Shown here in pieces: positions 1-64,000 of a DNA stretch of 64,000 nucleotides. A program made the translations under genes and the position numbers. Under the pieces are notes generated by a model. That model was not told the origin of the DNA. It worked only from the letters and a program-made list of their open reading frames with translations, and searched no databases. Source of the DNA: Weeksellaceae bacterium (GTDB lineage Bacteria > Bacteroidota > Bacteroidia > Flavobacteriales > Weeksellaceae); assembly GCA_019459455.1 (NCBI GenBank), contig JAIBEX010000009.1, positions 186,001-250,000 of the forward strand, given 5' to 3'. Each line of letters starts with the position of its first letter. The first letter of the stretch is position 1.

Positions 1-603
1 GGTATGGGGTCGGATGACCGAATAGGACACCGGTTTCTGTTCCCGGGCATCGGTTATGGCGGAAGCTGCTTCCCCAAAGATGTGAAAGCGCTTATAAAAT
101 CCGGAAAGAAAGAGGATTTCGATTTTAGGCTGCTGGAAGCTACAGAACAGGTAAATATTTCCCAAAAAATCATCCTTATTTCAGAAATAGAAAAGTACTT
201 TGGGGGCAACCTTCAGGGGAAAAGGATCGCATTATGGGGGCTTGCATTTAAGGCAAACACCGATGACATCCGCGAGGCTTCGTCTCTGGACAACATCCGG
301 ATCCTGCTTGAAAAAGGCGCGGAAATCGTTGCTTACGATGCCATTGCCGAAGAAAATGTGAAAAAACTCCTGGGCGACCGGATTACTTATGCAAAGGACA
401 TGTACTCCGCATTGGAGGGAGCCGACTGTCTTCTTATAGCAACGGAGTGGCCGGAATTCAAGAATCCCAATTTCAAACTGATGAGCGACCGCCTGAAAAA
501 CAAGGCCATTTTTGACGGAAGAAACATGTATGCTTTGGAAACCCTGGAGCAAAACGATTTTTACTACAAGAGCATCGGCCGCAGGACCATCTCAAACAAA
601 TAA
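1..603 (+). CDS. UDP-glucose/UDP-sugar 6-dehydrogenase, C-terminal part (5' cut by window edge)
   Basis: The reading frame is open from the first base, so this is the last 200 or so residues of a protein that starts upstream. These dehydrogenases oxidise the C6 hydroxyl of a UDP-hexose to a carboxylate with two NAD+, in the cytoplasm, making UDP-uronic acids for surface polysaccharide. The visible part begins just before the GYGGSCFPKD motif, whose cysteine is the catalytic nucleophile. The C-terminal UDP-binding domain follows, with the WGLAFK and DDIREA motifs. The stop lies 16 bases before rfbB, so the genes probably share a transcript. The exact sugar substrate (glucose, N-acetylmannosamine or other) cannot be set from this fragment; the SCFPKD form favours the UDP-glucose type. 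Confidence 0.9.
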   Translation, partial: GMGSDDRIGHRFLFPGIGYGGSCFPKDVKALIKSGKKEDFDFRLLEATEQVNISQKIILISEIEKYFGGNLQGKRIALWGLAFKANTDDIREASSLDNIRILLEKGAEIVAYDAIAEENVKKLLGDRITYAKDMYSALEGADCLLIATEWPEFKNPNFKLMSDRLKNKAIFDGRNMYALETLEQNDFYYKSIGRRTISNK

Positions 604-619
604 AAAATATTTTCATTAT

Positions 620-1702
620 ATGAAGAACATCATCATCACCGGCGGGGCCGGATTCATAGGATCCCATGTGGTACGCGAATTCGTGAAGAACCACCCGGAA
701 ATCAGGATCATCAACCTGGATGCCCTTACCTACGCCGGAAACCTTGAGAACCTGAAGGATATAGAGAACGAACCAAACTATGTTTTCGAAAAAGCCGATA
801 TCACCAAACTTGAAGAATTAAGAAAAGTCTTTGAGAAATACAATCCTGATGCTATAATTCATTTGGCGGCAGAAAGCCACGTAGACCGCAGCATCACCGA
901 TCCGAATGCCTTCATCAACACCAACGTAAACGGTACGGCTAACCTATTGAATTTATGCAGGGAGTTTTGGATCCTCAACCCCGAGCACACCCACGGAAAT
1001 TTTCCGGATGAGACCAGAAAAAACCTTTTCTACCATGTTTCAACGGACGAAGTGTATGGCAGTCTCGGCGAAACGGGTTTCTTCCTGGAAACCACGGCAT
1101 ACGACCCACAGTCACCCTATTCCGCGAGTAAAGCGGCTTCTGACCACCTGGTGAGAGCGTATGGTAACACTTACGGAATGCCGTTTATCCTCTCCAACTG
1201 TTCCAACAACTACGGACCGAACCATTTCCCTGAGAAACTCATCCCGCTCTGCATCTCCAATATCCTGAATGAAAAACCCCTCCCAATTTACGGCGACGGG
1301 AAATATACACGGGATTGGCTGTTCGTTATCGATCATGCAAAAGCCATCCATCAGATTTTCTTTGAGGCAAAAACAGGCGATACTTATAACATCGGAGGCT
1401 TCAACGAATGGCAGAATATTGACCTCGTGAAGGAGCTCATTAAACAGATGGACGAAAAACTGGGCAAACCGGCAGGGTATTCCGAAAAACTCATCACCTA
1501 TGTGAAGGACAGACCGGGTCATGATAAACGTTATGCAATTGATGCCACGAAACTAAGCAATGATTTAGGCTGGAAACCAAGTGTCACTTTTGAGCAGGGA
1601 CTTTCAAAGACCATCGACTGGTTCCTGGAGAATAAGGAATGGCTGGAGCATGTTACCAGTGGTGATTACCAGAAGTACTATGACAAGCAATATATGCAGT
1701 AG
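620..1702 (+). CDS. rfbB: dTDP-glucose 4,6-dehydratase
   Basis: This enzyme converts dTDP-glucose to dTDP-4-keto-6-deoxyglucose, the second step of the dTDP-rhamnose and deoxysugar pathway. The 360-residue protein is an extended short-chain dehydrogenase. It has the NAD-binding GGAGFIGSH motif at residues 8-16, the STDEVYG motif with the catalytic Asp-Glu pair near residue 145, and the YSASKAA Tyr/Lys pair near 167. An in-frame ATG at 512 would add 36 residues that overlap the preceding gene and precede the Rossmann strand, so the ATG at 620 is chosen. Length is normal for the family. It sits between the UDP-sugar dehydrogenase and rfbA. Confidence 0.95.
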   Translation: MKNIIITGGAGFIGSHVVREFVKNHPEIRIINLDALTYAGNLENLKDIENEPNYVFEKADITKLEELRKVFEKYNPDAIIHLAAESHVDRSITDPNAFINTNVNGTANLLNLCREFWILNPEHTHGNFPDETRKNLFYHVSTDEVYGSLGETGFFLETTAYDPQSPYSASKAASDHLVRAYGNTYGMPFILSNCSNNYGPNHFPEKLIPLCISNILNEKPLPIYGDGKYTRDWLFVIDHAKAIHQIFFEAKTGDTYNIGGFNEWQNIDLVKELIKQMDEKLGKPAGYSEKLITYVKDRPGHDKRYAIDATKLSNDLGWKPSVTFEQGLSKTIDWFLENKEWLEHVTSGDYQKYYDKQYMQ

Positions 1703-1728
1703 GCTTTAGGCTGTACGCGATAAGCTTC

Positions 1729-1751
1729 CTGTTCAGGAACATTTTGAACAG
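1729..1751. repeat. Short inverted repeat in the rfbB-rfbA spacer
   Basis: CTGTTCA and TGAACAG form a perfect 7-base inverted repeat separated by 9 bases in the 127-base gap between rfbB and rfbA. No T-run follows, so it is not a standard terminator. It could be an mRNA processing or protein-binding site, or chance. The rest of the gap shows no gene and no TAnnTTTG box. Confidence 0.3.
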
Positions 1752-1829
1752 CCGAGCATATAAGTCAACTAAAATTAATAAAATATAAACAGCCCACAGC
1801 ATATCGCATAAAGCTTAAAGCATAAAAGA

Positions 1830-2684
1830 ATGAAGGGAATTATACTCGCCGGCGGCTCCGGCACACGACTCTATCCATTAACGATCGCGGTAAGCAAGCA
1901 GCTGATGCCGGTTTACGACAAGCCTATGATCTATTATCCGCTTTCTACGCTGCTTTTGGCTGGAATAAAGGATATCCTTATCATCACCACACCACATGAC
2001 CAGGAAGGCTTCATCAAACTTTTGGGCGACGGCTCTGCTATTGGCTGCAATATTCAGTACAAAGTACAGCCTTCACCCGATGGCCTGGCGCAGGCCTTTA
2101 TTTTGGGTGAGGAATTCATAGGCGCGGACTCTGTAGCCCTGGTTTTGGGCGACAATATTTTTTACGGAGCGGGTTTGCCGGAGCTTTTGGCCTCAAAAAC
2201 TACGGTTAAGGGAGGCTGCGTGTTCGCCTATCAGGTTTCGGATCCCGAAAGGTATGGGGTGGTGGAATTTGATGAAAATCTGAAAGCCATTTCTATTGAA
2301 GAAAAACCGGAGCATCCGAAATCCAATTTCGCCGTTCCCGGGCTGTATTTCTACGACAATTCCGTGGGGGAAATCGCAAAAAACCTGAAACCTTCACCCA
2401 GAGGCGAACTCGAAATCACTGATGTGAACCGGATTTATCTGGAAAAAGGTCAGCTGGAAGTAGGCGTCATGTCCCGTGGCACCGCCTGGCTGGATACCGG
2501 CACGTTTGATTCCCTGCACGAAGCCTCCGAGTTTGTAAAGGTGCTGGAAAAAAGACAGGGCTTCAAGATCTCCTGTATCGAGGAAATCGCTTACAAAAAA
2601 GGCTTCATTAACAGGGAGCAGCTTCTGGAAGCAGCAGCCAAGTACGGAAAGAGCGGGTATGGGGAGTATTTGAAATCCTTATAA
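1830..2684 (+). CDS. rfbA: Glucose-1-phosphate thymidylyltransferase
   Basis: It catalyses glucose-1-phosphate + dTTP to dTDP-glucose + pyrophosphate, the first step of the dTDP-deoxysugar pathway. The 284-residue length matches the RmlA/RfbA family. The nucleotidyltransferase signature [11 protein letters not shown] lies at residues 8-18, the [11 protein letters not shown] segment follows near 31, and an EKP motif near 161 and the DTGTFDSL segment near 223 mark the sugar-phosphate site. Its product is the substrate of the upstream rfbB product. rfbC and rfbD are not in the window, so whether rhamnose is the end product is unknown. Confidence 0.96.
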
Positions 2685-2724
2685 TTAAAGCCCTAAAAAT
2701 CCTAAAAAATGTTAAACATTAGGA

Positions 2725-2750
2725 TTGTTAAAGATGATTAATTATTTTTG
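2725..2750 (+). promoter_or_regulatory. Candidate promoter for the carbonic anhydrase gene
   Basis: A TTG at 2725-2727 lies 15 bases before TATTTTTG (TAnnTTTG type) at 2743-2750. This fits the -33/-7 promoter of Bacteroidota, with a slightly short spacer. It would give a leader of roughly 75 bases before the start at 2831. Confidence 0.5.
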
Positions 2751-2830
2751 CACCGTTATTGATTTCATCTATTAGATTTGGAGTAATTTCAAACAAAACA
2801 GTATAATCATAATCCTTAATTTTCTGTCAT

Positions 2831-3511
2831 ATGGGAAAATCTTATGAAGTTATTTTCGAAAACAACAGGAAATGGGTAGAGTCCAAACTTGCCGAAGACC
2901 GGGATTTTTTTAAAACCCTGTCTGCAACGCAAACACCGGAATATCTTTACATCGGATGTTCCGACAGCCGCGTATCGGCGGAGGAACTGATGGGCATGAA
3001 GCCCGGCGAGGTATTTGTAACCCGGAATGTAGCCAACGTAGTGAACACTTTGGATATGAGTTCCACAGCCGTAATACAGTATGCGGTGGAACATCTTCAG
3101 GTAAAGCACATCATTGTCTGTGGACACTATGGCTGCGGCGGAGTTAAGGCGGCAATGACCCCACAGGATCTGGGACTGCTGAATCCGTGGCTGCGTAATA
3201 TCCGGGATGTTTACCGGCTTCATCAGGCAGAACTGGACTCCATAGGGGATGAACAGAAGCGTTATGACAAACTTGTGGAACTCAATGTTCAGGAGCAGTG
3301 TATCAACGTGATTAAGATGGCTGTGGTACAGGAACAGTACCTTGTAGATGAGTATCCCATCGTTCACGGTTGGGTTTTTGATTTAAGTACAGGGAAAATT
3401 ATCGATCTCGAAATCGATTTTGAGAGCATCCTGAAAGACATACAGAAAATATATAATTTGACCAATTCAGATTGGGTGATGAGCAGGAAAAAGAACAAAA
3501 ACCTCCTCTGA
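2831..3511 (+). CDS. Beta-class carbonic anhydrase (first copy)
   Basis: It interconverts CO2 and bicarbonate in the cytoplasm using zinc. The 226-residue protein carries the beta-class CSDSRV motif near residues 43-48 (zinc Cys and the Asp-Arg dyad) and HYGCGG near 99-104 (zinc His and Cys). The length is usual. It starts a plus-strand run with a small secreted protein, a SulP transporter and a second carbonic anhydrase (2831-6221), which points to bicarbonate supply for anaplerotic carboxylation. It is clearly diverged from the second copy at 5586-6221, so the pair is not a recent duplication. Confidence 0.95.
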   Translation: MGKSYEVIFENNRKWVESKLAEDRDFFKTLSATQTPEYLYIGCSDSRVSAEELMGMKPGEVFVTRNVANVVNTLDMSSTAVIQYAVEHLQVKHIIVCGHYGCGGVKAAMTPQDLGLLNPWLRNIRDVYRLHQAELDSIGDEQKRYDKLVELNVQEQCINVIKMAVVQEQYLVDEYPIVHGWVFDLSTGKIIDLEIDFESILKDIQKIYNLTNSDWVMSRKKNKNLL

Positions 3512-3529
3512 TTTTTTTAAGTTTATTCT

Positions 3530-3823
3530 ATGCGGATTTGGAGCATCATTACATTAACGGTTTTCTTGAACTTCATGGCCTTACCCAGTATAGCCACAGT
3601 TCTCGGTTGGGAAATCCCGGTTACAAATGTCGTGGTCTCTGAAGAAGAAACCCAGCACGGGCCGCTTGTAATTCAGGAAAAGACCATACCTGACACGCTG
3701 AATGTTCATGACTTCCTAAAGTTTTTCAGGAAAGATTCTAATAAAAAATCTTTCGTACTGACCGATGATTCCATTCATCTCTCTCCTTTCCTTTCCATTT
3801 TTTCTCCGCCACCCGAAGTTTAA
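3530..3823 (+). CDS. Small secreted or membrane-anchored protein of unknown function
   Basis: I do not recognise a family. The 97 residues begin with a hydrophobic segment (about residues 3-27) that could be a signal peptide or a single membrane anchor. A polar stretch with a Glu-Glu-Glu cluster follows, then a Lys-rich middle and a Pro-rich end. The start lies 18 bases after the carbonic anhydrase stop, so co-transcription is likely. Its place between a carbonic anhydrase and a SulP transporter suggests a link to bicarbonate handling, but that is position only. Confidence 0.6.
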   Translation: MRIWSIITLTVFLNFMALPSIATVLGWEIPVTNVVVSEEETQHGPLVIQEKTIPDTLNVHDFLKFFRKDSNKKSFVLTDDSIHLSPFLSIFSPPPEV

Positions 3824-3956
3824 TCCTTTACACGTCACCTTTTCAGGTTAGAATTTTTTATTTCTGATCAGCAGGTCTTTGTACTATAATTAAACTTCAA
3901 CTATGCAAGTGTTTAATAATGATTATTGAACAGTTGTGCATTCTTATTTCAAAAAA

Positions 3957-5552
3957 ATGAAAAAAGCAAAATCGTTATATGGAGGAATTAAAGAAAATTT
4001 TCCTTCTGGACTCGTCGTATTTTTAGTTGCACTTCCTTTATGTCTGGGAATTGCCCTGGCATCAGGAGCTCCACCACTTTCCGGAATTATAGCAGGAATT
4101 GTGGGAGGCCTGGTTGTTGGGTACTTAAGTAACTCCAATATTTCCGTTACCGGACCTGCGGCTGGTTTAACCGCCATTGTGCTGACTGCTATTACGGATC
4201 TCGGAGCCTTTGAACTCTTTCTGTGCGCAGGAATAATCGCCGGTCTCATTCAGTTGGCTCTGGGTTTTATGCGGGCCGGAAGTATTTCCAATTACTTTCC
4301 GAACAATGTAATTGAAGGCATGCTGGCCGGTATCGGAATCATCATCCTGCTGAAGCAGATACCTCACGCCTTAGGTTTTGATAAAGATTTCCAGGGCAAC
4401 GAAAGCCTGTTCGGGAACGGCTTTAACCCGGATTACTTTTCTGAACTGCTTGCAGGCATCCACCCCGGAGCAATCATTGTTACTTTGACCTCGTTAGCTA
4501 TCCTTCTTGCATGGGACAGGATTCCCGCACTCAAAAAAATGAAAATGATTCCCGGTGCCCTTGTAGCTGTAGCTTCGGGAATTCTACTGAACTATCTGTT
4601 TAAGATATCTGGAAGTTCACTGGCCATAAGTTCTGACCATCTGGTCTCTCTTCCCGTGCCACAAAGCATCAGTGACTTCAAAAACATGGTCCTGTTTCCC
4701 GATTTACAGGGGTTTTTAAATCCGAAAGTGTGGATTGTCGGCGCTACCATTGCCATTGTAGCATCAATTGAAACCCTGCTCTGCATTGAAGCCTCCGACC
4801 GGCTAGATTCCCACCGCAGGATTACAGATACCAACCTGGAGCTTCGGGCGCAGGGCATCGGTAATCTCATAAGTTCCGCTATTGGAGGTTTGCCCATGAC
4901 CTCAGTAGTGGTTAGAAGCTCAGCAAATGCCAATGCGGGTGCTACCTCAAAAATTTCCACGATGATGCATGGCGGCATGCTTCTGATTTGCGTGCTCTCG
5001 ATTCCGTTTGTCCTGAACCTGATTCCGCTGGCTACTTTGGCAGCCGTGCTCATCCTGGTTGGTTACAAATTAGCAAAGCCTTCAGTGATTGCACATTTTT
5101 GGCAGAAAGGAAAGTACCAGTTCATCCCTTTCATCGCCACCATTATCGCAGTGGTTTTCCTGGATCTGTTAAAAGGAGTCGGAATCGGACTGCTGATCTC
5201 GGTATTCTACATCTTACAGGGAAATATGAAGCGCGCCTATTACATCAGCCGTGAAGAACTGGATGACGCTGACGAAATCACCATCAGGCTCGCTGAAGAA
5301 GTCTCTTTCCTGAACAAGGCGGCCATTAAGAAAACCTTGAAAAATGTAAAACCCAATTCAATAGTCACTATCGATGCAAGATCCACTTCTTACATCGCTA
5401 CGGATATTGTGGAAATGATTCAGGATTTTGCAAATATCCGTGCGAAGGAAGAGGACATAGAAGTCCGTCTGATCGGATTCAAAACCTCGTACAGGGAATA
5501 TGAAGAAGATCAGGATTCACACGTAGTGATCGCACACCGCAGGGCGATGTAA
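3957..5552 (+). CDS. SulP-family anion transporter, probably bicarbonate uptake
   Basis: An inner-membrane transporter of the SulP/SLC26 family. The protein (531 residues from the ATG at 3957) has the N-terminal entry motif around PSGLVVFLVALPLCLGIALASG, many membrane helices, the conserved SVTGPAAG segment near 55-65, and a C-terminal STAS-like domain from about residue 445. A GTG at 3936 would add seven residues; the ATG just before the Lys-rich start is preferred, though neither has a ribosome binding site. SulP proteins carry sulfate, bicarbonate or other anions. Flanking by two carbonic anhydrase genes favours bicarbonate (the BicA-like group), but this is inference. Sulfate cannot be excluded. 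Confidence 0.88.
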   Translation: MKKAKSLYGGIKENFPSGLVVFLVALPLCLGIALASGAPPLSGIIAGIVGGLVVGYLSNSNISVTGPAAGLTAIVLTAITDLGAFELFLCAGIIAGLIQLALGFMRAGSISNYFPNNVIEGMLAGIGIIILLKQIPHALGFDKDFQGNESLFGNGFNPDYFSELLAGIHPGAIIVTLTSLAILLAWDRIPALKKMKMIPGALVAVASGILLNYLFKISGSSLAISSDHLVSLPVPQSISDFKNMVLFPDLQGFLNPKVWIVGATIAIVASIETLLCIEASDRLDSHRRITDTNLELRAQGIGNLISSAIGGLPMTSVVVRSSANANAGATSKISTMMHGGMLLICVLSIPFVLNLIPLATLAAVLILVGYKLAKPSVIAHFWQKGKYQFIPFIATIIAVVFLDLLKGVGIGLLISVFYILQGNMKRAYYISREELDDADEITIRLAEEVSFLNKAAIKKTLKNVKPNSIVTIDARSTSYIATDIVEMIQDFANIRAKEEDIEVRLIGFKTSYREYEEDQDSHVVIAHRRAM

Positions 5553-5585
5553 TTAAATCTCTCTAAATAATTAAAGAAAAATAAA

Positions 5586-6221
5586 ATGAAAGCACATACT
5601 TTAGAAACGCAAACAACGACAACACCAGAAAAGGCCCTTAATTTTTTAAAAGAGGGAAACCAACGATTTGTACAAAATCTTAAAATGAACCGCAACCTTC
5701 TGGAGCAGGTTAACGACACCCGTGCCGGACAATGGCCTTTCGCAGTGGTACTGAGTTGTATAGACAGCAGAACCTCTGCTGAACTTATCTTTGATCAGGG
5801 ACTGGGCGACATTTTCAGCATCCGTATTGCAGGGAATTTTGCTAATAAGGATATCCTTGGTTCCATGGAATTCGGTTGCAAGGTGGCCGGATCCAAACTT
5901 ATTGTCGTTTTGGGTCACACAAAATGCGGCGCACTGAAAGGCGGCCTGGATGCAAGGAATATTGAACCTCTGGGAATGGAAAACCTGAACCACCTAGTTG
6001 GCAGGTTTGAAGGGTGCATCAATGAGATTATCTATGAAAATGAAGAGCGCAGTTCAGCGAATGAAGATTTACTGGAAAGACTGAACGAGTGCAACATCCG
6101 GAAAACGATAGCCGAAATCCGGAAGCAGAGTTCTACCCTGGAAAAGCTGGAAAGTGAGGGCCAGATAAAGATTATCGGCGCTAACTATTGCGTGGAGACG
6201 GGAGTGGTAACGTGGCTTTAA
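5586..6221 (+). CDS. Beta-class carbonic anhydrase (second copy)
   Basis: A second zinc carbonic anhydrase, 211 residues, 33 bases after the SulP gene and probably in its operon. The metal-site motifs are CIDSRTSAE near residues 56-64 and GHTKCGALKG near 112-121. The last differs from the HYGCGG form of the first copy and belongs to another beta subgroup. Hydration or dehydration of CO2 next to a bicarbonate transporter would equilibrate the imported anion. I see no signal peptide, so it should be cytoplasmic. The gene ends 15 bases from the convergent pth stop. Confidence 0.93.
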   Translation: MKAHTLETQTTTTPEKALNFLKEGNQRFVQNLKMNRNLLEQVNDTRAGQWPFAVVLSCIDSRTSAELIFDQGLGDIFSIRIAGNFANKDILGSMEFGCKVAGSKLIVVLGHTKCGALKGGLDARNIEPLGMENLNHLVGRFEGCINEIIYENEERSSANEDLLERLNECNIRKTIAEIRKQSSTLEKLESEGQIKIIGANYCVETGVVTWL

Positions 6222-6236
6222 AATGAAGCGACAGCG

Positions 6237-6800
6237 TCACTTTCCGTTATAAGCGGTCATCGCATTCTGGATACCCGCGAACACAAAGGATAGGCACGCC
6301 TTGGAAAACTTCTCGATTCTTTCGGGAAGTTTTTCTTTTTCTTCGCCTTCCCATTTTCCGAGGACATAATCGACCTGCTGGCCTTCTTTGAATTCGGCAG
6401 AAATGCCAAATCTCAGACGTGGATAATTTTGGGTCTGCAGCACCTCCTGGATACTCTTCAACCCATTATGGCCGGCATCGGAACCTTTCATCTTCATCCT
6501 TAAAGTCCCGAATGGCAGAGACAGGTCATCCGTTACAATCATCAGGTTTTCCAATGGGATATCTTCTTTCTGGAGCCAGAATTTCACTGCATTCCCGGAA
6601 AGATTCATGTAAGTGTCAGGCTTTAGGATCAGAACTTTCCTTCCTTTATATTTTCCCTCGGCCAGGAGTCCGAAATTTGATGATTTAAAGGGTGCCTCGA
6701 TCGTCGCCGCAATCTTTTCAGCTACCTTAAATCCGATGTTATGACGCGTTTCCGCGTATTCTTCTCCTTTGTTACCGAGACCGACGATTAAATACTTCAC
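6237..6800 (-). CDS. pth: Peptidyl-tRNA hydrolase
   Basis: It releases tRNA from peptidyl-tRNA that drops off ribosomes. The 187-residue length is typical. Residues 2-10 (KYLIVGLGN) and the following TRHNIGF segment contain the conserved Asn and the catalytic His near residue 20. The KPDTYMNLSG motif and the DDLSLPFGTLRMKMKGSDAGHNGLKS region with conserved Asp and Asn follow. The start codon is GTG at 6798-6800: the family sequence begins exactly there and no ATG lies nearby. A TAnnTTTG box at 6827-6834 precedes it on the minus strand. Confidence 0.96.
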   Translation of the reverse strand: MKYLIVGLGNKGEEYAETRHNIGFKVAEKIAATIEAPFKSSNFGLLAEGKYKGRKVLILKPDTYMNLSGNAVKFWLQKEDIPLENLMIVTDDLSLPFGTLRMKMKGSDAGHNGLKSIQEVLQTQNYPRLRFGISAEFKEGQQVDYVLGKWEGEEKEKLPERIEKFSKACLSFVFAGIQNAMTAYNGK

Positions 6801-6826
6801 TTTTTATCTGATGTTGATTTGAGGTG

Positions 6827-6834
6827 CAAAAATA
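6827..6834 (-). promoter_or_regulatory. Candidate -7 box for pth
   Basis: On the minus strand the bases read TTATTTTTG, containing TATTTTTG, 26 bases before the GTG start of pth. No well-placed TTG is seen upstream. It lies just downstream of the terminator of the next gene, which supports an independent pth promoter. Confidence 0.4.
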
Positions 6835-6844
6835 ACCCATTGAA

Positions 6845-6876
6845 AACAAAAAATCCCAACCGTAGCAGTTGAGATT
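6845..6876 (-). terminator. Rho-independent terminator of lipoprotein gene 1
   Basis: On the minus strand AATCTCAAC and GTTGGGATT pair with one G-T wobble around a 7-base loop and run into six T's. It lies 22 bases past the stop of the lipoprotein gene at 6898-7743. Confidence 0.75.
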
Positions 6877-6897
6877 AATATATTTAAACGATGTTAC

Positions 6898-7743
6898 TTA
6901 AAGCGTTAGATATTCAAAGTTCCACACGATTCCCGGCGCCTCAGATTTGGTTGGATAACCGGCTGTATCATAGATATGGGTCAGGTTTTCAGTTTGTGAT
7001 GCGCCGCCCGTCTGCACAGTAACAGTTTTGTAATTCTGAAGCGACAGCCCGGTAGGCCCGGTTCCGTCAATGTCAAAATTGCAGTTGGCCAGTGTAAATG
7101 CGGAAGGTAACGTATGATACGGATTAGGATTCGCATCGTAATTCGAAAAATCAGTGGTCACAACAATTGGTGGAATAACCACCGGTCCGGCGGGAAATTC
7201 TGAAGTAAATGTCCATTTGGAAAGATTGTTTCCGGCATACTGCAAATCACTTGTATGTTTCCCTGTTTCTGTTGTCGTACCAGGAAGATAAAGGATTGTC
7301 TTAATCTGGCTGGGCTTAGTTGCAGCGTAGGTAATGTCTGTTTTGAATGTATCTGTAACAGCTCCTGCTTCTGCAATGGTGCCGGTAATTTGGGTTAGCA
7401 GCGCACCGCTGTAGGTCAGCATCGAGGTAATGATTTGGGGCTGGCCGCCCTGCATCTCCGTCCTCGTAATCTTGGATATTTGAGTTCCGCTGTACTCCAC
7501 CGCATATGATAATGAGTTGTCGCTGGTGTTAACCGCCGTCAGTTTGCCTGCAGCATACATGTAGTTTATATCATAAGCAGGCACACCCGCTTCTGCGACA
7601 TTCACTTTTTTCAAAACTTTCGTGTTGAGGTAATTCGGTAGTACATTTTCCAGACCCATCAGGTCTCCGGAAGATCCCCCACAGGAAATGATCATTAGCA
7701 TTGCTGACAGGACCAGAATTAAGTGTTTGAATGTTTTTCTCAT
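6898..7743 (-). CDS. Lipoprotein 1 of a four-gene tandem family
   Basis: A secreted lipoprotein of 281 residues: hydrophobic signal, then the lipobox cysteine in IISCGG near residue 21. The body repeats short beta-rich units of the type YxxGKLTxV, YSGTQISKI and YSGALLTQI, reminiscent of YD/RHS-like or DUF4595 beta repeats. The C-terminal third has FSNYDANPNPY and YDTAGYP, which the next three genes share in diverged form, so this is a paralogue array. Function is unknown; an outer-membrane or surface location is expected. No promoter box is visible in the 60 bases upstream, which instead hold the terminator of the next gene, so expression may depend on readthrough. Confidence 0.8.
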   Translation of the reverse strand: MRKTFKHLILVLSAMLMIISCGGSSGDLMGLENVLPNYLNTKVLKKVNVAEAGVPAYDINYMYAAGKLTAVNTSDNSLSYAVEYSGTQISKITRTEMQGGQPQIITSMLTYSGALLTQITGTIAEAGAVTDTFKTDITYAATKPSQIKTILYLPGTTTETGKHTSDLQYAGNNLSKWTFTSEFPAGPVVIPPIVVTTDFSNYDANPNPYHTLPSAFTLANCNFDIDGTGPTGLSLQNYKTVTVQTGGASQTENLTHIYDTAGYPTKSEAPGIVWNFEYLTL

Positions 7744-7760
7744 GACAAAAGGGTTAAAAA

Positions 7761-7787
7761 TAAAAAGGAAATGCTTTCACATTTCCT
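7761..7787 (-). terminator. Terminator between lipoprotein genes 2 and 1
   Basis: On the minus strand AGGAAATG pairs perfectly with CATTTCCT around a 6-base loop, and a T-rich tract follows. It lies between the stop of the 7804-8685 gene and the start of the 6898-7743 gene. Confidence 0.75.
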
Positions 7788-7803
7788 GTATGTAATCATA
7801 ATT

Positions 7804-8685
7804 CTAGAATGGCCGGTACTCGTAATTGGTTCCCCAGCCGGAAATCGCATAACCCAGTGCATCATAGGTATACAATGTATTAAAGGTAATCGGAAGCGGA
7901 ATCTGGTCACTTGTAAACATTACCCGTTTTGGATTGTTCACCGAAAACCGGTAACTGTTGAATGAATTTTCAAAACTCTTATGCAAAAGATATCCGAATG
8001 GAAGTAAGCTGTATGGGTTTCTCTTGTCATCGTAATTGGAGTAATCATAAGCTTCATTTACCAGAGGTGCACCCAGTACATTACCTGTAACACCCCCGTA
8101 CGTTTTGGTAACTTTAGTCACATTCCAAAGTGCATCATAAGCATACACTGATTTTTCGTAGGAGGTAAAAGCGAAGGCCTGCGCAGGAATTTCAACCCCA
8201 CTTTTCATCGTTACCGTATCAAGTTTAGCGTTCGCGTTGAATTTAATCTCATAAAGTGACCTTGACTTTTCAAAGGTCAGTGGAGTAGTCTGAGCAGCGA
8301 TATTTGGGTAAACGCTTCTTGTTTCTGTAATGGTGGTCAACTTCGTATTGTTGGTTGCTTCATAATTAAAAAGCTGAGCGTAGCTGATACTGTCTCCATC
8401 CACAATCCCAATAAAATCAATCTTGTTGATCTGGTCGCCCGAATAGGTTATTTTGGTTACGGTACTGTCGCCGGTGACCTCAACGAGCTTTCTGCCGTTA
8501 TAGTGATATCCTGCAATAGTATCTGCGGAAGTTACTTCCTGATACAGGAACCGGTCTTCACCAAGACCGCCCTGGTTTAAATCCATATCATTCAGCAGAT
8601 TGCCGTCATCATCACCCATTCTTTTGCACGAATGTGCAGACAGAACCAGGAAAAGTGACACAAAAAGATATATTAAGTTTTTCAT
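7804..8685 (-). CDS. Lipoprotein 2 of a four-gene tandem family
   Basis: 293 residues with a signal peptide and the lipobox cysteine in AHSCKR near residue 20. An acidic Asp/Asn-rich linker follows, then a beta-repeat body (YHYNGRKLVEV, YSGDQINKI). The family hallmark appears near the end as YSNYDDKRNPYSLLP and YDALGYAIS. Function is unknown. The gene has its own -7 box upstream and its own terminator downstream, so it is probably a single transcription unit. The N-terminal linker differs strongly from its neighbours while the C-terminal motifs are kept. Confidence 0.8.
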   Translation of the reverse strand: MKNLIYLFVSLFLVLSAHSCKRMGDDDGNLLNDMDLNQGGLGEDRFLYQEVTSADTIAGYHYNGRKLVEVTGDSTVTKITYSGDQINKIDFIGIVDGDSISYAQLFNYEATNNTKLTTITETRSVYPNIAAQTTPLTFEKSRSLYEIKFNANAKLDTVTMKSGVEIPAQAFAFTSYEKSVYAYDALWNVTKVTKTYGGVTGNVLGAPLVNEAYDYSNYDDKRNPYSLLPFGYLLHKSFENSFNSYRFSVNNPKRVMFTSDQIPLPITFNTLYTYDALGYAISGWGTNYEYRPF

Positions 8686-8710
8686 TTCTGGGAAAATTTT
8701 TTATTTTTTA

Positions 8711-8737
8711 CAAATATAATTTTTTTTTGCATACAAA
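8711..8737 (-). promoter_or_regulatory. Candidate promoter of lipoprotein gene 2
   Basis: On the minus strand TTTG (8734-8737) precedes TATATTTG (8711-8718) by 15 bases. The box ends 25 bases before the start codon. The spacer is a little short for the class. Confidence 0.5.
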
Positions 8738-8754
8738 TTAAAGATTTGTATTTC

Positions 8755-8780
8755 TTAAAAAACCCTACATTTCTGTAAGG
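8755..8780 (-). terminator. Terminator of lipoprotein gene 3
   Basis: On the minus strand CCTTACA and TGTAGGG pair with one G-T wobble around a GAAA tetraloop, followed by six T's. It lies 25 bases past the stop of the 8806-9681 gene. Confidence 0.65.
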
Positions 8781-8805
8781 TCTGTGGAGTTTTTATACCG
8801 ATGTC

Positions 8806-9681
8806 CTACGGTGCCGGTTGGTACAGATAACTTCTGAAACCATTGGATACCGGGTAATTGTGTGTATCAAACTTATAAGTGTAGTTGGTTTCAACCGGAG
8901 TTGCTGTGCCAGCGGTAAATTTCAGTTTACCTGCGTTATTGTCCGACATATAGGCATACATGTCCGGGAAGACGCTGGATACGCTGACTAAATAATTATC
9001 TGCGATTCCGAGGTAAGGATTATTTCTCCAGTCATAGTTGCTGTATTCGTAAGTGTTTTTAACACTGCTCAGGATTACCCCTGTGGTGGTATTTACTACA
9101 TTTTTGCTGGATTCGATTTTAGCAACATTTACCCCGTCATAGGTAATTGCATCTGTTACCGTATCCGGATAAACGTAAATATTGGGTGTTGCAGGGTTTA
9201 CTGCAGCAATTTTCTTATAGGCATTGATGATCCTTCCGGCACCGTCATAATTGAATATGCTGATGGCGTGTTTTGTGTGCGTAGTTCCTACATAGAAATC
9301 ATTCATAAGACTCACCATTCTGCCGGTAGCATTATCATAGTTGGGAATCAGTACATATCTTCCGTTTGATGAACCACCGGGAACAGTTCCGTTGATTTCC
9401 ACTTTTGAAATTTTATCACCAAGATAATAAACATATATTGCCTGATTTTCCTGAACAGCAGTCCCATTATACGTGAAACGGTCTATTTTAAAAAGTTTTC
9501 CGTTGTTGTGTGCATATTCTTCAACTGTCTGGTTGTTCACCATCACCTTCTTAACCATTCTGGGACCGGATATATCGTTAGGGTCATCCCATCCATACAC
9601 CTGAGCAGGATCGGATTCTGCACATGAATTTAAAAGTACAAGGCCTATAATAAGACTTAAAAATTGTAATATTCTCTTCAT
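8806..9681 (-). CDS. Lipoprotein 3 of a four-gene tandem family
   Basis: 291 residues with a signal peptide and the lipobox cysteine in NSCAES near residue 20. Directly after the cysteine it reads DPAQVYGWDDP and then GPRMVKK; the next gene has the matching DPAMVYGW and GPRILHK, so genes 3 and 4 are the closest pair. The body contains beta-repeat units such as NYDGAGRI. The C-terminal hallmark is YSNYDWRNNPY, then a TYKFDTHNYPVS segment. Function is unknown. A good -33/-7 promoter lies just upstream and a terminator downstream. Confidence 0.8.
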   Translation of the reverse strand: MKRILQFLSLIIGLVLLNSCAESDPAQVYGWDDPNDISGPRMVKKVMVNNQTVEEYAHNNGKLFKIDRFTYNGTAVQENQAIYVYYLGDKISKVEINGTVPGGSSNGRYVLIPNYDNATGRMVSLMNDFYVGTTHTKHAISIFNYDGAGRIINAYKKIAAVNPATPNIYVYPDTVTDAITYDGVNVAKIESSKNVVNTTTGVILSSVKNTYEYSNYDWRNNPYLGIADNYLVSVSSVFPDMYAYMSDNNAGKLKFTAGTATPVETNYTYKFDTHNYPVSNGFRSYLYQPAP

Positions 9682-9708
9682 ATTAAAAATTTATAATTTT
9701 ATAACATA

Positions 9709-9740
9709 CAAAACTAATTTTTTTTTTGAAGATACGGCAA
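9709..9740 (-). promoter_or_regulatory. Candidate promoter of lipoprotein gene 3
   Basis: On the minus strand TTG (9738-9740), 21 bases, then TAGTTTTG (9709-9716). Spacing fits the Bacteroidota -33/-7 consensus. The box ends 27 bases before the start codon. Confidence 0.6.
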
Positions 9741-9816
9741 TATTTTACTGTTAAAGTTTCAGACCTCACATCAAAAACCAGAATTAAAAAAGGAAAATCA
9801 GCAAATCATAAACGGT

Positions 9817-10674
9817 TTACTGAACGGGTTTATAATGAAATTTATATATACCTTGCGAATCGGAAATCAGATAATTCTGAGGATCATACAGCAGGCTTAG
9901 ATTTTCTACAAAGGGAGGTTGAAAAGCAGTTTCGACCAATAATTTGGTGGGATTGTTATAGCTGAGATTACCAAAATCTGGAAATGCCAAAATGCCCATT
10001 CCTATGTTAAATTCCTTAGACAATGTCGTGAATGGATTGATTTTATTATCATGATTTTCAAACCTGAAAACCATCCACCCCATCGGATCTAAAGGCTCAT
10101 AACTCCCGTCGCTATGTATTACACTCCCATTCTCGTTAACCTTTGTGACATTATCGCCAACCCACGTTATTTCGTTCACTCCATAATGCGTAAATACCGT
10201 GCTCAGGTCAGAAAACTTCATTTTTCTGTTAACCTTCGTGACTTTCCCTGAAGAGTTATAAACCAGGGTGTAATGCGTTTCGGTAGAGAAAATGTTGTTC
10301 AATGTCTGTATTCCTACTGCTCCGGAAATCTTTCCGGCAGAATCATAGTTCAGGGTCAGTACTGTAACAAGTTGGTTTTTAGTCCTTATAAGTTTGCTGA
10401 CTTTATTATTACTGTTATATAAAACATCAACCTGAACATTGGAGTTATAATATTTCACCTTTTCCAGGACGCCCGCATTGCTGGAAAAATATTCTCTCTG
10501 GACGGTATTGGAACTGTCTATTTTATGAAGGATCCTGGGACCTGTGATGTTGCCTCCTGGTCCCGAGGGCGTTGGGATGTTCCACCCGTAAACCATTGCC
10601 GGATCTGGTGGTACGCAGGAGAAAATAAACAGAATGGAAATGAAGATGCTTGAATAGAATAAAGATTTTTTCAT
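9817..10674 (-). CDS. Lipoprotein 4 of a four-gene tandem family
   Basis: 285 residues from the ATG at 10674. An in-frame ATG at 10716 would add 14 residues ahead of the signal peptide and would lie upstream of the -7 box, so it is rejected. The lipobox is FSCVPP near residue 20, followed by DPAMVYGW and GPRILHKI as in gene 3. The body has repeated YNSNNKVSKL, YDSAGKISG and YNSSGKVTKV units of the YD-repeat kind. The C-terminal hallmark is degenerate here (FENHDNKINPF, YDPQNYLIS). Function is unknown. The gene is convergent with no neighbour and is preceded by mfd on the same strand. Confidence 0.8.
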   Translation of the reverse strand: MKKSLFYSSIFISILFIFSCVPPDPAMVYGWNIPTPSGPGGNITGPRILHKIDSSNTVQREYFSSNAGVLEKVKYYNSNVQVDVLYNSNNKVSKLIRTKNQLVTVLTLNYDSAGKISGAVGIQTLNNIFSTETHYTLVYNSSGKVTKVNRKMKFSDLSTVFTHYGVNEITWVGDNVTKVNENGSVIHSDGSYEPLDPMGWMVFRFENHDNKINPFTTLSKEFNIGMGILAFPDFGNLSYNNPTKLLVETAFQPPFVENLSLLYDPQNYLISDSQGIYKFHYKPVQ

Positions 10675-10694
10675 AATGTGATGATTTTGTGCAC

Positions 10695-10702
10695 CAAATC
10701 TA
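10695..10702 (-). promoter_or_regulatory. Candidate -7 box of lipoprotein gene 4
   Basis: On the minus strand TAGATTTG, ending 20 bases before the ATG at 10674. The nearest upstream TTG (10727-10729) is 24 bases away, slightly long for the class. Confidence 0.5.
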
Positions 10703-10739
10703 AACAAATTTTCCATTGAAAATCATCAAGCCGAAAAAA

Positions 10740-13700
10740 TTAAGTTAAAATCCTTTCCAGCACCATTGTCACTTCATCCACATTCTTCACTTTCTCCTTT
10801 CTCATCATCAGTTGGTTACCTTCCTTGCCCTGCTTTTCCTTCAGGGTGGCCTCTGCAGGATTTGTGGTGAGGTAAGTCAGAATATGCCTGAATTTTTCAC
10901 TTTGGTAAAATTTATCCTGCGGATTTGATGGAAAATACCCTAAAAACACGCTATTCTTTACCACAATCTTATCAAACCCGATGTCTGCCGCCAGCCACTT
11001 CAGCTCAACCGATTTCAGCAGGTTCCTCGCTTCGCCGGGAAGGGGTCCAAACCGGTCCACCAGTTCATTTTCAAAGGTCAGCAACTCCACCCTGGATTTT
11101 ATATCGGCTAACTTCTGGTAAAGACTTAGACGCTCTTCTGTACTCTGAACATAAGCATCCGGAAGCATGAGTTCCAGATCGGTGTCAATATTGACCTCTT
11201 TTACCGTGTTGATGAGTTTCTTACGGTCCTCCTCGTTGTCAAAAAGATCTTCAAATTCTTCATCGTGCTGCAATTCTTCCAGGGCTTCCTGCATGATCTT
11301 CTGGTAGGTTTCAAAACCCATCTCATTTATGAAACCGCTTTGCTCCGCTCCCAGCAAATCCCCTGCACCCCGGATCTCGAGATCCTTCATCGCAATCTGG
11401 AATCCGCTTCCCAAATCCGAAAACTGCTCAATCGCTTCAAGCCTCTTCCGGGCATCGGAGGTCACCATGTCAAAGGGCGGGGTTATCAGATAACAGAATG
11501 CCTTTCTGTTGCTCCGCCCGACCCTGCCCCGCATCTGATGCAGGTCCGCCATGCCGAATCTCTGGGCGTCATTTATAAAAATCGTATTTGCATTGGGTAC
11601 GTCAACCCCACTTTCCACAATCGTGGTGGAAACAAGGACGTCATATTTCCCTTCCATGAAATCCAGCACATTCTGCTCCAGTTGCTTTCCTTCCATCTGT
11701 CCGTGTCCGGTGATGACCTTCGCATCCGGAACCAGTCTTTGGATCAGTCCGGCAATGTCTTTCAGGTTTTCAATCCTGTTGTTGATGAAATATACCTGTC
11801 CGTCCCTTTGGATCTCATAGGAAACCGCGTCTCGGATCAGTTCCTCATCAAAACCGACAATTTGGGTGTCCACCGGTTGCCGGTTGGGTGGCGGAGTCTT
11901 GATAACCGACAGATCGCGCGCAGCCATGAGGGAAAACTGAAGCGTGCGTGGAATTGGGGTAGCTGTTAAGGTCAGGGTATCTACATTGGCCTTCATGGTC
12001 TTCAGTTTATCCTTCACCGAAACGCCGAATTTGTGTTCCTCATCAATGATCAGAAGCCCGAGATCCTTAAATTTTACCTTCTCGGAAACCAACTGGTGAG
12101 TGCCGATGACGATATCCAGTTTTCCGTTTTCAAGGCCGGCCAGTGTTTCCGCTTTCTGCTTCGCACTCCGGAACCGGTTCATATAGGAGACTTCGACCGG
12201 AAAATCCTTCAGTCTTTCCTTAAAGCTGCGGTAGTGCTGAAAAGCCAGAATGGTGGTGGGAACAAGGATGGCCACCTGCTTACCGTCCGTTGCCGCTTTG
12301 AAGGCTGCCCGTATCGCTACTTCAGTCTTTCCAAAACCTACGTCGCCGCAAACCAGCCTATCCATTACGGTCTGAGCTTCCATATCTTTCTTGATATCAT
12401 TGGTCGCCTTCTCCTGGTCCGGCGTATCCTCATAAATGAAACTGGCTTCAAGCTCATTCTGCAGATAAGAATCCGGAGTGAAGGAGAAACCTTTTGCTGT
12501 TTTCCTTTTGGCGTACAGTTTTATCAGATCAAAAGCAAGCTGCTTCACTTTAGCCTTGGTCTTCTGCTTCAGAGATTTCCAGGCCGGCGATCCCAGTTTG
12601 GAAAGGACGATTTCCCTGTCGTCGGGTCCGTTATATTTTGAAATTTTATGAAGCGAATGGATGCTTACATACAGCAGATCCTGGTTCTTATAGACCAGTT
12701 TGAAGCATTCCTGAACCTTGCCATTGTTGTTCACCTTTACCAGACCCATGAACTTCCCGATACCATGATCAATATGGGCTATAAAGTCCCCAACTTTCAG
12801 GGACATCATGTCTTTTAGGGTCAGTTGCTCAGATTTTGCAAAGGTATTCTTGGCCTTATACCTTTGGTACCGGTCAAAAACCTGATGGTCCGTATAAACA
12901 GAAATTTTAAGATCAGCATCTACAAAACCTTCATGAAGTTCAGATTTGAAGGAATGGAAGGAAACTTCATGGTTCAGTTCCTCCAGAATACTCTCGAGTC
13001 TCTCCTTTTGCTTCTCCGACGAAAAGGAGATCCAGTTCTGATAACCTTCGGCTTTCCTGCTTTTGAGGTCCTCGGCAAGCAACTCAAAATTTTTGTGGAA
13101 CACCGGTTGTGGCTGTTGGTTAAGCGAAATGATTCCCGAAGTAAAATATTGCTGAGAGGTAAAATCTACAAAACGGAATCTTTGCATCTGCTCATCAAAT
13201 ACCTGCTCCGAAATGAAGAGTTCTTCCGGTTTCTGGTGCTTAAGCGCTGTACTGAGGGTTTCAAAATTTTTCTGGGCCCTTTCGTAGAATTCCTTAACCC
13301 TTTTCGCTCCCAGGAAGGCATTTTTTGAGACCACATAACTGTCGTCCTGCAAAAGGTGGAAAAACGGGATTTTAGTTCTTGTTACCGAAAAATTCATGTT
13401 CGATACCAGCTGGAATTCAGTAATCTTTTCCTTTGAAAGCTGCGTTTCCAAATCGAAAATCTTGATACTCTCCACCTCACTGCCAAAAAAGGTAATCCTG
13501 TAAGGCTGTTCACTGGAGTAAGAAAAAACATCCAAAATACCGCCCCTTACAGAAAATTCGCCGGGTTCCGAAACAAAATCGGTTTGGTGAAAATCATATT
13601 GCGTAAGCAGTTCTTCAATAAAATTGAAATCGAGATGGTCGCCTACTTTTATGTTATGCGTGATGGTTTTAAAATCTTCCTTTTTTAGCACTTTTTCGCT

Positions 13701-14093
13701 CAGTGAAGCAAATGAGGCAACGACCACCTTAGGGCTGGTGGAGGAATTGAGTGCATTTAAAACTTCGGTCCTTAAAACCAGGTTGGCATTCTGTACTTTT
13801 TCAATCTGATAAGGCTCCAGATGCGAAGGCGGAAAATAAAGTACGTTTACATCACCGAGCAGGTCTTCCATCTCCGAGGTGATGTAAAGACCTTCTTCCT
13901 TGTCATCAACCAAAAAGAGGATGCTTTTTTTCTGCACCAGGTAGAGTTCCGCGGCTAAAACTGAGGGCGAGGAACCTGCAGATCCTTTCACCGTCACCTT
14001 TTGGTTCTTTTCCAACTGGGAGAATATGTCCGCTCCGAAATTCATTTTCAGGACTTGGGGCAAGAGTGTATCACTGATTTTTTTTAATTCCAT
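10740..14093 (-). CDS. mfd: Transcription-repair coupling factor
   Basis: A DNA translocase that removes stalled RNA polymerase and recruits UvrA to lesions. From the ATG at 14093 it is 1117 residues, normal for Mfd. The order is a UvrB-like N-terminal region, the RNA polymerase-interacting domain around GDFIAHIDHGIGKF, and a RecG-type helicase with Walker A GDVGFGKTE near residue 580, DEEH, and TATPIPRTL. The second RecA lobe ends in QMRGRVGRS, followed by the TRCF C-terminal domain. The frame extends upstream to 14243, but the conserved sequence starts at the ATG at 14093 and a -7 box lies between the two. Confidence 0.97.
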   Translation of the reverse strand: MELKKISDTLLPQVLKMNFGADIFSQLEKNQKVTVKGSAGSSPSVLAAELYLVQKKSILFLVDDKEEGLYITSEMEDLLGDVNVLYFPPSHLEPYQIEKVQNANLVLRTEVLNALNSSTSPKVVVASFASLSEKVLKKEDFKTITHNIKVGDHLDFNFIEELLTQYDFHQTDFVSEPGEFSVRGGILDVFSYSSEQPYRITFFGSEVESIKIFDLETQLSKEKITEFQLVSNMNFSVTRTKIPFFHLLQDDSYVVSKNAFLGAKRVKEFYERAQKNFETLSTALKHQKPEELFISEQVFDEQMQRFRFVDFTSQQYFTSGIISLNQQPQPVFHKNFELLAEDLKSRKAEGYQNWISFSSEKQKERLESILEELNHEVSFHSFKSELHEGFVDADLKISVYTDHQVFDRYQRYKAKNTFAKSEQLTLKDMMSLKVGDFIAHIDHGIGKFMGLVKVNNNGKVQECFKLVYKNQDLLYVSIHSLHKISKYNGPDDREIVLSKLGSPAWKSLKQKTKAKVKQLAFDLIKLYAKRKTAKGFSFTPDSYLQNELEASFIYEDTPDQEKATNDIKKDMEAQTVMDRLVCGDVGFGKTEVAIRAAFKAATDGKQVAILVPTTILAFQHYRSFKERLKDFPVEVSYMNRFRSAKQKAETLAGLENGKLDIVIGTHQLVSEKVKFKDLGLLIIDEEHKFGVSVKDKLKTMKANVDTLTLTATPIPRTLQFSLMAARDLSVIKTPPPNRQPVDTQIVGFDEELIRDAVSYEIQRDGQVYFINNRIENLKDIAGLIQRLVPDAKVITGHGQMEGKQLEQNVLDFMEGKYDVLVSTTIVESGVDVPNANTIFINDAQRFGMADLHQMRGRVGRSNRKAFCYLITPPFDMVTSDARKRLEAIEQFSDLGSGFQIAMKDLEIRGAGDLLGAEQSGFINEMGFETYQKIMQEALEELQHDEEFEDLFDNEEDRKKLINTVKEVNIDTDLELMLPDAYVQSTEERLSLYQKLADIKSRVELLTFENELVDRFGPLPGEARNLLKSVELKWLAADIGFDKIVVKNSVFLGYFPSNPQDKFYQSEKFRHILTYLTTNPAEATLKEKQGKEGNQLMMRKEKVKNVDEVTMVLERILT

Positions 14094-14109
14094 GCGAAAT
14101 TGTACAAGG

Positions 14110-14117
14110 CAAAAATA
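14110..14117 (-). promoter_or_regulatory. Candidate -7 box for mfd
   Basis: On the minus strand TATTTTTG, ending 16 bases before the ATG at 14093. No matching TTG at 17-23 bases upstream. Confidence 0.4.
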
Positions 14118-14252
14118 CGGTTTTCGGGACCTTAAAAACCCGTTTTTATGAGCCTGCAAATTTACAAAATTTAAGCGGTTTTTTTCAGAATTTACACTTT
14201 TGACCTCCATAGCATCCTTTTTGACCACATTAGATTTAAACAATCTACAGTT

Positions 14253-14510
14253 ATGAAAAATCTACTGACATCCTTATTGGTTGTGTTCGGGATTGGATTT
14301 TCATCTGCACAGCAGTTGCCTCCAAAACCACCTAAACCTTCACTACCCAGTTTTCTGAAAAAGAAAAAAGCTAAAAAAGCAAGACATGCTCACCCAAAAC
14401 CGGGAGAACGTCCATATATTTTGACTCCGGACGGAAAAAGGCTTTACCCGGGAGATACCCCACCAAGGCCTAAGGCACCACCCCACTTTCCTAAACCTCC
14501 AGTAAGATAA
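14253..14510 (+). CDS. Small secreted Pro/Lys-rich protein
   Basis: 85 residues: a signal peptide ending at about SSAQQ (residues 1-20), then a highly biased mature part of some 65 residues. It opens with PPKPPKP and contains a KKKKAKKARHAHPK basic block, TPDGKRLYPGDTPP, and a Pro-rich end. The mature protein is strongly basic and probably unstructured. I know no function; such peptides could bind acidic envelope polymers or nucleic acid. It runs divergent from mfd and sits 32 bases before a lipoprotein gene, so the two may be co-transcribed. Signal peptide plus start context make it a credible gene. Confidence 0.6.
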   Translation: MKNLLTSLLVVFGIGFSSAQQLPPKPPKPSLPSFLKKKKAKKARHAHPKPGERPYILTPDGKRLYPGDTPPRPKAPPHFPKPPVR

Positions 14511-14542
14511 AAGAGAAAGTTTATAATCCTAAAAAAAATTAT

Positions 14543-14926
14543 ATGAAAAATATACATAAAATCCTCAGCATCATTGTGGTCTCATTCTTTATTCTAACCG
14601 CCTGCAGTCGTGACGACGACCCGGCTGACAACGATTTCTTCGCCGGGACATACAATGGCAGTGTATCCTACAATGATGGAAGTTCCAACATCAATACTGC
14701 CGACGGAAAAGTCTTTGTAACAAAAATAGCCAGTGGCACTAAATATAATTTCTCGTTCTCTAATGGAATACCTGCCCTGAACGGAATTGAGTTCCAGAAA
14801 ACAGGTGATAACACCCTGATTAACGTCGGATCTACTGCGACTACGTATATAAAAATAGACAATAACGATTTAGACATCCTTTACATTAAGGACGGAAAAA
14901 CCTGGACGGCCAACTGTACGAGATAA
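14543..14926 (+). CDS. Small lipoprotein, unknown function
   Basis: 127 residues. The signal peptide ends in a lipobox, LTACSRDDD, with the cysteine near residue 21. The acidic residues right behind the cysteine resemble the flavobacterial lipoprotein export signal. The mature domain of about 100 residues is beta-rich (FAGTYNGSVSYNDG and later strands) and resembles small calycin-like or lipocalin-like envelope proteins, but I cannot name a family. A terminator follows at 14951-14976. Confidence 0.7.
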   Translation: MKNIHKILSIIVVSFFILTACSRDDDPADNDFFAGTYNGSVSYNDGSSNINTADGKVFVTKIASGTKYNFSFSNGIPALNGIEFQKTGDNTLINVGSTATTYIKIDNNDLDILYIKDGKTWTANCTR

Positions 14927-14950
14927 CCCTTTCACATATATTATTGCTAG

Positions 14951-14976
14951 CTGCTTCCTTTTGGGAGCAGTTTTCT
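14951..14976 (+). terminator. Rho-independent terminator
   Basis: CTGCTTCC and GGGAGCAG pair with one G-T wobble around a TTTT loop and are followed by TTTTCT. It closes the unit of the two small secreted proteins before the GH3 gene. Confidence 0.75.
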
Positions 14977-15048
14977 ATTATAGGAATTAACTGATGCCCA
15001 TCCATAAATTAATTGTGCAGGGATCTTCATCGATAAGTTTTCTTTATT

Positions 15049-15056
15049 TACTTTTG
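15049..15056 (+). promoter_or_regulatory. Candidate -7 box directly upstream of the GH3-family gene
   Basis: TACTTTTG ends three bases before the ATG at 15060. Transcription would begin at about the start codon, giving a leaderless mRNA. It also argues against an in-frame ATG at 14994. No -33 TTG at the usual distance. Confidence 0.45.
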
Positions 15057-15059
15057 CTC

Positions 15060-16559
15060 ATGCTAAATTTCCTAAAAAAGACGGCCGCTAAAATCTGGGC
15101 CGATCGTCACGTTAAAAAAACGGAAGACTTTAAGCACAACGCTGAGAAAAAACAGGAAGAGTTGCTGCTTTCCCTTGTTCAAGCCGCCGGCAAAACCCTT
15201 TTCGGCAGGGAACATGATTTTGCAAACATCCGTTCAGTCATAGAGTTTCAGGAAAGGGTTCCCGTAGCCGATTATGAAGACCTGAAGCCCTATATTGAGA
15301 AGGTAAAAAAAGGACAACGTAATATTCTTTGGACAGAAACTCCGGAATATTTTGCAAAGACCTCCGGAACTACTTCGGGATCAAAATACATCCCCATTTC
15401 CAAAGAGGGCATGCCCTACCAGATTGCGGGAGCACAAAGCGCACTCTTTCATTACATCGCCAAAAAAGGAAATGCGGATTTTGTAAACGGCAAAATGATC
15501 TTCCTGCAGGGAAGCCCCGAACTGGAAGAGGTTTTCGGCATTAAGACCGGCCGGCTTTCCGGGATTGTCGCCCACCATATTCCCGGTTATCTTCAGAAAA
15601 ACCGATTGCCAAGCTGGGAAACAAATATGATTGAAGACTGGGAAACCAAGGTTGGTAAGATTGTAGAGGAAACCGAAAAGGAAAACATGACGCTTATTTC
15701 GGGAATCCCGCCCTGGCTCATCATGTATTTTGAAAAGCTGATTGAGAGAAACGAGAAAAAAATAACGGAACTCTTCCCTAACCTGCAACTCATCATCACC
15801 GGCGGGGTAAATTATGAACCATACCGCGAAAAAATGGAAGAACTCCTGGGCGGGGAAGTGGATATTGTGCAGACCTTCCCAGCCAGCGAAGGATTTTTCG
15901 CCTTTCAGGACGATTACACCCGGGACGGACTGCTGCTGCTCACCGACCATGGCATTTTCTATGAGTTTATTGCTCTTGAAGAATATGGCAAACCCGGCGC
16001 CCGCAGACTGACACTGAAAGAGACAGAACTCAACAAAGATTACGCACTCGTTTTAACAACCAATTCTGGGCTTTGGGCATATTCCATTGGGGATGTCGTG
16101 CGTTTCATATCAAAAAATCCACACCGGATTGCCGTATCAGGAAGGACCAAGCATTTTACCTCCGCATTTGGGGAACATGTGATTGCCTTTGAGGTGGAAG
16201 AGTCCATGAAGGCCACGGTCGAAGAATTCCGTGCACAGGTTACGGAGTTCCATCTTGCTCCCCAAGTGAATCCTGAAGAAGGTTTGCCCTATCATGAATG
16301 GTTGATTGAGTTTGAAAAAGAACCGGAAGATCTTGAAAAATTCAGGATTAAACTCGACCAGGAAATGCGCAAACGCAACACCTACTATAATGATCTGGTG
16401 TCGGGAAATATACTTCAGCCCCTTATGATTTCAAAATTATCAAAAAACGCCTTCCAGGAATATGCAAAGTCGGCAGGGAAACTGGGCGGACAGAATAAAA
16501 TTCCGAGACTGGCCAACGACCGTACGATTGCAGAAACTTTAACGCAATATAAAATTTAA
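15060..16559 (+). CDS. GH3-family acyl-adenylate-forming enzyme
   Basis: 499 residues of the GH3 family, named after plant auxin-inducible amido synthetases. Those activate a carboxylic acid with ATP and join it to an amino acid. The ATP-binding motif SGTTSGSKYIPIS lies near residues 103-115. A TGGVNYEPY segment sits near 249, the second nucleotide motif YEFIALEEYG near 300, and YSIGDVVRF near 340. The natural substrate in bacteria of this phylum is not known to me. The upstream ATG at 14994 would add a hydrophobic 22-residue stretch not typical of this cytosolic family. The gene stands alone between two terminator/promoter regions. Confidence 0.85.
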   Translation: MLNFLKKTAAKIWADRHVKKTEDFKHNAEKKQEELLLSLVQAAGKTLFGREHDFANIRSVIEFQERVPVADYEDLKPYIEKVKKGQRNILWTETPEYFAKTSGTTSGSKYIPISKEGMPYQIAGAQSALFHYIAKKGNADFVNGKMIFLQGSPELEEVFGIKTGRLSGIVAHHIPGYLQKNRLPSWETNMIEDWETKVGKIVEETEKENMTLISGIPPWLIMYFEKLIERNEKKITELFPNLQLIITGGVNYEPYREKMEELLGGEVDIVQTFPASEGFFAFQDDYTRDGLLLLTDHGIFYEFIALEEYGKPGARRLTLKETELNKDYALVLTTNSGLWAYSIGDVVRFISKNPHRIAVSGRTKHFTSAFGEHVIAFEVEESMKATVEEFRAQVTEFHLAPQVNPEEGLPYHEWLIEFEKEPEDLEKFRIKLDQEMRKRNTYYNDLVSGNILQPLMISKLSKNAFQEYAKSAGKLGGQNKIPRLANDRTIAETLTQYKI

Positions 16560-16601
16560 GGACAAATTGACATCCGTTCCTGCTTTTGTGAAAAAAATTT
16601 A

Positions 16602-16609
16602 TAAATTTG
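16602..16609 (+). promoter_or_regulatory. Candidate -7 box of the 16629 lipoprotein gene
   Basis: TAAATTTG ends 19 bases before the ATG at 16629. No TTG at optimal distance. Confidence 0.4.
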
Positions 16610-16628
16610 AGCAAATAAAAAAAATATA

Positions 16629-17000
16629 ATGAGACTATCTTTATCGGCTAAATCTATCTTACTCACCGGAACATTTGTTTTTTCATCCTGTGCGACTACC
16701 AAATATTCCGACGACGTTAACCAGAATAATTTTTCAAACCTGAGAGCGGGCAAACCTTACAGTTTCAAACTGAAGAACAGTACGGAGACCAAAAAGATGC
16801 TCTTTTCAAATTTAACGAAGGACAGTATCATAGGATATTCCACTGCTAAAGATTCTACGAGAATTTCCCTTGCCAAAGCAAATGTCAGAGAGTCCAAAGA
16901 TATCAGGACTGCAAAAATACAGACTGCCGCTTACGTCATTGGAGCTGTGGGTGTAGCGGCAATTGCAATCAGTGCATCTAAAGCCTCCGCAAACGAGTAG
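16629..17000 (+). CDS. Small lipoprotein with C-terminal hydrophobic segment
   Basis: 123 residues. A signal peptide ends in FSSCATTKYSDD (cysteine near residue 20). A middle part reads FKLKNSTETKKM and DSTRISLAKANVRESKD, and a hydrophobic Ala/Val/Ile segment at about residues 100-118 could span a membrane. No known family recognised. It ends 25 bases before the convergent stop of the SugE-type gene. Confidence 0.65.
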   Translation: MRLSLSAKSILLTGTFVFSSCATTKYSDDVNQNNFSNLRAGKPYSFKLKNSTETKKMLFSNLTKDSIIGYSTAKDSTRISLAKANVRESKDIRTAKIQTAAYVIGAVGVAAIAISASKASANE

Positions 17001-17024
17001 CCACATCCTTCCGCTATTTTTATT

Positions 17025-17360
17025 TCAGGAAGAGACCGCTTTCAATCCAACGATTGAGGCAATAAGCGTGCTTACAAAGAAAATCCTCCAGAAGGTTGCC
17101 GGCTCGCTGAAGACAAAAATTCCGGCCAGTACACCCCCTACCGCCCCGATTCCCGTCCACACTGCATACGCGGTGCCGATGGGAATTCCGTTTGCACCGC
17201 TTATGGATTTGTACATGAGGTACATGGATAAAAAAAGGCAAACGCCGAAGCCCAGCCACCAGTAAGTGCTTTCGCGACCCTGCGTTTCCTGCGCCTTGCC
17301 CAGACAGGTAGCAAAACCGGTTTCAAAAAGGCCGGCAATGATGAGAATAATCCAGTTCAT
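17025..17360 (-). CDS. sugE: Small multidrug resistance (SMR) family transporter, SugE/Gdx type
   Basis: 111 residues from the ATG at 17360 with four membrane helices. The essential glutamate of helix 1 is in AGLFETGFA (residue 13). The PIGTAYAVWTGIGAVGG segment near 56-72 closely matches SugE/Gdx of Escherichia coli. Proteins of that subgroup export guanidinium in exchange for protons, while the EmrE subgroup exports aromatic cations; the match is to the former. An upstream in-frame ATG at 17393 would place 11 polar and aromatic residues before the first helix and lies beyond the -7 box, so it is rejected. I see no guanidine riboswitch in the short upstream gap. Confidence 0.85.
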   Translation of the reverse strand: MNWIILIIAGLFETGFATCLGKAQETQGRESTYWWLGFGVCLFLSMYLMYKSISGANGIPIGTAYAVWTGIGAVGGVLAGIFVFSEPATFWRIFFVSTLIASIVGLKAVSS

Positions 17361-17364
17361 AGGG

Positions 17365-17372
17365 CAAAAATA
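17365..17372 (-). promoter_or_regulatory. Candidate -7 box directly upstream of sugE
   Basis: On the minus strand TATTTTTG ends four bases before the ATG at 17360, predicting a leaderless transcript. Confidence 0.45.
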
Positions 17373-17436
17373 TAAAAATATGTACACCCTCACCCACGAA
17401 TGTATTAATTATCAAGGCTCTTTCAAATGACAATCC

Positions 17437-17444
17437 TATATTTG
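17437..17444 (+). promoter_or_regulatory. Candidate -7 box directly upstream of the MFS gene
   Basis: TATATTTG ends four bases before the GTG start at 17449. It is back to back with the sugE box 65 bases away. Confidence 0.45.
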
Positions 17445-17448
17445 CGCG

Positions 17449-18684
17449 GTGATTTCCCTTGAGCCCATAAAAACCCTTGGAATCCCCGAATTCAGGAACC
17501 TAATGACGGGAAGGTTTTTTCTCGTGCTCTCCTTCCGGATGCTGGCCACCCTGCTCGGATGGTGGGTCTACCAACTCACGAAAGACCCCTTCGCCATTGG
17601 TTTAATTGGACTTTCCGAGGTCATTCCGGCAGTAAGTTCCGCGCTTTATGCCGGCCACGTAATAGACAATTCCGAGAAGAAAAGGCTCCTACTAATCTGT
17701 AATTATGCCTATGTATTACTGATCGGATTTCTGGCTGCACTCGCTTATTTTGCAGATGGTACGCAAACGCTGAGCAATCATGAAATAACGTACTTTATCT
17801 ACGGAACCATATTTTTTACGGGGATTTGCCGTGCGTTCATAGGACCGCTGGTGCCGTCCATGATTCCAAAGGTGGTGGGAACAGAAAAACTTCCCGCAGC
17901 AATTACCATCAACCAGGCAACGTTCCTTACAGCCTCTGTCACGGGTCATGCGCTGGGCGGCTTCTTTATCCATTGGTTTGATATTTCAGGAACACTGTTT
18001 ATCATTGTAGCGCTTATGTTTGTGGCTTCCCTGTTTTTCTGGTTCATCAATCCTCATCACTCCCAAAACAGCGGTGAAAAGGTGAAGGTAATGGAAAGTA
18101 TGAAAGAAGGACTGCAGTACATCTACAAAACAAAGGAAATCATGGGTGCCCTGCTGCTGGACATGTTTGCCGTACTCTTTGGCGGTGCGGTGGCTATGAT
18201 TCCGGTGTTTGCCAGTGACATCCTGAAAGTGGGATCTCAGGGATTCGGTTTGCTGAATGCCGCGTCGGACATCGGAGCCATGCTGATCATCATTACGCTC
18301 GCTTTTATTCCTTTACGAAGGAACCAGGGTAAGATATTACTTTTCGCCGTCGCCGGATTCGGTATCTGCATCATCGGCTTCGGTCTGTCTAAGCTTTACT
18401 GGCTCTCCTTTTTCTTTCTGGTGCTTAGCGGAATCCTGGACGGCATTTCGGTGGTCATCCGCGGGACCATTGTACAGCTGAAAACGCCGGACAAAATACG
18501 CGGCAGGGTGCTGAGCGTGAATTCCATTTTCATTATGAGCAGCAATGAACTGGGACAGTTTGAAAGTGGCGTGGCCGCGAAACTGCTAGGAGTGGTGCGG
18601 TCTGTGGTTTTTGGCGGTACCATGACGCTGCTTATTGCCCTTGCGGTATCCAGGAATGCAAAACTCCGGAAGATGCAATATTAA
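17449..18684 (+). CDS. MFS transporter, MFS_3 (EntS-like) type
   Basis: 411 residues with about 12 membrane helices, a secondary transporter of the inner membrane. Conserved features are FRNLMTGRFFLVLSFRM at the first helix and AGHVIDNSEKKRLLL in the loop between helices 2 and 3, which is the typical basic MFS loop motif. IRGRVLSVNSIF before helix 11 is characteristic of the EntS-like group, whose members export siderophores or drugs. Substrate is unknown. The GTG at 17449 is used as start because the family sequence begins there and the TAnnTTTG box ends four bases upstream. It is divergent from sugE. Confidence 0.88.
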   Translation: MISLEPIKTLGIPEFRNLMTGRFFLVLSFRMLATLLGWWVYQLTKDPFAIGLIGLSEVIPAVSSALYAGHVIDNSEKKRLLLICNYAYVLLIGFLAALAYFADGTQTLSNHEITYFIYGTIFFTGICRAFIGPLVPSMIPKVVGTEKLPAAITINQATFLTASVTGHALGGFFIHWFDISGTLFIIVALMFVASLFFWFINPHHSQNSGEKVKVMESMKEGLQYIYKTKEIMGALLLDMFAVLFGGAVAMIPVFASDILKVGSQGFGLLNAASDIGAMLIIITLAFIPLRRNQGKILLFAVAGFGICIIGFGLSKLYWLSFFFLVLSGILDGISVVIRGTIVQLKTPDKIRGRVLSVNSIFIMSSNELGQFESGVAAKLLGVVRSVVFGGTMTLLIALAVSRNAKLRKMQY

Positions 18685-18721
18685 ACAGTCTTAATTCTTT
18701 TTTCAGAAGAAACTTCAAAAA

Positions 18722-18753
18722 TTTGTTGATTCTGTTATAAATATCTATTTTTG
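18722..18753 (+). promoter_or_regulatory. Promoter of the 18773-21514 gene pair
   Basis: ATTTGTTG gives a TTTG at 18722-18725 or TTG at 18726-18728. TATTTTTG follows at 18746-18753, with spacers of 20 or 17 bases. This is one of the best matches in the window. The start codon is 19 bases on. Confidence 0.7.
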
Positions 18754-18772
18754 TTGACATTACTTTTTAGAC

Positions 18773-19432
18773 ATGAAAAAAATATTATTTACTTTCTATT
18801 TCATTGGTTTAGGTATGTTGGTTGGTGCTCAGGGCACGAACGACAAGAAAATGCTTGAAAACATTGCTAAAATGAAGTCTGCAGCTACTGTACAGAACTT
18901 CACCGATCTCAGGTATAGTTTTGCTAGTATGGCAGGTAACGGAAGCTCAAGTTGGCTACCCTACTATTACACTGCATTAAGTTCTCTGAAAGAAGGAGAG
19001 GCACATCTGAAAAACGGACAGACCCAACTGGCCGAAGATGGCCCCGTAACGGCTGCCAAGTACCTGGACCCGGTCATGGAAAAGGAGAAGAATAACGCGG
19101 AATTCAATATCCTACTTGGTATGATCCATTCTTTTAAAGCGCGGCTTAAAGGTGCGGAAAAGGATATGAAACTCGCTGCGGGTTATCTTGCAGCAGCTGA
19201 AAAACTGGATCCAAAAAATCCAAGAGCGGCGTTGCTGAAAGCAGAAATAAAATATTTTACACCTGAAGATAATGGTGGAAACAAAGCACAGGGAATTGAA
19301 CTTTATAAGGAAGCGCTGAAAAAATTCGACAGCTACAAAATAAAAACAAAACTTGATCCGGACTGGGGCAGGGACGTCGCGGAATATTATGCATCTTTCA
19401 ATCAGCCTGCGCTCACTCTATTAACCAAATAA
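18773..19432 (+). CDS. Periplasmic TPR-like protein
   Basis: 219 residues with a signal peptide (cleavage after VGAQG, about residue 20) and an all-helical, Ala/Lys/Leu-rich body. Repeated helix pairs around YLDPVMEKEKNNAEFNILL, YLAAAEKLDPKNPRAALLKAE and GIELYKEALKKF look like degenerate tetratricopeptide repeats. TPR proteins hold partner proteins; no catalytic motif is visible. It is 12 bases before the type IX cargo gene and shares its promoter, so it may act in its folding, export or anchoring. That role is inference. Confidence 0.75.
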   Translation: MKKILFTFYFIGLGMLVGAQGTNDKKMLENIAKMKSAATVQNFTDLRYSFASMAGNGSSSWLPYYYTALSSLKEGEAHLKNGQTQLAEDGPVTAAKYLDPVMEKEKNNAEFNILLGMIHSFKARLKGAEKDMKLAAGYLAAAEKLDPKNPRAALLKAEIKYFTPEDNGGNKAQGIELYKEALKKFDSYKIKTKLDPDWGRDVAEYYASFNQPALTLLTK

Positions 19433-19444
19433 CCGGGAGAACTT

Positions 19445-21514
19445 ATGAAAAAATTTTTACTATCGTTACTGTTAATCATTTCAACATTTGGTTACGGACA
19501 GTCAGACTGCATCTCAGCCATTCCTGTTTGCGGTAATTCCAACATCGCCTACACGCCCTCCGGTTACGGTCTTATAGATGAAGAACTGGGCGGATGCATG
19601 GGTACCGACGAAAGATATACCGTGTGGTATCAATTTACTGCGGGTACTGCGGGTACTTTGGCTTTTACCATTGAACCGAATGTATTTGCTGATGATTATG
19701 ATTTTGCTGTTTACGGACCAAACATCCCTTGTTCGCAGGTAGGTACACCCAGCGGACAACCCATCAGATGTAACTATTCGGGGCTTGACGGCCCTACAGG
19801 GTTAAGCCTAACAGTAACTCATCCAACGGTAAGCGGTGTGTGGAGTGGATTCCTTAATGTATTACCGGGAGAGACCTATTATCTGGTTGTTGACAACTTC
19901 AGTATGTCAACTAATGGTTTCACCTTAACGTGGAGCGGAACTGCGGAACTGCTTTCGCCTTTTGACGATCCTGCTATCCAACCGAACCCTTTTATCGAGC
20001 CGGGGCAAAATAACGACGGTATCGTGAAACTTTGCGACTTCCCGACTACGTTTGATTTCTCGACGCTTACGCCACAGATTGTTAATGGAAATCCAAATTT
20101 TATAGTGACTTACCATTACAACACGAATGACCTTCTTTCGGGAAACAACCCAATCCTGAACCCTATTTTGGTTAATACCACAACTACCTATCATTATGCA
20201 ATTTCCTATGTGGACCCTCTGAACCCTAACAGCCCAATAAGCCAGTGTAAGGAGTTTGGAACGGTGAACTTCGAAGATGTATCATTCGATCTGAATCCGA
20301 TTACCCTTACAGCATGCAGCAATTATACCAGTGGTGTTGCACTGTATGACCTTACCACTGCAAATGTGTATACAGGAACGCAAACGATGACCTCCATAAA
20401 GTATTACGCTACTTTATCTGATATGCAGACGGGCGCTAACGAAATCACTAACAACCAGGCCCAGGCCTATATGTCGGCGCAGGGTACTGTATATGTAAAA
20501 TATATTTCCGAGTACGGCTGTGAGGAATATACAACCATCACCCTTGCATTCTATCCGCCTATTGATATTAAGGAAGCTACCCTTACGGAATGTTTTATCG
20601 CTGGAACCCCGCTGGTTTCTGAGTTTGACCTTACCACTGCAAACATAACAGCAACGATTCCCAATACGAAGAATTTTTATCCTTCACTTCAGGACGCGGT
20701 AAGTGACACCAATAGCATTGCAAATCCGAACGTCTATTCTTCTATAAGCACTACGGTTTATGCCAGAATTTACAGTGTGAACGGATGCTGGAACATTGCT
20801 AAAATTAACCTGGTGGTTACACCGCCAACCTACTCCTCAGTGCTCCTTGATAAAATCATTTGTGTGGAAGACAGAACCACGCTGGATGCCGGAGCCGGAT
20901 TCCAGGCGTACCAGTGGAGTACAGGAGCTACAACGCAGGTAATTTCCAACGTGAGTGTTGGTGAATACTGGGTAGACCTTACTACCGAGGGCTGTGTAAC
21001 AAGACAGACCGTTAAGGTGTATGCATCGCCAACTCCTGTTATTACGAATATCGATATTACAAACAATACAGTTACAGTAACCGCCACAGGTGGAACGCTC
21101 CCTTATCAGTTTTCACTGGACAACATAAACTGGCAGGATTCCAACGTATTCACCAATGTACCCAGAGGTCAGGCAACTATCTATGTGAAAGATGCCTACG
21201 ACTGTGACCCGTCTGTCGTGGAAATCACGGTGCCGAACCTGGTAAACGCGATTACTCCCAACGCCGATAACGTAAATGACTATCTGGACTATTCAGCACT
21301 TGGATATAAGAAGGATGTTGTACTCACCGTTTACGACCGCTACGGAACCAAAATACATGTTGGTGACAAGACCAACATGTACCAGTGGGACGGAAGGACC
21401 GGCAACAAGAAAGTGGAAACCGGTACCTACTGGTATACCATTACCTGGTCCGATCCTGTAACCAAAGTTCCATCTCAATATTCAGGGTGGATTCTGGTGA
21501 AAAACAGGGATTAA
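19445..21514 (+). CDS. Secreted protein with type IX secretion C-terminal domain (gliding-motility type)
   Basis: 689 residues. A signal peptide (residues 1-18) is followed by DCISAIPVCGNSN. A first beta-sandwich domain up to about residue 160 (TVWYQFTAG, YYLVVDNFS) resembles domains of gliding-associated surface proteins. Several repeated units follow, each with a FDLTTAN or YDLTTAN motif (about residues 300 and 395). The C-terminal 85 residues, from ITPNADNVNDYL through YDRYGTKI and WDGRTGNKKVETGTYWY, form a CHU_C/type B sorting domain recognised by T9SS in Bacteroidota. The protein should be exported to the cell surface or medium; adhesion is plausible. A strong terminator follows. Confidence 0.9.
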   Translation: MKKFLLSLLLIISTFGYGQSDCISAIPVCGNSNIAYTPSGYGLIDEELGGCMGTDERYTVWYQFTAGTAGTLAFTIEPNVFADDYDFAVYGPNIPCSQVGTPSGQPIRCNYSGLDGPTGLSLTVTHPTVSGVWSGFLNVLPGETYYLVVDNFSMSTNGFTLTWSGTAELLSPFDDPAIQPNPFIEPGQNNDGIVKLCDFPTTFDFSTLTPQIVNGNPNFIVTYHYNTNDLLSGNNPILNPILVNTTTTYHYAISYVDPLNPNSPISQCKEFGTVNFEDVSFDLNPITLTACSNYTSGVALYDLTTANVYTGTQTMTSIKYYATLSDMQTGANEITNNQAQAYMSAQGTVYVKYISEYGCEEYTTITLAFYPPIDIKEATLTECFIAGTPLVSEFDLTTANITATIPNTKNFYPSLQDAVSDTNSIANPNVYSSISTTVYARIYSVNGCWNIAKINLVVTPPTYSSVLLDKIICVEDRTTLDAGAGFQAYQWSTGATTQVISNVSVGEYWVDLTTEGCVTRQTVKVYASPTPVITNIDITNNTVTVTATGGTLPYQFSLDNINWQDSNVFTNVPRGQATIYVKDAYDCDPSVVEITVPNLVNAITPNADNVNDYLDYSALGYKKDVVLTVYDRYGTKIHVGDKTNMYQWDGRTGNKKVETGTYWYTITWSDPVTKVPSQYSGWILVKNRD

Positions 21515-21537
21515 AGATTTTTAACTCCTAATTTGAA

Positions 21538-21569
21538 ATCACCCCAATCTGTTTGGGGTGATTTTTTAT
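21538..21569 (+). terminator. Rho-independent terminator
   Basis: ATCACCCCAA pairs perfectly (10 bp) with TTGGGGTGAT around a 5-base loop, followed by a T-run. It ends the unit at 18773-21514. Confidence 0.92.
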
Positions 21570-21658
21570 TAACAGAACAGCCTGTTCACTATCAGGATTT
21601 TAGCCCATATTTTTAAGGAATGTTAGTTAATAATAAGAAGTAAACTTTTCAAAAAAAC

Positions 21659-21666
21659 TATCTTTG
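21659..21666 (+). promoter_or_regulatory. Candidate -7 box directly upstream of dnaB
   Basis: TATCTTTG ends four bases before the dnaB ATG at 21671, predicting an almost leaderless mRNA. No -33 TTG at normal distance. Confidence 0.5.
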
Positions 21667-21670
21667 CGAT

Positions 21671-23260
21671 ATGGCTCAGAAAGAAACGTTATCCTCGCTC
21701 ATCCATGGGAATTTTGCCCGCGAACTTTCCATTTCTGATGGAAAAATGCCACCTAACGCGCTGGATTTCGAACGTTTGGTCATCGGGACCTTCCTGATTG
21801 ACAAAAAAGGGCTGGACTACTCCATTGACCTCCTGCAGCCGGATGTTTTCTACGATCCCCGCCATCAGACCATCTTCACCATCATCCAGAAAATGTATCT
21901 GGAAAACCATCCTGTGGATTTAGTTACCGTAATCAACGAACTGAAGAAGGATGGAAAACTGGGCCAGGCCGGCGGGGACCATTATATCATCGAACTGACC
22001 CTTGGGGTTTCATCCAGTGCTCACATTGAGTATCACGTTCGGGTCATCCTGGAGAAATTCATTCTTCGGAGCCTTATCAATGTTTCGGCTAATGTAATCG
22101 ACAGTTCGTATAAAGAATCCACCGATGTTTTTGAACTCCTGGACAAAGCCGAGCAGAGTTTTTTTGAAATTACGAACGGGACCATAAAGAAAGGATTTGA
22201 TACCGCTAACTCCCTTGTGAAGCAGGCCATTGACACGATTAAATCACTGAAAGACAAAGAAGGTATTTCCGGAATCCCGTCCGGCTTCAAGGATATTGAC
22301 AAGGAAACCGGCGGCTGGCAGAATTCAGACCTCATCATCATTGCGGCACGTCCCGCGATGGGTAAGACCGCCTTCCTGCTCTCCATGGCCAGGAATATTG
22401 CCGTGCAGCATGATATCCCGCTGGCATTATTTTCCCTGGAAATGGCATCGGTGCAGCTTATTACCCGAATGATTGCCTCCGAGACCGGAATTTCTTCAGA
22501 AAAATTAAGGAAAGGACAGATGAGCGATGAAGAATGGCAACGGCTGTTCTCAAACGTCTCGGCTCTGGAAAATGCACCCCTGTACATCGACGAAACTCCT
22601 TCCCTTTCCGTATTTGACTTCCGTGCGAAATGCCGACGGCTTGTGATGCAGCATGGTGTGAAAATAATCATGGTGGATTATCTTCAGCTTATGACCGCCA
22701 ACTCCGGAAAAGGAGGCGCAGGAAACCGGGAACAGGAAATTGCAACCATTTCAAGGTCGCTAAAGGCCATTGCAAAGGAACTCAACGTTCCGGTGATTGC
22801 CCTGTCGCAATTGTCCAGAAGTGTGGAAACCCGTCCGGGAAAGAGACCCCAACTTTCTGACTTACGGGAATCCGGTGCGATTGAGCAGGATGCGGATATC
22901 GTATCCTTCATCTTCCGTCCCGAATATTACAAGATAAAGACTTGGGACAATGACGAGGACGGTGCGGAGACACCAACCGACAACCAGGCCGAGCTCATCA
23001 TCGCCAAACACAGGAACGGAGCTACTGCGGATGTACGGCTCTCCTTCCTGAAGAACATCGCTAAATTTTCCGACTTGGACCTTTTCGGCAGTGGGTACGG
23101 CTATCAGCCTTCCAATTTTGGACAGCAGGATGAACCAAGCGGTTTCGACAAGATAAAAACGACCATACAGCCGGGGGCAGCTTTCGACATGCCCGATAAC
23201 TCAGGACTTTCGGGATCCTCCATGAATGATCTGGATGATGATGATGAATTTGCGTTCTAG
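21671..23260 (+). CDS. dnaB: Replicative DNA helicase
   Basis: The hexameric 5'-3' helicase of the replication fork. 529 residues: a DnaB N-terminal domain (about 28-130), a linker helix, and a RecA-like C-terminal domain. The latter has Walker A ARPAMGKTAF near residue 228-237, FSLEMAS, Walker B with IIMVDYLQLM near 335, and SQLSRSVETRPGKRPQLSDLRESGAIEQDAD near 373. The tail of about 50 residues is Gly/Asp-rich and ends in an Asp run. No intein is present. The 3' end overlaps open frame leading into rnhA, but the rnhA start is placed after the stop. Confidence 0.97.
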   Translation: MAQKETLSSLIHGNFARELSISDGKMPPNALDFERLVIGTFLIDKKGLDYSIDLLQPDVFYDPRHQTIFTIIQKMYLENHPVDLVTVINELKKDGKLGQAGGDHYIIELTLGVSSSAHIEYHVRVILEKFILRSLINVSANVIDSSYKESTDVFELLDKAEQSFFEITNGTIKKGFDTANSLVKQAIDTIKSLKDKEGISGIPSGFKDIDKETGGWQNSDLIIIAARPAMGKTAFLLSMARNIAVQHDIPLALFSLEMASVQLITRMIASETGISSEKLRKGQMSDEEWQRLFSNVSALENAPLYIDETPSLSVFDFRAKCRRLVMQHGVKIIMVDYLQLMTANSGKGGAGNREQEIATISRSLKAIAKELNVPVIALSQLSRSVETRPGKRPQLSDLRESGAIEQDADIVSFIFRPEYYKIKTWDNDEDGAETPTDNQAELIIAKHRNGATADVRLSFLKNIAKFSDLDLFGSGYGYQPSNFGQQDEPSGFDKIKTTIQPGAAFDMPDNSGLSGSSMNDLDDDDEFAF

Positions 23261-23309
23261 ATTCCGGGACCGTCCGATTACAGCAGAACCCTACAAAAAT
23301 CTTATCCTT

Positions 23310-23786
23310 TTGAAAATTGAAATCTATACCGACGGCGCATGCAGCGGCAATCCCGGCAAGGGTGGATACGGCATTGTGATGAAAGTACCGGAGAAGAACT
23401 ACGAAAAGCAGTTCTCCAAAGGATTCCGCTTAACGACCAATAACCGTATGGAACTGATGGCGGTGATTGTCGCGCTGGAAAAACTGAAATCACCGGACAA
23501 CGATATCCACATCTATACCGACAGCAAATATGTTTCCGATGCCATCAACCAAAAATGGATTTACGGATGGATTAAGAAAGGGTTCAAGAATGTAAAGAAT
23601 CCCGATTTGTGGAAAAGGATGATCCCACTCCTCAAAACCCATCAGACCACTTTTCACTGGGTGAAGGGCCACGCCGGCCATCCCGAGAACGAAATCTGCG
23701 ACCAGCTGGCAGTAAAAGCTGCACAGGGCGCAACCCTGGAAACGGATAGGTATTTTGAAAGCCAAAAAGATGGTGGTCTTTTCTAA
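23310..23786 (+). CDS. rnhA: Ribonuclease HI
   Basis: It cleaves RNA in RNA-DNA hybrids. From the TTG at 23310 the protein is 158 residues, the normal size. It opens with KIEIYTDGACSGNPGKGGYG, whose Asp is the first catalytic carboxylate. NNRMELMAVI (Glu) follows, then YTDSKYV (Asp), and HWVKGHAGHPENEICDQLA supplies the last His and Asp. Upstream in-frame ATGs from 23226 lie inside the end of dnaB and would add 28 residues of shifted dnaB sequence, so TTG is preferred. The gene follows dnaB by 49 bases. Confidence 0.92.
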   Translation: MKIEIYTDGACSGNPGKGGYGIVMKVPEKNYEKQFSKGFRLTTNNRMELMAVIVALEKLKSPDNDIHIYTDSKYVSDAINQKWIYGWIKKGFKNVKNPDLWKRMIPLLKTHQTTFHWVKGHAGHPENEICDQLAVKAAQGATLETDRYFESQKDGGLF

Positions 23787-23839
23787 CTGATCTCAATTTA
23801 AACATACGTTGAGGCGCAAAGAAAATCAGTCTTCAACAT

Positions 23840-23867
23840 TTGCATCCTGCGACTTTTCCTATATTTG
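23840..23867 (+). promoter_or_regulatory. Promoter of the nitroreductase-nadBC unit
   Basis: TTG at 23840-23842 (part of TTTG), 17 bases, then TATATTTG at 23860-23867. This is a full consensus match. The box ends four bases before the ATG at 23872, so the transcript should be leaderless. Confidence 0.7.
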
Positions 23868-23871
23868 TTTC

Positions 23872-24495
23872 ATGAACTATATTGAATCTTTACAGAAGCG
23901 ATATTCTGTAAAAAAATTTGATCCTTCAAAAAGAGTTCCAGCAGAAACCCTCAGGAATATACTGGAGGCCGGGAAACTTTCGGCCAGTTCCCTGGGCCTT
24001 CAGCCTTATAAGATTCTCGTGATCGAAAGCGAAGAAATGCTTCGTAAACTGATTCCCGCCTTTCATAACCCATCACAGATTTCCACCTGCTCACATCTCA
24101 TCGTCATCGTTTCAAAAAAGGCGGTAGACGGAAGTTATGTGGACGGCTATTTCCGGCATATATCAGAAGTCCGGGAAATTCCAGTTGAAAACCTGAATTT
24201 GTTCCGTAAAAATATTGAAAGTTATACCGAAAATAATATTGAGGTGCATCTGTGGGCAGAGAAACAGGCTTATATTGTCCTGGGAAACCTGATGTTCGCC
24301 GCCGCTCTTGAAAAAGTAGACACCTGCCCGATGGAAGGTTTTAAAGCTGAAATCCTGGAAGAAATTCTGGGCATGGACCCCGAAAAAGAGAAAGTAGCAG
24401 TAACTTTAGCAATCGGTTACCGTTCGGAAGAAGACCATTTCCAGCATATGAAAAAGGTAAGGAAGCCGGATGAGAAACTCTTTAAATTCTTATAA
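23872..24495 (+). CDS. Nitroreductase-family NAD(P)H-dependent oxidoreductase
   Basis: 207 residues of the FMN-dependent nitroreductase fold. RYSVKKFDPSKRV near residues 10-22 is the FMN phosphate-binding arginine motif, LEAGKLSASSLGLQPYKILV follows, and ALEKVDTCPMEGF near 145 and a C-terminal GYRSEED segment are typical of NfsB-like enzymes. Substrates may be quinones, flavins or nitroaromatics. The ATG at 23872 is chosen over one at 23809 because the family sequence starts there and the promoter lies in between. nadB follows after six bases, which suggests one operon. Confidence 0.9.
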   Translation: MNYIESLQKRYSVKKFDPSKRVPAETLRNILEAGKLSASSLGLQPYKILVIESEEMLRKLIPAFHNPSQISTCSHLIVIVSKKAVDGSYVDGYFRHISEVREIPVENLNLFRKNIESYTENNIEVHLWAEKQAYIVLGNLMFAAALEKVDTCPMEGFKAEILEEILGMDPEKEKVAVTLAIGYRSEEDHFQHMKKVRKPDEKLFKFL

Positions 24496-24501
24496 ATATT
24501 T

Positions 24502-26100
24502 ATGATCAAAGCAGATGTACTTGTCATTGGTTCCGGGATTTCCGGACTTTCCTATGCGATAAAGATCTCCGAAAGAATGCCCGATGCAAAAATCACCATC
24601 GTTACCAAGGCTGATGAGGACGAGAGCAATACCAAATATGCGCAGGGGGGACTGGCAGTAGTGACGGATTTTAACAACGACAATTTCCAGAAACACATTG
24701 ACGATACCATGCGCGCAGGAGACGGGGAAAACAACCTGGATACTGTAAAGATGGTGATCCGGGAAGGTCCGGCACGTTTTCAGGAATTGGTAGACTGGGG
24801 AACCCGTTTCGACACAGAAAAAGATGGCGATTTCAAACTCGGAAGAGAAGGCGGCCATACCGAAAACCGGATCGTCCACCACAAGGACGTTACCGGCGCC
24901 GAAATTGAAAGGGCCCTGCTTGCGACCATCAACAGATCTCCGAATATTGAAATCCTGCCACATCACTATGTAATTGACCTCATCACCCAGCACCACGTGC
25001 CGGGCAAAGAACTCAACACCGTCGATATATCCTGCTACGGGGCTTACATTCTGGATGCAAGGAATAAAAAAATCAAAAAAATCACCGCGAAAATCACGCT
25101 TGTAGCCACCGGAGGCGCCGGGCATGTCTATAAAAACACCACCAATCCGGTGATTGCAACCGGCGACGGGATTGCCTTCGTACACCGTGCGCGGGGCAAA
25201 GTTTCGAACATGCAGTATTATCAGTTCCATCCTACTGCCCTGTATTCCAAGCGGGACGGTATGCTTTTCCTGATTTCCGAGGCCGTACGCGGCGACGGAG
25301 CGAAACTGAGCCTGAAAAACGGTGAAAAGTTCATGCACAGGTATGACGAACGTGAGGAACTGGCCTCGCGTGATATTGTAGCCCGAGCAATAGACAATGA
25401 ACTTAAAATTTCCGGTGATGATTATGTTGGATTGGACTGCCGGGATATGGACCGCGAAAAATTTGTAGAGCATTTCCCCAATATTTATCAGAAGTGCATC
25501 AGCGAAGGTATCGATCCTTTTAACCAGCTGATCCCTGTTGTCCCTGCCTGTCATTACCTCATGGGTGGAATTGTGGTGGATATGGACGGGCAGAGTTCCA
25601 TTAAGAATCTGTTTGCTGTAGGGGAATGCACGAATTCGGGTCTGCACGGTGCCAATCGCCTGGCTTCCAATTCTCTGCTGGAAGGTCTGGTTTTCGGGCA
25701 CAAGGCGGCACTGAAGACAGTAGAACTGCTGGAGATTAACGATTTTAATTTTGAAGATTTAAAAGCGGTACCGGAATGGAATGAGGAAGGGATGAAAATG
25801 ATGGATGAGATGGTGATGATCACCTACCTTCGCAGGCAGCTCCAGGAAATGATGAGTGACCTCGTAAGCATTGTGCGCAGCAACGAACGCCTGCAGCTTG
25901 CAAAAAGGAAACAGCGCGAAATCTTTGAGGCCGTGACCGAGCTTTACAACTACTCCATTCTTTCGCCGCAACTCTCAGAACTCAGGAATCTGGTGAATAT
26001 CTCTTACCTTATCATCAAACATTCCATTCAGATGAACGAGAACAAGGGCTCTTTCTATAATAAGGATCTCGCCACAAAACCACTCACCATCCACGAATAA
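24502..26100 (+). CDS. nadB: L-aspartate oxidase
   Basis: It oxidises L-aspartate to iminoaspartate with FAD, the first step of de novo NAD synthesis. The 532 residues begin with the FAD-binding GSGISGLSYA motif (about 9-18). SNTKYAQGGLAVV follows near 42, the substrate loop GREGGHTENRIVHHKDVTG near 114, and GECTNSGLHGANRLASNSLLEGLVFG near 374. The gene lies 14 bases before nadC, as expected for the pathway; nadA is not in the window. Length and motifs separate it from succinate dehydrogenase flavoproteins. Confidence 0.96.
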   Translation: MIKADVLVIGSGISGLSYAIKISERMPDAKITIVTKADEDESNTKYAQGGLAVVTDFNNDNFQKHIDDTMRAGDGENNLDTVKMVIREGPARFQELVDWGTRFDTEKDGDFKLGREGGHTENRIVHHKDVTGAEIERALLATINRSPNIEILPHHYVIDLITQHHVPGKELNTVDISCYGAYILDARNKKIKKITAKITLVATGGAGHVYKNTTNPVIATGDGIAFVHRARGKVSNMQYYQFHPTALYSKRDGMLFLISEAVRGDGAKLSLKNGEKFMHRYDEREELASRDIVARAIDNELKISGDDYVGLDCRDMDREKFVEHFPNIYQKCISEGIDPFNQLIPVVPACHYLMGGIVVDMDGQSSIKNLFAVGECTNSGLHGANRLASNSLLEGLVFGHKAALKTVELLEINDFNFEDLKAVPEWNEEGMKMMDEMVMITYLRRQLQEMMSDLVSIVRSNERLQLAKRKQREIFEAVTELYNYSILSPQLSELRNLVNISYLIIKHSIQMNENKGSFYNKDLATKPLTIHE

Positions 26101-26114
26101 AACTTACTATTTAG

Positions 26115-26978
26115 ATGAAAAAACCTGCATACGTAACCAAAGAAGCACTTAAGAACTTCATTAAGAATGCCCTGGAGGAAGACATTCAGGAAGGCGATCA
26201 CTCTACCCTAGCTACCATTCCGAAGGATTTACAGCAGAAGGCGAAACTCCTGGTGAAGGAAGACTGCATTTTGGCCGGTGTGGAACTGGCTCAGATCATT
26301 TTCAGCCAGTTTGACAAAAACCTGAAGGTGGAGATTCTGATCCGGGACGGGCAGTCGGCCAAGGTAGGCGATATTGCGTTTTACGTAAGCGGAAGTGCAC
26401 GATCCATACTTTCCACAGAGCGGCTGGTGCTGAACTGCATGCAGCGGATGAGCGGTATTGCCACGCTGACCCACGAATGGGATGCAAGGCTGCTCGGAAC
26501 AAAGACCAAACTTCTGGACACCAGAAAAACCACCCCGAATTTCAGAATCTGTGAAAAATGGGCAGTGGCCATTGGCGGCGGTACCAATCACCGGTACGGG
26601 CTGTACGACATGATCATGCTGAAAGACAACCACATCGACTATAACGGCAGCATCACGAATGCCGTAAAAATGGCGAAAGATTATGTGAAAAAGTTGAAGA
26701 AGCCTCTGAAAATAGAAGTGGAAACCAGAAACCTGCAGGAGGTGGAAGAAGCATTGAAATCCGGCGCCGACCGTATCATGCTTGACAATATGGATGTCGA
26801 AACTATGGCGAAGGCCGTAAAGCTAATTGGAGGGAAATGCGAGAGTGAAGCCTCGGGCGGAATCTCGAGGGATATGCTGCAAACGATTGCGCAAACAGGT
26901 GTTGATTTTATCTCCGCCGGAGCACTAACCCATTCCGCAGCAAATATTGATTTAAGCCTGAAGGCGGTAAAGGAATAA
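26115..26978 (+). CDS. nadC: Nicotinate-nucleotide pyrophosphorylase (quinolinate phosphoribosyltransferase)
   Basis: It joins quinolinate to PRPP, giving nicotinate mononucleotide and CO2. 287 residues, normal length. EEDIQEGDHST near 16-26, LVLNCMQRMSGIATLT near 104-119, DTRKTTP near 135, GGGTNHRYGLYDMIMLKDNH near 153, and VEVETR-type strand (KIEVETRN) near 198 form the PRPP and quinolinate sites. The C-terminal SGGISRDML strand closes the barrel. It shares the operon with nadB. Confidence 0.96.
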   Translation: MKKPAYVTKEALKNFIKNALEEDIQEGDHSTLATIPKDLQQKAKLLVKEDCILAGVELAQIIFSQFDKNLKVEILIRDGQSAKVGDIAFYVSGSARSILSTERLVLNCMQRMSGIATLTHEWDARLLGTKTKLLDTRKTTPNFRICEKWAVAIGGGTNHRYGLYDMIMLKDNHIDYNGSITNAVKMAKDYVKKLKKPLKIEVETRNLQEVEEALKSGADRIMLDNMDVETMAKAVKLIGGKCESEASGGISRDMLQTIAQTGVDFISAGALTHSAANIDLSLKAVKE

Positions 26979-27038
26979 ATTATGTTCCGAATAATAAAAT
27001 AAGCTGATTTTTATCAATCTTTCAATACATTAGAGCTT

Positions 27039-27070
27039 CAGAAACATGATATTTGTCATGTGGGTTTCTG
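27039..27070. repeat. Bulged inverted repeat upstream of the TonB-dependent receptor
   Basis: CAGAAA/TTTCTG (6 bp) and CATGA/TCATG (5 bp) stack into a hairpin with a 4-base bulge and a 6-base loop, within the 224-base gap between nadC and the receptor gene. No T-run follows on the plus strand. It could be an operator or a weak 3' structure of nadC. Confidence 0.35.
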
Positions 27071-27161
27071 TTAACAACCATTAAGTCAATGTTTTTATAA
27101 ACTAAATTAACATTTATTTAATATTTAACAGTTTGTTAATACTTCTTCAGTTATTTCCAAT

Positions 27162-27169
27162 TATTTTTG
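27162..27169 (+). promoter_or_regulatory. Candidate -7 box of the TonB-dependent receptor gene
   Basis: TATTTTTG ends 33 bases before the ATG at 27203. The nearest TTTG upstream (27132-27135) is 26 bases away, longer than usual. Confidence 0.45.
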
Positions 27170-27202
27170 CAGCGCAGAAATAATAATCTCTAATTATTTG
27201 AT

Positions 27203-29680
27203 ATGAATTTTAATCCTTTGAAGAAATCAATGCTTACAGCGGTAGTGACCCTATCCACAGCAAGCGTCTATTTTGCACAGACTGTAAAAGACACCGTACA
27301 GAAAGAAGCCGACATCGAAGCTGTAGTGCTTTCCGGTGTTGCTGATATTGCAAAAGACCGAAAGACTCCGGTGGCGGTTTCTACCATTAAAGAAGCGCAA
27401 ATCGTGGACAAATTAGGTAATCAGGAATTTCCTGAAATCCTAAACACGACTCCATCCGTATACGCTACAAAAGGTGGCGGTGGTTTTGGAGACTCTAGAA
27501 TTAATGTGAGAGGTTTCGATCAAAGAAACACGGCAGTTATGATTAATGGTGTACCGGTAAACGATATGGAAAACGGTGCTGTTTACTGGTCTAACTGGGC
27601 TGGATTATCCGATGTTACGTCAGCAATGCAGGTTCAGAGAGGTCTTGGATCTTCCAAACTTGCAATTGCTTCGGTAGGTGGCACAATCAACGTTTTGACC
27701 CGGGCTGCCGATAAGAAAAAACAAGGAAATGTGCTGTTTAGTGTGGGTAACGATGGTTACCACAAATCTATGTTTTCCTACAACACAGGAAAATATGAAT
27801 CAGGATGGTCTTCATCAATCTTAATGAGCAGAACTGCCGGCTCTATGTACGCTGACGGAACTGCCTTTGAAGGTTACAATTATTATTTTGCCTTAGGTTT
27901 CAATCCTTCTGCGAAGCATGACTTCCAGTTCACTATTACAGGAGCTCCGCAATGGCATAATCAAAGGGCTTTTCAGTCTAAAATCTCCGATCATATTAAA
28001 TATGGCGGAACTGAAGAGGAGCCTAATAGAAGATATAACCAAAACTGGGGATATTTGAACGGTGAGGAATATTCTATGACCAGAAACTATTACCACAAAC
28101 CGGTAATGTCTTTAAACTGGGATTGGAAGTTCACTGATGCTACTAAATTAAACTCTGTAGTGTACGCATCTTTTGGTAGAGGTGGTGGTACAGGTGATGC
28201 CGGTAGAATAAACGGAAAAGGTTATACGGCACTCCCTAAGACTGAGGACGGTTTAATCAGGTTTGATGATATCGTCGCATGGAATCAGGGCGCAAATATC
28301 GCGGACTTTGGCGCTATAAACAAGACTCCGTTTTTAGCAAATTCTAATAATGGTATTGTAAGAAGATCTTCAATTAACTCCCACAACTGGTTTGGTTTAA
28401 TTACAAGCTTAAACCATAAATTCAGCGATAATCTGAATGCCACAATTGGTTTCGACGGGAGAAAATACGAAGGTATTCATTACAGAATCTTGACAGATCT
28501 TCTTGGTAACAATTCATACACCGATACCAGCAACATTAATAATAAGCCTAACGTTATTTCCAATGTTTTTGACGCCAGTGCAAGCTGGAATCCGTTTGGA
28601 GGGAAGACCAATGATATTAAGGATCAAATGGCTTACAGTAACGACGGTATTGTAAACTGGCTGGGCGGATTTGGCCAAATTGAATACACGAAGGATGCTT
28701 TATCAGCTTTCGTACAGGGTTCAGTTTCAAATCAGGGATTCCAGAGAATCGATTATATGCTTTATACCCCTGCAGAACAGGAGAGCGAAAAAGTAGACTT
28801 AATTGGTTTTAATCTAAAGGGGGGAGCGAATTATAACATTAATCAGAATCATAATGTATTCGTAAATGCTGGCTATTACGAAAGACAGCCATTCTTTGGC
28901 GCTGTTTTTTTAAATAACAGAAATGATGTTAACCCGGAATTAACGAACGAGAAAATTACTTCGTATGAAGTGGGATATGGCTTTAGATCTCAAATCTTCA
29001 ATGCCAATTTAAATGTGTACTCAACATCATGGGATGACATCTATAGAAGAGTTACTTCCAGGGTAAACAATGTCAATTACGTTGCAAATATGTTGGGAAT
29101 CCAGGAGGTTCATAGAGGTGTTGAATTTGATTTCAATGTGAAACCGGTACAGTTTGTAACAGTAAATGGTATGCTCTCCGTAGGTGATTGGTTCTATAAA
29201 GGCAATCCGACTGCAACATTTATTGATGATAATACCAACACCGTGGTTGGAACCCAAACTTTATACCTTGATGAAGTAAAAGTTGGTGATGCTGCACAGT
29301 TGACTGCTGCGCTGGGAGCAGATTTTAAAGTGACGGATTGGTTCAATTTTGATGCTCAGTATAGATATGCAGGAAACCTCTATTCAGCTTTCGAACCTCA
29401 AAATAGAACTGCGAATGATGGTGCAGAAGCAGTAAAATTGCCGGATTATGGTTTGGTTGATATAGGTGCCGGTTTCAAATGGAACCTGACAAACACCCAG
29501 GCTCTAAAGTTTAGAGTGAACGTAAACAACCTTTTGGATACGGTTTATATCGCTGAATCAAGGACGAATCTTGCAGCGGATGCCAACAGTGCCAATAACT
29601 GGAATGGCATTAACAAAAACAACGAAGTTTATTTTGGTTTCGGAAGAACATGGAATGCGTCGGTTTCCTTCTTATTCTAA
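27203..29680 (+). CDS. TonB-dependent outer-membrane receptor
   Basis: 825 residues. The signal peptide (1-25, ending VYFAQ) is followed directly by a short region and the plug domain at about 40-160 (VAVSTIKEAQI, INVRGFDQRNTAVMINGVPVNDMENG, GLGSSKLAIASVGGTINVLTR). The 22-strand barrel reaches to the C-terminal aromatic residue in NASVSFLF. It lacks the N-terminal carboxypeptidase-like beta domain of SusC proteins and no SusD partner is adjacent, so it is more likely an ion, siderophore or cofactor receptor. Substrate is not evident. Its codon use looks slightly more AT-rich and relaxed than the neighbouring housekeeping genes, which could reflect high expression rules or later acquisition. 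Confidence 0.92.
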   Translation: MNFNPLKKSMLTAVVTLSTASVYFAQTVKDTVQKEADIEAVVLSGVADIAKDRKTPVAVSTIKEAQIVDKLGNQEFPEILNTTPSVYATKGGGGFGDSRINVRGFDQRNTAVMINGVPVNDMENGAVYWSNWAGLSDVTSAMQVQRGLGSSKLAIASVGGTINVLTRAADKKKQGNVLFSVGNDGYHKSMFSYNTGKYESGWSSSILMSRTAGSMYADGTAFEGYNYYFALGFNPSAKHDFQFTITGAPQWHNQRAFQSKISDHIKYGGTEEEPNRRYNQNWGYLNGEEYSMTRNYYHKPVMSLNWDWKFTDATKLNSVVYASFGRGGGTGDAGRINGKGYTALPKTEDGLIRFDDIVAWNQGANIADFGAINKTPFLANSNNGIVRRSSINSHNWFGLITSLNHKFSDNLNATIGFDGRKYEGIHYRILTDLLGNNSYTDTSNINNKPNVISNVFDASASWNPFGGKTNDIKDQMAYSNDGIVNWLGGFGQIEYTKDALSAFVQGSVSNQGFQRIDYMLYTPAEQESEKVDLIGFNLKGGANYNINQNHNVFVNAGYYERQPFFGAVFLNNRNDVNPELTNEKITSYEVGYGFRSQIFNANLNVYSTSWDDIYRRVTSRVNNVNYVANMLGIQEVHRGVEFDFNVKPVQFVTVNGMLSVGDWFYKGNPTATFIDDNTNTVVGTQTLYLDEVKVGDAAQLTAALGADFKVTDWFNFDAQYRYAGNLYSAFEPQNRTANDGAEAVKLPDYGLVDIGAGFKWNLTNTQALKFRVNVNNLLDTVYIAESRTNLAADANSANNWNGINKNNEVYFGFGRTWNASVSFLF

Positions 29681-29705
29681 CAAACTAACTTTTTTATACC
29701 CTACA

Positions 29706-29736
29706 AATCCCGGCCAACTGCCGGGATTTTTTTTAT
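29706..29736 (+). terminator. Rho-independent terminator of the receptor gene
   Basis: AATCCCGG pairs perfectly with CCGGGATT around a 7-base loop, followed by eight T's. The T-run runs into a TATCTTTG -7 box for the next gene. Confidence 0.9.
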
Positions 29737-29741
29737 CTTTG
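29734..29741 (+). promoter_or_regulatory. Candidate -7 box overlapping the terminator T-run
   Basis: TATCTTTG ends 21 bases before the ATG at 29763. The -33 region would fall inside the terminator hairpin and has no TTG. Confidence 0.4.
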
Positions 29742-29762
29742 CCGGTAACTAAAAAAAATATT

Positions 29763-30200
29763 ATGGATTTCAACATTATGCTTCAGGCACACCGTGGTTT
29801 CGCTTACTTAATTTTACTTTTGGCAGCAGTATTTATCGTTGCACTGTTAGTGACCATGTTCGGATATTCCGGAAAGATTTCAAAACTTCTAAGGAAGTCC
29901 ACCCTGTTCACAATGATCTTCTTCCACGTGCAGGCATTAATTGGTCTGGTGATGCTGTTTTTCTTCTCTCCGGGATTCAAAAATGCACTGGATTCAGGTA
30001 CCCTGATGAGTGATTCGGTTACAAGAAATACATATGTTGAACATCCTTTCGCAATGATTGTTTCAGCAGTGCTCCTGACCATCCTGAACAAAAAATTCAA
30101 GACCAATGACAAGCTTCAGATGAGCTGGGTCATCATGGGCTTTATCGCACTTGCTTTGATGGCATGGGCATTCCAGTGGAGCAGACTTTTTGGAGCCTAA
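29763..30200 (+). CDS. Conserved four-helix membrane protein, unknown function
   Basis: 145 residues with four hydrophobic segments (about 13-35, 50-70, 95-110, 122-140). Histidines are at the first helix (QAHRGF) and second helix (FFHVQALIGL), and a third lies in VEHPFAM, an arrangement that could bind haem, though this is only suggestive. The family is common in flavobacterial genomes without an assigned role, as far as I recall. An in-frame frame extends upstream through the terminator, so the ATG at 29763 is the sensible start. asd follows 38 bases later. Confidence 0.75.
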   Translation: MDFNIMLQAHRGFAYLILLLAAVFIVALLVTMFGYSGKISKLLRKSTLFTMIFFHVQALIGLVMLFFFSPGFKNALDSGTLMSDSVTRNTYVEHPFAMIVSAVLLTILNKKFKTNDKLQMSWVIMGFIALALMAWAFQWSRLFGA

Positions 30201-30238
30201 CCCTTTTATATGACAATTTTATTTATCAGCATAAAGAA

Positions 30239-31231
30239 ATGAAAGTAGCAGTTGTTGGTGCAACCGGAATGGTGGGTCAGGTGATGTTGAAAATCCTGGA
30301 AGAACGAAACTTTCCGGTCACAGAATTGATCCCTGTCGCTTCCGAAAAATCGGTCGGTAAAACAATCCATTATAAAGGAATGGAATATCCTGTAGTAACC
30401 ATGCAGGCCGCCATTGAAATGAACCCCCACATCGCCCTGTTTTCAGCTGGTGGAACAACCTCACTTGAGTATGCGCCTCAATTTGCAGCGGTTGGAACGA
30501 CGGTGATTGACAACTCCTCGGCTTGGCGTATGGTGGCAGATAAAAAACTGGTAGTGCCGGAAATCAACGCTCATCTTTTGACGAAAGAAGACCGCATCAT
30601 CGCCAACCCGAACTGTTCTACCATTCAGCTCGTCATGGTTTTGCACCCCCTGAATCTGAAATATGATCTCAAAAGGGTTGTTGTCTCCACTTACCAGTCG
30701 GTTACAGGAACCGGTAAAAATGCAGTAGATCAACTTAACGCTGAAATTGGAGGCGATGATTCCGTGGCCAAAGTCTATCCATACCAGATATTCAAGAATG
30801 CACTTCCACAGTGCGATGTTTTTGCGGATGATGATTACACCAAAGAGGAAATCAAACTCATGACGGAACCCAAAAAAATCATGGACGACGACACCTTTAA
30901 CCTGACCGCGACAGCCGTTCGGGTACCCGTTCAGGGCGGACATTCCGAAAGTGTGAACATTGAATTTGAAAATGATTTTAACCTGGATGAAGTACGGAAA
31001 ATTCTCTCGGAAACCCCCGGAGTAGTAGTCATGGACGATGTAAAGAACAAGATCTATCCCATGCCGCTCTATTCTGAAGGGAAGGATGAAGTTTTTGTGG
31101 GCCGGATCCGACGGGACACCTCCCAGCCAAAGACACTCAACATGTGGATTGTGGCCGATAACCTGCGAAAAGGGGCCGCAACCAATGCGGTCCAGATTGC
31201 CGAATATCTCGTAGAAAATAAATTAGTCTGA
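30239..31231 (+). CDS. asd: Aspartate-semialdehyde dehydrogenase
   Basis: It reduces aspartyl phosphate to aspartate semialdehyde with NADPH, for lysine/diaminopimelate, methionine and threonine synthesis. 330 residues. KVAVVGATGMVGQVML at the start binds NADPH. NPNCSTIQLV near 125 carries the catalytic cysteine, VSTYQSVTGTG follows, and RVPVQGGHSESVNIEF near 237 contains the catalytic His. The ATG at 30239 fits the fold; an earlier ATG at 30164 lies inside the preceding gene. A strong terminator follows. Confidence 0.97.
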   Translation: MKVAVVGATGMVGQVMLKILEERNFPVTELIPVASEKSVGKTIHYKGMEYPVVTMQAAIEMNPHIALFSAGGTTSLEYAPQFAAVGTTVIDNSSAWRMVADKKLVVPEINAHLLTKEDRIIANPNCSTIQLVMVLHPLNLKYDLKRVVVSTYQSVTGTGKNAVDQLNAEIGGDDSVAKVYPYQIFKNALPQCDVFADDDYTKEEIKLMTEPKKIMDDDTFNLTATAVRVPVQGGHSESVNIEFENDFNLDEVRKILSETPGVVVMDDVKNKIYPMPLYSEGKDEVFVGRIRRDTSQPKTLNMWIVADNLRKGAATNAVQIAEYLVENKLV

Positions 31232-31235
31232 AACC

Positions 31236-31262
31236 AATGCTCACCTCAGGTGAGCATTTTCT
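31236..31262 (+). terminator. Rho-independent terminator of asd
   Basis: AATGCTCACC pairs perfectly (10 bp) with GGTGAGCATT around a TCA loop, followed by a T-rich tract, five bases past the asd stop. Confidence 0.92.
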
Positions 31263-31307
31263 TTATTAGATGGGTCAAACATTTTATATTAATTCAATGA
31301 AACACTA

Positions 31308-32309
31308 ATGTCAGAAACTCATAAGTCCTCTAAAGGCAACTTCGCTTTCCAGAGAAACGTCGCATTAATTGGAATTGTTCTGTTCGTCGCTAAACTCATC
31401 GCGTGGCACCTGACCAATTCCGACGCCGTATTTTCCGACGCCATGGAAAGCATCGTGAACATCATCGCCGGTTTCATGGGCCTGTATTCGCTCTTTCTTG
31501 CTGCAAAACCGAAAGATGTGGATCATCCTTATGGACACGGAAAAGTGGAATTCGTGACTTCCGGTATTGAAGGTGCGCTCATTATTTTCGCGGGGGTCAT
31601 CATCATTGTGGAAGCTACGGACTCCCTTCTCCACGGCAATATCCCTAAAAAACTGGATTGGGGAATCCTCATAATCGCCCTCACCGCCGGAATCAACTAT
31701 CTGATGGGGTATATTTCTTACAGGAAAGGAGTTCAGGTAAATTCCCTCGTCCTGCAGAGTTCCGGAAAGCATCTGCAGAGTGACACCATTACGACACTGG
31801 GCGTGGTTTTCAGTTTGGTTCTCGTTTATTATACAAAACTCTACTGGATTGATGCCGCTGTTGCCCTTATTTTCGGATCATACATCATTTTCATTGGGTA
31901 TAAAATCATCCGGAAGGCGCTGAGCGGAATCATGGACGAAGCCGATTTGGGAATGCTGGAAAAACTGGCGAAAATCATGAACGAGAACCGGAAACCGGAG
32001 TGGATTGACCTGCACAACACCCGGATTCAGCAACATGGCAGCGGGCTGCATATCGATGCCCACCTTACCCTGCCCTGGTATCTGGAGCTGCGTGAAGCAC
32101 ACGGACACATGGAAGACGCCATCAAACTCATTGCCGGAAATTCCGAAAGGCGGATTGAATTCAATTTCCACATGGACGACTGCAAACCTTTTTCCTGCGA
32201 AATTTGTCAGTTGTGGGAATGTCCGGTACGCCAAAACCCCTTTGTAAAAAAGGTGGAGTGGAATGCTGAGAACATTGCGCAGGTGGACAAACACTCGGTC
32301 TCCGATTAA
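31308..32309 (+). CDS. Cation diffusion facilitator (CDF) family metal transporter
   Basis: 333 residues. An inner-membrane exporter of divalent metals (Zn, Mn, Fe or Co) against protons. Six helices are predicted. The helix-2 metal motif is NSDAVFSDAMES near 37-48, and the DHPYGHGKVEF loop follows near 71. The helix-5 counterpart around residue 180 reads WIDAAVALIFG, with only one Asp visible. A cytoplasmic domain follows, ending with a Cys/His-rich stretch, HMDDCKPFSCEICQLWECPVR, near 287-307. That four-cysteine tail is unusual and could bind metal. Metal specificity is not decided by sequence alone. Confidence 0.9.
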   Translation: MSETHKSSKGNFAFQRNVALIGIVLFVAKLIAWHLTNSDAVFSDAMESIVNIIAGFMGLYSLFLAAKPKDVDHPYGHGKVEFVTSGIEGALIIFAGVIIIVEATDSLLHGNIPKKLDWGILIIALTAGINYLMGYISYRKGVQVNSLVLQSSGKHLQSDTITTLGVVFSLVLVYYTKLYWIDAAVALIFGSYIIFIGYKIIRKALSGIMDEADLGMLEKLAKIMNENRKPEWIDLHNTRIQQHGSGLHIDAHLTLPWYLELREAHGHMEDAIKLIAGNSERRIEFNFHMDDCKPFSCEICQLWECPVRQNPFVKKVEWNAENIAQVDKHSVSD

Positions 32310-32421
32310 CATATCTTCAACTGGTGAATCACTGCTTATGGGGTATTATCATAGATTTGTTTCCTTATATTTATATCTATTCTAAATGATTTTTTACTCA
32401 GTTTTAAACTTAAAAATTTCG

Positions 32422-32429
32422 TAATTTTG
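32422..32429 (+). promoter_or_regulatory. Candidate -7 box of the aconitase gene
   Basis: TAATTTTG ends 32 bases before the ATG at 32462. No TTG at the normal -33 distance. Confidence 0.4.
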
Positions 32430-32461
32430 AATTCCTTAAATTTCAAAAAAAATATACAGAT

Positions 32462-34738
32462 ATGACATACGACCTTGATATGATCAAAAAAGTGTATGAG
32501 CGTTATCCTGAGCGTGTTGCAGCAGCAAGAGCAGCCGTGGGAAAACCACTGACACTTTCTGAAAAAATTCTTTATACCCACCTTTGGGAAGGCAACGCCT
32601 CGCAGGCTTACGAAAGAGGGAATTCTTATGTAGATTTTGCACCGGACCGTGTAGCCATGCAGGATGCGACTGCCCAAATGGCCTTACTGCAGTTTATGCA
32701 GGCCGGTAAATCACAGGTTGCCGTACCTTCCACCGCTCATGCCGATCACCTTATCCAGGCAAGAGTCGGAGCAGAAGCGGATTTGCAGGAAGGAATCAAC
32801 AAAAATTCCGAAGTATTCAATTTTTTAAGTTCAGTTTGCGATAAATATGGTATCGGTTTCTGGAAACCGGGCGCGGGAATCATTCATCAGGTCGTATTGG
32901 AAAATTACGCTTTTCCAGGTGGTATGATGATTGGAACCGACTCCCATACAGTAAATGCGGGCGGACTGGGAATGGTTGCAATCGGAGTTGGTGGTGCTGA
33001 TGCAGTGGATGTTATGGCAGGCATGGCATGGGAACTGAAAATGCCAAAGCTGATCGGTATAAAACTTACCGGAAAACTGAACGGCTGGACTTCCGCAAAA
33101 GATGTCATCCTAAAAGTGGCAGGAATCCTGACCGTAAAAGGAGGAACTGGCTGCATCGTCGAGTATTTCGGTGAAGGAGCGATAAACCTTTCTGCTACGG
33201 GTAAAGGAACCATCTGCAATATGGGCGCTGAAATTGGAGCAACGACTTCCACCTTCGGATACGATGATTCCATGAGAAGATATCTGGCTGCAACAGGGAG
33301 ACAGGACGTTGTGGACGCTGCGGACAGAATTGCCGAACATTTAACCGGTGACGAAGAAGTATATACCAATCCTGAACTCTATTTTGATCAGGTTATTGAA
33401 ATTAATCTTGATGAACTTACTCCGCATTTAAACGGACCTTTCACACCCGATTTGGCGACTCCGGTTTCTGAGTTCAGGGCGAAAGCAGAAGCAAACGGAT
33501 GGCCTTTGGATGTGGAATGGGCACTGATCGGTTCATGTACCAACTCCTCCTACGAAGATTTGTCCAGAGCAGCCTCTATTGTGGAGGATGCGGTGGCCAA
33601 AGGCGTTAAGCCGAAAGCAATTTTGGGGATTAATCCGGGTTCCGAGCAGGTGAAGTTCACCGCGGAGAGAGACGGCTTTTTAGATTCTTTTAGAAAGTTT
33701 GAATCGGCGAGAATATTTACGAATGCCTGCGGACCGTGCATCGGACAGTGGGACAGAGAAGGTTCAGAAAAAGGCGAGAAAAACTCCATCATTCACTCCT
33801 TCAACCGGAACTTTGCAAAAAGAGCCGATGGTAACCCAAATACCCACGCTTTTGTGGCGTCACCGGAAATGGTAGCCGCAGTGGCGATTTCCGGAAGACT
33901 GGATTTCAACCCCATCACCGATACACTAACCAACCAGAACGGGGAACAGATCAGACTGAACGAACCCAACGGTTTTGAACTTCCAGCCAAAGGTTTTGCT
34001 GTGGGCGACAACGGATATCAGGCTCCCTCGCCAGACGGTACCGTTGTTCAGGTAGCGGTGGACCCCAATTCCGACCGTTTACAGTTACTGGAGCCTTTCC
34101 AGCCTTGGGACGGACAGAATATTACCGGCGCCAAAGTGCTCATCAAAGCCTTTGGAAAATGTACGACCGACCACATTTCCATGGCAGGCCCATGGCTTAA
34201 ATACAGAGGCCACCTGGACAACATCAGTAATAACATGCTGATTGGTGCCATAAACGCCTATAATATGGAAACCAATAAGGTAAAAAATGAACTCACCGGT
34301 GCTTACGATGAGGTTCCCAAGGTTGCCAGAGCATACAAAGCAGCCGGCATTCCGACCATCGTGGTAGGTGACCAGAATTACGGTGAAGGCTCATCAAGGG
34401 AGCACGCGGCCATGGAGCCCCGTCACCTTGGAGTAAAAGCCGTTTTGGTTAAGTCCTTCGCCAGGATTCATGAAACGAATCTGAAAAAACAGGGAATGTT
34501 GGGTCTTACCTTCCAAAATGAAGCTGACTATGAAAAATTTGAAGAGGATGATACGGTAAACTTCCTGGACCTGAACGAATTTGCGCCAGGCAAACCCCTG
34601 ACCATGGAGCTTGTTCATTCGGACGGCACTAAGGATTCCATCCTGGTTAACCACACCTATAACGCGCAGCAAATTGACTGGTTTAAAGCAGGTTCTGCCT
34701 TGAATCTGATTGCTGAAGAAGCCAGAAGGAATGCATAA
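32462..34738 (+). CDS. Aconitate hydratase, mitochondrial-type
   Basis: It isomerises citrate to isocitrate in the TCA cycle with a [4Fe-4S] cluster. 758 residues, shorter than the roughly 890 of bacterial AcnA and close to mitochondrial aconitase. [21 protein letters not shown] near 158-178 and [10 protein letters not shown] near 358, with the first cluster cysteine, are followed by [13 protein letters not shown] near 421 with the other two. The swivelling C-terminal domain has [22 protein letters not shown] near 638. Monocistronic: it has its own -7 box and a long terminator. Confidence 0.95.
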
Positions 34739-34777
34739 GAAGCTATATACCACTGCATAAACACCCGTTTATAGCAG

Positions 34778-34810
34778 AACCCCAAAGCAAAATTTGCTTT
34801 GGGGTTTTTT
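34778..34810 (+). terminator. Rho-independent terminator of aconitase
   Basis: A hairpin of about 12-13 bp (arms AACCCCAAAGCAA and TTGCTTTGGGGTT) is followed by six T's. Confidence 0.92.
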
Positions 34811-34987
34811 ATGGTCATCCTCTACCACAGTTATTCGTTTTGCTGAAACAGCAAGGGGTCTGCCGGGCTTCCGCTTTTACATTGTGAAGTAAGGTGCCAC
34901 TTCCGCAATGGTTGGAGAAAATCATTAAACATTTAACCCATTTCAAATTTTTTTTACATCATCTTCATAAAAAATTAGTTTTTTTTA

Positions 34988-34995
34988 TACATTTG
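34988..34995 (+). promoter_or_regulatory. Candidate -7 box of the 35017 gene
   Basis: TACATTTG ends 21 bases before the ATG at 35017, in a very AT-rich stretch. The 180 bases upstream back to the aconitase terminator show no gene. Confidence 0.45.
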
Positions 34996-35016
34996 ATTAA
35001 ACAAAAAAACTACATC

Positions 35017-35571
35017 ATGAAATCTTTACTCAGTTTGATTTTATTACTCTGCTTCTCCCAGTTCCAATCCCAGTTGAAAAAGGTTGACATTGCCGATTTT
35101 TACAACTGGACAGCTGATAATGGAACACACTATCAATTTATTTTGCTTTCTGAAAATTTTGCCAAATTAGATACTGCAATTCCCGCAGTGATCCGCGTAA
35201 GGTATTCAACCGATGGTGGGGTTACTTATAAAACAGCTGAATATGACGCAAATTTAATTCTCAATCAAGATAAGAAAAGCGCGGGAGATCTGGTAATCAA
35301 CATCAATGCAGGTAAGACAGCCCGAATCATACAGGGTGATGGCGGTTATACTCCCGATAACTTCATCCTATACTACGACAAGGATGGTAATTTCCTGCGC
35401 GGCTATCAGGCAGATCACACCGAGCTGGCGAAAAGCGACGTAGTATATGCTAAAGTTTTCCACACCCCTGCTCCAACCGCAGACCAGATGCGCAGCCTTA
35501 TCCGCCTTTTTTATAAATCATCTGACGCGATTTACAGAGATTTAATGATGCTTGCCGCACAGTATGACTGA
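35017..35571 (+). CDS. Secreted protein of unknown function
   Basis: 184 residues with a signal peptide (1-20, ending QFQSQ). The body is beta-rich up to about residue 140 (YNWTADNGTHYQFILLS, VIRVRYSTDGGVTYKTAEYDANL, TARIIQGDGGYTPDNFILYYDKDGNFLRGYQ), then ends in a helical tail (ADQMRSLIRLFYKSSDAIYRDLMMLAAQYD). No recognised family. Upstream in-frame ATG at 34894 precedes the -7 box and is rejected. Convergent with the pseudouridine synthase, 12 bases away. Confidence 0.7.
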   Translation: MKSLLSLILLLCFSQFQSQLKKVDIADFYNWTADNGTHYQFILLSENFAKLDTAIPAVIRVRYSTDGGVTYKTAEYDANLILNQDKKSAGDLVININAGKTARIIQGDGGYTPDNFILYYDKDGNFLRGYQADHTELAKSDVVYAKVFHTPAPTADQMRSLIRLFYKSSDAIYRDLMMLAAQYD

Positions 35572-35583
35572 ACCTTTTAAGGT

Positions 35584-36300
35584 TTATACCGGTCTGCATC
35601 CGTCGTCGCACGCCTTCCATACCGGATCGTTGCCTGGTACCGGAGCCACCAGCTCCAGTTTTTGGTTGGTGACCGGATGTACGAATTCAAGTTTGCGTGC
35701 ATGTAGATGGATTCCACCGTCGGGATTGGACCGTGCAGCGCCATACTTTAAATCTCCTTTTATTGGAACGCCAATTTTTGAAAGTTGTGCCCTGATCTGA
35801 TGGTGACGTCCGGTTTCCAGATCGATTTCGAGCAGTTGAAAATTATCAAGTGCCTTAACGACCTCATAATTCAACACGGATTCTTTGGCGTTATCTGTAG
35901 GTCTGATGAAAACAGTCGCCTTGTTTGTCTTCTCATTTTTCTGAAGATAATGAATCAGCCTTTGGCTTTGCGGAATCATCTCCTTTGGAACCACCGCCCA
36001 GTAGGTCTTCCTGATTACACGGTTCTTGACCATCTGGGTCAAACGGGTGAGTGCTTTTGAAGTCTTTGCATAGATTACGAGTCCGGAGGTGGGCCTATCG
36101 ATTCGGTGCACAAGTCCGAGGAATACATTTCCGGGTTTTTGGTCTCTTTTCTTGATAAAATCCTTGATTAAATCCAGCAAAGAAGAATCGCCCGTTTTGT
36201 CGCCCTGCACAAGCTGACCGGTTTTTTTATTGATGACCAGGAGATGATTGTCCTCAAAAACGATCTGTGATTCATCAAACTTCTGCTTTCCCGTTTCCAT
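35584..36300 (-). CDS. RluA-family pseudouridine synthase
   Basis: It isomerises uridine to pseudouridine in rRNA or tRNA. 238 residues from the ATG at 36300. The protein lacks an S4 RNA-binding domain and starts almost directly with the catalytic fold (IVFEDNHLLVINKKTGQLVQG). The signature HRIDRPTSGLVIYAKT near 79-94 carries the catalytic Asp. LETGRHHQIRAQLSKIG near 179 is the conserved C-terminal motif. The target uridine cannot be named from this. It starts four bases after the TSUP gene stop and ends the minus-strand run from panB. Confidence 0.92.
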   Translation of the reverse strand: METGKQKFDESQIVFEDNHLLVINKKTGQLVQGDKTGDSSLLDLIKDFIKKRDQKPGNVFLGLVHRIDRPTSGLVIYAKTSKALTRLTQMVKNRVIRKTYWAVVPKEMIPQSQRLIHYLQKNEKTNKATVFIRPTDNAKESVLNYEVVKALDNFQLLEIDLETGRHHQIRAQLSKIGVPIKGDLKYGAARSNPDGGIHLHARKLEFVHPVTNQKLELVAPVPGNDPVWKACDDGCRPV

Positions 36301-36304
36301 AACC

Positions 36305-37078
36305 TTATATAATTCCGAGCCCCAAAAATACGGCAAAAATGATTAACCCTGCCGCAACGAACACCTGAACGGTTTCCAGCGTCATTTTCTTCAGGAATCT
36401 ATTGCCCAGTAAAGCTCCCACAAAAGCCGAAAGTGTTGCGAGTGCGACTAAGCCCCACTCTATCTCATGCCTTAATTCCAGAATATTTCCGGAATAAACC
36501 GTTAGTCTGGAGACATCCACAAAGCAGGCAATCACAATTCCGGTGGCAATGAAAGCTTCCTTCGTCATTCCGGACCTGATAAGGAATGCTGACCGCAGCG
36601 CGCCCTGATGCCCTGAGAGTCCGCCAAAAAAGCCACTGATGAGTCCGCCGACCGGCAGATATTGCTGTGGTATCTGAAGGTTTTTCAGTTTCGGGATAAG
36701 GTCGAAAAGGGCAAAGAAAACAAGTAGGAGTGCGATGACGACTTTTACCGGTCTTATTTCAAAGGTGGTTCCGTAAATTTTATAGGAGTAAAAAGCTTGT
36801 AAGTCCGTGAGATATCCTAAAAGCCAGGCGCCCAAAAGCGCAGCGACAATTGAAGGCAAACCGAAACTCAGCAGTACCGCCTTATCTATATTCTTTCCCG
36901 TAAGGAAAAACTTAAAGATATTGTTCAGAAAATGAACAATTGCGTTAAGTGCAATCGCCAGGTCCAGCGGGAAGAAAACAGCAAACACCGGCAACAGGAT
37001 CGTACCCAAACCAAAACCGGAAAAAAAAGTCAATCCGGAGGCCAGGAGTGCTGTCAGGCAGATGATGATTTCCTGCAT
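36305..37078 (-). CDS. TSUP (TauE/SafE) family membrane transporter
   Basis: 257 residues with about eight helices. The N-terminal half opens with ALLASGLTFFSGFGLGTILLPVFAVFF and the second half carries LISGFFGGLSGHQGALRSAFLI, the repeated Gly-rich motif of the TSUP family. Members export sulfite, sulfoacetate or other small organosulfur anions, or serve unknown functions. An upstream in-frame ATG at 37135 would add polar residues ahead of helix 1; the ATG at 37078 is chosen. It overlaps nothing and is tightly spaced in a panB-led minus-strand run. Confidence 0.88.
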   Translation of the reverse strand: MQEIIICLTALLASGLTFFSGFGLGTILLPVFAVFFPLDLAIALNAIVHFLNNIFKFFLTGKNIDKAVLLSFGLPSIVAALLGAWLLGYLTDLQAFYSYKIYGTTFEIRPVKVVIALLLVFFALFDLIPKLKNLQIPQQYLPVGGLISGFFGGLSGHQGALRSAFLIRSGMTKEAFIATGIVIACFVDVSRLTVYSGNILELRHEIEWGLVALATLSAFVGALLGNRFLKKMTLETVQVFVAAGLIIFAVFLGLGII

Positions 37079-37085
37079 GGAAAGA

Positions 37086-37412
37086 TCAGCTCCTAACCTG
37101 GCGGGGCCTGTTGAAGATGGACAGGACAACTCCACCCAAAAGACCTGCAGTTTTTATGTAAGACATATTAAGACTTTCCGGCAACAAAGCACCAACAATA
37201 CAGAATGCCGCGGCAAGATACATGGGATACCGCATCTTGGGATTACTTAGAAAAGGAGCCTGGAAAAAAAAGCTAAACCCGATCAGGATATAAAATACTT
37301 TCTGGGACAGAAGGTTGTTGATTTCCGGAGAAAAAAGGTTGAACCAGCCTACAACGAGGCAAAATATAGCGGCGATTGACAGGATTCCCTGTATCATTTG
37401 GGTGTTCTTCAT
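37086..37412 (-). CDS. Small four-helix membrane protein, DUF6804-like
   Basis: 108 residues with four hydrophobic segments (about 7-25, 37-53, 63-78, 85-99). Short, mostly uncharged loops and a basic tail RPRQVRS suggest the C terminus is cytoplasmic. Function is unknown; the DUF assignment is tentative. Its start codon overlaps the panB stop by one base and the TSUP gene follows after seven bases, so it belongs to the panB operon. Confidence 0.7.
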   Translation of the reverse strand: MKNTQMIQGILSIAAIFCLVVGWFNLFSPEINNLLSQKVFYILIGFSFFFQAPFLSNPKMRYPMYLAAAFCIVGALLPESLNMSYIKTAGLLGGVVLSIFNRPRQVRS

Positions 37413-38227
37413 TAGTAACTTTCGTTTTGGTTTGGAAAATCGGCAGATTTTACGTCTTTCACGTACTGGGACACCGCTCCCGTTATTTCAGTATATAAAT
37501 CGAGATATCTTCTTAAAAATTTGGGGGAAAAACCTTTATTCATGCCTACCATATCATGGTATACGAGAACCTGTCCGTCGCAGTCCGGCCCTGCACCAAT
37601 ACCGATGGTCGGGATGGAAATGCTTTCAGAAACCTTTTTCGCCAGATCGGCAGGGATTTTCTCAAGCACCAGTCCAAAACACCCAAGTTCTTCCAGGAGT
37701 TTCGCGTCGCTGAGAAGTTTTTCCGCCTCAGCATCCTCTTTCGCACGAACTTTATAAGTTCCGAACTGGTAAATGGACTGTGGAGTTAAACCCAAATGGC
37801 CCATGACCGGAATTCCGGCATTTACAATTTTTCGGATCGATTTTTCAATCTCGATGCCCCCTTCTATTTTTATCGCATGAGCACCGCCTTCCTTCATCAT
37901 TCGCACTGCCGATTCCAGGGCTTTTTCAGAATTGCTCTGGTACGTGCCAAATGGCAGGTCAGCAACGATTAATGCCCTCTCCACTCCCCTTACCACACAC
38001 TGGGTATGGTAGATCATCTGGTCCAGGGTAATCGGAAGCGTTGTTTCAAACCCCGCCATAACGTTGGCGGCCGAGTCGCCGATGAGGATGGAATCCACAC
38101 CACCTGCGTCCACCATCTTCGCAGTGGTGAAGTCATAGGCGGTAAGCATGGTGATCTTTTCTTTGTCGAATTTCATTTTCCGCAAAGTCTCGGTCGTTAT
38201 TTTCTTTAATTCTGAATGTACAGACAT
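37412..38227 (-). CDS. panB: 3-methyl-2-oxobutanoate hydroxymethyltransferase
   Basis: The first step of pantothenate (coenzyme A) synthesis: it adds a hydroxymethyl group from 5,10-methylene-tetrahydrofolate to alpha-ketoisovalerate. 271 residues, normal size. [24 protein letters not shown] near 29-52 holds the metal-binding Asp, [10 protein letters not shown] follows near 90, KIEGG near 119, GHLGLTPQS near 142, and [21 protein letters not shown] near 205. It leads a minus-strand run with a small membrane protein, a TSUP transporter and an RluA enzyme. Confidence 0.96.
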
Positions 38228-38310
38228 TTTGTTTTTGTTTGGGATTGGGCTAAGTCATTTGCAGAAAGCCATATTCGTGAGGTAAATGAGACCGTGAAAA
38301 CCGCGTAAAA

Positions 38311-39024
38311 CTAAAGCACCACATGTCCTAACTTGATCAGTTTCTCGTGATTCAGGATCTTGATGTTCCTTCCTTCCGTTTCGATGAGGTGATCCTGCTT
38401 GAATTCCGAAATCAGGCGGATGGCACTTTCGGTTGCAGTGCCTATAAGGTTAGCGATCTCTTCCCTGGTAAGGGATATCTTGATGAAACCTTCAGGATCG
38501 GTACCCAACTTCTGTTCCAGCAGGAGTAGAATCTCAGCGAGTCTCTCCCGAACTGTTTTCTGCGCCAGAAAGGTAACGGTATTCGAACTTTCCCCAAGCT
38601 CAAAAGCAACCTTCTGAAGCATTACAAAGGAAAATTTACTGTCGTATTCCAGAAGATGCATGAAGAGGTCTGCAGGAATCATGGTGGCCTCTATATCGGT
38701 CATGGCTTCTGCCTTGGCCTGAAAGTTTTCCCCGCAAAGCAGGGAGCGGTACCCGATAATATCTCCTTCTTTAATAAACCTCAGGATCTGCTCCTTTCCG
38801 TAAGCCCCCTGTTTGGAGAGTTTGGCGGTTCCTTTATGAAGATAGAATACACTTTTGGGAAGATCTTGCTCGTCGAAGAGTATTTCACCCTTATGGAATT
38901 TCACATTTTCGGTAGCACTCTGGTACCTCTCATAATCTTCGGATGAGAGCCTCTGTTTTAAATCTTCCTTGCTGAAAATCTTCCTGATACTATCCTCTAA
39001 AATCACTTGCTTTTCCTGTGACAT
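38311..39024 (-). CDS. Crp/Fnr-family transcription regulator
   Basis: 237 residues from the ATG at 39024. An N-terminal cyclic-nucleotide-binding-like beta-roll (about 36-130), a long dimer helix and a C-terminal winged helix-turn-helix (SLTREEIANLIGTATESAIRLISEFKQ near 188-214). The helix-turn-helix resembles FNR-like proteins, but only one cysteine is present, so it cannot hold the FNR-type [4Fe-4S] cluster. A redox, haem or other ligand must be assumed. It is divergent from the copper ATPase ccoI and the cbb3 oxidase genes, making it a candidate regulator of them; this is inferred from position. Confidence 0.9.
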   Translation of the reverse strand: MSQEKQVILEDSIRKIFSKEDLKQRLSSEDYERYQSATENVKFHKGEILFDEQDLPKSVFYLHKGTAKLSKQGAYGKEQILRFIKEGDIIGYRSLLCGENFQAKAEAMTDIEATMIPADLFMHLLEYDSKFSFVMLQKVAFELGESSNTVTFLAQKTVRERLAEILLLLEQKLGTDPEGFIKISLTREEIANLIGTATESAIRLISEFKQDHLIETEGRNIKILNHEKLIKLGHVVL

Positions 39025-39041
39025 TTTATGACATTTATCAG

Positions 39042-39072
39042 CAAAAATAGGTTTTTTTAACCTGAGCGGCAA
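39042..39072 (-). promoter_or_regulatory. Promoter of the Crp-family gene
   Basis: On the minus strand TTG (39070-39072), 20 bases, then TATTTTTG (39042-39049). Full match to the -33/-7 class. The box ends 17 bases before the ATG. Confidence 0.65.
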
Positions 39073-39084
39073 GGTTTTTTGTCC

Positions 39085-39092
39085 TATTTTTG
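39085..39092 (+). promoter_or_regulatory. Candidate -7 box of ccoI
   Basis: TATTTTTG, divergent from the Crp promoter. It overlaps a possible TTG start at 39090, which argues for the GTG start at 39114. No -33 TTG at normal distance, so activation by a regulator is possible. Confidence 0.45.
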
Positions 39093-39113
39093 TGGGTCAA
39101 TTTAAAAAGAAAA

Positions 39114-41501
39114 GTGTCTAAAATTTGTTTTCACTGCGGGCAACCAGCAGAAAAAGAACGCATAACCTTTGACGAAAAGGTATTTTGCTGTAATGGCTGT
39201 AGGTCGGTTTATGAAATCCTGAATTTGAACAATCTTGGGAATTTTTATGAGCTGAATAAGAATTCCGGCATCCGTCCTGATGAAAATGCTCTGGAATTCG
39301 ATTATCTAGACACACCTGAAATCTTTGAAAACATTACCGATTTTTCTGAAGGGGAGACCACATTGGTCACCTTCAAGATTCCTGTTATTCACTGTTCTTC
39401 CTGCATATGGCTTCTGGAGAGCCTACACACCCTAAATACGGATATCAGGTATTCCCAGGTTAACTTTACCAGGAAAACGGTACAGATTTCCTTTAACCAT
39501 CATAACCTTAAGCTTAGCCAACTGGCAAAGTTCCTTACTGACCTTGGATACAAACCGGTAATCAGTATGGAAACCGCCGACCGCAAGGAGGAGCATTGGG
39601 ACAAAAGCTTACTGATCAAACTCGCCATCGCAGGCTTTGCCTTTGGGAACGGCATGTTTTTCTCTTATCCGGAATATGCGGCTGAACTCCTCGGGTCAAA
39701 CGACTTTTGGTTTGAAAAATATAAGAACCTTTTCCGCTTCATCCTTTTCCTTCTTTCCACTCCCGTTGTATTCTACTCGGCTTCCGATTATTTCAAATCG
39801 GCAATCTACGGACTCAGGAACAAAGTCATCAACATCGATGTACCGATTGTACTGGGCATCCTGGTGCTTTATGGGCGAAGCATTTATGAAGTGCTCACGG
39901 ATTACGGACCGGGATACTTCGATACCCTTTGTGGCCTGCTCTTTTTTATGCTTTTGGGTAAATTTTTCCAAAAAAGGACCTACAGCGCACTCTCCTATGA
40001 CCGAGACTATAAATCGTTCTATCCCATCGCCGTTACAAAGGTGGATTTCAACGGAAAACAGGACAACATCCTGCTTTCTGAACTCAAGATTGGCGACCGG
40101 ATCATGGTAAGGAATCACGAGATCATTCCGGTGGATGCAATACTCATTAGCGGGGAAGGTAATATAGACAACAGCTTCATAACGGGCGAGAGCGCTACGG
40201 TAACCAAAAAGCCGGGTGACAAAATATTTGCTGGCGGTAAGCAAATCGGGTCTGTTCTGGAAGTGGAGGCGATAAAAAATGTGGATCAAAGCTATCTGAC
40301 ACAACTCTGGAACAAAGAGGCCTTCAAAAAGCATGAAACCGGACTGGACACGCTAACCAATACAATAAGCAAGTATTTCACAATCGCCATTTTAGGAATT
40401 ACCCTGCTGGCAGGCCTGTACTGGGTCCGCATTGATGAGGAGAAGATGTGGCAGGTCGTATCGGCAATCCTGATTGTCGCTTGTCCGTGTGCTCTGGCGC
40501 TTTCGGCTCCATTTACCTTTGGGCACATCATGCGGATTATGGGACGCAATAAATTCTATGTAAAGGATACCCTGACCATAGAAAAACTGTCTAAAGTGGG
40601 CACTTTGGTTTTCGATAAAACAGGAACCATAACGCAGAGCAAGAAATCAAGCATCACCTATCTAGGTGCCGAAATTCCTTTCTTTGATTTGCAGAACCTT
40701 AAATCGCTCCTTAAAAATTCCAATCACCCCCTTTCCAAATCATTATACGGATATATGGATGTGGAAGACGGGTATTTTCCGGCACACGATTTCCAGGACG
40801 TTCCATCTAAAGGCTACAGTGCGACCGTACGGGGACAGCAGTACAAAATAGGATCCGGAAGCTATAACGGACAGACCTCACAAAATCTGGAAACCGCGGT
40901 TTACATCAGCAGAAACGATGAGCTTCTGGGGAGGTATATCTTTAAGAATGAATACCGGTCCAACCTGCAGCGTCTGTTTAGGAAGCTTAAGGGATATCAT
41001 GTTCACGTACTGAGCGGCGATAACGCTTCGGAGGAGATCCAACTTCGGAATATCATCCCGAATGCTGAAATGATGAGTTTCAACCAGGATCCGGAAGGCA
41101 AACTCAATTTCATCAGAAACCTGCAGGAGCAGGGGCAAAAAGTAGCCATGCTGGGCGACGGATTAAATGATGCCGGTGCTTTGAAACAGAGTAATGTCGG
41201 AATTGCGGTGGCTGATGACACGAACTCCTTCACGCCAGCCTCTGATGTGATTATGAACGGTGAAAAGATGGCAGACCTGGACAAATACCTGGACCTGACG
41301 AAAGATGCCATGACGATTGTTAAATTTACATTTGGCATCAGCCTTACGTACAACGTTGTAGGACTTACAATCGCGGTCCTGGGTCATATGTCGCCGCTGG
41401 TTGCGGCTATTCTGATGCCTATCAGCTCTATCAGCGTGGTTGCGTTTACCTCTGCAGCAACCTGGATCAGAAGCCTAAAGTATTTTGGACGGCCGGTATA
41501 A
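39114..41501 (+). CDS. ccoI: Copper-type P1B ATPase for cbb3 oxidase assembly
   Basis: A heavy-metal pump of the CcoI/FixI group that feeds copper into cbb3 oxidase maturation. From the GTG at 39114 it is 795 residues. An N-terminal zinc-ribbon-like part has CFHCGQ and FCCNGCRSVY (four to five Cys). A metal-binding domain follows with HCSSCIW near 100, then membrane helices with the CPCALALS metal-transport motif near 455, phosphorylation motif DKTGTITQ near 502, and the GDGLNDAGAL hinge near 681. The start is uncertain: a TTG at 39090 would add eight residues. Next comes ccoS and the oxidase operon. Confidence 0.93.
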   Translation: MSKICFHCGQPAEKERITFDEKVFCCNGCRSVYEILNLNNLGNFYELNKNSGIRPDENALEFDYLDTPEIFENITDFSEGETTLVTFKIPVIHCSSCIWLLESLHTLNTDIRYSQVNFTRKTVQISFNHHNLKLSQLAKFLTDLGYKPVISMETADRKEEHWDKSLLIKLAIAGFAFGNGMFFSYPEYAAELLGSNDFWFEKYKNLFRFILFLLSTPVVFYSASDYFKSAIYGLRNKVINIDVPIVLGILVLYGRSIYEVLTDYGPGYFDTLCGLLFFMLLGKFFQKRTYSALSYDRDYKSFYPIAVTKVDFNGKQDNILLSELKIGDRIMVRNHEIIPVDAILISGEGNIDNSFITGESATVTKKPGDKIFAGGKQIGSVLEVEAIKNVDQSYLTQLWNKEAFKKHETGLDTLTNTISKYFTIAILGITLLAGLYWVRIDEEKMWQVVSAILIVACPCALALSAPFTFGHIMRIMGRNKFYVKDTLTIEKLSKVGTLVFDKTGTITQSKKSSITYLGAEIPFFDLQNLKSLLKNSNHPLSKSLYGYMDVEDGYFPAHDFQDVPSKGYSATVRGQQYKIGSGSYNGQTSQNLETAVYISRNDELLGRYIFKNEYRSNLQRLFRKLKGYHVHVLSGDNASEEIQLRNIIPNAEMMSFNQDPEGKLNFIRNLQEQGQKVAMLGDGLNDAGALKQSNVGIAVADDTNSFTPASDVIMNGEKMADLDKYLDLTKDAMTIVKFTFGISLTYNVVGLTIAVLGHMSPLVAAILMPISSISVVAFTSAATWIRSLKYFGRPV

Positions 41502-41584
41502 GCTCTTCGGATGGCTTATTTAGAAGTGTTTTAAATTAATTGAATTAGTAGTGAACTGATTAATATCATTATTTTTCATTAAAT

Positions 41585-41610
41585 TTGGCCTTTCATATAT
41601 TTTAAATTTG
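41585..41610 (+). promoter_or_regulatory. Candidate promoter of the cco operon
   Basis: TTG at 41585-41587, 15 bases, then TAAATTTG at 41603-41610, eight bases before the ccoS ATG. The spacer is slightly short. I see no clear FNR-type palindrome in the 118-base gap after ccoI. Confidence 0.5.
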
Positions 41611-41618
41611 CCTGCGGT

Positions 41619-41792
41619 ATGGATATACTCTATTTGATGATCATTTGCAGCGTATCGGTAGGAGTGGTATTTCTCATACTTTTTATCTACAATGCCAGAA
41701 AAGGGCAGTTTGAAGATGATGAATCTCCTGCAGTAAGAATATTGCTGGATAAGGATGACCCTTCCGACCCACCAGAAAAGAATAAAGATTAA
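41619..41792 (+). CDS. ccoS: cbb3 oxidase maturation protein CcoS
   Basis: A 57-residue protein with one membrane helix (about residues 2-24, ending FLILFIYNARKGQF) and an acidic cytoplasmic tail with EDDESPAVRILLDKDD. This is the CcoS layout: helix, then a short aromatic and acidic segment. CcoS is needed to insert cofactors into the cbb3 catalytic subunit. Position between ccoI and ccoNO is the classic place. The gene is very short but has a good -7 box upstream. Confidence 0.88.
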   Translation: MDILYLMIICSVSVGVVFLILFIYNARKGQFEDDESPAVRILLDKDDPSDPPEKNKD

Positions 41793-41819
41793 TATAGAAG
41801 AAAAAAGTGATTAGTTAAT

Positions 41820-44072
41820 ATGGAAACACAAAAATTTAGTTACGACAACAATATCGTTCGGGCATTTTTATATGCGACCGTCATATTTGGTGTCGTAGGA
41901 TTTTTATTCGGTCTTACCGCAGCTTTACTGCTGTTTTATCCGGAACTTCCGGAATATTTCCTGGGAACAGACGATGATACCATTAAGAGTTTGGCATCCG
42001 GTAATATTCAGGGGTTAATTAATTCCCAAGGTGCCTTTGGTTTTGGACGGATAAGGATGCTGCACACGAGTGCGGTAATTTTCGCGTTTGTGGGTAACGG
42101 TATGTTTGCCGGGATTTATTATTCCCTGCAGCGCCTCCTGAAAGCCCGAATGTACAGCGATAGCCTCTCCTGGATACACTTCTGGTCTTGGCAGCTCATG
42201 ATTGTTGCCGTTGTGATCACCTTCTTTATGGGAATTAACACTTCCAAAGAGTACGCAGAACACGAGTGGCCGATCGACATTTTAATTGCAGTTTCATGGA
42301 TTATTTTCGGGATCAACATGTTTGCTACAATTGCAAAGAGAAGAGTCCGTCACCTGTATGTAGCCATCTGGTTTTACATTGGTACATGGATCGCTGTTGC
42401 AATGCTCCATATTTTCAACAACCTTGAGGTACCGTTAACTTTCACAAAATCTTATTCCGCTTACGCAGGGGTAAAGGACGCTCTGGTACAGTGGTGGTAT
42501 GGTCACAACGCCGTAGCTTTCTTCCTGACTACCCCAATTCTTGGATTAATGTATTATTTCCTTCCAAAAGCGGCAGACAGACCGGTTTTCTCCTATAAGC
42601 TGTCTATCATCCACTTCTGGTCCCTTATATTCGTTTATATCTGGGCGGGTCCTCACCACCTGCAGTACACTGCACTTCCAGGCTGGGCACAGGCGCTTGC
42701 CACAGGTTTCTCCATTATGTTAATCGCTCCGTCCTGGGGTGGTATGCTGAATGGATTACTGACCCTTCGTGGAGCCTGGGATAAGGTAAGGGAAAACCCG
42801 GTGCTGAAATTCTTTGTGGTTGCGGTAACGTGCTACGGAATGGCCACTTTTGAAGGGCCGCTTTTAGCAACAAAAACTTTGAACAAGATCGGACACTTTA
42901 CCGACTGGGTAATTGGTCACGTACATATTGGTGCATTGGGTTGGAATGGTTTCATGGCCTTCGGTATGATTTATTACCTGCTTCCAATCATGTGGAGAAC
43001 CAAGCTATGGTCAGTTAAACTTGCCAACTGGCATTTCTGGCTAGGAACCTTAGGAATTGTGTTTTACGCTGTCCCTTTGTACATCGCAGGATTTACCCAG
43101 GGACTGATGTGGAAGCAGTTCAATCCGGACGGAACTTTGGTATATAAGCAGTGGTTGGATACCGTAACGGCAATCATCCCATATTATATCATGAGATTTG
43201 TAGGTGGTACGCTTTATATAACGGGAGCCATATTAATGTGCGTCAACGTTATTAAAACAGTGAGGTCAGGGTCCTTCCAGAAAGAGGTGCCTGCCGAAGC
43301 ACCTGCGCTTGCCAATATCGGTAAGACAAGAAAAGAAGGAGAAGGTGCTCACCTTTGGCTTGAAAGAATGCCTGTGTACCTGTCTGTCCTTGCATTTATT
43401 GCGGTTGCCATTGGTGGTGCAGTACAGATTATCCCGACTTTAACCATCAAGGAAAATGTACCGACCATCTCCGCGGTAAAACCATATTCGCCACTTGAAC
43501 TGGAAGGAAGGGACCTATACATCAGGGAAGGCTGTAATTCCTGCCACTCACAGATGATCCGTCCGTTCCGTGACGAGGTCGTAAGATTTAACGGAAAGAA
43601 TGGCCAATACTCCAAAGCTGGAGAGTTTGTTTATGACCGTCCGTTCCTGTGGGGCTCGAAGAGAACCGGACCGGATTTACACAGAGAAGGTGGTAAAAAC
43701 CCAAGTTCATGGCATTATAAGCACATGTACAACCCAAGATCAACTTCTGCAGGATCCATTATGCCAAGATATCCATGGCTGATTGCAAATGACCTGGACC
43801 GTACAAATATGACCGCTAAACTGGACCTCATGAAGAACGTATTTGATGTTCCTTATGCGAAGGCAGAAATCGATTCAGCACATCAGTGGGCCGACAATCA
43901 GGCAGCCAAAATTGTAAAGGATATTTACAGTGAGGCTCCGGATTTAAAGGAAGCCTATGCGAAGAGACCTGCGGGTGAACTTGAAAAAAAGGAAATCATA
44001 GCACTTATTGCATATTTGCAGCGCCTTGGAACCGACATCAAGACCACGGAAATTAAAACCGCTGGCAATTAA
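41820..44072 (+). CDS. ccoNO: Fused cbb3 cytochrome c oxidase subunits I and II (CcoN-CcoO)
   Basis: The catalytic core of the high-affinity oxidase, which reduces oxygen to water at low oxygen. 750 residues in one chain. Residues 1-470 are the 12-helix CcoN haem-copper part, with RMLHTSAVIFAF (haem ligand His) near 77, WWYGHNAVAFFLTTPILGLMYY near 226 with the CuB His and Tyr, and GPHHLQYTALP near 280. Residues 545-750 are the CcoO membrane-anchored cytochrome c, with haem motif CNSCH at 572-576 and axial Met in SAGSIMPRYPWL near 645. Separate genes are normal in Proteobacteria; the fusion is known from Bacteroidota. Confidence 0.95.
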   Translation: METQKFSYDNNIVRAFLYATVIFGVVGFLFGLTAALLLFYPELPEYFLGTDDDTIKSLASGNIQGLINSQGAFGFGRIRMLHTSAVIFAFVGNGMFAGIYYSLQRLLKARMYSDSLSWIHFWSWQLMIVAVVITFFMGINTSKEYAEHEWPIDILIAVSWIIFGINMFATIAKRRVRHLYVAIWFYIGTWIAVAMLHIFNNLEVPLTFTKSYSAYAGVKDALVQWWYGHNAVAFFLTTPILGLMYYFLPKAADRPVFSYKLSIIHFWSLIFVYIWAGPHHLQYTALPGWAQALATGFSIMLIAPSWGGMLNGLLTLRGAWDKVRENPVLKFFVVAVTCYGMATFEGPLLATKTLNKIGHFTDWVIGHVHIGALGWNGFMAFGMIYYLLPIMWRTKLWSVKLANWHFWLGTLGIVFYAVPLYIAGFTQGLMWKQFNPDGTLVYKQWLDTVTAIIPYYIMRFVGGTLYITGAILMCVNVIKTVRSGSFQKEVPAEAPALANIGKTRKEGEGAHLWLERMPVYLSVLAFIAVAIGGAVQIIPTLTIKENVPTISAVKPYSPLELEGRDLYIREGCNSCHSQMIRPFRDEVVRFNGKNGQYSKAGEFVYDRPFLWGSKRTGPDLHREGGKNPSSWHYKHMYNPRSTSAGSIMPRYPWLIANDLDRTNMTAKLDLMKNVFDVPYAKAEIDSAHQWADNQAAKIVKDIYSEAPDLKEAYAKRPAGELEKKEIIALIAYLQRLGTDIKTTEIKTAGN

Positions 44073-44095
44073 GATCAATTTCTGAATAAAGTACT

Positions 44096-44290
44096 ATGAT
44101 ACCTCAAAGTTTAAGGGATATAATGGCAAATGGTGACAACGCCGGGCTACTTCAGATCATATCTCTGCTTATCCTTTTAATCTTCTTCGTTGGTTTGGTG
44201 ATTTATGTTTTCAGCAGGCCAAAGAAGCACTACCGGGAGGAAGAAAATGCTCCATTAGACGACGACCAACCATTTAATTCAAATAATTAA
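44096..44290 (+). CDS. ccoQ: cbb3 oxidase small subunit CcoQ
   Basis: 64 residues with one membrane helix (about 19-38), a YVFSRPKKHYREEENAPLDDDQ tail with the typical CcoQ/FixQ basic then acidic sequence, and no cofactor motifs. CcoQ stabilises the oxidase complex. It lies between ccoNO and ccoP with gaps of 23 and 5 bases. Confidence 0.88.
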   Translation: MIPQSLRDIMANGDNAGLLQIISLLILLIFFVGLVIYVFSRPKKHYREEENAPLDDDQPFNSNN

Positions 44291-44295
44291 CCATC

Positions 44296-45177
44296 ATGAA
44301 ACAAAGAACTCCGGTTTACATTAACATACTTATTATACTTACGATTCTTTTCATAGTATATTTTATGTTTGTTCAGAGTACCTCTTTCCTTTCATCTCCG
44401 TATTTCTGGGGAACAGTGATCATAAGTTCAGTTTTGGCGCTCATCCATAACGCCATTGGAGACCTGATAGAAAACGACAGGTTCAAGAAACTTACTCCTG
44501 AGGAGCAGACAACCTATCTTGAAGGGAAAAAAGTTCCTTATTTCAAGGGACTGTACGATGAAGCCTTCAAAAAACAGTCGAATACTCAGGAAAAGGATAT
44601 ACTAATTGACCATGGTTTTGATGGGATTATGGAGCTGGACAACCAGTTGCCTAAATGGTGGCTCGGACTGTTCTATTTTGGTGTTGCATATTGCATTGTC
44701 TATATGGTTTCCTATTTCCTTACAGATTTCGCAGATCCTTATAAAGAATACGAAGTAGAACATAAAGAGCAGATTGCGAGCATTGCACAGTGGATGAAAG
44801 ATACTCCGCCACCAACGATAGAAAACGCAGTTTATTCTGCGGACAACATCGCAGCAGGTGAGGAAGTCTTCAAGACGAACTGCATTTCATGTCACATGGA
44901 AAATGGGAAAGGTGGAATCGGGCCTAACCTTACCGATAACAACTGGATTAACCAGCCTGAAAAGACGCTCTTTAAAAATGTGTTCCACATGGTTGAGAAC
45001 GGCTCGCCTAATAATCCAGCAATGCAGCCTTTCGGTAAGAACGGGGTGCTGAGCGGATTCGATATCCAGAATGTGGCGGCCTATGTTTACCATATTAACC
45101 AGGAAAAACAACCTATTACTCCCGCTGAAGGAGGCTCGGCTCCCCAGGGAGATCCCGCCAACTGGGAAAAACAGTAA
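44296..45177 (+). CDS. ccoP: cbb3 oxidase subunit III, mono-haem type (CcoP)
   Basis: The electron-entry cytochrome c subunit. 293 residues with two N-terminal hydrophobic segments (about 7-25 and 34-50) and a third helix near 117-140 that precedes the cytochrome domain. Only one haem motif is present (CISCH at residues 196-200, axial Met in AMQPFG near 240). Most proteobacterial CcoP proteins hold two haem c groups. This shorter arrangement matches Bacteroidota CcoP. Electrons would pass from here to the CcoO part of the fusion subunit. Confidence 0.92.
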   Translation: MKQRTPVYINILIILTILFIVYFMFVQSTSFLSSPYFWGTVIISSVLALIHNAIGDLIENDRFKKLTPEEQTTYLEGKKVPYFKGLYDEAFKKQSNTQEKDILIDHGFDGIMELDNQLPKWWLGLFYFGVAYCIVYMVSYFLTDFADPYKEYEVEHKEQIASIAQWMKDTPPPTIENAVYSADNIAAGEEVFKTNCISCHMENGKGGIGPNLTDNNWINQPEKTLFKNVFHMVENGSPNNPAMQPFGKNGVLSGFDIQNVAAYVYHINQEKQPITPAEGGSAPQGDPANWEKQ

Positions 45178-45194
45178 TAAAATTTGAATAAATT

Positions 45195-45248
45195 AAAACA
45201 TAATTCGTTATTAATTCAGCAGTGAAAAGATAACGGATTATGTTTTTT
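45195..45248 (+). terminator. Long hairpin with T-run between ccoP and ccoG
   Basis: A 17-base arm at 45195-45211 pairs with 45230-45246 with one G-T wobble, across an 18-base loop. T's at 45243-45248 end the 3' arm. It may be an attenuator, a terminator with readthrough, or a processing site that sets a lower level for the assembly genes downstream. Confidence 0.7.
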
Positions 45249-45265
45249 CTGTTAAATAAATAATA

Positions 45266-46714
45266 ATGTCAGAAGATACAAACTACAGAGGCGGGCAGGG
45301 TCAGGTGGTCGACCCTGAATCATTCAGAGATTCTGTAGGCACCATGGACCAGTCCGGTAAAAGAAAGTGGGTATATCCCAGGAAGCCGCGCGGAAGGTAT
45401 ACCAATTACCGCTATCTGGTTTCCGTTATTTTACTTTTAATTTATTTTGGGATTCCCTTTATAAATATAAATGGAAATCCCCTCCTGCTAATCAACGTTT
45501 TGGACAGGGAATTCTTTATTGGTGGACAGCCATTTTATCCCCAGGATTTCTTTATCCTTGCTTTGGGTGCTATTGCCTCCATCGTCTTTATTTTACTCTT
45601 CACGGTTGTTTTCGGAAGAATATTCTGCGGGTGGATCTGTCCTCAGACTATTTTCCTTGAAATGATCTTCCGTAAAGTGGAGTACGCAATTGAAGGTGAC
45701 AGGAACAAACAGATGCGTCTGGACCACCAACCCTGGAATACCGAAAAAATATGGAAAAGAGGACTGAAGTGGTTCATCTTTGCGCTGATTTCTATTATCA
45801 TCACCCACTTTATGTTCATGTACATCGTGGGCTACGAAAGGGTTCTGTCTATCATGCAGGAGGGTCCTTTTGCCAATCCAACCAACTTTTTGGTCATGAT
45901 CCTCTTCACTGGCGCCTTCTATTTTGTATTTGCGTGGTTCCGTGAGCAGGTCTGCACCCTGGTGTGTCCATACGGGAGGCTGCAGGGAGTCCTTATTGAC
46001 AAGCAGACAATCAATGTGTTCTACGACTTCAAACGAGGCGAAAACCGCTCCAAATGGAGGAAAGGCGAAGACCGGAGAGCTGCCGGTAAAGGTGACTGTA
46101 TTGACTGTAACCAGTGCGTAGTGGTTTGCCCAACAGGAATTGATATACGGGACGGACAACAGCTGGAATGTGTAAACTGCACCGCCTGTATCGACGCCTG
46201 CGACGAGGTGATGGAAAAAGTAGGCCTTCCAAAAGGTCTCATCAGATATGCCACTGAAGACGAAATAGAACAGGAAAAGCCATTTGTATTCAGCAACAAG
46301 ATGAAGGCTTATACCGGTGTGCTAATCTTACTGATAGGTTTTCTTGGTTTCCTGCTCTACAACAGAGGCGCAATGGAGGCAAAATTCATTAAACCGGCCG
46401 GGTCCTCTTTTGTAATCCGGGGCGGCAAGATTTACAATACGTACAACTATACCCTTCTCAATAAAACAAACGAGAAGAAAAAGGTAACGGTTAAGGTTAC
46501 TGAACCTCAGCACGGAGAGATTTCGGCTAACGGAATACAGACCATCATAGTGAATAAGGACGAAATGACCAAAGGTTCGGTTTCCGTCAGTTTTCCGGAA
46601 AATGAAATTACTCGGGCAAAACAAAACATCACCATCGGGATCTATGATGAGAATGGTGAACTGATTGATGACTACGAAACCTATTTTGAAGGACCATTTA
46701 AACTGCAGTTTTAA
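45266..46714 (+). CDS. ccoG: cbb3 oxidase accessory protein with 4Fe-4S clusters (CcoG)
   Basis: A membrane cupric reductase needed for copper delivery to cbb3 oxidase. 482 residues. Membrane helices near 45-65, 90-110, 170-190 and 210-230 alternate with conserved cysteine motifs: FCGWICPQTIFLEMIFR near 117 and QVCTLVCPYGRLQG near 230. Two 4Fe-4S motifs follow (CIDCNQCVVVCPTGID near 279 and CVNCTACIDACDEVM near 304), and a C-terminal Ig-like domain begins near 380. It follows the hairpin at 45195-45248. Confidence 0.94.
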   Translation: MSEDTNYRGGQGQVVDPESFRDSVGTMDQSGKRKWVYPRKPRGRYTNYRYLVSVILLLIYFGIPFININGNPLLLINVLDREFFIGGQPFYPQDFFILALGAIASIVFILLFTVVFGRIFCGWICPQTIFLEMIFRKVEYAIEGDRNKQMRLDHQPWNTEKIWKRGLKWFIFALISIIITHFMFMYIVGYERVLSIMQEGPFANPTNFLVMILFTGAFYFVFAWFREQVCTLVCPYGRLQGVLIDKQTINVFYDFKRGENRSKWRKGEDRRAAGKGDCIDCNQCVVVCPTGIDIRDGQQLECVNCTACIDACDEVMEKVGLPKGLIRYATEDEIEQEKPFVFSNKMKAYTGVLILLIGFLGFLLYNRGAMEAKFIKPAGSSFVIRGGKIYNTYNYTLLNKTNEKKKVTVKVTEPQHGEISANGIQTIIVNKDEMTKGSVSVSFPENEITRAKQNITIGIYDENGELIDDYETYFEGPFKLQF

Positions 46715-46722
46715 AATTTAAT

Positions 46723-47175
46723 ATGTTGAAAAAATTCACCTGGGGACACGGTATCGTTCTTGCACTGGGCACTTTTATTATATTCATCCTTTCCATGATC
46801 TTTTATTTTACAAGCACATGGAAGAATTCTGAACTCATTACCGATGATTATTATGAGGAAGAACTGGCCTATCAGGATGTAATCGATGCCAAGAACCTGG
46901 CAAATCAGCTTCCGGAAAAGCCAAAATATGTCCAGAATGAAACGGGAATCCGCATTTTTTTTCCTGCAGATATTAACAACAGCAACAGTAAGTTTCGCAT
47001 AGACCTCCACCGCGCTGAAGACCAGAAACTGGATGTAATCCGGGAAATGACCCTGGACAGTCAGAACAGCATATTCATTCCGGCAGCCATTCTTGCAAAA
47101 GGAAATTATGTGCTCCGAGTTCACTGGGAAATGGATGCAAAACAGTATCAGATCGACTACGATCTGGTGTGGTAG
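46723..47175 (+). CDS. ccoH: cbb3 oxidase assembly protein CcoH/FixH
   Basis: 150 residues: a helix at about 8-29, an acidic YYEEELAYQDVIDAKN segment, then a periplasmic beta domain. The YYxxELxYQ sequence is the FixH hallmark. In other bacteria the CcoH protein interacts with CcoI and CcoN during assembly. It follows ccoG by 8 bases and precedes the UreH-like gene by 1 base. Confidence 0.9.
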   Translation: MLKKFTWGHGIVLALGTFIIFILSMIFYFTSTWKNSELITDDYYEEELAYQDVIDAKNLANQLPEKPKYVQNETGIRIFFPADINNSNSKFRIDLHRAEDQKLDVIREMTLDSQNSIFIPAAILAKGNYVLRVHWEMDAKQYQIDYDLVW

Positions 47176-47176
47176 T

Positions 47177-47920
47177 ATGGAAACAGCACTTTTACTGTCG
47201 GCTTTGGTCCTGGGCATTGGCTCCGGCTTCCACTGCATAGGAATGTGCGGGCCAATTGCGATGTCCATGGGCCTCACCAGAAAACAGGCGGCGAACTATC
47301 ATCTTCAAAATCTGACATACAATTTTGGAAGGATTGTAACCTACAGCCTGCTTGGTGCTGTTTTGGGAATCGTAGGAGAGGGCTTTCAGGTCGCAGGTCT
47401 ACAGCAGTATCTCACCATTGCGGTGGGAGTTGTACTCATTATGATGGCGCTCTTCTCCTTCGGGAGCAAAGATTTCGCTTCGCGGATTCCATTTCTGTCC
47501 TCAGCTCTCCTTTCCGTAAAGAAAAACCTGGCCAGACTGCTTCAGAAAGCAGATTACCGCTCAAGGTTTGCCACCGGTATCCTGAACGGTTTCCTGCCCT
47601 GCGGAATGGTCTACATGGCCCTTACTGCATCACTTGCAGCCGGCGGCATCTGGCAGGGCGCACTTTTTATGGCCATATTTGGGCTTGGTACTTTTCCCTT
47701 TATGTTTATGGTGGTCCTTTTGGGCAATCTTATGACCACGGCGTTCCGGATAAAAATCCTTAAAGTGATTCCGGTGATGATGTTGGTGTTGGGAGGACTT
47801 TTTATCCTGCGCGGACTGGAACTGGGAATCCCCTTAATTTCTCCGAAAAAAGAAGCGCTTCAGGTTATCCACAACAGTTCTGAAGCACATCAACACGGTG
47901 ATCACTCGACCTGCCACTAA
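47177..47920 (+). CDS. UreH/DsbD-like membrane protein with His/Cys tail
   Basis: 247 residues with about six helices of the UreH_2/DsbD-like (PF13386-type) fold. GSGFHCIGMCGPIAMSMG near 15-32 and NGFLPCGMVYMALTASLAAGG near 142-162 repeat the family Pro-Cys-Gly core. The C terminus is HQHGDHSTCH, four His and one Cys in ten residues, likely to bind metal. It begins one base after ccoH, so co-transcription is nearly certain. Related proteins sit at the end of cbb3 operons in other bacteria and have been linked to copper or redox homeostasis; the precise role here is inference. Confidence 0.85.
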   Translation: METALLLSALVLGIGSGFHCIGMCGPIAMSMGLTRKQAANYHLQNLTYNFGRIVTYSLLGAVLGIVGEGFQVAGLQQYLTIAVGVVLIMMALFSFGSKDFASRIPFLSSALLSVKKNLARLLQKADYRSRFATGILNGFLPCGMVYMALTASLAAGGIWQGALFMAIFGLGTFPFMFMVVLLGNLMTTAFRIKILKVIPVMMLVLGGLFILRGLELGIPLISPKKEALQVIHNSSEAHQHGDHSTCH

Positions 47921-47943
47921 TCTCTGCTGCATTTTAACCGCTT

Positions 47944-47951
47944 TAACTTTG
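47944..47951 (+). promoter_or_regulatory. Candidate -7 box of the 47994 lipoprotein gene
   Basis: TAACTTTG ends 42 bases before the ATG. No -33 TTG at normal distance. Low confidence. Confidence 0.3.
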
Positions 47952-47993
47952 GTATCCGTTTTGAATCAAACAGACCAGTAAATAAGCAATAAA

Positions 47994-48782
47994 ATGATAA
48001 AAAAGTTTGGACTTTGGGCTGCGGCCGCGGCCTTCGTTGTTTTGCAATCCTGTTCTGTGAATACAGAAACTACCTACTTCAAAGATTCTGCAACAAGCAT
48101 GGAATCTAGTATACTGATGGATCAGGGAATGTTGGGGATGATTAACATGATGAACTCCTCAGGCAATTCCAAAACGTTGCCCGACCTGGCCAATCTTTCC
48201 TCTGAGTGGCAAAGCCTTTACGATATGCAAAAAGATGGAAAGGTGGTCCTTAATGAGAAGGAAGCGGGTCCCCTTAAAAAAATGTACGTTAAAGTGAACA
48301 GACAGAAAGGTGAAATTCTGGGACTTTCATTGAAATATGACAAGCTTCTTCCGGTTGAAATCGCCAGCCTGTTTGCCAGTAAGAAAGAACTGAAATCCAT
48401 TCCTCTGCAGGATATTGCAAAGTGGGATGGGGAGAAGCTTATCATCGATACTGGGAAATTCAACATGGCGGAGTCACTGTATGAACTGCAGAAGGTAAAG
48501 CCGGAAGAGAATTCAAAACCTCCCAGAACGAAGCAGGATTCAATTGAGGCCTACGGCCGCCAAATGGCTTCAGGTGTGATCGGGATGGCAAAGATGTTCA
48601 ACGGAAACTTTACCAATACCCTAAAGTTTCAGAGACCCATTAAAAGCATTGAGGGTAAACACGATTTTGTAGAACAGGTGGACGACAGAACCATAAAGAT
48701 AAACGTTAAAAGCGCAGACATTTGGGATGAAGGAAAAAACCTGAAAAACAAAGACAAGAAAATTACAATCTATACAAAATAA
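47994..48782 (+). CDS. Lipoprotein of unknown function
   Basis: 262 residues. The signal peptide has an Ala-rich core and a lipobox LQSCSVN (cysteine near residue 20). The mature protein has a Met-rich stretch (MDQGMLGMINMMN) near 41-54, an all-alpha/beta body, a KFNMAESLYELQKVKPEE segment near 155, and a C-terminal beta part. No family recognised. The Met-rich run next to a copper-dependent oxidase operon is suggestive of metal binding but may be chance. A bidirectional terminator separates it from serS. Confidence 0.7.
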   Translation: MIKKFGLWAAAAAFVVLQSCSVNTETTYFKDSATSMESSILMDQGMLGMINMMNSSGNSKTLPDLANLSSEWQSLYDMQKDGKVVLNEKEAGPLKKMYVKVNRQKGEILGLSLKYDKLLPVEIASLFASKKELKSIPLQDIAKWDGEKLIIDTGKFNMAESLYELQKVKPEENSKPPRTKQDSIEAYGRQMASGVIGMAKMFNGNFTNTLKFQRPIKSIEGKHDFVEQVDDRTIKINVKSADIWDEGKNLKNKDKKITIYTK

Positions 48783-48785
48783 AGA

Positions 48786-48809
48786 AAACCACCTTAACCG
48801 GTGGTTTTT
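48786..48809. terminator. Bidirectional terminator between lipoprotein gene and serS
   Basis: AAACCACC and GGTGGTTT pair perfectly around a 6-base loop. Five T's follow on the plus strand and a T-rich tract on the minus strand. It lies between two convergent stops at 48782 and 48827. Confidence 0.85.
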
Positions 48810-48826
48810 AATTGTATTTCATTCTT

Positions 48827-50092
48827 TTAGATCAGGTCAAACTTGGCGTATTCTGCAACCTTGGCAGGCAGTCTGATTCCTTCCGGTGTCTGGTTGTTTT
48901 CCAACAACGCCGCCATAATACGTGGCAGCGCAAGTGCAGATCCGTTCAGGGTATGAACCAACTGTGTTTTACCGTCGGCTTTGTAGCGGCATTTCAGGCG
49001 GTTTGCCTGGAAGGTTTCGAAGTTGGACACTGAGGAAACTTCAAGCCACATTTCCTGTGCCGCACTCCAAACCTCAAAGTCATAGGTCATGGCAGAGGTG
49101 AAACCCATATCGCCCCCGCAAAGTCTTAGGATCCTGAAAGGCAGTTCCAGGTCAGTAAGAAGTCCTTTTACGTGATCCACCATTTCCTCTAAAGCAGCAT
49201 ACGAGTTTTCGGGCTTCTCCATACGCACGATTTCCACCTTCTCAAACTGATGTAACCTGTTCAAGCCGCGGACGTGAGCGCCATAACTTCCGGCCTCGCG
49301 ACGGTAGCACTGCGAAAAGGCGGTATTCTTTACCGGAAGATCAGCCTCATCCAGAATGACATCGCGGTACATGTTGGTCACAGGAACCTCGGCGGTAGGA
49401 ATGAGGTACAGATTATCTTCGTTCGCGAAATACATCTGCCCTTCCTTATCCGGTAGTTGCCCTGTCCCGTAACCCGAAGCTTCATTCACGACGTGAGGAG
49501 GATTTACCTCCATATATCCGGCGTCCACGTTGCGGTCCAGAAAGAACTGCACGAGGGCACGCTGCAGGCGGGCTCCCTTCCCCAGATAGACCGGGAAACC
49601 CGCACCTGCAATCTTGACACCCAGTTCAAAATCGATCAGGTTATACTTTTTTGCCAGTTCCCAGTGCGGTATTGCGCCTTCACCCAAACCATGCACATCA
49701 TGGGATTGAAAAATAATTTCGTTGTCATCTGCGGTAGTTCCGGCTTTAACTTTCTCAAAGGGAATATTGGGAATGAGATAAAGAATTTCCTGCAGTTTCG
49801 ACTCGGTCTCCTTAAGTTTCTGCTGAAGCTCCTGTGCATTTTCCTTGAACTGCGTTGTTTTAGCCTTGGCCGATTCTGCCTCGTCCTTCTTACCTTCCTT
49901 CATATAAATGCCGATCTCCTTCGAAATGCGGTTCATCTCTGCAAGATTCTGGTCGAGGTTGAACTGGTATTTCTTTCTCTCATCGTCGGCATGTATGGCT
50001 TCCTCAACCAGACCGGACTGTTTGAAATTTCTCTTCGCTAGACCTTCGAGCACGCGTTCTTTATTCTCGCGCAAAAAACTGACTTGTAACAT
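48827..50092 (-). CDS. serS: Seryl-tRNA synthetase
   Basis: It charges tRNA-Ser. 421 residues from the ATG at 50092. An N-terminal coiled-coil arm (about 30-105) is followed by a class II core with TAEVPVTNMYRD near 227, motif 2 FSQCYRREAGSYGAHVRGLNRLHQFEKVE near 255, and motif 3 NGSALALPRIMAALLENNQ near 376. The frame runs 23 codons further upstream, but family proteins start at MLQVSFLREN. Normal length. Confidence 0.97.
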   Translation of the reverse strand: MLQVSFLRENKERVLEGLAKRNFKQSGLVEEAIHADDERKKYQFNLDQNLAEMNRISKEIGIYMKEGKKDEAESAKAKTTQFKENAQELQQKLKETESKLQEILYLIPNIPFEKVKAGTTADDNEIIFQSHDVHGLGEGAIPHWELAKKYNLIDFELGVKIAGAGFPVYLGKGARLQRALVQFFLDRNVDAGYMEVNPPHVVNEASGYGTGQLPDKEGQMYFANEDNLYLIPTAEVPVTNMYRDVILDEADLPVKNTAFSQCYRREAGSYGAHVRGLNRLHQFEKVEIVRMEKPENSYAALEEMVDHVKGLLTDLELPFRILRLCGGDMGFTSAMTYDFEVWSAAQEMWLEVSSVSNFETFQANRLKCRYKADGKTQLVHTLNGSALALPRIMAALLENNQTPEGIRLPAKVAEYAKFDLI

Positions 50093-50183
50093 GTGTATGC
50101 TTTGAAATTGAAACTTTAATTTGAGATTATGCCAGACAGAAGTTTCCGGTTCATACCCCAAAATTGTGTGGCGAATTTACGGA

Positions 50184-50687
50184 TTATTTGCTTATTTTAA
50201 TCACGTTCGGCTGTCCCTCTGTTTTCGTAAAAACGGGCACGCCGTTGTACAGTGCGGACGATAATTGAAAAAGCTGTGGGGTATGTGTGTAATTGAGGAC
50301 CAGTGTATCATTGGTAACGGCCTGCGTACTGTCGTTCACCTGCCGACGCATATTCAGTGCAATTGTTGAGCGGTAAAGGCTGGTATTGTCCGGGGACGTA
50401 CTGACCGCAATCCTCCGTGCGCCGGCAATGTACTGGATATAGGATACCGTATCTGCATCTTTCTTAAGGTTCACCGGCACGGGGGCATTATCTGTAAGAC
50501 CTTCCACATCATTCATGGCTACAGAGATGTAGGATCCCGGAATGTTACTGTTCAGCATATCCAGACCCAGTGAGTCGATATAGATACTTACGACCTGATC
50601 GATTCGCTGTATATCATCTGCGTTATCGCTTCGGCAGCCTGCTACTGTAAAGAGTGCAATCAATAATACTAATAAAGTGTTCTTCAT
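50184..50687 (-). CDS. Lipoprotein of unknown function
   Basis: 167 residues from the ATG at 50687. The signal peptide ends in the lipobox VAGCRSDNADD with acidic residues behind the cysteine, as in exported flavobacterial lipoproteins. The rest is a beta-rich domain (IVSIYIDSLGLDMLN-like strands, YTHTPQLFQLS, GVPVFTKTEG). No family recognised. A TATCTTTG box ends six bases before the start, so the transcript would be almost leaderless. Confidence 0.75.
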   Translation of the reverse strand: MKNTLLVLLIALFTVAGCRSDNADDIQRIDQVVSIYIDSLGLDMLNSNIPGSYISVAMNDVEGLTDNAPVPVNLKKDADTVSYIQYIAGARRIAVSTSPDNTSLYRSTIALNMRRQVNDSTQAVTNDTLVLNYTHTPQLFQLSSALYNGVPVFTKTEGQPNVIKISK

Positions 50688-50693
50688 AAAAAG

Positions 50694-50701
50694 CAAAGAT
50701 A
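50694..50701 (-). promoter_or_regulatory. Candidate -7 box of the 50184-50687 lipoprotein gene
   Basis: On the minus strand TATCTTTG, ending six bases before the ATG at 50687. It overlaps the space after the flippase stop. Confidence 0.4.
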
Positions 50702-50708
50702 ATGGTTT

Positions 50709-51941
50709 TCAGGACAGCTTTTTTGTTCTTTGAGACCAAAAGAAAGACAGGAGAAGAAGCATCCCGCTGAAGAGATTTGCCAAAAGCATGATGTAGGACA
50801 GGCCTTCAGTACCATGCTTGGGAAGCCAAATAAAAGCAGCAACGACAATTCCTCCTAAAGTCACCGCTCCGATAACAACGCTCACCCGAATCAAGCCTAC
50901 GGCAGAAAGCAGATTTCCTAGAGGTATACGAAGCAATATGGCCACAGCCATTTGCAGAAATGCAATCTTTAGGACCACGTCATTGGTGTAATCCTTCCCA
51001 AAAAGGCGCATGATGTCTTCTGAAAAAAGAAAACCCAGCATCACAAGTGCCGTGGTTAGCGGAAAATAAATTTTCAGGTAGTTCAGAAAAAAACGGTACA
51101 GGTATCCCGTGTCAAGGTGCTTTTCACATAGTTTGGGAAACATCGTTTGAGTATAAATTTGGGCTATAAAAACAAGATTCAGCGGTATAAGCACACTGAT
51201 ACGGTAAAATGCTGCCCCGCTTTCCTTGAAAAAATAGCCAGCAAAAAAGATGTCGATATTTGTAATTCCCATAAAAAGCAGTAGCGACAATACCGAGGGC
51301 ACCGCATAATTCCAGAACGCTCTTCCTTTAACAACGCCAGAATCTGTTTTACCAATTTCAAATTTATGGAGGAGAAAAATGACAAAGGGGCTGAGCGCAT
51401 TGGCTATAACATATCCCCAAATTCCCCAAATCCAGGCACCGAGAAGGCTTACTGTAAATATAAAAATATTGGAAATCAGTTCCAACCGAGCATACGATTG
51501 ATTATCGAGATTTGCCCGGGTTGCAGCTTTTGCCTGTTCAATGAAAAACAGCCCGGTTAAGCGGATCATCATCACGGCGGTCATCCACATAATTTCTGCG
51601 TTTCCATGATGTGAAAAAACAGCAAACAGAAGCATGGCGATATTCACCGCCAACTGCAGAAAAAAGCCCTGGTAATTTGTATATTTCGCAAGCGCAGACC
51701 TTCCGGCATGATCCTTTATAGCTGCCCCGAAGCGCAACAATCCATGGCTGCTTCCAAAACCCAAAACTGGAATAAAAAAATTGGAGATATTGAGGACAAT
51801 CGTTAGAAGCCCGAAGTCCCTGGTACTTAAAAGGTGTACGAGTAACAGGACACTCAAGAAGCCGAACAGCCGGGAGACCAACAGGGACAAAGCGACCTGC
51901 GTCCCCGAGTTTTCGCGAAAATTATGCAGCCAGGCTCTCAT
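50709..51941 (-). CDS. Polysaccharide flippase-like membrane protein (MATE/MOP superfamily)
   Basis: 410 residues with about 12 membrane helices of the polysaccharide transport/Wzx type. GTQVALSLLVSRLFGFLSVLLLV near the start and FLIPVLGFGSSHGLLRFGAAI-like sequence near 55-75 are typical. It would flip lipid-linked glycans across the inner membrane or act in O-antigen or exopolysaccharide assembly. The start overlaps the stop of the upstream glycosyltransferase by four bases (ATGA), so the two are translationally coupled. Confidence 0.88.
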   Translation of the reverse strand: MRAWLHNFRENSGTQVALSLLVSRLFGFLSVLLLVHLLSTRDFGLLTIVLNISNFFIPVLGFGSSHGLLRFGAAIKDHAGRSALAKYTNYQGFFLQLAVNIAMLLFAVFSHHGNAEIMWMTAVMMIRLTGLFFIEQAKAATRANLDNQSYARLELISNIFIFTVSLLGAWIWGIWGYVIANALSPFVIFLLHKFEIGKTDSGVVKGRAFWNYAVPSVLSLLLFMGITNIDIFFAGYFFKESGAAFYRISVLIPLNLVFIAQIYTQTMFPKLCEKHLDTGYLYRFFLNYLKIYFPLTTALVMLGFLFSEDIMRLFGKDYTNDVVLKIAFLQMAVAILLRIPLGNLLSAVGLIRVSVVIGAVTLGGIVVAAFIWLPKHGTEGLSYIMLLANLFSGMLLLLSFFWSQRTKKLS

Positions 51942-53056
51942 GACAGGATTTCATCATAAACTTCGCAAAACTTCTTCCCAACTACTGCGCGGGAAAACGT
52001 TTCCCTTGCATATGCGGCCATTTTGGTCTGCGAAACATCAGCAGAGAACATCACTTTCAGCATGGCATTCGAGAGAAGTGTATCATCTACCGAGTCCAGG
52101 AGCACTCCAAATCCTTCAGGAAAGAACTCTGAGATCCCTCCCACATTTGTAGAGATGACGCGAATACCACTTGCAAAGGATTCCCCAATTACACAGGGCT
52201 GGTTTTCATCGTCACTGAACAGAATAAAACAATCCGCATTTCGCATACGATGTGCCACTTCGCTGCCAGTCTGCGTTCCGAAAATATCTATAAAGTCCGT
52301 AAATTCAGAATTTTCAGCCATGTCTCTTAGTCGGGAGACATCACCATCGCCCCCAATCTGCAGACGGAATTGATGACCCTGAGCTAAGAGTTCTAAGGCA
52401 ACCTTCAGAATTTTGTCCGGATTTTTTCTGGAAATCAGGTTGGAAACATGAAGAAAAGTAAAAAGACCTGCATTCCTCTCGCCGGGATGAAAGATGTTCA
52501 TATCTACTACATTCGGGATCACTTGCATTGGAGACCTTATGCCAAGGTTTTGCAGCCCAGAAGCTAAATCCCTACTTACAGGAAGTAGTTTTGAAGCCTG
52601 ATTTCCAATAAAAGCTGCCGTTTTTCTGATACTTAAGGGGGTCCGCTTCTGATTGATTCTGCGGAGTGCCGTCCAGTGCTCCGTTACAACAAACGGAATA
52701 GCAAACCTTATCTTAAGGTAAACGGCAAAAAACATACTGTTGTGCAGCACGTTGGCATGTACCAGATCCGGTTTCCGCAGTTCTCCAAAACCTTTGAGAT
52801 ACGCGCGCAGCCGGCGGATAAAGTTAAGGAAGTGATAGGGGGTGCTTCTGTAATAAACGACCATCGTACGGATACCGTTTACCATTTCTTCTTCCAGCAC
52901 GTACGTTTGGTCTTGTGCCGTAAAACCGACAGCGTGCAAAATCTCAACATCATGAAATTCAGCAACGGCCTCGGCATGCCTCTGAACAAAATTGCCGGCT
53001 GTTGGATCCAGTTTATTGGGGAACCACGAGGATATGAACAGAATTTTTTTTTTCAA
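51938..53056 (-). CDS. Glycosyltransferase family 4-like (GT-B)
   Basis: 372 residues from a TTG at 53056. The frame is open to 53194, but the GT-B fold begins at KKILFISSWFPNKLDPTAGNFVQRHAEA, directly after that codon, and no ATG or GTG is better placed. The N-terminal acceptor lobe has LVHANVLHNSMFFAVY near 95. The C-terminal donor lobe has LHVSNLISRKNPDKILKVALEL near 213 and DDENQPCVIGESFASGIRVISTNVGGISE near 294, the EX7E-like nucleotide-sugar site. It partners the flippase below it. Donor and acceptor unknown. Confidence 0.85.
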   Translation of the reverse strand: MKKKILFISSWFPNKLDPTAGNFVQRHAEAVAEFHDVEILHAVGFTAQDQTYVLEEEMVNGIRTMVVYYRSTPYHFLNFIRRLRAYLKGFGELRKPDLVHANVLHNSMFFAVYLKIRFAIPFVVTEHWTALRRINQKRTPLSIRKTAAFIGNQASKLLPVSRDLASGLQNLGIRSPMQVIPNVVDMNIFHPGERNAGLFTFLHVSNLISRKNPDKILKVALELLAQGHQFRLQIGGDGDVSRLRDMAENSEFTDFIDIFGTQTGSEVAHRMRNADCFILFSDDENQPCVIGESFASGIRVISTNVGGISEFFPEGFGVLLDSVDDTLLSNAMLKVMFSADVSQTKMAAYARETFSRAVVGKKFCEVYDEILS

Positions 53057-53071
53057 ATCTTTTGTAAGTAT

Positions 53072-53079
53072 TACCTTTG
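53072..53079 (+). promoter_or_regulatory. Candidate -7 box of the methyltransferase gene
   Basis: TACCTTTG ends 29 bases before the ATG at 53109, divergent from the glycosyltransferase. No -33 TTG at normal distance. Confidence 0.35.
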
Positions 53080-53092
53080 CTATGCTTCCAAC

Positions 53093-53098
53093 AGGAGG
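53093..53098 (+). promoter_or_regulatory. Strong ribosome binding site of the methyltransferase gene
   Basis: AGGAGG with a 10-base spacer to the ATG at 53109. Strong Shine-Dalgarno sequences are rare in this phylum and I saw none of this quality upstream of the other genes here. Confidence 0.5.
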
Positions 53099-53108
53099 GA
53101 TATTAAAT

Positions 53109-53933
53109 ATGAAGTCTAAATTAAGAAAAATTCCCGCTCTAATCTCCGTTCTATTGAAGGAACCATACCTTATAAACCTGATTCTTAAAAGCAATGAGGC
53201 CGCTAAGAATAAATTTCAGCAAAAATACCCCAATATTGTTGCTTTACCCCAGGTGGAGGTAAAAGATTTGTCTGATGAGCTAATGCCGGAAACAATAGAG
53301 AGTTTTCTGATGGACGGAAGTTCACTAATTACCGATCTGCACCTGCTCATGACACTCGCCGGAAGAACAGCGTGCAACAGCTATCTGGAGATAGGCACCT
53401 GGCGCGGCGAAAGCGTATACAATGTGGCCAAACAGGTGTCGGATTGCCTCACCATCAACCTGCCAAAGGAAGAAATGAGACTTTTGGGGTTTCATGAGCA
53501 GTATATCCGTCAGCATGGAGTTCTTTCTGTTCAAAATAAAAATATTTCACATTTGGAGACCAATACCCGCACGTTCGATTTTGGGTCTCTACAGAAAAAA
53601 TTCGATCTTATATTCATTGATGGTGACCATTCCTATGACATGGTTCGCAGTGATACTGAAAAAGTTTTTAAAGACCTGATAAAAGAAAATTCAGTGGTGG
53701 TATGGCATGATTACGCATATAATCCACAAAAAATAAGATACGAAGTCTTTCAGGCTATTCTGGACGGCGTTGGTGAGGAAAACCACCGCCATCTTTACCA
53801 CGTTAAAAATACAATGTGTGCCCTTTTCTGGCGCGACGAGATCAAAACCTCCGTATATGATGCCTATGAAATTCCTGAAAAGATTTACGAAATCAGCCTA
53901 AGGGAAAAAGCCTTCAGCACCGTGCTGAAATAG
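53109..53933 (+). CDS. Class I SAM-dependent methyltransferase
   Basis: 274 residues of the Methyltransf_24 type. An N-terminal helical part (about 1-80) precedes the Rossmann core. Motif I is SYLEIGTWRGESVYN near 98-112. FDLIFIDGDHSYDMVRSDTEKVFKDL near 165-190 is the DGDHxYxxV signature of this group, and VVWHDYAYNPQKIRYEVF follows near 198. It may methylate a sugar or glycolipid, given the neighbouring glycosyltransferase and flippase, but that is inferred. Earlier in-frame ATGs from 52992 lie inside the divergent glycosyltransferase; the ATG at 53109 with its AGGAGG is the best start. Confidence 0.85.
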   Translation: MKSKLRKIPALISVLLKEPYLINLILKSNEAAKNKFQQKYPNIVALPQVEVKDLSDELMPETIESFLMDGSSLITDLHLLMTLAGRTACNSYLEIGTWRGESVYNVAKQVSDCLTINLPKEEMRLLGFHEQYIRQHGVLSVQNKNISHLETNTRTFDFGSLQKKFDLIFIDGDHSYDMVRSDTEKVFKDLIKENSVVVWHDYAYNPQKIRYEVFQAILDGVGEENHRHLYHVKNTMCALFWRDEIKTSVYDAYEIPEKIYEISLREKAFSTVLK

Positions 53934-53954
53934 CCCGCCACCCTACGATCATAT

Positions 53955-54446
53955 TCAATCAATATAAATTCCGGCCCAGCTTCTCTTCAGCGGGAGCAGG
54001 AAATCGCTTAAAAAAGCGACATAGGAATTCTTTGAAAAGTCAAAAACTTCAATATCACGCGAAATGGTGCCTTCTTTCAAGCCTTTTCTGAACTCCTGAA
54101 GTTTCACCGTCTTAATTTCACCGTTGTCCACAAAACTGGCCTTCATGCGGTCAAAGAGGCCCAATTGAAATTCCTGGTCCAGTGCCTTCATTACGCCACC
54201 CAGGGAATCAATGGAGCAGCCGGACGCGGTTTCTTTTTCCTCATCTACACAAACAACGATAAACTGGTTTTTTTCAATTTTAAAGGAGGAAGATAATGGT
54301 TTTCCGTGCGCTGCCCAACCGGCAAGGAAATCATATAGTTTTTCCATAATTAACTTACTTTCTTTGGGCGTGAAGGGACGGGATGCCGGATAAATAATCA
54401 CCCGGTAATCGTTCGTTTCCACTATGTTGGACTCTTCAATTTTCAT
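53955..54446 (-). CDS. Conserved protein of unknown function (often misnamed ABC transporter ATPase)
   Basis: 163 residues, soluble, mixed alpha/beta. No Walker A, Walker B or signature motif is visible, so it is not an ABC ATPase, although close relatives in flavobacteria carry that name in my memory of annotations. Conserved-looking segments are YRVIIYPASRPFTPKES near 13-29, KIEKNQFIVVCVDEE near 57, GCSIDSLGGVMKALDQEF near 77, and WAGIYID at the end. It is the last gene of the mlaD-Fe-S operon and overlaps the preceding small membrane gene by 11 bases. Confidence 0.8.
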   Translation of the reverse strand: MKIEESNIVETNDYRVIIYPASRPFTPKESKLIMEKLYDFLAGWAAHGKPLSSSFKIEKNQFIVVCVDEEKETASGCSIDSLGGVMKALDQEFQLGLFDRMKASFVDNGEIKTVKLQEFRKGLKEGTISRDIEVFDFSKNSYVAFLSDFLLPLKRSWAGIYID

Positions 54447-54621
54447 TTTTCTGTTTTTTGAAATTATAAAGTGTGAATATGCTTACCAAAATAACGCAAA
54501 CATTACTCGCCATGCGAAGCCAGGTCCCTTTGGGATCTTCGGTTCCCGAAAGGTCCAGGCTGTTCAGGATTAGAAGAACAATTCCTGCAATTAAGAGTAT
54601 GATGGCTACAATGCGCGGCAT
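54436..54621 (-). CDS. Small two-helix membrane protein
   Basis: 61 residues with two hydrophobic segments (about 3-20 and 36-53), an acidic loop GTEDPKGTW between them, and a basic tail FKKQKNEN. No family named. It begins one base after the stop of the CCG-domain gene and overlaps the next gene by 11 bases, so it is an integral part of the operon. Confidence 0.7.
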   Translation of the reverse strand: MPRIVAIILLIAGIVLLILNSLDLSGTEDPKGTWLRMASNVCVILVSIFTLYNFKKQKNEN

Positions 54622-54622
54622 T

Positions 54623-55408
54623 CTAAAGATCCTCAGCTTCGGCTAGAAGCTCTACGATATCCTTCACTTCAACTTCTATATTCTTGTTGAAGTGTTTCAC
54701 ACCGTCGGTCATCATGGTATTGCAGAACGGACATCCCGTTGCGATAATATTCGGGGTTTCCGCCAGCGCTTCTTCGGTTCGCTCCACATTGATATCTCTG
54801 TTGCCTTTCTCCGGCTCTTTGAACATCTGGGCTCCGCCGGCGCCGCAACAGAGACCGTTGGTTTTGCAGCGTTTCATTTCCACGAGTTCGGCGTCTAGTT
54901 TTTCCAGAAGCATACGTGGAGCTTCATATTCACCATTGCCTCTGCCAAGGTAGCAGGGATCGTGAAACGTAATCTTTTTTCCTTTGAAACTGCCGCCTTC
55001 AATCTTCAAACGTCCGTCGTCCATAAGCTGTCTCAGGAACTGGGTGTGGTGAATGACTTCATAATTGCCGCCCAGATTCGGATATTCGTTCTTTATGGTA
55101 TTGAAACAGTGCGGACAGGCCGTCACAATTTTTTTTACATCGTAAGCATTCAGGATTTCAATATTAGTGAGAGCCATCATCTGAAACACAAACTCATTTC
55201 CGGCCCGCTTGGCAGGATCTCCGGTACAGCTTTCTTCCGGCCCTAAAACCGCGAATTCAACGTTGATCTTATTCAATATCTTGCAGAACGCACGCGTGAT
55301 CTTTTTTGCACGGTCGTCAAAACTTCCGGCGCAGCCAACCCAAAACAGAACTTCGGGAGATTTACCTTCGGCAGCGTACTCTGCCATTGTTTTTATTGTG
55401 AAATCCAT
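54623..55408 (-). CDS. CCG-domain Fe-S protein (HdrB/GlcF/LutA-like)
   Basis: 261 residues with two cysteine-rich CCG-type domains. The first carries FWVGCAGSFDD near 22-32, a degenerate ESCTGDP near 60, and TACPHCFNTIKNEYP near 97. The second carries DPCYLGRGN near 147, NGLCCGAGGAQMF near 184, and TGCPFCNTMM near 227. Such domains bind a special [4Fe-4S] cluster for disulfide or hydride chemistry in heterodisulfide reductases, glycolate/lactate oxidases and ETF:quinone reductases. No flavoprotein is adjacent. It probably forms a complex with the membrane Fe-S protein encoded just upstream on the same strand. Confidence 0.88.
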   Translation of the reverse strand: MDFTIKTMAEYAAEGKSPEVLFWVGCAGSFDDRAKKITRAFCKILNKINVEFAVLGPEESCTGDPAKRAGNEFVFQMMALTNIEILNAYDVKKIVTACPHCFNTIKNEYPNLGGNYEVIHHTQFLRQLMDDGRLKIEGGSFKGKKITFHDPCYLGRGNGEYEAPRMLLEKLDAELVEMKRCKTNGLCCGAGGAQMFKEPEKGNRDINVERTEEALAETPNIIATGCPFCNTMMTDGVKHFNKNIEVEVKDIVELLAEAEDL

Positions 55409-55498
55409 TATTTAATTTGCTAATTGGTTGATTTGATGATGCGCTGCTTATTCTAAGTTCAAAAAAAAATCACATCATCCTATTTTCAAATCATCACA

Positions 55499-56827
55499 TT
55501 ATTCTGTTGCCCACTTTAAACGGTCGGCCTGGTTGTACTGCCATGGCGCAGCGTTGTTTTCCACGTTCGTCATCATGAGGTTCAGCTCCTGCGGTGCAGC
55601 CGACTGTTCCATTACCAGAAACCTCCGCATTTCCATAATGATAGATAATGGATCGATTAGTACCGGACAGGCTTCCACACATGCATTACACGTTGTGCAG
55701 GCCCATATTTCCTCTCTTTGGATATGGTCGTCCAGCAGTTTTTTGCCGTCGTCCTCAAACTTTCCGTTTTTATTGATGTTTTTGGCCACTTCCTCAATGC
55801 GGTCGCGGGTATCCATCATGATTTTCCGTGGCGAAAGTTTCTTCCCGGTAATATTTGCTGGACAAACCGCAGTACACCTTCCGCATTCCGTGCAGGAGTA
55901 GGCATTGAGCAACTGAACCTGATTGAGGTCAAAGATGTCGTTTGCTCCAAATTTTTCAGGTATTTCATTTGGATCCGCTTCAGGTGGTGCAGCATAAGGA
56001 TCTGCATTCGGGTCCATCATCAGTTTGATTTCCTTTGTGACGGATGCAAGATTGTTGAATTTTCCTTTAGGCTGAAGGTTGGCATACCACGTATTCGGGA
56101 AAGCCAGTATAATGTGAAGGTGTTTTGAATAATAAAGGTAGTTCATGAAGAACAGAATCCCCACAAAGTGAAACCACCATGCTCCTCTTTCGATCATTTG
56201 GAGTGATCCGTCGCCCAAACTTTGGAAGAGCGGAGCCAACAGGCTGGAGGATACGGGGAAACTGCCGTGCGATGCAAGAACGCCCCGCTGCTGAAGTGCC
56301 CAGTCGGAAGCATTCATGGTGAAAAAAGCCAACATAAGGGCAAATTCAATGATCAGAATCCAATTAGCATCCTGCTTTGGCCATCCGAAGAGTTCCTTCA
56401 TCGTAAGACGCTTCACTCCGTAGAAATTCCTGCGGATAAAGAAAATGACGACTGCGATAACAACAAGGATTGCCAGAATCTCAAGTGTTGCGGTGAAAAT
56501 ACTGTAAAGTGATTCTCCCAAAATTCCTGCGAGAAAACGGTGAGTTCCGAAAATCCCGTCCACAATAATTTCAAGAAGTTCTATGTTGATGATGATAAAC
56601 CCAACATAGACAAAAATATGCAGAATGGCGGCAATTGGACGTTTGCCCATCTTGCTCTGCCCCATCGCAACCTTCGCCATTGTTTTCCAGCGGTCGGCAG
56701 GGCGGTCTGTCCTGTCAATGGCACGGCCAAGTTTAATGTTTCTGTAAATTTCCTTTAAACTCTTGAAAAAAAGCCCGAAACCTACAACAAGGGCAATCAG
56801 GAAGATAATATTGTCAATATATTGCAT
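55499..56827 (-). CDS. Membrane-bound dicluster ferredoxin-like Fe-S protein (HdrE/D or EtfD-like)
   Basis: 442 residues. The N-terminal half has five to six membrane helices of the NarI/HdrE-like cytochrome b type (about 4-22, 66-84, 108-131, 156-173, 214-232). The C-terminal half has two 4Fe-4S motifs, CTECGRCTAVCPAN near 312 and CTTCNACVEACPV near 389. Fusion of a b-type membrane domain with a dicluster ferredoxin occurs in ETF:menaquinone oxidoreductase EtfD and heterodisulfide reductase HdrDE. Here the CCG part is a separate gene. Electrons would pass from a soluble partner to the quinone pool or back. Partner unknown. Confidence 0.87.
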   Translation of the reverse strand: MQYIDNIIFLIALVVGFGLFFKSLKEIYRNIKLGRAIDRTDRPADRWKTMAKVAMGQSKMGKRPIAAILHIFVYVGFIIINIELLEIIVDGIFGTHRFLAGILGESLYSIFTATLEILAILVVIAVVIFFIRRNFYGVKRLTMKELFGWPKQDANWILIIEFALMLAFFTMNASDWALQQRGVLASHGSFPVSSSLLAPLFQSLGDGSLQMIERGAWWFHFVGILFFMNYLYYSKHLHIILAFPNTWYANLQPKGKFNNLASVTKEIKLMMDPNADPYAAPPEADPNEIPEKFGANDIFDLNQVQLLNAYSCTECGRCTAVCPANITGKKLSPRKIMMDTRDRIEEVAKNINKNGKFEDDGKKLLDDHIQREEIWACTTCNACVEACPVLIDPLSIIMEMRRFLVMEQSAAPQELNLMMTNVENNAAPWQYNQADRLKWATE

Positions 56828-56840
56828 ATTGAAAAGGTGT

Positions 56841-57791
56841 TTAGTCTTTTGTATTCTTCCCGAAAACGGAGAAGTTGAGGTAACGTTTAGGGTTGGCTTT
56901 TAAATCCTCTATTAATTTGTTCAGATTGTTTGAGGCTTCGTTCAGGTTGTTGTAAAGTTCTTCGTCTTTAATCACTTTCCCAAGGGAACCTTCGCCTCTG
57001 TCTATACCTCCGATCACATTGTTCAGTTTGCTTACGGTTGCATCAAGGTTTGCAACAGTCTGGTTCAGTTTCTGGGTGTCGATGCTTTCGGCAAGACGTC
57101 CGTATTTATCCACTGCGCTGTTTGCTGAGATCATGGTAACATTCGCATTGTCCAGAACCCTTTGCAGGCGAGGGTCATTATTGGCTACCAATGCATTTGC
57201 CTGCCGCGAGGTCCCCTCAAAGGAGGCCACTGTTCTGTTCAGACTTAATAGCAAGGCACGGATCTCTGCACGGTTTTTCTCGTCCAGAACCTGATTCGCA
57301 CTGTAAGCCAGTGAATCCACTTTCTGTAGGACATCCTGCAGTTTATCCTTTACAGGTTCTACCTGCTGGCCGAGGTTGTTAATTAATGAGGGCTTGTAGT
57401 TCCCCACAAGCGTATCTCCGTCTTTGGCAACAGCTCCTTTGTAAGCCAGGTTGATGCGCATTTCCTTGGCAGCCATAATTCCGGGTTCAAAAACCTCAAC
57501 CACCGATTCCTTTGAAAAGGAAAAGTCATTGTCCACCGCGAACGCTACAACAAAATGTACGGCTCCGTTCTTATCGGTAATCGGGATGATCCTGTCCACC
57601 TGACCCACTTTCAGGCCGTTGATCGACACTTTACTTGCAGGCTCCACTCCCTCCACATTGCTGTACTTTGCGTAGAAGATGTTATCTGTTGTAAAAAGGC
57701 TTTTCCCCTTCATAAACTGAAAAATCAGTACGAAGCCCACAATAGACAGTACCGCAATCAATCCTGCTTTTATTTCTTTTGAAAATTTCAT
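56841..57791 (-). CDS. MlaD/MCE-domain protein
   Basis: 316 residues: one N-terminal helix (about 8-26), an MCE domain at about 37-115 (YAKYSNVEGVEPASKVSINGLKVGQVDRI, FSKESVVEVFEPGIMAAKEMRINL), then a long helical part with coiled coils (VNSANQVL-like heptads to about residue 300). MCE proteins form periplasmic hexamers or tubes that carry phospholipids between membranes with an MlaE/F ABC transporter. The ABC components are not in the window. It heads the operon that continues with the Fe-S genes, 13 bases apart. Confidence 0.92.
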   Translation of the reverse strand: MKFSKEIKAGLIAVLSIVGFVLIFQFMKGKSLFTTDNIFYAKYSNVEGVEPASKVSINGLKVGQVDRIIPITDKNGAVHFVVAFAVDNDFSFSKESVVEVFEPGIMAAKEMRINLAYKGAVAKDGDTLVGNYKPSLINNLGQQVEPVKDKLQDVLQKVDSLAYSANQVLDEKNRAEIRALLLSLNRTVASFEGTSRQANALVANNDPRLQRVLDNANVTMISANSAVDKYGRLAESIDTQKLNQTVANLDATVSKLNNVIGGIDRGEGSLGKVIKDEELYNNLNEASNNLNKLIEDLKANPKRYLNFSVFGKNTKD

Positions 57792-57815
57792 CTAAAAAAT
57801 ATAATTTAATCGTAG

Positions 57816-57849
57816 CAAATATAAGATATTTTATCCATCTCCTTTTCAA
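57816..57849 (-). promoter_or_regulatory. Promoter of the mlaD-Fe-S operon
   Basis: On the minus strand TTG (57847-57849), 23 bases, then TATATTTG (57816-57823). The box ends 24 bases before the mlaD ATG. Confidence 0.6.
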
Positions 57850-57860
57850 CAAAATCATTC

Positions 57861-57890
57861 CAACAAAAAAGCGGCTGGAAGGCCGCTTTT
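57861..57890 (-). terminator. Rho-independent terminator of the PpiD-like gene
   Basis: On the minus strand AAAAGCGGC and GCCGCTTTT pair perfectly (9 bp) around a 6-base loop and are followed by a T-run. It lies 10 bases past the stop at 57901. Confidence 0.9.
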
Positions 57891-57900
57891 CGTTTTATGG

Positions 57901-60051
57901 TTATGGTTGGGTAATTCCTTTGTCCCAGACCTCAATTCTGTAGTCTTTTATATCTGCATTATCCTGCAGGCTCTTCATGAAGGACTGCGTGAAGAAATTG
58001 GAATTCTGCCCGGTAATCGATTCGGTCATCTGCTTGATGTCACCGGGCTGTTTGTTCAGTGTTTCAGATTTTTTCAGAACTACATAAACGCCGGTCATAC
58101 CTTCAACCGGGTTGGATACCTTTCCTTTGGCTACTCCGAAGGCCGCACCAGCTACCCGAGGTTCCATTGCTCCAGCAAGTTGTGGATTCAAAAGATTAAC
58201 CTGCGCAGACTGTTTTGCTGTTCCAAACAGTTTTGCTACCTGATCCAGCGTTTCGGCTTTCGCAGAGGCTATTTTAGCACTGATCTTCTTGGCTGCAAGC
58301 TGATTTTTCACAATCGGTTCAATTTGCTCTCTTACAGATTCAGGATCAGCAAGACCTTTTTCCTGTCTTCCGTTCAGGATCGCAACTACGCGGTCACCGG
58401 TTCCTTCAACAACAAAAAATTCGGTATCTCCTTTCTTTCTTTTCTTATCAAAAGCCCACGCTATGATTTCTGAATCTTTTGGAGTTCCCAATCCCTGGAT
58501 TTGGCCTTCGAATCTTTTTACACTTTTCGGATTGCTGAAGTTGTAATTGCTTTTCTTGGCCATGTTTGCAAAATCATTGAAGGATTTTCCCTGAGCCTGC
58601 TGTATAAAACGTCTCGCGTTTTTATCGACCGCTGCTTCCGTTTGGTCAGACGGCATAATTGCTTTAACCACATTGGCCAGTTTATAGCCCATTGCCCCGG
58701 ACTTCTTATCTTCAATGTTGATGATATGATATCCAAAAGATGATTCCTGAACTCCTGTAGCTCCTTTCGGGTTGCTCATCAGGAAATTAAGGTAAGCAGG
58801 GTCGAATGGAGAAGCCGGAGTTACCCAACCCACACTTCCGTTTCTTTCAACCGCTCCTGGTTCATCAGAAATCTTTAACCCTTCTGCAAACGCAGCCGAA
58901 TTTCCTTTGATAACCGCATATAAACTGTCGGCAGTTTTCTTGGCCTGATCTTTCGTTCTGGTAGCAGTAGATCTTTGTGCTCCCTGATAAGAAATCAGAA
59001 TATGTTTTGAAAGTACTGAATCCGATGGCTTACGATCAAGCATCTTGGAAAGTACGTATACATTCTGCTCTTTATATGGTCCTGTAATCTGTCCCGGGGC
59101 AGCTCCTTTAACCCATTCTCTTATGGTTGGCGGCAATTCGTTTTCATTCAGATACCTGTTATCGAAAGGCATATCAGAATTCAGCATTACAAACATGGAA
59201 TCGCTGGCTGCGTTCTGAAAGTTTTCTCTAACTCCACCCTGATCCGTACCACCTGTAAGAAGATTGGTGATTTCCTTTAGTTTGGCGTCATCGTCAGCTT
59301 TACTTGCCTGGGCCGGGAAAAATACCACGCCTAAGTTCACACTTGGATCTGTTTTATAAGTATTGGGGTACTGTTTAATATAAGCGGCCAAATCCTCGGC
59401 TGTAACTTTTATCGGATTTTTCTGCAAATAGGAGGCATAGTCAACTTTTACGAAATCGATATTGGCAAGGTTATCCCGCTGCTTCATCATTTCTTCAACT
59501 TCCTTCTTGCCTGTCGTAATTCCGGCTGTGATGTTGGAAAACAACTGACGGGCCATCATACGGTACTCAATTGACCTTCGCATCTTCAGCCACTGGTTCA
59601 GCGCCTGTACTTCGCCACCGTTCTGCAGACCTTCCACCTGCTTCTTGATTTCCTGGAGTCTGAAGTTTCCTTTTTCGTCAAAATTCTGCTGGTTCTGCGC
59701 AAACATAGGATCATACTGCAGCTGACTCCAGAAAAAATCATCGGTCATTTCCAGACCCATCTTCTCGAACTGCTGTTTGATGAGCTTACTCTGCACCATC
59801 ATTTGCCATGCCTGCTCTTCCATTCCGGTAGCGGGCTGACCCTGCTGTTGCGCCTGCTGCTGCAGGACAAAGAGCTGATCGGAAAACTCTTCTCGCGTAA
59901 TTTTTTCACCATTAACCTTACCCAGGATATTTGGATCTTTTCCGAACAGTGAATCAAATGTATCCGGATTCACCAGGAATGCAAGTAATGCAAGGGCAAT
60001 GATCCCCATCAGTAAAATTGGTCGTTTTCTTATTTCGCCTAAAATTGCCAT
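57901..60051 (-). CDS. PpiD-like periplasmic peptidyl-prolyl isomerase / SurA-N chaperone
   Basis: 716 residues. One membrane helix (about 11-28, ILLMGIIALALLAFLV) anchors a large periplasmic part. A SurA-N-like helical region spans about 38-260 (EKITREEFSDQLFVLQQQAQQQG, QPATGMEEQAWQMMVQSKLI). A parvulin rotamase domain follows at about 345-450 (LSKHILISYQG, GSVGWVTPASPFDPAYLNFLM, SSFGYHIINIEDKKSG), and a C-terminal partial repeat ends at residue 716. PpiD proteins help outer-membrane and secreted proteins fold after translocation. It is divergent from lon; both deal with misfolded protein. Confidence 0.92.
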   Translation of the reverse strand: MAILGEIRKRPILLMGIIALALLAFLVNPDTFDSLFGKDPNILGKVNGEKITREEFSDQLFVLQQQAQQQGQPATGMEEQAWQMMVQSKLIKQQFEKMGLEMTDDFFWSQLQYDPMFAQNQQNFDEKGNFRLQEIKKQVEGLQNGGEVQALNQWLKMRRSIEYRMMARQLFSNITAGITTGKKEVEEMMKQRDNLANIDFVKVDYASYLQKNPIKVTAEDLAAYIKQYPNTYKTDPSVNLGVVFFPAQASKADDDAKLKEITNLLTGGTDQGGVRENFQNAASDSMFVMLNSDMPFDNRYLNENELPPTIREWVKGAAPGQITGPYKEQNVYVLSKMLDRKPSDSVLSKHILISYQGAQRSTATRTKDQAKKTADSLYAVIKGNSAAFAEGLKISDEPGAVERNGSVGWVTPASPFDPAYLNFLMSNPKGATGVQESSFGYHIINIEDKKSGAMGYKLANVVKAIMPSDQTEAAVDKNARRFIQQAQGKSFNDFANMAKKSNYNFSNPKSVKRFEGQIQGLGTPKDSEIIAWAFDKKRKKGDTEFFVVEGTGDRVVAILNGRQEKGLADPESVREQIEPIVKNQLAAKKISAKIASAKAETLDQVAKLFGTAKQSAQVNLLNPQLAGAMEPRVAGAAFGVAKGKVSNPVEGMTGVYVVLKKSETLNKQPGDIKQMTESITGQNSNFFTQSFMKSLQDNADIKDYRIEVWDKGITQP

Positions 60052-60123
60052 CGTATAGTAATGTATTTTTTATCAGTCTGCGAAAATACACATTTTTAAG
60101 AAATTATCGAAATATCGGTACAT

Positions 60124-60140
60124 ATTTGTTAAAAACAAAT
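60124..60140. repeat. Palindrome in the ppiD-lon divergent region
   Basis: ATTTGTT and AACAAAT, seven bases each, separated by three A's. A perfect inverted repeat between the two divergent genes, a candidate operator. Confidence 0.4.
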
Positions 60141-60283
60141 TTAAAACGGGCTTAAAGGAAATTTTGTCTGCATTTTCCGGGATAATTTCATTGGCATAAG
60201 AATTGGGAAATTTACTTCCAGCTTTTATCAGAGGGATTTTCCCTTAAAAAAGAAGCCTTTTATACTATGATGTTTTACTTAAA

Positions 60284-60298
60284 ATGACAGTTTGTCAT
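60284..60298. repeat. Palindrome 9 bases before the lon start
   Basis: ATGACA and TGTCAT, a perfect 6-base inverted repeat with a GTT spacer. It covers an alternative ATG at 60284, which supports the ATG at 60308 as the real start and suggests an operator near +1. Confidence 0.45.
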
Positions 60299-60307
60299 CC
60301 AAACAAA

Positions 60308-62713
60308 ATGAAAGAGTTTGAAGATATGGATTTCGATGATATTTTAGATGATGGGTTCAGCCTGGTGGCTGAAGAACTTAATTTAAACGATTTTGAAGAA
60401 ACTAAAGAAAATAATGAACAGAAGATATTTCCAATCCTGCCGGTGCGGAACATGGTGATGTTCCCTAAAGTAGTGGTGCCTATTACAGCGGGGCGGAAAA
60501 ACTCTATACAGCTTTTGGAGGAAGCGCAGCAAAGCGGCGACTTTATCGGAATCGTAAGTCAGAGAAATTCCACCGAGGATAACCCGGCGGAAGATGGCTT
60601 GTATGAGATTGGAACCTATGCCAAGATTGTAAAGATTATAAAACTGCCGGAGGGCAACGTAACGGCCATCACCAAAGGTTTTGGAAGGTTTAAAACGAAA
60701 AAAGTCATCCAGAGCAAACCTTACTTTAAGGCTGAAATCACCAAACTTAAAGACACCCCATCAAAAAACGGTGAACAGTTCGAGGCTTTAATTGAAAACA
60801 TCAAGGATTTAGCCCAGAAAATCATTGCCCTGGACCCGGGAATACCCAATGCTGCCAATTTTGCCATAAAAAACATCCAAGGACAGGAAGATTTGCTGAA
60901 TTTCATCTGTGCAAATGCGAATTTCAGCGCAAACAAAAAACAAAGTTTGTTGGCCGAAAAGAGTTTACTTAAGCGTGCACAAAGCTGCTATGAAATGATG
61001 CACGACGATTTCAGGATTCTGGAATTACGCAACCAGATACACCAGAAGACCTCCAAGGATCTGGACAAGCAACAGCGCGATTATTTCCTGAACCAGCAGA
61101 TGAGAACCATACAGGAAGAACTGGGTGGCGGTCCCGAATCTGACGTGGAGGAACTCTTACTGAAGGTCAAGGACATTAAATGGAACGAAGAAGTTGAAAA
61201 TCATTTCCAGAAAGAATTAAACAGGCTTCAGAGGCAGAATCCAAATTCGCCGGACTATAATGTACAGCGCAATTATCTGGATTTCTTTACCGACCTTCCT
61301 TGGGACACCTATACAAAGGATGTCTTCGACATCAATAAAGCAGAAAAGATTCTGGATAAAGCTCATTTCGGACTCGAAGACATTAAGAAAAGAATTTTGG
61401 AACACATGGCGGTCCTGAAACTCAAGAACAACATGAAATCCCCGATCCTTTGCCTCGTTGGTCCTCCTGGTGTCGGAAAAACCTCGTTGGGAAAATCTGT
61501 AGCTGACGCATTGGGACGGAAGTACCTACGTGTGTCATTAGGTGGCCTTCACGACGAATCCGAAATCCGCGGGCACCGGAAAACCTATATTGGAGCCATG
61601 GCCGGCCGGATTTTACAGTCCATCAAGAAATCGGGAACCTCAAACCCTGTTATTGTGCTGGATGAAATCGATAAGATTGGGCAGGGCATTCATGGCGACC
61701 CGAGTTCTGCACTTTTGGAGGTTTTGGATCCGGAACAGAACAACTCCTTCTACGACAACTTTCTCGAAATGGGTTATGACCTGTCCAGGGTGATGTTCAT
61801 TGCAACGGCAAATTCACTTTCCACCGTACAGCGGCCGCTTCTGGACCGCATGGAAATTATTGAGATTGCAGGCTACACTCTGGAAGAAAAGGTGGAGATT
61901 GCAAAACGTCATCTGATTAAGAAACAGCAGGAGGAAAACGGATTGACTGCAAAATCGTTCAAGCTCGGAAATCCTGAACTCAAACACATCATTGATGCCC
62001 ACACCTCCGAAAGCGGAGTTCGCGGACTGGAAAAGCAAATCGCTTCGGTTGCACGGTGGGTTGCGCTGCAAACGGCAATGGAAAAGGAATACGATCCAAA
62101 AATTTCCATCGGTAAAATTGATGAAATCCTGGGTGTGCCCCGACCTAAGAACCTGTCTGAAATCACCGGAGTTCCGGGTGTGGTGACCGGTCTGGCCTGG
62201 ACGCAGGTGGGCGGAGACATCCTGTTCATTGAAAGTATCCTCAGCGAGGGAAAAGGAAATCTGACCATGACGGGTAACTTGGGAAATGTGATGAAAGAAT
62301 CGGCAACGATTGCTTTGGAATATATAAAGGCAAAACACGATGAGCTTGGGATTTCTTCGGATGACATCCAGAAAAACAACATCCATGTACACGTGCCAGA
62401 AGGAGCCACCCCTAAAGACGGGCCTTCTGCCGGGATTGCCATGCTCACCTCCATCGTTTCGAGTTTCAAGAATAAAAAAGTAAAATCACACCTTGCAATG
62501 ACAGGTGAAATTACACTGCGCGGCAAGGTACTTCCCGTGGGTGGTATAAAAGAGAAACTGCTGGCTGCTGCTAGAGCGGGAATCACACAGATTATACTTT
62601 GCGAGGCTAACCGTAAGGATGTGGAGGAAATAAAAAAAGACTACCTGAAAAACCTGAAGGTGAGTTATGTAAACCGAATGAGCGAAGTCATCGAACTGGC
62701 GCTTGAAAAATAA
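60308..62713 (+). CDS. lon: ATP-dependent Lon protease
   Basis: An AAA+ serine protease that degrades misfolded and regulatory proteins. 801 residues from the ATG at 60308; an ATG at 60284 would add eight residues without family similarity. The LON substrate-binding domain covers about 40-235 ([19 protein letters not shown]). The AAA+ module has Walker [14 protein letters not shown] near 386 and Walker [14 protein letters not shown] near 450. The protease domain carries the catalytic Ser in [11 protein letters not shown] near 708 and the Lys in [10 protein letters not shown] near 748. An acidic N-terminal extension of about 35 residues ([12 protein letters not shown]) is typical of Bacteroidota Lon. 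Confidence 0.97.
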
Positions 62714-62733
62714 GACACCACACGCAATTCCTC

Positions 62734-62764
62734 AGTCCTTCAGAATATGAAGGACTTTTTTTAT
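62734..62764 (+). terminator. Rho-independent terminator of lon
   Basis: AGTCCTTCA pairs perfectly with TGAAGGACT around a 5-base loop, followed by seven T's. Confidence 0.92.
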
Positions 62765-62791
62765 CTTTATGCATCTTTAAAAACATGACCT

Positions 62792-63172
62792 ATGAAAATT
62801 GTAAAACTAATTTTATTCACCATCCTGGGCCTGATGTTCGTTAATGCCGGCCTTGACAAATTTCTACATTACATGCCGGTACCTCCGGATCTGCCCGAAG
62901 AAAGCAAGAAAGTATTCGGCGCATTTATGCAAATTCCCTGGCTTATGCCACTGGTGGGTGCTATTGAACTCGTGGGCGGGTTACTGGTTATTTTTCCAAA
63001 GACAAGGACTTTAGGTTCCATTGTACTTTTGCCTCTACTTGTGGGGATTTTGGCTCATAACTCGACGGTTGATCCGTCCGCAATAGGAATAGGTGTCGCG
63101 CTGGTGCTTTTCCTCATCAACCTGTGGATTCTGTTTGATAACAAGCAGAAGTTAAGTTCGATTTTCAGTTAA
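62792..63172 (+). CDS. DoxX-family membrane protein
   Basis: 126 residues with four helices (about 5-20, 48-66, 73-90, 98-116). The N-terminal FVNAGLDKFLHYMPVP and PWLMPLVGAIELVGGLLVIFPKTRTLGSIVLLPLLVGILAHN segments follow the DoxX/DoxD pattern. Members take part in quinone-linked or sulfur redox processes, but most are uncharacterised. Alone between two terminators. Confidence 0.85.
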   Translation: MKIVKLILFTILGLMFVNAGLDKFLHYMPVPPDLPEESKKVFGAFMQIPWLMPLVGAIELVGGLLVIFPKTRTLGSIVLLPLLVGILAHNSTVDPSAIGIGVALVLFLINLWILFDNKQKLSSIFS

Positions 63173-63200
63173 AAGAACTTTTATCCGTTCCTTCATTTTT

Positions 63201-63232
63201 AAAATTCCCCGTTAACATGGGGAATTTTTATT
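63201..63232 (+). terminator. Rho-independent terminator of the DoxX gene
   Basis: AAAATTCCCC and GGGGAATTTT pair perfectly (10 bp) around an 8-base loop; a T-rich tract follows. Confidence 0.85.
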
Positions 63233-63360
63233 TACAAACCGCTGATTTTTAATGTGATTATTTAACAAATCGTTTTACAGAGAACTTATAACCCATTTAC
63301 AAATATTACAGTGGATTCAGACGGAAATTTGATTCAACAAATCCAATAAAAATTTACGTT

Positions 63361-64000
63361 ATGAAGAATCTAAAGTCAAAAATCGTTCTTGGGAGCCTGG
63401 TATTTGCCACCGTTATCGCATGCAAAAAAGGAGACTATGCCGCAGGTTATTCCGAGGGTATACAGTCCACCGACAGTACAGTCAAGGTTTCCGACAGTAT
63501 TTCCTCGGCAGCAACCATGCAGGTGGAAGGGAAGCAGTTCATTAAGACTGCCGATGTGAACATGGAGGTGAAAGATGTTTATGAGGCCACCGTTGCTATA
63601 GAAAAGTCGCTGCTGCAATTGGGCGGATTCGTGACTTCCAGCCGTCTGAATTCCCGGGTTGTTTCTGAAGAGACCTTCAATACTTCAGACCAAAATGCAG
63701 TGATGGTACGCAAATTTCAAACCGAGAATTCGATGCAGGTCCGTGTTCCCACTGAAAAACTGGGAGCATTGCTTCAGTTCATCAACGACAGGAAAGTATT
63801 TCTGAATTCCCGCGTTATCCTTGCTGAAGATGTAACTGCCAATCTTAAACTTGCTGAACTGGAAGCGAAAAGGATTTCAAAAACAGGAGAAAATATTGCT
63901 AAGATCAAACCCAACAAAGATAAGGTGGAACTCGGCGACCAGAACATGAGTGAGGGAAACTACCAGGAAATTGCCGGGATGGATATGAATGACCGGCTGA
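63361..64000 (+). CDS. DUF4349-type lipoprotein, 3' cut by window edge
   Basis: The frame is open from the ATG at 63361 to the window end, 213 codons. The signal peptide ends in the lipobox VIACKKGDYA with cysteine near residue 21. The mature part has KQFIKTADVNMEVKDVYEATVAIEKSLLQLGGFVTSSRL near 59-97 and SMQVRVPTEKLGALLQFIN near 123. These match the DUF4349 pattern of a beta domain followed by a long coiled coil, and the visible end is entering that helix (ANLKLAELEAKRISKTGEN). Function is unknown; related proteins are membrane-anchored and often sit near stress genes. The rest of the protein, probably with a C-terminal helix, is beyond the window. Confidence 0.85.
   Translation, partial: MKNLKSKIVLGSLVFATVIACKKGDYAAGYSEGIQSTDSTVKVSDSISSAATMQVEGKQFIKTADVNMEVKDVYEATVAIEKSLLQLGGFVTSSRLNSRVVSEETFNTSDQNAVMVRKFQTENSMQVRVPTEKLGALLQFINDRKVFLNSRVILAEDVTANLKLAELEAKRISKTGENIAKIKPNKDKVELGDQNMSEGNYQEIAGMDMNDRL

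Follow-up and report, generated by a model that had tools for sequence, protein, structure and literature searches.

The gene pair described here resembles EtfD of Mycobacterium smegmatis and M. tuberculosis (Rv0338c; PDB 9ojn) in its domain order, 18 Fe-S ligands, heme His residues, and quinone-site Phe residues. FadF of Bacillus and DgcB of Pseudomonas are EtfD homologues linked to ETF, as is proposed below for this pair. HdrDE of Methanosarcina likewise consists of two subunits, a membrane cytochrome and a CCG part. EMO of Syntrophus aciditrophicus, the ETF:methylmenaquinone oxidoreductase described in PMC8805022, has the same proposed reaction from ETF to menaquinone. The gene in front of the pair encodes a protein that, like MlaD of the E. 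coli Mla system, has a single MCE domain and an N-terminal transmembrane helix.

Cofactor ligands of the Fe-S gene pair

The window is the whole stretch of 64,000 nucleotides of Weeksellaceae DNA that was analysed. An ORF check of the window recovered all five minus-strand ORFs where the first-pass annotation had placed them. These encode an MCE-domain protein (56841-57791; 316 aa), FES (55499-56827; 442 aa), CCG (54623-55408; 261 aa), a small hydrophobic protein of 61 aa taken from the ORF listing (54436-54621), and D163, a conserved protein of 163 aa with unassigned function (53955-54446). In this order, they are separated by 13, 90, 1, and -11 bp, and a convergent plus-strand ORF ends at 53933. 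FES comprises a membrane heme-b domain and two [4Fe-4S] clusters, corresponding to the N-terminal half of EtfD, and CCG comprises two CCG domains (PF02754, 108.7 bits), corresponding to the C-terminal half. The membrane part had been annotated as NarI-type; this was not borne out by Pfam, which gave no NarI match at E<=0.1, and the domain was recognised through EtfD instead.

Using M. smegmatis EtfD (9ojn) as the reference, FES and CCG together aligned with it end to end, with the cut after EtfD residue ~476. FES covered EtfD residues 33-476 (E 2.8e-34) and CCG covered residues 479-744 (E 5.6e-77; 134 identical residues among 255 aligned). All 18 Fe-S ligands, namely 17 Cys and His583 of the EtfD numbering, were conserved. 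The eight Cys of the cubane clusters D3 and D4 were all found in FES (Cys312/315/318/387 and Cys322/377/380/383). CCG contained all four Cys of D1 (Cys26/61/98/101) together with Thr62, the counterpart of EtfD Thr539, and all six ligands of D2 (Cys152/187/188/226/229 and His100, which corresponds to His583); by analogy with EtfD, D1 is predicted to be a linear [3Fe-4S] cluster. The heme-b axial ligands His78 and His241 of EtfD correspond to His70 and His238 of FES. Both quinone-site Phe residues and two of the three heme Arg residues were conserved. Furthermore, a survey of 148 Bacteroidota genomes yielded 94 EtfD regions (40 split and 54 fused); the complete D1 and D2 ligand set was present in 89 of these 94 homologues, and each heme His site was also His in 89, the rest being gapped or outside the alignment.

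The first-pass annotation had proposed either a split EtfD or HdrDE. A thiol/disulfide reductase of the HdrDE type would fit the two-subunit architecture, and EtfD is homologous to HdrDE according to PMC13083937. However, Thr62 stands in place of the catalytic bridging Cys of Hdr, an extra cluster-binding residue, and the EtfD-specific His100 completes the second cluster; in EtfD, the His matched by His100 coordinates D2 (PMC13083937). CCG also scored 262 bits to EtfD, whereas HdrB chains, used for the comparison rather than HdrD, gave 32 and 23 bits. We regard an HdrDE-like activity as scarcely credible. The full-length match to 9ojn, the complete Fe-S ligands, and both heme His residues upheld the first of the two proposals, and the identification of the pair as EtfD (ETF:menaquinone oxidoreductase, EMO) in two subunits is well supported at the level of sequence.

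In the tree, the 40 split proteins fell on one side of a branch with support of 97/92, and the split is most simply explained by one event in the ancestor of these 40 sampled genomes. The labels split and fused were set by family; two f15 proteins were counted as fused despite their shorter length, those of G110 (313-aa frame) and G067 (481-aa frame). Long branches were seen for f13, f15, f27, and G007 of f4, the last lying inside the split group. The positions of FES and CCG were taken from single-sequence BLAST. The two genes were apart from each other in three f4 genomes and 1.8 kb apart in G115, and several other genomes had a small gene between them.

ETF as the probable electron donor

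ETF was found in 147 of the 148 genomes, EtfD in 94, and ETF-QO (PF05187) in 26, and ETF-QO and EtfD occurred together in just two (Fisher p 1e-10 by genome and 0.008 by genus). A PF05187 domain search of the genome carrying the window gave no match; this genome has one EtfBA pair, near a thiolase, and four acyl-CoA dehydrogenase matches. Since no ETF-QO match was obtained for 121 of the 147 ETF-bearing genomes, the route by which ETF electrons reach menaquinone in the sampled Bacteroidota is a real question, and the EtfD reading would assign this step to a specific gene pair. ETF is not always dependent on either protein, because 29 of the 148 genomes have ETF with neither EtfD nor ETF-QO.

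Gene order also bears on the donor. In f16, genes for an acyl-CoA dehydrogenase, a thioesterase, EtfB, EtfA, FES, and CCG were consecutive in all three genomes (Pfam was run on one of the three). Of the 94 regions, 17 had ETF genes on the EtfD strand no more than 6 kb away (f15, 10/10; f16, 3/3; f13, 2/2; f27, 1/1; f4, 1/6). On the strength of the near-exclusion of ETF-QO, the f16 run, and these 17 regions, ETF is probably the electron donor and menaquinone probably the acceptor; the earlier suggestion of electron transfer between the two is thus well supported by genome comparison.

A flavoprotein other than ETF might instead reduce the Fe-S pair, in the manner of GlpC, GlcF, LutB, and LdhH with their own dehydrogenases. 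CCG and Fer4 modules serve many dehydrogenases; CCG had 11 NCBIfam matches, all under the cut-off, including LdhH, GlpC, and TfrB; and no ETF gene was found within 6 kb of EtfD in the genome carrying the window or in 77 of the 94 regions as a whole. Against such a donor stand the full-length EtfD match with every ligand, the EtfBA-FES-CCG run, and the ETF-QO near-exclusion, and we consider it very unlikely.

The MCE gene and other neighbours

The MCE-domain protein, which has a long helical C-terminal part, scored 33.9 bits against PF02470 (cut-off 25.1), placing it in the MCE superfamily, and was the sole match to this family in its genome. Against TIGR04430, which represents MlaD proper, it scored 43.4 bits, below the equivalog cut-off of 135. 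Its AF2 model (mean pLDDT 59; about 72-89 for residues 41-130) was too poor for a structure search. The permease and ATPase genes mlaE-mlaF of the same genome (G000:C14:256461) are ~13 kb from the MCE gene. A tblastn search with two MlaE queries detected no MlaE permease gene around any of the 19 EtfD-linked MCE genes or in any of 80 named relatives; the MCE protein may partner with the distant MlaEF.

The first-pass annotation had suggested a similar gene order in other flavobacteria, and this proved correct. The MCE gene was located just upstream of EtfD, in the same direction, in 19 of 19 genomes of families f1, f2, f6, and f7, whose names were inferred from named relatives and which formed a group supported at 99/94 in the CCG tree. 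The gap was <=30 bp in 16 of the 19. Among the 80 closest named relatives, MCE was within 1 kb upstream in 78, and the contigs ended in the other two. By comparison, of the 18 window genes of at least 100 aa within ~10 kb, those for MCE, FES, CCG, D163, and one glycosyltransferase were the only ones recurring near EtfD in f2.

The tight spacing suggests that MCE is co-transcribed with the EtfD genes. Upstream of MCE lies a SurA_N/rotamase chaperone gene (57901-60051, minus strand), in the position held by an amidase gene in f2 genomes. Between the two is a 10-pair terminator-like hairpin of unassigned strand (57867-57890); the scan listed it on the plus strand only, and its minus-strand stem closes with a six-T run. 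The window had 13 such terminator-like sites versus 7.3 in shuffles. A candidate promoter on the minus strand, TAtaTTTG (57816-57823), resembles the Bacteroidetes -7 promoter element; counting both strands, the window has 66 matches of this kind, which makes the candidate a weak one. A sigma-70 scan gave no clear promoter excess (12 versus a mean of 9.9, sd 2.5).

Retention of the MCE-EtfD adjacency in four families and nearly all named relatives, where most other neighbours have changed, together with the narrow gap, could indicate functional coupling. MCE and MlaEF would bring lipids of the outer membrane or the outside to the inner membrane, the acyl chains freed there would be beta-oxidised, EtfD would remove the electrons, and shared expression would match supply to oxidation. 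There is a parallel without assigned meaning in alphaproteobacterial MCE genes, which adjoin NDUFA12 as reported in PMC5561183. However, MCE proteins of the same group occur with amidase and LptD and without EtfD in f3, f5, and f9; no MCE gene was beside CCG in 21 of the 40 split genomes, and none was near the 54 fused EtfD except one at 7 kb (MCE distances in this count being measured from FES); and the flavobacterial cluster has no recognised fatty-acid gene. Such coupling seems rather unlikely. A reading in which MCE and the two-subunit EtfD form one functional unit in Weeksellaceae and Flavobacteriaceae, with lipid retrieved by MCE/MlaEF passed to beta-oxidation at the inner membrane and EtfD co-expressed as its electron exit, is doubtful; if true, envelope lipid turnover would be coupled to respiration.

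Because this MCE group also occurs with LptD and amidase where EtfD is absent, an LptD/amidase/MCE envelope cluster probably joined EtfD once, with MCE as its last gene. The position of MCE at the end of that cluster is a simpler reason for the order than a link between lipid import and fatty-acid oxidation. An older MCE-EtfD linkage may alternatively have been lost in f3 and others. The MCE tree had 39 rows and drew on 20 further MCE regions from 14 genomes, among the matches listed, of which 19 were usable (4 amidase-linked and 15 MlaEF-linked), with G055 added as MlaEF-linked. This quick method placed the window protein among amidase-linked proteins and did not resolve these from the EtfD-linked ones (3 changes); the case for a single joining therefore comes from the CCG tree.

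The two genes downstream of CCG differ in distribution. The 61-aa gene had been counted as part of the unit; it was seen solely in its own genome, being present in 0 of 93 other EtfD regions and 0 of 80 named relatives, so that this detail was not borne out. D163 was found in all 37 class-level genomes and in all three f16 genomes. It was considered as an EtfD subunit and rejected, as it also occurs in 8 genomes without EtfD and is unlinked to EtfD in several; D163 is a wider family and not EtfD-specific. Residues W44, H47, and G76-C77-S78-x-D80 were invariant among 29 aligned members. The AF2 model (pLDDT 92) predicts a ferredoxin-like fold, and VIA-align gave a top Z of 6.8, to common ferredoxin-like folds, a result that is uninformative. 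D163 had no Pfam match at E<=0.1 and no Foldseek match at E<=0.001, profile searches of Pfam and PDB with the family gave no convincing match, and its neighbours at unlinked loci revealed no clear partner.

Taken together, the following account is likely as a whole; it draws directly on homology, cofactor ligands, phyletic pattern, gene order, and tree groups. Acyl-CoA dehydrogenases would load ETF, which in its reduced form would donate electrons to the CCG subunit at its two unusual clusters. From there the electrons would travel via the membrane subunit, with its two [4Fe-4S] clusters and its heme b, to menaquinone. EtfD would have been split once, and the LptD/amidase/MCE cluster would have come to abut it in the ancestor that Weeksellaceae and Flavobacteriaceae share with two related families. 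MCE would since then have stayed co-directional with EtfD, usually within 30 bp, its ABC permease and ATPase (MlaE-MlaF) being encoded elsewhere.

Comparison with known systems

In the open-licence PMC literature, searched by title and abstract start, we found no paper on EtfD in Bacteroidota or on the MCE-EtfD link. A plasmid search returned 70 records, every one at <60% identity. The linear [3Fe-4S] motif would now extend to Bacteroidota, a phylum not among the examples in the Discussion of PMC13083937. An EtfD in two chains is convenient for reconstitution, and the odd, highly conserved MCE-EtfD gene order becomes a testable question.

HdrE is a cytochrome and HdrD carries the Fer4 and CCG domains; HdrDE is therefore cut elsewhere than the window pair, and Methanosarcina HdrDE has a catalytic Cys where the window CCG has Thr. 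In contrast to E. coli MlaD, the window MCE protein is below the TIGR04430 cut-off and has no MlaE or MlaF alongside. The Syntrophus enzyme, likened here by description, is described as diheme (PMC8805022), whereas alignment with EtfD gives one heme His pair in the window protein. FadF and DgcB are without the D1 cysteines according to PMC13083937, so D1 is not universal to the EtfD/EMO group, whereas the window CCG has them. Compared with M. smegmatis EtfD, the window pair consists of two polypeptides and has an MCE gene in front. Speaking against the account above, it has Leu in place of the heme-carboxylate Arg150 and lacks the C-terminal extension, a disordered region that AlphaFold3 puts in contact with ETF in the M. 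smegmatis protein (PMC13083937).

Five-gene unit and its Fe-S pair

All five ORFs claimed by the first-pass annotation were found on the minus strand at 53955-57791: an MCE gene (56841-57791), FES (55499-56827), CCG (54623-55408), a 61-aa gene (54436-54621), and a 163-aa gene (53955-54446), with intergenic gaps of 13, 90, 1, and -11 bp. The MCE gene is separated from the chaperone gene before it by a hairpin (57867-57890), and a convergent ORF marks the downstream end of the unit. The 61-aa protein was absent from every other genome examined (other EtfD regions and named relatives). The genome (2.59 Mb, 99.8% complete) probably belongs near Chryseobacterium, Epilithonimonas, and Kaistella, judging from its closest named relatives.

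The two Fe-S proteins were compared with the ETF:menaquinone oxidoreductase EtfD of M. smegmatis, whose cofactor ligands were taken from its structure paper (PMC13083937). The 442-aa FES protein covered EtfD residues 33-476 in two stretches (E 2.8e-34), and the 261-aa CCG protein covered residues 479-744 (E 5.6e-77; 134 of 255 aligned residues identical). Of the residues named in that paper, the alignment showed that all eight cubane cysteines are kept in the pair, and that the CCG protein keeps the four cysteines of cluster D1 and the five cysteines and His583 (EtfD numbering) of cluster D2. Both heme histidines were retained in FES; Arg137, Arg306, Phe85, and Phe230 were also retained, and Arg150 was replaced by Leu. 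EtfD Thr539 corresponds to Thr62 of the CCG protein, where Hdr has an extra cysteine. Because the EtfD ligands are conserved and Thr62 stands in place of that cysteine, the first-pass reading of the pair as EtfD or HdrDE is upheld for EtfD and given up for HdrDE. Judged by sequence, the pair is a predicted EtfD split into two chains. Among the 94 homologues in the phylum, the D1 and D2 ligands were complete in 89, 54 of them with Thr at the Thr539 position, which varies over the whole set (T 56, N 23, C 10, S 3, A 2).

EtfD is one chain in 54 of the 94 genomes (usually 660-715 aa) and split in 40. In the CCG tree, a supported branch (97/92) set the 40 split proteins apart from the others, corresponding to one change, and the halves were at most 1.9 kb apart on one strand in 37 genomes. 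In three f4 genomes (L037, L040, and L121 of G033, G091, and G126), the halves occupy separate genome sites; the 163-aa gene stays with CCG even there. This 163-aa family occurs in 50 of 148 genomes, near EtfD in 30 of the 40 split genomes, and also in 8 genomes without EtfD, so that an obligate EtfD subunit was ruled out. Its high-confidence predicted model is ferredoxin-like, with invariant W, H, and GCSxD residues; a structure search gave no close structural relative.

ETF as the probable electron donor

Among the 148 genomes of the phylum, ETF was found in 147, EtfD in 94, and ETF-QO in 26. EtfD alone occurred in 92, ETF-QO alone in 24, both in 2 (G005 and G087 of f13), and neither in 30, of which 29 still carry ETF. 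The Fisher p of this avoidance was 1e-10 when genomes were counted and 0.008 when the 83 genera were; since related genomes are not independent samples, the genus-level value is the fairer one. Within f15 there is a natural switch: the 10 genomes of genus g40 carry EtfD without ETF-QO, and the 20 of genus g35 the reverse.

Same-strand ETF genes no more than 6 kb from EtfD were located in 17 of 94 regions (f15 10, f16 3, f13 2, f27 1, f4 1); the other 77, including the window genome, had none within that distance. The order in all three f16 genomes was acyl-CoA dehydrogenase, thioesterase, EtfB, EtfA, FES, and CCG, in the split form (names by Pfam from one genome), and that in both f13 genomes was EtfB-EtfA-EtfD. 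Gene order thus agrees in part with ETF as the donor. The window genome has a single EtfBA pair, close to a thiolase on contig C19, and four acyl-CoA dehydrogenase matches. Taken together, there is a strong case that the Fe-S pair would carry out a respiratory step from ETF, and EtfD is a candidate route for this step in this part of Bacteroidota.

MCE gene beside EtfD

All 19 genomes of f1, f2, f6, and f7, a single group in the CCG tree (99/94), carry the MCE gene upstream of FES in the same orientation. The MCE gene was also at most 1 kb upstream in 78 of the 80 best-matching named loci listed (Weeksellaceae, Flavobacteriaceae, and unnamed MAGs of that kind), the contigs of the other two ending first; the first-pass suggestion of a similar order in other flavobacteria was thereby confirmed. 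Sixteen of the 19 genomes have an MCE-FES gap of -1 to 30 bp; two others have gaps of 113 and 352 bp, and in G088 a 199-aa ORF stands in a gap of about 620 bp. When 18 window genes of at least 100 aa within about 10 kb were compared with the 14 f2 genomes, only MCE, FES, CCG, the 163-aa gene, and one glycosyltransferase recurred near EtfD, which indicates a conserved island and not general synteny. No MCE gene was found beside CCG in the other 21 split genomes, nor within 1.5 kb of the separate FES gene in the three f4 genomes. The MCE-EtfD link is real as gene order.

In 16 genomes of f2, f6, and f7, the order was LptD (divergent), amidase, MCE, FES, and CCG (LptD_2 and Amidase_3 identified by Pfam on one genome). 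The LptD/amidase/MCE set occurred without EtfD in G002 (f3), G064 (f5), and G072 (f9), and its genes were close together but rearranged in G007 (f4). Among the 80 best-matching named loci listed, an amidase was upstream in 57, Weeksella and Vaginella included, and a SurA_N/rotamase chaperone took its place in 20, the Chryseobacterium group. In a quick tree, the 19 EtfD-linked MCE proteins and the 4 of G002, G064, G072, and G007 formed one group (SH-aLRT 99), distinct from the 16 MCE proteins encoded at MlaEF loci; the tree did not separate the two kinds within the group. The linkage may be older and have been lost in other lineages; most simply, the MCE gene would be the end of an envelope cluster, with EtfD added to it in the common ancestor of these 19 genomes. 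Such joining gives the MCE-EtfD link a historical explanation.

An MCE protein needs a permease/ATPase pair. A MlaE-MlaF pair lies about 13 kb from the MCE gene (contig C14, 256365-257929; L156, 8366-9930), with a sugar transferase gene upstream and no adjoining MCE gene. Each of the 19 genomes has as many MlaE as MCE matches, which fits a trans-encoded MlaEF transporter that may serve the MCE protein.

Variants and known systems

In L126 (G029) and L041 (G088) of f2 genus g4, CCG has A, S, D, and S in place of its D1 cysteines, all four being lost, and keeps D2, matching what is reported for FadF/DgcB. Their units are also looser, with a larger MCE-FES gap and the 163-aa gene elsewhere. Cluster D1 seems to have been lost separately here, within Flavobacteriaceae. 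All ten fused EtfD proteins of g40 (L086-L094, L096) have, as in Hdr, Cys at the Thr539 position, plus the D2 His, and could hold a different D1 cluster. In f13 (L097 of G005, L095 of G087), EtfB-EtfA has an EtfD-like gene on either side (428 and 679-701 aa), and the D1 cysteines are gone from the better-matching protein. Neither split EtfD in Bacteroidota nor the MCE-EtfD link was found described in the open-licence literature searched. With its two chains, the split EtfD gives a known enzyme a new architecture.
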